27,402 nt of DNA, taken from IMG/VR virus record IMGVR_UViG_3300002460_001114, positions 16,012-43,413 of that record; one strand, written 5' to 3'. The stretch comes from a virus. How positions within the stretch are numbered: the first letter of the stretch is position 1; each line of letters begins with the position of its first letter. A program made the translations under genes and the position numbers. The notes under the pieces are model-generated. The model was not told the origin of the DNA, did no database searches, and saw only the letters and a program-made list of their open reading frames with translations. Below are positions 1 through 27,402 of the stretch, piece by piece.

Positions 1-1
1 G

Positions 2-631
2 GGAGCTTTACAGCAAACTTTTGTAAGCCAGGGTCTCTATCTTGCCGGTGCGCAGGTTTATACGGATTATTCAGGAACCACAAAATATGGGATTTTTTCT
101 TCTGACGAGGCATCGACTTCTAACCAGGGATATTTTATAACTCCAAAATTACGGTCTTCCGATATTCGCAGATATTGGAGATTATTGCTTCCAACCATGA
201 GACGTATGGATAACGCAGATGACCGGATTCGTTTTGCGGTAAGAACGCAGGATTCAAATGTTTTGCCTGCCTATGAAACAGCCACATGGACAGCGGCTAA
301 TCAATTTACTGCGGCGAATACCGATATTGCCGCGGGAGATTTTGTGGAAGTTTTAGCGGGCGATAATGCGGGCGCACTGGCGAGAATAACTGCGATTTCC
401 GGCACAACCGTGACGATTGACCGTTCTCTTTATTCTTCAACAGCATCTTCCCGTGTCAGATATATACGTTTTACGGATATTGGAAATATTGCGAATGTAT
501 CGGTACAGACGGAAATTTTTAGAATTGCCGAGCGTTCTCCGTGGTTGCAAATACTTTGTGAATTGCGCGGTACTGAAACTTCACCCCTCATTGAAAGTAT
601 TTTATTAAACTTCGATGAAATCCCAATCTGA
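2..631 (+). CDS. Phage virion (tail/neck-type) protein, C-terminal part
   Basis: The reading frame is open from the first full codon, so the gene begins outside the window and only about 209 C-terminal residues are seen. The first in-window start codon is a TTG at 185, but the sequence before it is equally protein-like, so I do not use it as the start. The protein is rich in Ser/Thr and small residues, with beta-strand-like stretches such as GIFSSDEAS, YFITPKLRSSDIRRYWR and SPLIESILLNFD, as expected for a phage structural protein. It ends in TGA overlapping the ATG of the next gene (TGATG), which points to translational coupling in a virion operon. I do not recognise a specific family. A role as tail or neck component is inferred from position just before a head-tail adaptor candidate. 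Confidence 0.6.
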   Translation, partial: GALQQTFVSQGLYLAGAQVYTDYSGTTKYGIFSSDEASTSNQGYFITPKLRSSDIRRYWRLLLPTMRRMDNADDRIRFAVRTQDSNVLPAYETATWTAANQFTAANTDIAAGDFVEVLAGDNAGALARITAISGTTVTIDRSLYSSTASSRVRYIRFTDIGNIANVSVQTEIFRIAERSPWLQILCELRGTETSPLIESILLNFDEIPI

Positions 632-1215
632 TGCCCCCTTTAAATAATTTAGATTATAGGCTTTCCCAGCTCGAGCTTACTGTTAAAACTCATAAGCATA
701 AGGGAATTGATTTTACTCCGGTACTGGATAATCTAAGCATGGTCCAAATTGGAAAATATGTTTTTCCTGCAGCTGCGACTTCCGGAAACTTGTCTATTCC
801 TGTAAGACAGTTTTTAAGAGTTATAATTTCATTCGGTGCGAAGTCGGGGGCTTCAGACGATTATCTTCGTTTCGGAGGCGCATCAATAGATGCCGGGGCG
901 AATTATGCTTTTATAAACAGCGGGGCGGCTGCCAGAACTTCACAGAATCAGATAGACATAAGAGACGGAGCAAATTCGGCTTTGGGAGCATTTTCGGTGA
1001 TAGATATAGCGAATAATTTAAGCACATTAGTCAAGTCTGTATCTATCCATACCATAGACAAAATCACATCCGCCGCCACTTCTCAAACCTTTTATCAGAT
1101 ATTCGGTACTTGGGTTAATACAACCGCTTTTATTACGCAGTTGAGCCTGGTGTCGTCCGGGGCGCAGACTTATCCGGCGGATACGACTTTAATAGTTTTG
1201 GGAAGCAAAGAATAA
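631..1215 (+). CDS. Hypothetical virion-associated protein (194 aa)
   Basis: A 194-residue protein whose ATG overlaps the stop of the upstream gene by one base; no Shine-Dalgarno sequence is present. The first 30 residues (LDYRLSQLELTVKTHKHKG) look like a short helical, possibly coiled-coil segment. The remainder is a Ser/Ala/Thr-rich beta-type domain containing LRVIISFGAKSG and DYLRFGGASIDAG, like beta-sandwich head-decoration or fibre domains. No catalytic motif, signal peptide or membrane helix is visible. Its place between two structural genes suggests a virion component such as a decoration, tail or fibre-attachment protein. The family is not recognised, so function is inference from context only. 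Confidence 0.5.
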   Translation: MPPLNNLDYRLSQLELTVKTHKHKGIDFTPVLDNLSMVQIGKYVFPAAATSGNLSIPVRQFLRVIISFGAKSGASDDYLRFGGASIDAGANYAFINSGAAARTSQNQIDIRDGANSALGAFSVIDIANNLSTLVKSVSIHTIDKITSAATSQTFYQIFGTWVNTTAFITQLSLVSSGAQTYPADTTLIVLGSKE

Positions 1216-1226
1216 TGTGGTATAAT
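1198..1226 (+). promoter_or_regulatory. Promoter with extended -10, predicted leaderless start
   Basis: A -35-like TTGGGA (1198-1203) is followed after exactly 17 nt by TATAAT (1221-1226), preceded by TGG, giving the extended -10 TGGTATAAT. Only 6 nt separate TATAAT from the ATG at 1233, so the normal start point (about 7 nt past the -10) falls on the A of the ATG. The transcript should have no 5' leader. The word GTGGTATAAT recurs at 11892-11901 and 14165-14174. Confidence 0.6.
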
Positions 1227-1232
1227 AAATAA

Positions 1233-2045
1233 ATGGCAAATCTCGCAGCACTAAGAGACAGATTAGAACTCATACTATCGATTCCACAGGGCGACTCATT
1301 CGTGGATAGTTCTTCAGAATTGGATGATATAAACGAAGCATATCGTAAAACCGCCTATACATGGGATTGGCCTCAACTCTTAATCAAAAGAGGCGCCAGG
1401 GTTTTGGCTAACCAACGGAAATATTCTCTCCCTTCGGTTTTTAGAAAATTCCGTTCTTTATTCGTGTTAGATCAAGAATATGAGGAAGTGGAACACCAGA
1501 GTGTGAATGTAATGGACGGGTCTTATGCTGTAGATTTGGAAACAAGCGAATTTATCATCAACAGTGTTCCCGGTTCCAACGGCGCGGAATATACTCTGAC
1601 CAATGCTGAATCTGCCGGGCAAACGGTCACGATAGAATTAAACTCGGTATCCGGATTAGCCGCCGGAGATGAAATTGTTTTCCCGGACGACACGAACCCG
1701 GAAGTCACTTATGTCGCTTCTGTAGATTCTTCTTTAAATACAATTACGGCAAGACTAAAAACTTCAAAGAGCTCGGGAGCTGTAATGTATAAAGGCTCTG
1801 ATAATATTATGTATAATTATTACCGGACAATTACTGCTCTTTCTGATGCTGCCGATAGTCCGCTTCTTCCGTCAGATGTTCATTACGCGATGCTTTATTA
1901 TGCGGCTTTTCTTGCTTACACCCGCTTGGAACAATTTGACCGTGCGGAAAAAGCCCTTGCCTACTGGAAAGAGCAAACGGATGATTATTTCAGGGCGTTT
2001 GATAAAGGCAGTACCGGCGCCGTAACTCAATTTTCAATCGCATGA
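1233..2045 (+). CDS. Putative head-tail connector/adaptor protein (270 aa)
   Basis: The N-terminal 60 residues (LRDRLELILSIPQGDSF, ELDDINEAYRKTAYTWDWP) and the C-terminal helical part (LPSDVHYAMLYYAAFLAYTRLEQFDRAEKALAYWKEQ) match the arrangement I associate with gp6-like or T7 gp11-like neck adaptor proteins: a helical core around a central beta insertion. The insertion (about residues 110-190) is rich in Val/Thr/Ser. A 270-residue size suits an adaptor. The promoter immediately upstream predicts a leaderless mRNA starting at this ATG. The stop overlaps the ATG of the next gene (ATGA). The assignment is by pattern and position, not by a firm motif; a tail-completion or tail-tube protein is the alternative. 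Confidence 0.5.
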   Translation: MANLAALRDRLELILSIPQGDSFVDSSSELDDINEAYRKTAYTWDWPQLLIKRGARVLANQRKYSLPSVFRKFRSLFVLDQEYEEVEHQSVNVMDGSYAVDLETSEFIINSVPGSNGAEYTLTNAESAGQTVTIELNSVSGLAAGDEIVFPDDTNPEVTYVASVDSSLNTITARLKTSKSSGAVMYKGSDNIMYNYYRTITALSDAADSPLLPSDVHYAMLYYAAFLAYTRLEQFDRAEKALAYWKEQTDDYFRAFDKGSTGAVTQFSIA

Positions 2046-3913
2046 CTCCTGAACAAATTTGGTCTCAATACGGAGGAGAAATTACAGCTAGAACGGGAGC
2101 GACAAAATTATCTGATACACAGATTAATTTGCAACTCCCCGATGGCACTATCGTGCCTGCCGGCGTTAATCCGGGACAAGCGGCTACGCTCCAACTTGGC
2201 GGTGGCGGTGTTTTTGACCGCGGGACGCCCGAAGGCGCAGCAAAAGCTGCACAATTTCCTGTAGATCCGAGATATGCTTCACCGGAAGCAACCCGGGCGG
2301 CTTTCGGTGTAATTCCTACGAATGCCGGTGTTACTACTCCCGCAATTCAGGCGAATCCGCCTCAGGCGCCTTCAGCGCCGGCCCCTTCTCCTATTGGACC
2401 ATATACGGTTGCGAGCGGAGATACGTTAAATAAAATTGCTGCTAAGAACGGCTTAACGCTTGACCAACTCTTAACCGCAAACCCGCAATTTAAAACAGCA
2501 GGAAGAAGCGCTGACTTAATTTATGTCGGAGAGAAAGTTAATATTCCCGGAAAAGCCGGTACTACTCCGGCACAAGGAACACCGCCGCCGGGTACTCCTC
2601 CGAATCCTCCCGGTTCTCCGGCCAATCTCTCTACCGGAAGCGGAGCGTCAAATATAACAAGCTACATGAAAGATTTGATGACAACCGTCAATTCTATGCT
2701 TGGTATTGATACGGAAAAATTGGGTATTGAAACAACACAGAAACAGATACAGGATTTTTTCTTGCAAAAAAAAACAGGCACAGCGATTCTTGAAGAAGAA
2801 ATGAAGCGTTTCGGTGTGGAAGAAACGATGAGCTTGCGGAAAGAATTAAGTAAAACAATACTTGAACAAACACAGAGGCTAAGAAAAATGCCGGAAGATA
2901 TTAGAAATACCCTTGCCGATGTCGGCGTGTCGCAAACTCAACTTGATAGAATAGTGACTGCCCAAACGCAGAAACCTGCGGAGATTTTAAGGGATTTGCT
3001 CGAACAGCGCGGGGCATTGACAGAAGATATTAATGAGTCAATGGCTTTTGTTAAATTATTCGCCGAAACCCGCATGGAAGATGAGGCCGCACAACTGGAA
3101 GCGTTTAAGTGGGATTTGGAATTTAAGCAGGGTAAACTGAAAGACTTGGAGGATGATAAGAAAACAATTCTGAATATGGCGATTGATGATAGGAAAACAT
3201 TAATGGGATATGTTTTGGAAGCTATGCAAAATGACGCGCCTAAAGATGTTATTGATAAAGCCTTGCAATCCGGCGATTCCGCAACAGCTCTTTCAATTTT
3301 GGGAAGATTTGCAACAGATGAAAAACTTGAAACTTCATATCAGGATATAAATGGTAACAGAGTATTGATTGTTACAAATAGTAAGGGGAAAATAGTTTCT
3401 AGCACTGTTTTGGGTGCAAGCGGGACTAATGATTCAAAACCATTATCCGGACTTGAACTTGGTTATTTCGCAGAGAGCGATTTATTGGTAGGTCCTAAAT
3501 TACAAGCCGGCATGACTATGAAAGATGTTCAGAGGATTAGTACTGAGGTTCACAAACCTAGAGAATGGACTGAGTCAGAATTGAAAACGCAATTTGAGCA
3601 ATTTAAAGTTAATAAAGTTCCGGAAAGCACTGCAATTACACAGATGTATGCTGAATCAGCTTTTGTGGATAAAAATCTTGCTTTGAAAGTATTGAAACAA
3701 GTTTACGGTACTTACACAGGAGAGGAAGAAAAAATAGAAGAAGCAAAAAACTATTGGTTAGGTGATAGCGGCGACACGGGACTTAGTGGAGTTAAGGCTA
3801 CGCCGGGGACGCAAAAGAATCTAACTCCTAATATTGGTCCTATTAATTTTGAAACTTTGAGAGGAGATAATATTTATTTCCCATCTGCTTATACACAGCT
3901 AGGTGATTATTAA
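2042..3913 (+). CDS. LysM-containing coiled-coil virion protein (623 aa)
   Basis: Residues 1-118 are Gly/Pro/Ala-rich. Residues 121-168 form a LysM domain (start YTVASGDTLNKIAAKNGLT, then LLTANPQF and YVGEKVNIP), a peptidoglycan-binding module. A Pro/Gly linker follows (about 170-195), and then a long, charged helical and coiled-coil region (about 215-410; KELSKTILEQTQRLRKMPEDI, LEEEMKRF). The C-terminus is mixed. There is no signal peptide, so it is unlikely to be exported alone and more likely travels in the virion, where the LysM could dock on or steer the particle through the cell wall. It overlaps the upstream stop (ATGA) and lies directly before the giant virion gene. An internal-core or tail-tip protein is a reasonable inference. 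No cell-wall hydrolase motif is seen in it. Confidence 0.65.
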   Translation: MTPEQIWSQYGGEITARTGATKLSDTQINLQLPDGTIVPAGVNPGQAATLQLGGGGVFDRGTPEGAAKAAQFPVDPRYASPEATRAAFGVIPTNAGVTTPAIQANPPQAPSAPAPSPIGPYTVASGDTLNKIAAKNGLTLDQLLTANPQFKTAGRSADLIYVGEKVNIPGKAGTTPAQGTPPPGTPPNPPGSPANLSTGSGASNITSYMKDLMTTVNSMLGIDTEKLGIETTQKQIQDFFLQKKTGTAILEEEMKRFGVEETMSLRKELSKTILEQTQRLRKMPEDIRNTLADVGVSQTQLDRIVTAQTQKPAEILRDLLEQRGALTEDINESMAFVKLFAETRMEDEAAQLEAFKWDLEFKQGKLKDLEDDKKTILNMAIDDRKTLMGYVLEAMQNDAPKDVIDKALQSGDSATALSILGRFATDEKLETSYQDINGNRVLIVTNSKGKIVSSTVLGASGTNDSKPLSGLELGYFAESDLLVGPKLQAGMTMKDVQRISTEVHKPREWTESELKTQFEQFKVNKVPESTAITQMYAESAFVDKNLALKVLKQVYGTYTGEEEKIEEAKNYWLGDSGDTGLSGVKATPGTQKNLTPNIGPINFETLRGDNIYFPSAYTQLGDY

Positions 3914-3915
3914 AT

Positions 3916-6900
3916 ATGCGTTTACCTGCAAAAAGCACTCAAGTAAATCCTCTCGATGACCCTGAGTTTTTAAGAGAATTTGCTAAAGAACAAGGCATAG
4001 AAATCCCCGAAAAAAAAACGGGTGGTATTTTCGGTACTCTTGAAAGAGCAATAGATATTTTTAATGCTCCACTGCAATCTGTCGGAGGGCTTTTATCCGG
4101 CACAACAATGGCGGAAGGCAGGGAAAAAAATATTACTCCAGGACAAGCAATTTTCGGCAAGCCAGATGAAAGTAAACCTAGATTCGGAGCCGAAAGAGTC
4201 ACCGGCGCTGTTGCAAGAGCTATAACAGATTTTGTTTTTGATCCTGTAACATACGCGACCCTCGGTACCGGCACTTTATTTAAGCCCGCTGTAAAAGTCG
4301 GTATTAGGGGATTTGAAAAAGTTGCGATTAATAAAAAAGCAAAGGAACTAACTACAGAGCTGGCAACCGAATTGGCCGGAGGGAAACAAGTTACTGCCGC
4401 TATAGAAAAAAAGGCCAAAGAAACTGTTTTTCGTTTAGTTGGAGACACCGGTGCAAAAACCGCACAAGGCAGAGGAGGCATAGCAATGATTAAAAGGGCG
4501 TTCGAAAAAACAGGCAAACCATTTACGGAAGAAAATCTTAAAGAAGCAATAGAAAAAGGCGTGACCGGGCTTATCGATCCAGGTGGTTTGAAATATATGG
4601 GCAAGGTTCTTATTCCTGGTAATGCTTTAAAATATCCGTTTAAAAAAGCATTTAGTAGTATCTCGCAAGTTTTACGGCAAACTGAAAACGGCAAACTTTT
4701 CGCCGAAGGATTAGATAAGATAGGCGCGGGTGTAGGTGGAATATTTAAAAGAGATATATCCGGATTACCAGGACGTTTTGTTGTTTTAAAACAAGCGCTA
4801 TCAGATGATTTAGTAAGAGCCGGAGATGATTTAAAAAAAGAAACGGAAACAATTTTTGGGCTTTTGTCTCCGGAACGGCGCAAGAAAATAGGAAGGGCTT
4901 CGTGGGATGCTTCCACCGGCAAGGTTGATATTAAAAAAGCAACAGAGGGGCTTGACGCTGAAGAACTAAATCTTTTTAATAGAATACAGCAGATATTTGA
5001 TAAAGAAGCTGAAGAAAACTCTGAGCGAGGAATGTTAAAACGGGCAAGAGAAACTTACATACAGCATATTTATAAAAATGCGGACAAGGCAAAATTAATG
5101 TTTGGGAAAAAAGGAAGCCCTGCTTTTTCCAGAGAAAGAATGATGAACTTTACTTTTGATGAAGCTGTAGCTGAAGGATTAGAGCCGGTAGAAGACATAG
5201 GTGAACTTTTTTATACTCGTCGCATGAGCGGGATAGAGGCTAATAAGTTCCAAGATTATTTTTGGGGTACGCCAACTATTATTAAGCGTTTAAAGAGCGG
5301 AGCACCCGCCCGAGATCCGGCTGGAAAACAAGCGCTAGGAGATGATTTAAAAAAAGAAATTATAAAAATCCAAGGCAAACCCAGTAGATTGGCAAAGGAA
5401 CTGGGCATAGCCGGAAAGGTGCAAAAAACCGAACACGTTCCATTTGAGACATGGAGAAACGAAGGCAGAATTATAAACGCAGTAGATGAAGCTATAAAAG
5501 CACATAGAGCAATCCCTCTTGAGCCTTTTGTTGATGTTCACGGCAGGCTTCCTAAGAATATGAATGTCGGACCTTATAAATTTAATTCTATAGATGAAGC
5601 CCAAGCAGCCTTAAAAGAATTTAATGATTTGAAATTACTTAGAGAAGGCATAAGAACGCACTTGGAAACTTCGCCTGAACGCTTAGATTTATTAGGTCAA
5701 GCGCTTAAAATTTTAGGTAAAGGTGATATATATGACCAAGGGACGTTGGGTCTTGCGCCCAAGATAACCGGGGGAGTTTTTAACGGAGAGAATTTTAATG
5801 ATGTGCAAAAAATAGCCACTGATATGCAATCTTGGGTTATAGACCAATTAAAAATGGCAGACGCTGGAAGAAGAATACAGGATCCAATTACTCTTGAATG
5901 GTCTGGGATGAAATCTACTTTCCCTGATTGGGTGCCGAAAGATTTAAGGCGCAGGGATTTGTTTGATTCTGTTATAAAACATTTGCAAAACGGTACAGTC
6001 CCGCGAGAAACAAAACGTCTTCCTAAAGATATGGTATTTACAAAAGATACTCCGTTGCCGGATGTTGCCGATGCTAAAAAACTATATGATTTAGCAAAAA
6101 AAGAAATGGCACAGCTTACAGGATTAAGTGTTGATGAGTTTGACGAAGTTTTAACCACCCCTTCTTTGTTTCCGGAGAGAGGCGGTCTGGCAATCAGGGA
6201 CATGGAATATGTGAAACAGCTTGTAAAAGAAAACCCCGAATTAAAAACGCGCGTTTTAGAAGCCGGAGAAAGATTAGTCAGGCTTGGAGATATAAGTACT
6301 CAAGTCCCGAAAGAATATAGAGATTTTAATATTCCTGAAAACATAGCTAAGGATATACTCCAGATGGATAAACAGCTTTTGCAATCTGATGATATTAATT
6401 ATTTATTAAAACAATATATAAAATGGATGAACTTTTGGAAAGGTTCTGTCACGGTTTTGTTTCCTTCTTTTCATGGCAGGAATGCCGTGTCTAATATCGG
6501 AAACTTTGCCCTTGATGCCGGCTTAGAAGCTATTAATCCGATGGCACACGCGAAAGCCGTGAAAATTCTATCCGGAGCAGACGGAGAAATTGTGAATGAA
6601 TTTGGGACAAAATATACTTTTGCCGAGATAAGAAAACTGATGGCAAAACATCAAATAGTTCAAAGCCAATATAGCAGAGCGGAAATAACAAAATTTTTGG
6701 GGCGGGAAGGTTTGGAAAAACAAGCCGGGAAATTAAATGTATCTGCTTACGGCCGAACAGTCGGCAGAAGCATAGAAAACGAAGCTCGCGCATTGAGTTT
6801 TATTAAACAGTTAAAGCGCGGGTTTGATCCTGAAGACGCGGCTGCTAGAGTTAAAGAATTTCTCTTTGATTATGATAATCTTTCAAAATTTGAAAAATTA

Positions 6901-7761
6901 TTTTTAAGGAACGCTATTCCTTTCTATACTTTCACGCGTAAGAATGTGGCTCTACAACTTAAAACTTTAGTAACCAAGCCGGGAGCCACGGGAGCGCAAT
7001 TCAAAGCATATAAAGCTATGGAAGAATTATTTGCTCATCCGAAAACGGAAGATGAAGAAAAATACGCTCCGGAATATGTAAAAGAGGGACTTAACTGGAT
7101 GATAGGACACAAAGGAGATGACCGGACTTTTTTGGTAGGATTTGATTTGCCTATAGAGTCTGCTTTTAAGAATCTTAACCATCCTCTTAAACAGGCGCTA
7201 TCTATGATTACTCCTCCATTAAAAATCATGGGAGAGATGGCCACTGGTGTTAATTTTTTCAAACAACAAAAAATTTCGGAAGACGACAGTGGTAATTTTG
7301 CAAAAGATTATCCCGATGCTTTCAAAAGACTTTTAGATTATACGGAAATTGAAAAAACCACTAAGGACGGTAAACCATATACAATTAGAACCGTTGATCC
7401 GGAGTCTAAATGGATATTTCAACAGATTTCTTCTTTAGGTTTTACTAGTAGGTTTTTAAGCGGACGCAACTTAGAACAATTAAATAGTTTTGTAAGTTCG
7501 TTTAAAAGCGCCTTACAAGGCAAAGAAGTTTCTTGGGAAGATAAAATAAATATACTTGGTTTCTTTACCGGCCTTCGCACCGCTGAAAGAAGCATAGAGG
7601 CGGAGAAGTTTGTGCAACAAAAAGCCGAAGCCCGCTCCATTCAAGATGTTCTTGAAAGGAAAGGCGAAGGAGCTTTCTTTGAGAAGTTTTATATACCAAA
7701 AGAAAAAGAATTTAATAAAGGCTTCGGTAGTTTCTTTTCAAGGTTTAAAAGAAAGAAATAA
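3916..7761 (+). CDS. Giant internal-virion/ejection-type protein (1281 aa)
   Basis: This is the longest gene in the window, at 1281 residues. It is highly charged and helical, with amphipathic stretches but no signal peptide. Around residue 848 it has VLFPSFHGRNAVSNI, and around residue 1000 FLFDYDNLSKFEKLFLR followed by AIPFYTFTRKN. I associate this combination from memory with very large phage proteins carried in the virion (internal-core or 'large polyvalent' proteins). The C-terminus is strongly basic (FFSRFKRKK), fitting DNA or membrane contact. It follows the LysM protein by 2 nt. The likely role is a core protein ejected into the host or a scaffold inside the head; no enzymatic motif was recognised. 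A weak AGGTGA precedes the ATG by about 11 nt, one of the few Shine-Dalgarno-like sequences here. Confidence 0.6.
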   Translation: MRLPAKSTQVNPLDDPEFLREFAKEQGIEIPEKKTGGIFGTLERAIDIFNAPLQSVGGLLSGTTMAEGREKNITPGQAIFGKPDESKPRFGAERVTGAVARAITDFVFDPVTYATLGTGTLFKPAVKVGIRGFEKVAINKKAKELTTELATELAGGKQVTAAIEKKAKETVFRLVGDTGAKTAQGRGGIAMIKRAFEKTGKPFTEENLKEAIEKGVTGLIDPGGLKYMGKVLIPGNALKYPFKKAFSSISQVLRQTENGKLFAEGLDKIGAGVGGIFKRDISGLPGRFVVLKQALSDDLVRAGDDLKKETETIFGLLSPERRKKIGRASWDASTGKVDIKKATEGLDAEELNLFNRIQQIFDKEAEENSERGMLKRARETYIQHIYKNADKAKLMFGKKGSPAFSRERMMNFTFDEAVAEGLEPVEDIGELFYTRRMSGIEANKFQDYFWGTPTIIKRLKSGAPARDPAGKQALGDDLKKEIIKIQGKPSRLAKELGIAGKVQKTEHVPFETWRNEGRIINAVDEAIKAHRAIPLEPFVDVHGRLPKNMNVGPYKFNSIDEAQAALKEFNDLKLLREGIRTHLETSPERLDLLGQALKILGKGDIYDQGTLGLAPKITGGVFNGENFNDVQKIATDMQSWVIDQLKMADAGRRIQDPITLEWSGMKSTFPDWVPKDLRRRDLFDSVIKHLQNGTVPRETKRLPKDMVFTKDTPLPDVADAKKLYDLAKKEMAQLTGLSVDEFDEVLTTPSLFPERGGLAIRDMEYVKQLVKENPELKTRVLEAGERLVRLGDISTQVPKEYRDFNIPENIAKDILQMDKQLLQSDDINYLLKQYIKWMNFWKGSVTVLFPSFHGRNAVSNIGNFALDAGLEAINPMAHAKAVKILSGADGEIVNEFGTKYTFAEIRKLMAKHQIVQSQYSRAEITKFLGREGLEKQAGKLNVSAYGRTVGRSIENEARALSFIKQLKRGFDPEDAAARVKEFLFDYDNLSKFEKLFLRNAIPFYTFTRKNVALQLKTLVTKPGATGAQFKAYKAMEELFAHPKTEDEEKYAPEYVKEGLNWMIGHKGDDRTFLVGFDLPIESAFKNLNHPLKQALSMITPPLKIMGEMATGVNFFKQQKISEDDSGNFAKDYPDAFKRLLDYTEIEKTTKDGKPYTIRTVDPESKWIFQQISSLGFTSRFLSGRNLEQLNSFVSSFKSALQGKEVSWEDKINILGFFTGLRTAERSIEAEKFVQQKAEARSIQDVLERKGEGAFFEKFYIPKEKEFNKGFGSFFSRFKRKK

Positions 7762-7764
7762 TTA

Positions 7765-7773
7765 TGCTACAAT
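7765..7773 (+). promoter_or_regulatory. Extended -10 before the collagen-like gene
   Basis: TGC followed by TACAAT (7768-7773) forms an extended -10 box ending 6 nt before the ATG at 7780, the same spacing as at 1221-1233. The predicted start point coincides with the ATG, giving a leaderless message. No good -35 hexamer is visible at 16-18 nt. Confidence 0.45.
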
Positions 7774-7779
7774 AATCCA

Positions 7780-8421
7780 ATGGCGTCAAAAGAAAAACTC
7801 AATACACTCATAGAAGAAGTCAAAAGCGCTGTCCTCGAAGAAGTTCTGGCCGAGGTAGAAAAAATGTTTGAAGAATTTGCCAATAGCGACTTCTCTGATT
7901 TACGGTCTAATCTTCTCGGAGACAAAGGCGACCAAGGCGAAGTCGGTCTTCAGGGTATCCAAGGCATAAAAGGCGACCTCGGCCCTCAAGGTCCCAAGGG
8001 AGACACCGGTCCGAAAGGTGAAAAAGGCGACTTCGTAGTAGGCGCGCAAGGCCCGAAAGGCGAAAAGGGCGATGCGGGAGTCGGCTCTCCCGACACCGGA
8101 GAGCAAATTGTGGGTAAAATTAACGCATTAGAGGCCATAGAAGGCAAACAGATAGATGCTTCGCATATCAAAAACTTAATTTCTCTGATTAAGAAACATT
8201 CTGAAGGAGCGATTAGACTCGGAGGCGGAGGAATAACGCTCGAAACTCCTACAGGTACGGTAAACGGCGTAAATACAATATTTGATGTAACTATGAGTCC
8301 TAAATATTTAATAGTTGACGGAATGTCTAAGTTCCAAGATGTTCACTATACTTTAGCAGGAAGCAGGATCACGATAACAGACGGGGCACCTCCGGTAACC
8401 TTTATAAGAGCAATCGTATGA
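7780..8421 (+). CDS. Collagen-like tail fibre protein (213 aa)
   Basis: Residues 5-38 form a helical, coiled-coil-like segment (LIEEVKSAVLEEVLAEVEKMF). Residues 47-102 carry about eighteen Gly-X-Y triplets (GDKGDQGEVGLQG, GPKGDTGPKGEKG), interrupted once near 84-88. This is a collagen-type triple-helix module typical of phage fibres. A helical hinge follows (110-140), then a C-terminal beta domain (about 156-213) with TPTGTVNGVNTIF, YLIVDG and ITDGAPPVTF, a small domain often found at fibre tips. The protein probably forms a trimeric fibre that mediates receptor contact. Its stop overlaps the ATG of the next gene (ATGA), and a predicted leaderless promoter lies just upstream. Confidence 0.75.
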   Translation: MASKEKLNTLIEEVKSAVLEEVLAEVEKMFEEFANSDFSDLRSNLLGDKGDQGEVGLQGIQGIKGDLGPQGPKGDTGPKGEKGDFVVGAQGPKGEKGDAGVGSPDTGEQIVGKINALEAIEGKQIDASHIKNLISLIKKHSEGAIRLGGGGITLETPTGTVNGVNTIFDVTMSPKYLIVDGMSKFQDVHYTLAGSRITITDGAPPVTFIRAIV

Positions 8422-10643
8422 TAAAGAAATTATTTATAGCATTATTAATGTTCCCGCTACTAGCTTCTGCAGCTAGTACGGTTGTCCCCTGGGAGCGCAC
8501 TTTTAATACAGGTAACTCACAAGGTACGACTTCTCCTCTTTTCCTCTTAGACGAAGCAAGGTTTAATACTTTTCGCGCATCTTCAACTTCAGCAACTTCT
8601 ACGATAGCAGGCGGGCTTTCTATTACGGGAGGAGGGTTAAAGGTTTCAACTCTTTTGAACTGTAATACTGTGGACACTGATGGTTCAGGGGTTTTTATTT
8701 GCGGTACAGATGCTACGGGGGCGGGCGGTAGTTCTGATTACGACGCATGGTCTCACCCGACTAATTTTGGCGTATTAAATTCAGCCACAACTACTCCTCT
8801 GTGGTTAAGACATCTTACTGCCAGTTCCAGCGTAGCTTTCAGTTTAGATATAGGCACCGCTTTAGGAGTGGGAAGCACGGCCACAACTACGATACTTGGA
8901 AATTTGGCCACCTCAACTTTCTCCGGCGGTTTAATCACGACAAGTCTAAAGGCTTCGGGCCTGGAAGTTACCGGAGGAAATGTAATACTTCCTAATTCTT
9001 CAGTCAGTAACGCCGAGCTTGCAAATTCTTCTTTTACGGTAACTACAGCCGCGCCTCTTGGCGGAGCGGCGACTATATCGCTTGGCGATACTCTTGCTCT
9101 TACTTGCACGGGATGTGTTACTTCAATTCCAAATTATGATGCCTTTACTCATGTTGTGACGGGAACTTCCGCGACTTCAACAGAAATGAGATTTACGGGA
9201 GGATTTATTTCAAACGCTTCTTCAACTGTTGCTTCAACCCTTACAGTAACCGGCGGTGTGATAGGAAACGCAAGTACCGCGACTGCCCTAGCCGCCAATG
9301 GAGCAAATTGTAACGCCGGAGAATATCCTTTAGGAGTAAATGCTTCAGGAGCGGTAGAGTCTTGCACAGATGCTACAACTGAAATTAATTCAGCTATCGC
9401 AGGTATAACTTTTCCGGACGCTTTCACACACCCCGTAGCCGGAGAATCAGCGACTACGACAATTCTTAATATGGCAGGATTTAACACCACTGGTTCTTCA
9501 ACTATAAATTCAACCCTGCAAATTGGAAGCAATATCATACCAATAACAAACGGAGGAGCTACGCTAGGAAACGCGGCTAAAGCCTTTTCCTCTCTTACTC
9601 TAAAAGACACCACTTCCGCTTATGGAGGGACTATTCAATTTACAAATACTTCCGCAGGCGCGTGGCAGATTCTTACTCTTGATATTGGAAATTATTCTCC
9701 TACGCTTACCTTTCAAGGCGCGGCAGGAAACCCTACACTTGGTGATTGGTTTAATCAAAGCGTTAAGACTACGGCACAGCCAACTTTCGCAGGTCTTATC
9801 GCAACAGCTTCAACAACCATTGGAGGATTATTTAATGTAAGCGGGCGCGCGAGTTTTGGTGGGAATATCAACGCTTCCTCAACCGCCACTTCTACTTTCG
9901 CAGGAGGGATAGCTGTTAATTCTATTGGCGGCCTATCTTCCGCTTCTGGCCTCACTATTACGGGAGGCTCAATAAACTGCTCCGCTTGCATACCTAATGC
10001 TTCACTTGCTAACTCCGGTATTTCAGGCACAGACCTCGGAGGAACATTACAAGAATTATCTCCTGGCGCGACTTTGAGCGGTACTGCTTATGACGGTAGT
10101 ACCAATATTACAGACTGGAATATAAATTTGGCTAACTCAAATTCTTGGACAGCTTCCACAACTTTTTCCGGTCTTGTTGCTTTGTCGGGAGGAATAGTAG
10201 TAAATAACGGAACAGTAACTTTCCCCGCTTCTTTCGGAGGACGCTCTTTGACAATGAACGGAACAGCGATAGACGCTGATGCGGAACTTTTTACCCGCAC
10301 AATTTCTTTCAATGTCGCTTCTTCTTCTCTTGGAACTTCTACGCAGGTAGCTTCATATCAATTTCCCTCAAACGCAACTATCACAGAAGTAAATTGCTCA
10401 ACGAATAATGGACGGGCGGAAATTCAACTGGAAAAACGCCCAAGCAACCAACCGAACGCTTCTTCAACTTTTATGCTTCAATCTTATTTAGCTTGCACAA
10501 TGACCACGGCCTCCACAACAAGTTTCGCAGTATCGGCAATTAACGGCGGGAACGATTTAGCTTTGCAAATAACAAGAAGCGGGGCTACAAGCAGCGCGCC
10601 GACTTTGTTAAGAGCGCATGTGAAATATACTTTAAATGACTAG
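8418..10643 (+). CDS. Exported Ser/Thr/Ala-rich repeat protein, fibre or surface-type (741 aa)
   Basis: The first 20 residues (MIKKLFIALLMFPLLASAAS) are a textbook signal peptide with an Ala-x-Ala-type cleavage site. The rest is a long, low-complexity beta-type repeat region: recurrent SSTxxSTxxGGL units such as ATSTIAGGLSITGG, ATSTFSGGLITTS and ATSTFAGGIAVNS, with two Cys-x-x-Cys pairs (CTGC, CSAC). Similar repeats are, from memory, characteristic of very large exported proteins of Parcubacteria-type bacteria. The ATG overlaps the collagen-like fibre stop, so they are co-translated, and the pair could form one fibre. A signal peptide on a phage structural protein is odd. Alternatives are a surface protein displayed by infected cells (superinfection exclusion or adhesion) or a host gene picked up by the phage. 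Confidence 0.6.
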   Translation: MIKKLFIALLMFPLLASAASTVVPWERTFNTGNSQGTTSPLFLLDEARFNTFRASSTSATSTIAGGLSITGGGLKVSTLLNCNTVDTDGSGVFICGTDATGAGGSSDYDAWSHPTNFGVLNSATTTPLWLRHLTASSSVAFSLDIGTALGVGSTATTTILGNLATSTFSGGLITTSLKASGLEVTGGNVILPNSSVSNAELANSSFTVTTAAPLGGAATISLGDTLALTCTGCVTSIPNYDAFTHVVTGTSATSTEMRFTGGFISNASSTVASTLTVTGGVIGNASTATALAANGANCNAGEYPLGVNASGAVESCTDATTEINSAIAGITFPDAFTHPVAGESATTTILNMAGFNTTGSSTINSTLQIGSNIIPITNGGATLGNAAKAFSSLTLKDTTSAYGGTIQFTNTSAGAWQILTLDIGNYSPTLTFQGAAGNPTLGDWFNQSVKTTAQPTFAGLIATASTTIGGLFNVSGRASFGGNINASSTATSTFAGGIAVNSIGGLSSASGLTITGGSINCSACIPNASLANSGISGTDLGGTLQELSPGATLSGTAYDGSTNITDWNINLANSNSWTASTTFSGLVALSGGIVVNNGTVTFPASFGGRSLTMNGTAIDADAELFTRTISFNVASSSLGTSTQVASYQFPSNATITEVNCSTNNGRAEIQLEKRPSNQPNASSTFMLQSYLACTMTTASTTSFAVSAINGGNDLALQITRSGATSSAPTLLRAHVKYTLND

Positions 10644-11889
10644 CCTCTGGGCAAAACTTCTTTCTATAATCGCTCTCCTCGGTTCTTTGCTTAACCCTCA
10701 TCCTCTGGGTGTGGTTCAAACAATTCAAGACCTTTCCAATAATCCTATTCAATTAACTTTCACGGACGACAACACGGGAGAAGATTTAATCATCTCCTCC
10801 GACAAGCACGATTATTACGGCTTCGGCGCGGTAGATGTGTACTTTTCCGTTAAAAATACCTCTAAAACCGACCAGGACATCAACTTAATACTTTCCTTTG
10901 GGGAAAAGACCGATTTAGGCTCTATACGCTTATTTACGGGTACAAAAGACGTGATTATCCCTGGATTTACCTCTATCACAGCAACAGGCACAGATATTAT
11001 GCCTGATAGAACAGTAACGGAAACAGTGTGGGAAAAAATGAGCGTGACGGACGGAATAAGCCGTGAGATATTTTCTCCGGCCAAGTCTGTCAAAGATGCA
11101 ACCAAAAATAGAACAACCTTATCTTTCCCTTTAGCGAAAGGAGAAACAAAAGTTTTTGTAGCGAATGTAAAGACGAGGGCAAAAGTAGGAGAGAACGGAG
11201 AATTTTTTATTGAAGCGTTTGGGGATAAAGCGGGATACGGAAATCTTGACCCAAGTGCTTGGATACCAACAGATAATTTTTCTGCAACTGATTATACGGC
11301 TGGGAATAATTTGAATGGTGGGGCTGGCGGTTCAGGTTGGAATGGTAATTGGTTTGTGGATGCAGGAACAATGACAACCGAGACCGCTTCGGCAGGAGGG
11401 CAGGGAAGTTTGGCGGCGGCAGAAACCGGCAGTAGTGGTGCGCAATATCGCAGAAACCTCACAGGCGTATCATCGGGACAGTTAAGCTATTGTCTTTATA
11501 TGAGCGGGACAACGCAAGCAAATTCTATAATTTTAGAACCTGCAGGTATGTATGTGCGTTTTTTGAGCGGCAATATAGCCGTTTATAACACGGGCGTGGC
11601 ATATGAAAACTTTGGCACTTATTCAGCGGGTGAGTGGGTAGTAATTGATTTTGAGTTTGATGACGCGGCGCAGAACGATAAATATAGAGCCAAGAAAAAA
11701 GGCGGGAGTTTTTCTAATTGGGTCGCTTCAAGCGCATATACGACAATTACTCAATATAAATATGATGTGTCTGCCAATGCTGAAACAGTTCAATTAGACG
11801 ACATAGGAGAAACGGCTTCGGTAACTTGCGCTCCGGCCGCTCCGGCAGTGGTCGCGGGTTATGAGGATAACGTTATCATAAGTGATTAA
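10636..11889 (+). CDS. Exported two-domain surface protein with LamG-like C-terminus (417 aa)
   Basis: The start overlaps the preceding gene by 8 nt. Residues 4-19 are hydrophobic (LWAKLLSIIALLGSLL), a signal peptide or anchor. Residues 30-205 form an immunoglobulin/CARDB-like beta domain (VDVYFSVKNTSKTDQDINL) ending in FFIEAFGDKAGYGNLDP, a segment I recall from Parcubacteria-type secreted proteins. Residues 210-395 look like a concanavalin/LamG-type jelly roll (GSGWNGNWFVD, GEWVVIDFEFDD). The protein is probably displayed outside the cell or on the virion together with the upstream repeat protein. No catalytic residues are evident. Function could be glycan binding or host-surface mimicry; both are inference. 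Confidence 0.55.
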   Translation: MTSLWAKLLSIIALLGSLLNPHPLGVVQTIQDLSNNPIQLTFTDDNTGEDLIISSDKHDYYGFGAVDVYFSVKNTSKTDQDINLILSFGEKTDLGSIRLFTGTKDVIIPGFTSITATGTDIMPDRTVTETVWEKMSVTDGISREIFSPAKSVKDATKNRTTLSFPLAKGETKVFVANVKTRAKVGENGEFFIEAFGDKAGYGNLDPSAWIPTDNFSATDYTAGNNLNGGAGGSGWNGNWFVDAGTMTTETASAGGQGSLAAAETGSSGAQYRRNLTGVSSGQLSYCLYMSGTTQANSIILEPAGMYVRFLSGNIAVYNTGVAYENFGTYSAGEWVVIDFEFDDAAQNDKYRAKKKGGSFSNWVASSAYTTITQYKYDVSANAETVQLDDIGETASVTCAPAAPAVVAGYEDNVIISD

Positions 11890-11901
11890 ATGTGGTATAA
11901 T
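11873..11901 (+). promoter_or_regulatory. Promoter of the lysis cassette, near-leaderless
   Basis: TTATCA (11873-11878, four of six matches to TTGACA) is separated by 17 nt from TATAAT (11896-11901), which is preceded by TGG. Eight nt then lead to the ATG at 11910, so the predicted transcript starts within two or three bases of the start codon. The box lies mostly inside the 3' end of the preceding gene and would separate lysis expression from virion genes. Confidence 0.6.
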
Positions 11902-11909
11902 ATATTGAC

Positions 11910-12161
11910 ATGCCAAACACTTTCACAGAATGGTTAATAATAATACTGGTAGGGTTGCTCTTTGGAAAAGACTATATCCTTTCTCCTATCTTGGCTAAGT
12001 GGGGTATCAAAGTTAACGGAAAAGAAAATGGATACCAACCGCAAATAGATGAACTCAAAGAACACGCCCGTATTGCTAACCAGGAAATGGGTGAAATTAG
12101 AAAGGATATTTCAGATATTAAATCAGATGTTGCTTACATAAGAGGTAAATTAGATAAATGA
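11910..12161 (+). CDS. Small membrane protein with coiled-coil tail (83 aa)
   Basis: Residues 6-30 form one hydrophobic helix (TEWLIIILVGLLFGKDYILSP). Residues 45-82 are a charged heptad-rich helix (QIDELKEHARIANQEMGEI, DISDIKSDVAYIRGKL). A single N-terminal membrane helix plus a coiled coil is the layout of XhlA-like haemolysin/holin partners and of some spanin-like proteins. As first gene of the lysis cassette, with its own promoter and ATGA overlap to the next gene, a lysis accessory or holin-regulating role is likely. It is too short and generic for a firm family. Confidence 0.55.
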   Translation: MPNTFTEWLIIILVGLLFGKDYILSPILAKWGIKVNGKENGYQPQIDELKEHARIANQEMGEIRKDISDIKSDVAYIRGKLDK

Positions 12162-12946
12162 AAAACTACGGCTTCAAAGCACCAGAAATAAAACCCACAG
12201 ACTTCTTTCTCGGAAGCAAAAAGTTAGGTAGCGTTGAAATAAACCCTAGCGGTGATTGGAAATTATATCTTCCTACTTTTGAACCTCAATCAAAAAGTAT
12301 AGAAACACAAAGCTGTGTTTCGTTTGGTACGCTTTCTGCGCTGGAGATGATATGCAAATTACAATATGATTTTGAACCTAATTATTCCGACAGGTTTATC
12401 TCAAAACTTTCAGGCACAGATCCTTCTACGGGCGGAAACACTCCTCCAAAAGTAGCCGACACCATAAGACATCAAGGAACTATTCCTGAAGAAAAATATC
12501 CTTTCGTGGATAATTTAGACGAATACTTTAAGGAGGTGCCGCAGAATTTAATTGATATGGGTGCGAAGTGGTTGGAGGAATTTGAGCTAGGTTACGAATA
12601 TGTTAATCCCTCGGACTTAAAAATTGCCCTAAAACGCTCACCCGTTGGATGCGCCGTAAGTGCTTGGCAACAAAACGCAGACGGAGAGTACATCAGGTTT
12701 GGTAATTCTAACCATTGGGTTGTGCTAGTGGCGTTTGACCAAAAAGACAGGCCGGTGATTTATGACTCTTATGAGGCGCAGTTAAAAACACTTTCAAAAG
12801 ATTTTCGCCTAGATTTCCCTATGTTATATGTGCTAAAAAAAAAGCCCAAAAGCGTAGAGCAAGAATACGCAAGTGGAAATCATTACTTAATCGCAATAAA
12901 AAAGGTGTACAGATTCCTTATTGACTTATGGTTTTATCTGTTTTAA
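12158..12946 (+). CDS. Papain-like (C1A-type) cysteine protease (262 aa)
   Basis: The sequence around Cys53 (IETQSCVSFGTLSALEM) has the papain active-site pattern Q-x-C-x-x-F on a helix. His186 lies in SNHWVVLVAFD, matching the catalytic-His strand, and Asp203 in VIYDSYE occupies the third catalytic position (usually Asn/Asp). SPVGCAVSAW (161-170) resembles the strand just before the catalytic His in papain-like enzymes. No propeptide or signal peptide is seen; the last residues are hydrophobic (FLIDLWFYLF) and could contact membrane. Papain-type proteases are uncommon in phage lysis cassettes. Here it lies between a membrane protein and an amidase, so it may cut a host surface protein layer, cleave a virion precursor, or act in lysis. 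Fold assignment is good; target is unknown. Confidence 0.75.
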   Translation: MKNYGFKAPEIKPTDFFLGSKKLGSVEINPSGDWKLYLPTFEPQSKSIETQSCVSFGTLSALEMICKLQYDFEPNYSDRFISKLSGTDPSTGGNTPPKVADTIRHQGTIPEEKYPFVDNLDEYFKEVPQNLIDMGAKWLEEFELGYEYVNPSDLKIALKRSPVGCAVSAWQQNADGEYIRFGNSNHWVVLVAFDQKDRPVIYDSYEAQLKTLSKDFRLDFPMLYVLKKKPKSVEQEYASGNHYLIAIKKVYRFLIDLWFYLF

Positions 12947-13906
12947 ATGGCTCAAATAATTAACAAACTTTTATTTACCAATTTTGAGAAAGGGCGGGGA
13001 GGCCATACGCCGGAACTTATCGTAATTCATATAATCGCACTTCCTGGTGTAACCGCAGAATCAGCTTATCAACACTTCTCCAACCCCGCGTCCGAAGTAT
13101 CGGCGCATTACATAATAAAAAAAGACGGTGTAATCTGGCGGTGCGTAAAAGACGAAGATACCAGTTGGGCGGCAGGTTCAATATCTTATAAAAACGGTGC
13201 GCCTATTTTACCGACTAATCCCATAGCGAAAAGGTGTTTTCAGACGAAAACGAGGATTAACGAGGTGGCAATTTCCATAGAAAACGAGGGTTCAGAATAT
13301 GAAGATATTACTCCCGCCCAATACGAATCAAATGTTTTTCTTATAAAAGAACTTTCTAGGAAATTTAATATACCAATGGACTCTACTCACATCTGCGGGC
13401 ATAACGAGATAAAGAAATTAAAATTGTGTCCTGGCAGAATTAGCGTAGGGAAAATAATCTCAATGTGTAACGAACATATCGCTCCTGTAGCTCCTATCGC
13501 GCCAGTTTTGAATACGGCCAATATAATTGTGAACCCTCCGCTTTTTTCAGAACCTCAATGGTTACAAAATTTGCGGTATCGGACTTTAAACAAACTCGGT
13601 TTTGCTGATAGAACTTTTGGCGCACTTCGTTCTCCTAAGTGGAACGAGGTTAGAAAAATTTATTTAAAATCACACCCTGCCTGCGAAGTATGCGGGAAGA
13701 AAGGAAAACTATTAAGCCCAAATCAAATTCACCATAAAAAAGTTTTTCACTTGCACCCTGAACTGGAGTTAGATTTAAATAATTTAATTTGCTTGTGCTC
13801 CGACCATCATCTTTTTTTCGGCCATCTAATGAACTTTAAAAGTTGGAACGAAAGTGTGGAAGAAGATGCTCGCTTGTGGAAAGAAAGGATTGAAAATAGG
13901 CCATGA
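12947..13906 (+). CDS. Fusion: N-acetylmuramoyl-L-alanine amidase (Amidase_2) + HNH endonuclease (319 aa)
   Basis: Residues 20-170 are a zinc-dependent Amidase_2 domain: His28 (ELIVIH), the HYIIKKDG strand, Glu112 in ISIENEG, His152 in ICGHNEI and Cys161 in LCPG, giving the usual zinc ligands. This part would cleave the bond between muramic acid and the peptide stem. A Pro/Ala/Val linker (179-200) leads to an HNH nuclease (about 225-312): Cys246/Cys249, His262-His263, Asn279, Cys284 and His287-His288, then FGHLMNFKSWN, as in phage HNH proteins. Both domains look intact in one uninterrupted frame. The gene starts directly after the protease stop and overlaps the next gene (ATGA). Endolysins normally carry wall-binding domains, so a nuclease tail is odd. 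Alternatives are an in-frame homing insertion or an assembly join. Confidence 0.85.
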   Translation: MAQIINKLLFTNFEKGRGGHTPELIVIHIIALPGVTAESAYQHFSNPASEVSAHYIIKKDGVIWRCVKDEDTSWAAGSISYKNGAPILPTNPIAKRCFQTKTRINEVAISIENEGSEYEDITPAQYESNVFLIKELSRKFNIPMDSTHICGHNEIKKLKLCPGRISVGKIISMCNEHIAPVAPIAPVLNTANIIVNPPLFSEPQWLQNLRYRTLNKLGFADRTFGALRSPKWNEVRKIYLKSHPACEVCGKKGKLLSPNQIHHKKVFHLHPELELDLNNLICLCSDHHLFFGHLMNFKSWNESVEEDARLWKERIENRP

Positions 13907-14127
13907 ACGAGGTTTATAATTATTTAGAAAATCAAGGGGCAAGGTATAACCATAGGGGTTGTCCAGAGGACCCAAACGGCGAATGGCTATTAAAAATTAA
14001 CAAAGGAACAGACACTTTACATATTCCCAAAGAAGCAATAGAAGGTGGGTATTTTAAAAACAAAATGTCATACCCTATGACTTTAAAAAATTTAAAAGAT
14101 ATAATAAAACACCTATCCCACGGCTAA
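13903..14127 (+). CDS. Hypothetical small protein (74 aa)
   Basis: The ATG overlaps the amidase-HNH stop (ATGA), so the gene is probably translated by coupling. The 74 residues are soluble and charged (YNYLENQGARYNHRGCPED, DTLHIPKEAIEGGYF, TLKNLKDIIKHL), with no membrane helix or signal peptide. I do not recognise a family. Its place inside the lysis cassette suggests an accessory role, possibly linked to the nuclease half of the preceding protein. Confidence 0.5.
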   Translation: MNEVYNYLENQGARYNHRGCPEDPNGEWLLKINKGTDTLHIPKEAIEGGYFKNKMSYPMTLKNLKDIIKHLSHG

Positions 14128-14165
14128 AGAAGATGCCGAAGTGTGGATAAATAAGATACAAAAGG

Positions 14166-14194
14166 TGGTATAATAAGGGTATAGGGCAACCTAT
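14166..14194 (+). promoter_or_regulatory. Extended -10 promoter with 5' GNRA stem-loop
   Basis: TGG plus TATAAT (14169-14174) repeats the GTGGTATAAT word seen at two other promoters; no clear -35 is present. The predicted start point is near 14181. From there the transcript would open with ATAGG (14181-14185), a GCAA loop and CCTAT (14190-14194), a five-pair hairpin capped by a GNRA tetraloop. A 5'-terminal stem-loop could protect the holin/transglycosylase mRNA from decay. The leader before the ATG at 14225 is about 44 nt. Confidence 0.5.
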
Positions 14195-14224
14195 TGGCTT
14201 TATAAGCGTAAATTTACATAGCAA

Positions 14225-14464
14225 ATGAATGATTTATGGAAAGTAGGCGGGAAAGACCTTTTAAGGGGCGTAATTAACGCCGTTTTAATAGCTATTTTCG
14301 TTGGTTTGGCGGGAATCGTATCAGCGCCTGGTTTTGACATATTTAGCGCGGATTGGGCATCAATTTTGAAGGCTATGGCTAATTGGGGGGTAATATCGTT
14401 TATCTCGTATGTAGGGGCGATGTTCACAAGCGACCGGCAGGGCAAAATACTCGGCAGTATTTAA
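14225..14464 (+). CDS. Holin-like two-helix membrane protein (79 aa)
   Basis: The protein has a short basic N-terminus, a hydrophobic helix at about residues 16-34 (VINAVLIAIFVGLAGIVSA), a loop with FDIFSADWASILKA, and a second hydrophobic helix at about 50-66 (WGVISFISYVGAMF), ending in a polar tail (SDRQGKILGSI). Two membrane helices in about 80 residues with a charged tail is the class II holin layout, and it lies directly before a secreted lytic transglycosylase. It would form membrane lesions or set lysis timing. The promoter with a 5' hairpin lies 50 nt upstream. Assigned on topology and context, not on a specific family signature. Confidence 0.65.
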   Translation: MNDLWKVGGKDLLRGVINAVLIAIFVGLAGIVSAPGFDIFSADWASILKAMANWGVISFISYVGAMFTSDRQGKILGSI

Positions 14465-14479
14465 TCTAACTAAAAATCT

Positions 14480-15013
14480 ATGCAAAAAATTATATTGTTT
14501 TTTGTGTTTATGCTTATCCCTTTGCCGAGTTTGGCAAAAACCTATGTAATGCCGTCGGGGAAAGTGATGGAGGAAAAAATAACTTATCACCACACGCTCT
14601 CCGGATTGCAAGTGGCAGTGAGTCAATGGGTAGAGGTTTTGGGAGCAATTAAAAAAGCGGAGGCTTCGGAAGATTCACAAGAAGATGTGATTAAAAATTA
14701 TATTCGTTCTCTTTCCGACCTTGCGGGAATAGATGGAGATTTTATGATAAAACTCGCAGATTGTGAATCAGGATTTAATCCCGATGCAAAGGGCGATTTT
14801 AGAGGAAAGATTTACATGGCTCACGGACTTTTCCAATGGTGGGAAAAATCTTGGAAACACTATAACAAAATTTATAAAACCGACTTAAATAGAGAGCTTT
14901 GGACAGATCAGGTGAAGCGAAGCGTTGAAGTAGTCAGAGATTATGGAAGCGATGATTGGCTTAATTGCCGTAACTTTATAAAAACTGGTTCGTGGGATTT
15001 CTTAAAAAAGTAG
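14480..15013 (+). CDS. Secreted lytic transglycosylase (SLT-type, 177 aa)
   Basis: Residues 1-19 are a signal peptide (MQKIILFFVFMLIPLPSLA) with cleavage expected before Lys20. The catalytic region has FMIKLADCESGFNPDAKGD, with Glu96 as the probable catalytic acid in the usual ESG motif, then AHGLFQWW (115-122) corresponding to the family's GLxQ motif, and WTDQVKRSVEVV as the following helix. The enzyme would cleave the glycan backbone of peptidoglycan, complementing the amidase upstream. Unlike most phage endolysins, this one carries its own export signal and would not need the holin to reach the wall. There is no Shine-Dalgarno sequence before the ATG. It is the last gene of the + strand late block. 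Confidence 0.8.
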   Translation: MQKIILFFVFMLIPLPSLAKTYVMPSGKVMEEKITYHHTLSGLQVAVSQWVEVLGAIKKAEASEDSQEDVIKNYIRSLSDLAGIDGDFMIKLADCESGFNPDAKGDFRGKIYMAHGLFQWWEKSWKHYNKIYKTDLNRELWTDQVKRSVEVVRDYGSDDWLNCRNFIKTGSWDFLKK

Positions 15014-15319
15014 CGAATAATGGGGAATAAAACCGGCTACGATAATTATTAGCAAAAAAATAAGGTTATGCTAATACCCTTATTTGACCGACTAATAATT
15101 CCGATAATTAGGTGTGGTACAGCCTGAAATGACCTAAAGCAAAACGCGCTCAATCAAGAGCGCGTTTGCCTACACAAATATAGCCGAGAGAGTTCATTTG
15201 TGTATTATGTTTAAAGACGAAATCCGAAAGTCGAAGATTGAAAAAATTAACTTAAACTGCTTTATAGGTTTTACTCGGCATACAAGGTTCTCTATCTATT
15301 ATTTTATATGAAAAAGAGT

Positions 15320-15325
15320 TATAAT
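15320..15325 (+). promoter_or_regulatory. Possible internal promoter of the structured RNA
   Basis: A perfect TATAAT lies at 15320-15325, predicting a start near 15332, just before the GC-rich helices of the central RNA domain. No -35 match or extended -10 TG is present. It is uncertain whether the RNA starts here, further upstream, or is read through from the lysis promoter. Confidence 0.3.
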
Positions 15326-15416
15326 ACAAGAGTAGCTGCTAAGCTAGGCGCCGGGGCGGTGGCGAGCAAGTCTAGCGAAAAGGTCTCACTGTGCCATAAG
15401 TCAGTTACCACCGCAT

Positions 15417-15442
15417 AACCTTGTCATTGTACAGGGTTTTTT
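15417..15442 (+). terminator. Terminator-like hairpin inside the structured RNA
   Basis: AACCTTGT (15417-15424) pairs with ACAGGGTT (15431-15438, one G-U pair) and runs into six Ts (15437-15442), the form of a Rho-independent terminator. The same left arm is perfectly complementary to ACAAGGTT at 15282-15289, so two alternative folds are possible, one without the terminator. Confidence 0.45.
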
Positions 15443-15731
15443 ATATAATTAAAGGATTGGTGGTGCTTCATGGCAACAACAGTTCATGCCGCAGAAGCAT
15501 AAGGACTGAACTGGACTCCACCAATCTAAATACAGCGCCTATCATGGAAATGGTAATATAGGCTTAGGTAGCAGGATTCTTCGGGATTCTGCGCCACGCC
15601 CGAAGTAATCAGAACATATCTTCGGGGACAAGCTAGCTAGACTAGCGAACGGCCGGCCGACCGTCACTCGGTTGTTCTGCACCCGTGGTAAAGGTTACTT
15701 TCCTAAAACCTCACGGGTGTATTAATTTAAC

Positions 15732-15761
15732 AAAAAAGCTCAACTTTCATTGAGTTTTTTT
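15732..15761. terminator. Bidirectional Rho-independent terminator
   Basis: CTCAA (15739-15743), a 6-nt loop and TTGAG (15750-15754) are flanked by six As on the left and seven Ts on the right, so it can terminate transcription from both sides. It separates the + strand late region and structured RNA from the convergent - strand gene block. Confidence 0.75.
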
Positions 15762-20789: not shown

Positions 20790-21035
20790 ATGAATAAAAT
20801 GAATTATGAAAATTATGAAACTTCCGACTTTGGTTTACTCATATATCTTTCTATCAATTTCCCTGTTATAGAAGTAGAAAAGCACAACCCACGACGTGCT
20901 AAATTTACTTTTGAAAAAACTCCGGAGCTACTGGAAGCTATTGAAGGCTACTGGAACGAAACTGCCCTTATCAGCCCATATAAATATTTCAGCCAAATGA
21001 AAAAGATTAAGAGTAGGCTATACGAAAATGCTTGA
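20790..21035 (+). CDS. DUF5659-like protein (81 aa)
   Basis: The order YETSDFGLLIYLSINFPVIEV, a short strand (RRAKFTFE), TPELLEAIEGYWN, and a helical end with ISPYKYFSQMKKIKSRLY matches the DUF5659 pattern (YxTSDxxLAAYL...FxFxxTPELxxxxxxYwn...). These small proteins occur in front of replication genes in phages and mobile DNA; the function is not known to me. The stop overlaps the start of the primase-helicase by 8 nt. There is no Shine-Dalgarno sequence. Confidence 0.65.
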   Translation: MNKMNYENYETSDFGLLIYLSINFPVIEVEKHNPRRAKFTFEKTPELLEAIEGYWNETALISPYKYFSQMKKIKSRLYENA

Positions 21036-22890
21036 ACACGCTTTAAAATATCTTTCAAGTGGCTGGAGCGTAGTCCCGGCTCACAAAGACTCCAAACACC
21101 CGATAGTGAATTGGACGGAATTTCAGAAACGCCGGGCGACTGAAGCAGAACTGAAAGAATGGTTTAAAGACGACCAGTATAATATAGGTATAGTCACCGG
21201 CCGGATTTCTAATCTTGTAGTCATTGATATAGACAAAGGAACAGATATAGAAAAACTTATTTCATATTATCCGCTTCCGGAAACAGCAACGGTTGAAACA
21301 GGCGGAGAAGGAAGGCATTATTTCTATCAATATCCGAAAGATAGAATTATATCCACCAAAGCAAGAATCTTCGGTAAGGATAGTCCGTGGAAAATTGATG
21401 TAAGGGCCGACGGAGGCTTCGTGGTTTCCGCGCCTTCTATTCACGCAAGCGGGAAAACTTATAAATGGATTTCCGAATCTATGGTCCCACAAGAACTATC
21501 ACCGAAGTGGCTGGAACTTCTTTCGAGGGGAATCCCCGAAGTTCCGGCTGAAACCAAGGTGTGGGAAGGGGCGCTTGAAGGATCTAACCACGGAACCCGG
21601 AACGTTGATATGACTTCCTTTGTCGGGCTTCTGATGAAAAAGAATCCTGTTAAGGTATGGGACACGGTTATACCTCCGGCAATGCACAATCTTAATTCCA
21701 AGAATAGCCCCCCTCTTCCTGAAAGAGATTTGAAAACAATTTACTATTCAATCAAGAAAAAAGAATTAGCTCGCAGAGCTAATGACGGGGAAGTAGATGA
21801 TGAAGAAATCCCGGCCAAGAAGCATAACGGACCGAAAACCATTAAGGACTTGTATAATCAGGACATTCCTCCGACCATGTGGCTAGTTGACAAGTTGATT
21901 CCGATAAATAGCATTACTGTATTGGCGGCCGCCTCCGGGTCTTTTAAAACATGGATATTAATGGAGATGGCTTTAAGAATCGCGGCAAAGCAAAAAGTTT
22001 TTGAAGAATTTGACGTCTTGCAAGACGACTTCGGAGTACTGATAGTAGATGAGGAAAATTGGGAAGGCATAATCCAGTCACGGCTTAAACTGATGATAGA
22101 AGAAAACCTTGTGGCTAAGCTGGATAAGTTGCCTATTTATTTCTATAACCTGGAACTCCTGAAAGTAGTCAATGAGGATGATATTAACCATATTCTAGCG
22201 GTATGCAAAGAAAAAAATATCAAATTCATCATCTTTGATTCTCTGAACCGTATTCATAATTCAGACGAGAACTCCGCTACGGAAATGAACAAGGTGTTTA
22301 ACCAGATGAAGAAACTCCAAAAGGAAGGCTTAACCGTGCTATTTACTCACCATAACAGGAAACAGGGACTGTTTAAACCGCAAGACCCGGCAGAAAATAT
22401 GCGCGGTTCCGGGGACATAAAGGCTTCCGTGGACTGTCAACTGGCTGTGGAAATCAAGATACTGGATGAAGAAAAAACCCTAGTCATGCACCAGTTTAAA
22501 GCGCGGGCGCAGGAAGAACTTGCTTCATTCAAGGTTAAAATTGTAAAAGACGATAACTACATTCACTTTAAATACGCCGGGTTATATGACACGGAAGATG
22601 ATAAAAATTCCAAAATAAGTCATTTTAAGCCGGAGGTAATAACGTTTGTGCAAGATAATCCGGGTTCTTCCACTACAGATATAGTAGAACATTTTAGCGG
22701 CAAACTGGGGGCAAGTTATATAAGAGAGGCTCTAAAAATTTTAGAACGCGATATGATATTAAAAACAGAAGGCAAACGCCCTAAAAAATATTCATTGCAT
22801 AATTCAGTAAATGAAATAAACGCTGAGGAAGTCTTTATGGAAAAGACTCCGGTTGATCCTCAGCAAGAATTATTAGACTATAACGAATAA
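21028..22890 (+). CDS. Primase-polymerase fused to RepA/AAA_25 helicase (620 aa)
   Basis: Residues 5-165 are a bifunctional primase-polymerase (archaeo-eukaryotic primase type): GWSVVPAHKDSKHP, the metal-binding VIDIDK (Asp67, Asp69), GEGRHYFY (His97) and IDVRADGGFVVSAPS (Asp124). A linker leads to a RecA-like ATPase (about 285-480) with a divergent P-loop AASGSFKT (301-308), LIVDEEN, Walker B IIFDSLN (401-407) and VLFTHHNRK, as in RepA/AAA_25 replicative helicases. The last 80 residues look like a winged helix (VQDNPGSSTTDIVEHF, IREALKILERDMIL). It would prime and unwind phage DNA, so one protein carries both replication functions. The P-loop lacks the usual GxGKT glycine (SFKT). Confidence 0.85.
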   Translation: MLEHALKYLSSGWSVVPAHKDSKHPIVNWTEFQKRRATEAELKEWFKDDQYNIGIVTGRISNLVVIDIDKGTDIEKLISYYPLPETATVETGGEGRHYFYQYPKDRIISTKARIFGKDSPWKIDVRADGGFVVSAPSIHASGKTYKWISESMVPQELSPKWLELLSRGIPEVPAETKVWEGALEGSNHGTRNVDMTSFVGLLMKKNPVKVWDTVIPPAMHNLNSKNSPPLPERDLKTIYYSIKKKELARRANDGEVDDEEIPAKKHNGPKTIKDLYNQDIPPTMWLVDKLIPINSITVLAAASGSFKTWILMEMALRIAAKQKVFEEFDVLQDDFGVLIVDEENWEGIIQSRLKLMIEENLVAKLDKLPIYFYNLELLKVVNEDDINHILAVCKEKNIKFIIFDSLNRIHNSDENSATEMNKVFNQMKKLQKEGLTVLFTHHNRKQGLFKPQDPAENMRGSGDIKASVDCQLAVEIKILDEEKTLVMHQFKARAQEELASFKVKIVKDDNYIHFKYAGLYDTEDDKNSKISHFKPEVITFVQDNPGSSTTDIVEHFSGKLGASYIREALKILERDMILKTEGKRPKKYSLHNSVNEINAEEVFMEKTPVDPQQELLDYNE

Positions 22891-22895
22891 TCACA

Positions 22896-23282
22896 ATGGC
22901 AAAAAAGACTAAAGACGACAGTCAATTTGGCGCCGAAGACGAAGTGCAAGGCGGATTGATGAAATTTGAAAAAGTTGGCGATTCTGTAGAAGGAATCCTG
23001 ATGGACATCCGCACAGTCAAAAGCAAAATAGACAACCAAGATCAGAAAATTTACGACATTCAAGTTTCAAGCGGCTTGATAATGACAGTATTCGGGCGTA
23101 AGGTGATTGACCAGAAAATGAAAACAGCAAAACTCGGCCAGTTGGTGAAGATGGCGTTTGCGGAAGAGGGGAAAGCAAAACCCGGCACTAAGAATAAGTT
23201 CAAACTTATTAAAGTTTATCTCAAGGACGCCCCCATGTCCGCTTCTGATGAGATCAATTCCGAAGAGGAGTTGGCAGAATAG
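22896..23282 (+). CDS. OB-fold-like protein, possible ssDNA-binding (128 aa)
   Basis: The middle (KVGDSVEGILMDIRTVKSK, KIYDIQVSSGLIMTVFGRKV, LGQLVKMAFAEEG, FKLIKVYL) has the five-strand rhythm of a small OB fold. The N-terminus is polar and the C-terminus acidic (SDEINSEEELAE), like the acidic tails of single-stranded-DNA-binding proteins. Its position 5 nt behind the primase-helicase and before a nuclease supports a role in replication or recombination. No unique signature residue proves DNA binding, so the label is tentative. Confidence 0.55.
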   Translation: MAKKTKDDSQFGAEDEVQGGLMKFEKVGDSVEGILMDIRTVKSKIDNQDQKIYDIQVSSGLIMTVFGRKVIDQKMKTAKLGQLVKMAFAEEGKAKPGTKNKFKLIKVYLKDAPMSASDEINSEEELAE

Positions 23283-23289
23283 TTTATTA

Positions 23290-23356
23290 ACGGAGCTTAG
23301 GCTCCGTTCCCCCTCACCGTTGAGGCATCGGCGGTGGGAGGGGAAGGGAGCCTAAG
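23290..23356 (+). other. Intergenic element with two mutually exclusive folds
   Basis: ACGGAGC (23290-23296), TTAG loop, GCTCCGT (23301-23307) form a perfect hairpin. Alternatively CTTAGGCTCC (23296-23305) pairs perfectly with GGAGCCTAAG (23347-23356), enclosing a CCCCTC/GAGGGG plus ACCG/CGGT helix. The element is much more GC-rich than the flanking genes and could be an mRNA-processing, stability or attenuation element between the OB-like and nuclease genes. Confidence 0.5.
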
Positions 23357-23396
23357 AATAATTAAAATTAAAGTGACGAAAAAACGCACGAATACA

Positions 23397-24200
23397 ATGG
23401 AAGAAATAGTTTTATACAACGGCCGGGTTCATCTTTACATGAATCACGAACGGCATCTTTATTACGTTTCTGTTGACGGAGGAATAATGAAACCAGTTAT
23501 AGGTTGCACAACCGCCACGGGCGTTTTGGATAAGCCTGCGCTGATAGGCTGGGCAGTAAAGTTGGACTTGGAATATCTTGCGGCGTGCATTCAGCCGAAT
23601 AAAAAATATGATGGGTTAGAACTGGCGGGCTTTTTTGAAGAAGCCAAGAAGCAACATAGAATCCGCGTGGCTGACGCGGCCGCTGTCGGCACTAGAGCAC
23701 ATGCTTGGGCTGAATCTTATATCAAAGGACAGAAACCAAAAGTGCCGAAACACAAAAAACTTAAATTAATTGTAAATAACTTTCTTCAATGGGTTGAGGA
23801 ATATAAAGTAAAGTTCCTGGAAAGCGAAAAGAAGATTTATTCTCTTGCTCACGACTACGCCGGAACAATAGACTTTGAAGCCGAGATCAACGGAGAGCTT
23901 TGCATAGGAGATTTTAAAACCTCTTCAGGAATATGGGACGAATACAGATTTCAGATAGCCGCTTACAATAACGCTAGAGCTGAAGAAACCGGCAATAATT
24001 ATAAAGCCTCATGGATAGTAAGATTCGCTAAAGATGTGAATTTAATGTTTCCGGATATTTTTGAAACTCTTTATATCCCAAAAGAAGAACACGAAAAAGA
24101 TTTTCAAGGATTCTTGGGAGCGTTGGCGGCGAAGAGAAGATTGATGGAACTGGAACGTGAGAAAAAAATCAAGCGTCTTCAGAAGGAAATTAACTTATGA
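23397..24200 (+). CDS. PD-(D/E)XK (RecB/Cas4-type) nuclease (267 aa)
   Basis: The central motif YAGTIDFEAEINGELCIGDFKTSSG gives the catalytic Asp (TID) and the Asp-x-Lys pair (GDFKTS), and RFQIAAYNNA supplies the following Gln and Tyr; this is the RecB-like exonuclease pattern. An early helix GTRAHAWAESYIKG provides the usual His. The C-terminus is a basic helix (AAKRRLMELEREKKIKRLQK). The ATG at 23397 is preferred to an earlier in-frame start at 23334, because the first 21 codons of the longer version lie in the structured intergenic element. It likely resects DNA ends during phage recombination or replication. No four-cysteine iron-sulphur cluster is seen. Confidence 0.8.
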   Translation: MEEIVLYNGRVHLYMNHERHLYYVSVDGGIMKPVIGCTTATGVLDKPALIGWAVKLDLEYLAACIQPNKKYDGLELAGFFEEAKKQHRIRVADAAAVGTRAHAWAESYIKGQKPKVPKHKKLKLIVNNFLQWVEEYKVKFLESEKKIYSLAHDYAGTIDFEAEINGELCIGDFKTSSGIWDEYRFQIAAYNNARAEETGNNYKASWIVRFAKDVNLMFPDIFETLYIPKEEHEKDFQGFLGALAAKRRLMELEREKKIKRLQKEINL

Positions 24201-24226
24201 ACCCCCTAACCCCATACCAAAAGTGA
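24197..24226 (+). other. Nine-codon coupling ORF before the methyltransferase
   Basis: The nuclease stop overlaps an ATG (ATGA at 24197-24200) that opens a 9-codon frame, MNPLTPYQK, whose TGA (24224-24226) overlaps the GTG start of the methyltransferase (GTGA). The chain of overlaps could hand ribosomes on to the GTG start. The frame differs from that of the methyltransferase. Confidence 0.35.
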
Positions 24227-24993
24227 ACCATCTAGACCTCTTTAGTGGAATTGGCGGATTCGCCTTAGCAATAGATAACATATTTTATGAAGAAAAAAAC
24301 GAACACATCTTCTGCGATAACGAGCCATTTGCACAAGCCGTCCTCAAAAAGCACTGGCCGGAAGCGGAAATCTTTGGTGACATCACAGCCTTTAGTCCAA
24401 CCGACCCAACCGACATTATTACAGGAGGATTCCCCTGCCAAGACATCAGTAACGCCCGTTCCTGGACTACCCAAGGAGAGTTTATTGAACAAGGAATCCG
24501 GGGAAAAAGAAGTGGTCTCTGGACGGAAATGGCAAGGATTATCAAGGCAACAAAGCCCAAGTTCGTGGTCATTGAAAACGTCCCAGCACTCGTCAAAAAA
24601 GGACTCCGAACTGTCTTACGAGATTTGCACGCAATCGGGTACGATGCGGAATGGGAAATTATTTCTGCCGCTTATGTGGGCGCCCCACACCTTAGGAAGC
24701 GATGCTTCGTTGTGGCTTACCCCATCGGCTTCGGACGGAAGCAAGAGAGCATCATTTTCAGCCAAATCACTCGCCAAACGATTCGACAAACACCCCAATG
24801 GGAATCTAGCCGAACAATACGCAAAGAAGACGGGAAAAAGACTTTGCCCGAATCTTTTGGAATACTTGATGGGCTACCCAGAAAACTACACGATGCTGAA
24901 CGAATCAAATCTCTCGGAAATTCTATCGTCCCCCAAGTAGCGATGGAGATTTTACAAGCAATTAAAGATACCCCCCTAAGAAGAAACCAATGA
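24223..24993 (+). CDS. dcm: C5-cytosine DNA methyltransferase (256 aa)
   Basis: All core motifs of C5 methyltransferases are present: motif I DLFSGIGGF (residues 5-13), motif IV GFPCQDIS with catalytic Cys72, motif VI IENV (118-121), motif VIII RKRCFVVA (158-165) and motif X GNSIVPQVAMEIL. At 256 residues it is short, with a small target-recognition region (about 170-225). The GTG at 24223 is preferred because MNHLDLFSGIG is the normal family N-terminus; an ATG at 24157 lies inside the nuclease gene. It follows the nuclease and ends in an ATGA overlap with a mini-frame. It probably shields phage DNA from host restriction. Most of it is overlapped by another long frame in the +1 register. Confidence 0.85.
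   Translation: MNHLDLFSGIGGFALAIDNIFYEEKNEHIFCDNEPFAQAVLKKHWPEAEIFGDITAFSPTDPTDIITGGFPCQDISNARSWTTQGEFIEQGIRGKRSGLWTEMARIIKATKPKFVVIENVPALVKKGLRTVLRDLHAIGYDAEWEIISAAYVGAPHLRKRCFVVAYPIGFGRKQESIIFSQITRQTIRQTPQWESSRTIRKEDGKKTLPESFGILDGLPRKLHDAERIKSLGNSIVPQVAMEILQAIKDTPLRRNQ
24287..24940 (+). CDS. Overprinted +1-frame ORF within the methyltransferase (217 aa)
   Basis: Frame +1 relative to the methyltransferase is open for over 650 nt and its product does not look random. It has EDSPAKTSVTP, SWSLKTSQHS, TQSGTMRNG, SDASLWLTPSASDG, HPNGNLAEQ and CPNLLEYLMGYPENYT. From memory this order (SPAKTS, SLKTSQ, SGTMRNG, LWPTPxASD, LNPxFVEWLMGFPxGWT) is shared by proteins annotated beside or as C-terminal parts of phage cytosine methyltransferases. 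Motif matches fall on the same DNA as methyltransferase motifs: SPAKTS over FPCQDIS and LWLTP over VVAYP. It could be a truly translated second protein, or that database family could itself be a by-product of alternative-frame annotation. It has no Shine-Dalgarno sequence; the ATG at 24287 is uncertain. Confidence 0.4.
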   Translation: MKKKTNTSSAITSHLHKPSSKSTGRKRKSLVTSQPLVQPTQPTLLQEDSPAKTSVTPVPGLPKESLLNKESGEKEVVSGRKWQGLSRQQSPSSWSLKTSQHSSKKDSELSYEICTQSGTMRNGKLFLPLMWAPHTLGSDASLWLTPSASDGSKRASFSAKSLAKRFDKHPNGNLAEQYAKKTGKRLCPNLLEYLMGYPENYTMLNESNLSEILSSPK

Positions 24994-25049
24994 ACAACAC
25001 TCCTAAAAAACTAAGAGATAAGTGGGCAAACGACCGATACTTGGGGTAA
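24990..25049 (+). pseudogene. Short frame (19 aa), possible truncated gene start
   Basis: An ATG overlapping the methyltransferase stop (ATGA) opens a 19-codon frame (MNNTPKKLRDKWANDRYLG) ending at a TAA just before the convergent helicase gene. The charged sequence looks like the beginning of a real protein cut off when the opposite-strand helicase was joined here, but it could be a genuine micro-protein. Confidence 0.3.
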
Positions 25050-25054
25050 AAAAA

Positions 25055-26596
25055 TTAACTCAAAATCTTCTTAATCTCTCCGAACATCTCTTCAGCTGTT
25101 TTCATTTTGCCTTCCAGTGTGGCTTTCACAAGCTCATCCACCGTATCCTTAGCTATCAAATTAAACACAGTTATCTTGTCGCCCTCCGCGCCAATGCGTT
25201 CGATGCGTCCGATCCGCTGCTCAAACTTAGCGATACTCCACGGCAAGTCATAATTGACGATATTTGACGCTGTTTGCAGGTTTAAGCCCATACCACCGAC
25301 TTCTGTCGTAACTAGCGTGTTTTGGCCTGCTTTGTTGAATTTATCCACTATAAACTGCCTATCCTGACTCTTGGTATCTCCGGTCATAAGCAAAGAGCCC
25401 TTGATATTCTTATGCAGAATATTAGCCATCTTCGCAAACTGCGTGAACACTATCGTATTCTTCGGCAAAGTCTCAAGCAATTCCATGAGAGCAGACATCT
25501 TGCTGGACTCATCCGTGTCGCCGACCAAAAGAAGATGCCCGGTGCACTGCCTAAGCCTGACTAATTTCACAAGTGTATTATTCAGCGTGCCCCAATCTAC
25601 CTTGCTTAATTCTAACTGGCTGATGTAAGCCAGAATTTCTTTCTTGATAGCATCATATATCTTGCGTTCGGTTTTGCTCAATTCAAAAACAATATCTTCA
25701 ACCACTCTCTCCGGCAATTCTTTCAGCACATCTCTCTTCAGGCGCCGGAAAAAATACGGAGCAATAACCTTCTGCAGAAAATCCAAGTTCTTATAACTTT
25801 CCACATGGCCGAAATAATCCAAGTTGGTATATCTGGCAATGAACTGCCACCAGCTGCCTAACAGTCCGGGGACAATCGTATCCATTACATTCCAGAGATC
25901 GGCCGGCGTGTTCGAAATCGGCGTACCCGTCATAGCTATATTTCTCTTGGCATTAATTAATTTCATAGCCTTAGAAACCTTAGCCCTAGGATTCTGTATC
26001 TTCGTAACTTCATCCATTACCCGCATATCCCAGACGAAGTGCCGGAGAACTTCTACGTCGGTCCTGACTTTTTCATAATTTAAAATATAGAACCGGGAAT
26101 CTTCTTTATATTTTTCCATTCTGTTGTCGCCGTCCACGATAGTAATCTTTGCTTCAGGCATCCATTTTTTAATCTCCGCCTCGGCATTATAAACCAACGA
26201 CTTCATCGTAACCCATAAAACTTTTTCACATTTTAAATCCTGAATCGCGGCAAGCGCCTGGATTGTTTTCCCGAGGCCCGGCTCATCGCCCAACAATATG
26301 TTCTCATTATTCAAAATGAACAAAACTCCCTCTTTTTGAAAATTATACAGGGGTAATTTGGACTTAATAGAAGTTATTTTTTCCCTACTTGATATATCCA
26401 TCAGCTTTTCGTCCCATATGAAACCGAAAGTTGCCAACCGCTCCCGCGCTTGGCTTAAAAATCTTATTGGTACTTTCCATAGCTTGCCGACCGGGTCGTA
26501 AACTCTTCCCGGAATTTCCTTAACCCCCCCCACGACCTTCGCATCGTAAGGAAAATTCACAAGTAGCCAGTCGCCTGCTATTTTTACTGTCCGCAT
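25055..26596 (-). CDS. SNF2-family helicase (513 aa)
   Basis: Residues 80-513 are an SF2/SNF2 core: LYNFQKEGVLFIL (Q-motif-like), Walker A GDEPGLGKT (103-111), motif II MDEVTKI (194-200), motif III MTGTPISN (222-229), then TIVFTQFAKMANIL, TTEVGGMGLNLQTAS (motif V) and QRIGRIERIG (motif VI). The first 65 residues (DAKVVGGVKEIPGRVYD, KLWKVPIRF) resemble the HARP-like segment preceding some phage SNF2 helicases. It would be an ATP-driven DNA translocase in phage replication, recombination or anti-defence. Motif II is DEVT rather than DEAH. It runs opposite to the replication block and has its own extended -10 promoter 13 nt upstream. Confidence 0.85.
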   Translation of the reverse strand: MRTVKIAGDWLLVNFPYDAKVVGGVKEIPGRVYDPVGKLWKVPIRFLSQARERLATFGFIWDEKLMDISSREKITSIKSKLPLYNFQKEGVLFILNNENILLGDEPGLGKTIQALAAIQDLKCEKVLWVTMKSLVYNAEAEIKKWMPEAKITIVDGDNRMEKYKEDSRFYILNYEKVRTDVEVLRHFVWDMRVMDEVTKIQNPRAKVSKAMKLINAKRNIAMTGTPISNTPADLWNVMDTIVPGLLGSWWQFIARYTNLDYFGHVESYKNLDFLQKVIAPYFFRRLKRDVLKELPERVVEDIVFELSKTERKIYDAIKKEILAYISQLELSKVDWGTLNNTLVKLVRLRQCTGHLLLVGDTDESSKMSALMELLETLPKNTIVFTQFAKMANILHKNIKGSLLMTGDTKSQDRQFIVDKFNKAGQNTLVTTEVGGMGLNLQTASNIVNYDLPWSIAKFEQRIGRIERIGAEGDKITVFNLIAKDTVDELVKATLEGKMKTAEEMFGEIKKILS

Positions 26597-26608
26597 ATTT
26601 ATATTTTA

Positions 26609-26617
26609 ATTATAACA
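26609..26617 (-). promoter_or_regulatory. Extended -10 of the helicase gene
   Basis: On the - strand TG-T-TATAAT (26617-26609) lies 12 nt before the ATG at 26596, predicting a leader of only about 5 nt. No -35 hexamer is recognisable, as expected for an extended -10 promoter. Confidence 0.55.
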
Positions 26618-26729
26618 TATTAATTTTTAAAAATCCGTTGCCGTGCCTTGCTGTATCTATCTATCTATATAATATCCCATATCCCCTCTATATTGACTTT
26701 TTCTGCAAAATGGGGTATTGACAAGTACC

Positions 26730-26764
26730 AAAAAAAGCCGTTCATAACTGGGTATGTCGGCTTT
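26730..26764 (-). terminator. Rho-independent terminator for the right-end - strand genes
   Basis: On the - strand AAAGCCG (26764-26758) pairs with CGGCTTT (26740-26734), and the right arm runs into seven Ts (26736-26730). The loop is 17 nt. It ends transcription coming from the two right-end genes and insulates the helicase promoter. Confidence 0.6.
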
Positions 26765-26771
26765 CTTCGGT

Positions 26772-26810
26772 TAGCGTCCACTATCGTTTTTTAGGTGATA
26801 GCGTCCACTA
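26772..26810. repeat. Direct repeat of TAGCGTCCACTA
   Basis: Two perfect 12-bp copies (26772-26783 and 26799-26810) with 27 bp between starts, in the non-coding region between the right-end genes and the helicase. They could be operator or iteron-like sites. Confidence 0.6.
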
Positions 26811-26851
26811 ACATCAAAAAGTATCCTATACTGCTATACTATGCTTTTTTT

Positions 26852-26876
26852 GTCCGCTTGCAAGTCCGCTTGCAAG
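26852..26876. repeat. Tandem 12-mer with CTTGCAAG palindromes
   Basis: GTCCGCTTGCAA is repeated twice in tandem, followed by G, so that the palindrome CTTGCAAG occurs twice 12 bp apart, on one helical face. It touches the stop of the 54-aa gene. A second inverted repeat, CGGTAC-AA-GTACCG, follows at about 26881-26895. Confidence 0.6.
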
Positions 26877-26877
26877 T

Positions 26878-27042
26878 TTATCGGTACAAGTACCGCGCCA
26901 TAAGGTTAAAAAGGCTTTTAGCCACGCTTCTCAGTGCTTCATTTTCCGTATCGCTTAACCTTCGCAAAACTCTCATAAATACTCCCATTTCCTCCGGCGT
27001 AACTTCTTCTATCGGCTCATAACTTATTGTATCTTTTTTCAT
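26878..27042 (-). CDS. Hypothetical helical protein (54 aa)
   Basis: Starts MKKDTISYEPIEEVTPEEMG, followed by an amphipathic helical part (VFMRVLRRLSDTENEALRSV, AKSLFNLMARYLYR). The protein is short, charged and without motif, but its composition and the 26-nt overlap with the upstream gene support it as real. It ends beside the tandem CTTGCAAG repeats, and the terminator at 26730-26764 lies downstream. Family not recognised. Confidence 0.55.
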   Translation of the reverse strand: MKKDTISYEPIEEVTPEEMGVFMRVLRRLSDTENEALRSVAKSLFNLMARYLYR

Positions 27043-27402
27043 TTTCGTAGAGTTCCATTTTATAATTCAAAAAATTAAGCTCCGCTTTTAGACTTTCTTC
27101 TTTTTCATAATTGCTTTCTACCAGCGCACGGCGCATCATTTTTTGTACATCATTTCTTTCGTCTTTCAATACCTGGTAATCTTCGTCATCTACAATGTCA
27201 TAAACATCATCATCGTTTTCGTATGCGTCATAACCAAGCCCGCTTAACTTCGTCCCGCTTCCGGCGTATCCGCCTAAAAATCCTAGCGCGTTAGTATCCC
27301 AATACCTAGTTTCCTGCTTCTTTCCTATAAGCATTTCCCGTTCTCCTAGCGTTCCGTCCTCATTCAACCAGAATAACTTGTGCGGGGCTATCAACTCGCC
27401 TT
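27017..27402 (-). CDS. Hypothetical phage protein, 5' end outside the window
   Basis: The frame is open to the right edge (codons GGC-GAG before the TTG at 27394), so at least 127 residues are the C-terminal part of a larger protein. Visible parts are LIAPHKLFWLNEDGTLGERE, YWDTNALGFLGGYAGSGTK, an acidic stretch (AYENDDDVYDIVDDEDYQV) and a charged C-terminal coiled coil (DERNDVQKMMRRALVESNY, EESLKAELNFLNYKMELYE). No domain recognised. It overlaps the 54-aa gene by 26 nt. Confidence 0.6.
   Translation of the reverse strand, partial: GELIAPHKLFWLNEDGTLGEREMLIGKKQETRYWDTNALGFLGGYAGSGTKLSGLGYDAYENDDDVYDIVDDEDYQVLKDERNDVQKMMRRALVESNYEKEESLKAELNFLNYKMELYENEKRYNKL

Follow-up and report, generated by a model that had tools for sequence, protein, structure and literature searches.

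The window analysed here comprises 27,402 nucleotides and is the terminal 27-kb portion of a virus contig 43 kb long (IMG/VR record IMGVR_UViG_3300002460_001114). On its + strand, positions 24223..24993 hold a gene, here termed alpha, that begins with GTG; an in-frame alternative GTG is located further upstream at 24157. The alpha product, read in frame 0, matches PF00145 (E 8e-41) and phrog_363 (E 6e-62) and represents the large domain of a C5-methyltransferase, with the PF00145 motifs I, IV (PC), VI (ENV), VIII and X. Motif I (LDLFSGIGGF, 24232..24261), motif IV (GGFPCQDIS, which includes the catalytic Cys, 24424..24450) and motif VI (ENV, 24574..24582) were placed by alignment, motif VIII (HLRKRCFVVAYP, 24688..24726) by the relay of codon positions described below, and motif X (GNSIVP, 24916..24933) by both. 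A preliminary description of this DNA had rightly seen a C5-methyltransferase in frame 0 and an open +1 frame, with the positions of their motifs, but it also credited frame 0 with every C5-methyltransferase motif, and this is wrong. The PF00145 match ends at position 179 of 324, M.HhaI aligns with frame 0 only up to residue 167 of 257, and a classical motif IX was not found in frame 0 of the window gene. Because the target-recognition region and motif IX are absent from the frame 0 chain, alpha by itself does not count as a full C5-methyltransferase of the single-chain type. An AlphaFold model of alpha has an HhaI-like large domain (Z 24.9 to M.HhaI) in which motif X is confident and residues 171-225 are of low confidence.

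Nested within alpha on the + strand is a second gene, beta, recognized by stop depletion, a match to phrog_1008, selection in +1 and an hhalign match to motif IX. The +1 frame is free of stops from 24275 to 24937, and the ATG-started ORF within it spans 24287..24940, in agreement with the 654 nt given previously. The +1 motifs named at that time also lie where they were said to lie: motif IV reads EDSPAKTS in this frame, motif VI is overlapped by SLKTSQ, and motif VIII reads LWLTP. The target-recognition region of beta (TPSASD...GKRL, 24719..24838), assigned from dN/dS and from counts of frame 0 stops, corresponds in the alpha reading to an open and poorly conserved linker, and is followed by motif IX of beta (RLCPNLLEYLMGYPENYT, 24839..24892), assigned by hhalign against single-chain methyltransferases. 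Translation of beta in the window probably begins at ATG 24287, or else at TTG 24374 or GTG 24377, which are close to the region where homologues usually have the beta ATG; a clear Shine-Dalgarno sequence is absent at the beta start in the window. Upstream of motif IV, ATG codons in the +1 frame are only slightly enriched over the null (87 versus 80.6), too little to fix where beta begins, and in 7 of 167 homologues the open +1 stretch upstream of this motif lacks any start codon. A 9-codon ORF (MNPLTPYQK, 24197..24226) in the same frame as beta overlaps the stop of the upstream gene (ATGA) and the start of alpha (GTGA), and these overlaps suggest possible translational coupling. The virus also has an N6/N4-type DNA methyltransferase (PF01555) on the - strand of the window at 16396..17061.

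The openness of the +1 frame was assessed among 80 viral loci chosen by frame 0 motif IV only, to which earlier loci were added to give 96 distinct genes, a set selected for an open frame 0 and without selection on +1. Against a null of synonymous codon shuffling, which preserves codon usage and does not preserve position-specific effects, over the interval that begins with motif IV and ends shortly ahead of motif X, the +1 frame of these genes has 54 stops versus 486 expected and is stop-free in 62 of the 96 genes versus 2.2 expected. The +2 frame, which served as a control, has 977 stops versus 993 expected, and the shuffle null therefore behaves. In the window gene itself no +1 stops occur between motifs IV and X where synonymous shuffling predicts 4.6 (P <= 0.002). 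Depletion sets in about 10-20 codons upstream of motif IV and is nearly complete to motif IX/X; none was detected outside this stretch. Among bacterial relatives, 77 of 80 have the +1 family (53 +1 stops versus 305 expected), and methyltransferase genes that lack the family show no depletion (46 versus 42). On the strength of these counts the +1 frame is to be regarded as real. The preliminary description had left two alternatives, true dual coding or a database family that is an alternative-frame artefact of methyltransferase genes; the 96 homologues favour the former, and phrog_1008 is not such an artefact. The pattern that was to speak against dual coding, random breaks in +1 and no excess constraint on frame 0 synonymous sites, is the opposite of what was found, namely a ninefold depletion of stops together with constrained synonymous sites.

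The frame under constraint changes along the gene, from frame 0 (motifs I-VIII) to +1 (after motif VIII to motif IX) and back to frame 0 (motif X), with the switch to +1 falling directly after motif VIII. Between motifs VIII and IX an OLGenie-like count gives a dN/dS of 0.15 in +1 and 1.19 in frame 0, substitutions at frame 0 codon positions 1/2/3 amount to 0.33/0.12/0.08, so that the fast position is the third codon position of +1, and comparisons between loci show better similarity for the +1 translations in 1345 pairs and for those of frame 0 in 76. Since related sequences are non-independent, disjoint pairs were used for the codon-position test: in 60 independent pairs, position 1 changes more than position 3 in 56 and less in 1, with a ratio of change of 4.2 (3.4-5.3). 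Frame 0 is nevertheless open in the same interval, with 0 stops versus 254.6 expected given the +1 protein; this count comes from 77 loci chosen by the +1 protein. The 80-locus set found with the +1 protein is selected on +1 and without selection on frame 0. As frame 0 is open even where it is unconstrained, both readings matter. In the core (motifs IV-VIII), frame 0 synonymous divergence among the closer pairs is 0.58 versus 0.90 outside the overlap, and the part of beta that lies over this core is under modest constraint (dNN/dNS 0.63 versus about 0.80-0.90 outside the overlap).

The identity of the +1 product was approached through profile comparisons. An HMM search of both products, as proposed in the preliminary description, yielded the frame 0 matches given above and, for the +1 product of the window, a match to phrog_1008 over residues 43-156 (E 5.3e-10); a Pfam search of the same product returned no recognised family. 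All 22 of the 22 records tested match phrog_1008; the match of XFactor_67 has an E of 9.5e-62 and that of Camperdownii gp75 an E of 3e-93. The +1 signature LNPxWVEWLMGFPxGWT aligns with the classical motif IX of single-chain enzymes, RRLTPxExERLQGFPDxWT, and hhalign scores this pairing at E 9.8e-5 with 50% identity across 26 columns. A search of PDB with a first, divergent +1 alignment gave no match; with a larger profile the top two chains are DNA methyltransferases aligned at motif IX, at an E of 0.7 that is weak alone. The AlphaFold model of beta alone is poor (pLDDT 62), and a fold search with it gave no match. Only 4 of 80 bacterial relatives were found to have a classical motif IX in frame 0: two of them, L238 and L269, are without the +1 family, and the other two, L234 and L236, have a weak +1 score. 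The pair L050/L063 also has motif IX (LNPDWVEWLMGY) in frame 0; in these two the +1 frame meets stops immediately upstream of it, and the fast codon position moves from 1 to 3 there (25/8/4, then 7/1/19). As read from these substitutions, the pair constitutes a natural experiment in which selection has moved into frame 0 along with motif IX.

A tblastn search with the +1 product matched 56 phage records, and in 8 of the 9 annotated matches examined the product lies in +1 relative to an annotated methyltransferase; in the exception, XFactor, the annotated gene is the +1 frame itself and the methyltransferase lies in the overlapping frame. With the +1 protein of locus L016 as query, all 80 loci retrieved have a methyltransferase in the same frame relation, and stand-alone +1 genes without a methyltransferase were not encountered among them. 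Across phages and prophages the nested arrangement recurs in genomes by the hundreds. Relatives that include L112, L119 and L137 have alpha and beta starts 4 nt apart, as in GTGAATGAG, and a single ribosome-binding region could therefore serve both. In the split phage relatives Samy, Ovechkin, TaylorSipht and Camperdownii the first ORF terminates after motif VIII, the +1 ORF has LPTP modules, EWMMGWPxGWV and motif X (IGNGVxPQQA), and the two ORFs match consecutive parts of one profile, phrog_116.

Several loci show further variation. Nested pairs are present in E. coli prophages (L276 2999-3736 and L277 2999-3760), where the RefSeq annotation has alpha only; the L277 gene is marked pseudo and has a stop in each of both frames. 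In L015 a zinc-finger/HNH-like ORF (3591-4079) begins with a GTG that abuts the stop codon of beta (TAAGTG); it shares the frame of beta and sits between motifs IX and X, frame 0 of alpha is open throughout, and it resembles the ShiLan-type hidden endonuclease of PMC11855218. At L023 (1865-2722) motifs I-VI are fused in-frame to the beta reading, and motifs VIII and X are missing from the usual frame, which may reflect a natural frameshift or an assembly error. PHROG 10223 and 26627 match the C-terminal part of beta only (L191-L194, L005 and L016), which makes them possible pieces of the beta family that carry different labels.

The presence of motif IX in +1, the relay of constraint between frames and the L050/L063 pair together make a two-subunit C5-methyltransferase the most likely product of the window. 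We have high confidence that the locus encodes a heterodimeric enzyme of the M.EcoHK31I kind, the genes of its two subunits being nested one in the other on a single strand. Comparison of homologous sequences establishes that both frames are kept open, that selection is relayed between them and that motif IX is situated in +1; the mechanism proposed from this goes further. The catalytic large domain would come from alpha, in which motifs I-VIII are followed by the poorly conserved open linker and motif X, and the small domain, with motif IX and the target-recognition region, would come from beta, which starts inside alpha. The two would be made as separate polypeptides from one mRNA and would assemble into a single enzyme that presumably methylates the phage's own DNA, with beta determining specificity. 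What the preliminary description missed is that the second frame appears to encode the portion that alpha lacks, and not an unrelated protein. A more tentative extension, which may well not hold, is that beta acts as an interchangeable, modular specificity subunit in which the WPTPxAxD repeats are target-recognition units swapped between phages and the frame 0 reading is a mere stop-free linker.

Other explanations have to account for the same observations. The sequence of constrained frames, 0, +1 and 0, is what would be expected if two programmed frameshifts, one into +1 after motif VIII and one back to frame 0 before motif X, yielded one continuous enzyme. Such an enzyme has no need for a stop-free +1 frame across motifs IV-VIII or for a stop-free frame 0 between motifs VIII and IX (0 versus 254.6), in relatives the two parts are separate ORFs, and in one subfamily the alpha and beta starts lie 4 nt apart; we consider two frameshifts very improbable. 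Conservation and freedom from stops in +1 would equally suit an independent overprinted protein with no relation to the methyltransferase, as would the first half of the +1 product, which lies over the core and has motifs of its own. Its C-terminal signature, however, is the methyltransferase motif IX that frame 0 lacks, this motif stands in frame 0 of L050/L063, and the +1 protein accompanies a methyltransferase at 80 of 80 loci. An independent protein is even less probable, and was rejected on the motif IX match and on L050/L063.

That the +1 frame is itself an artefact, its openness and similarity mirroring frame 0 conservation and codon bias, can be given almost no credence. The core motifs SPAKTS and SLKTSQ are indeed conserved frame 0 motifs shifted by one base, but the shuffle null predicts ninefold the +1 stops observed while +2 matches its own null, methyltransferases without the +1 family are undepleted, and between motifs VIII and IX the conserved frame is +1. 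Synonymous shuffling, with +2 as its control, led to the rejection of both a frameshift artefact and a codon-bias artefact.

A two-subunit C5-methyltransferase with the motif division of M.EcoHK31I is a known precedent for the arrangement preferred here, the nested heterodimer. Lee et al. are reported to have found in 1995 that the small subunit of M.EcoHK31I is encoded within the large-subunit gene in an alternative frame, and that both subunits are required in vitro; beta of the window is likewise placed inside the large-subunit gene. M.EcoHK31I, which acts at YGGCCR, has motifs I-VIII and X in its large subunit and motif IX in its small subunit (PMC3404938), and by this described division the window agrees, with motifs I-VIII and X and no motif IX in the large subunit and motif IX in beta. 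The predicted target-recognition domain of EcoHK31I is in the large subunit (PMC3404938), whereas the selection pattern in the window puts this region in beta; EcoHK31I is also part of a restriction-modification system, while the window gene belongs to a contig of a phage. Like the enzyme proposed for the window, M.AquI consists of two polypeptides with the division behind motif VIII, but enzymes of its type have motif X in the small subunit, whereas in the window motif X belongs to alpha and beta is wholly nested in alpha. The split relatives are M.AquI-like, with motifs I-VIII in alpha and the target-recognition modules, IX and X in ORF 2.

The family of the +1 product, PHROG 1008, is annotated as 'DNA methyltransferase', and this annotation is silent on any overlap with, or completion of, a second methyltransferase gene. 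The ShiLan-type hidden HNH endonuclease likewise involves out-of-frame coding in a phage methylase gene; it is a homing insertion (PMC11855218), whereas the second frame of the window is most likely part of the enzyme, and the passages of that article consulted make no mention of the beta frame. A description of the nested family in phages was not found in the freely searchable journal articles. Within the same literature, the spread of such enzymes through phages, a target-recognition region carried by beta and a relay of selection between frames all appear to be unreported.

The locus offers an example, rare in bacteria and their phages, of a long overlap of same-strand genes that is backed by strong evolutionary evidence and makes clear functional sense, and nested methyltransferase pairs are a good case for the study of one sequence shared by two frames. 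If beta is indeed modular, a conserved alpha could be retargeted by exchange or multiplication of beta modules. The cytosine methyltransferases annotated from one frame in phages and prophages, which number in the hundreds, are probably half enzymes. The overlapping frame would conceal the DNA-recognizing part, so that neither cloning nor the prediction of specificity should succeed with the annotated gene alone.
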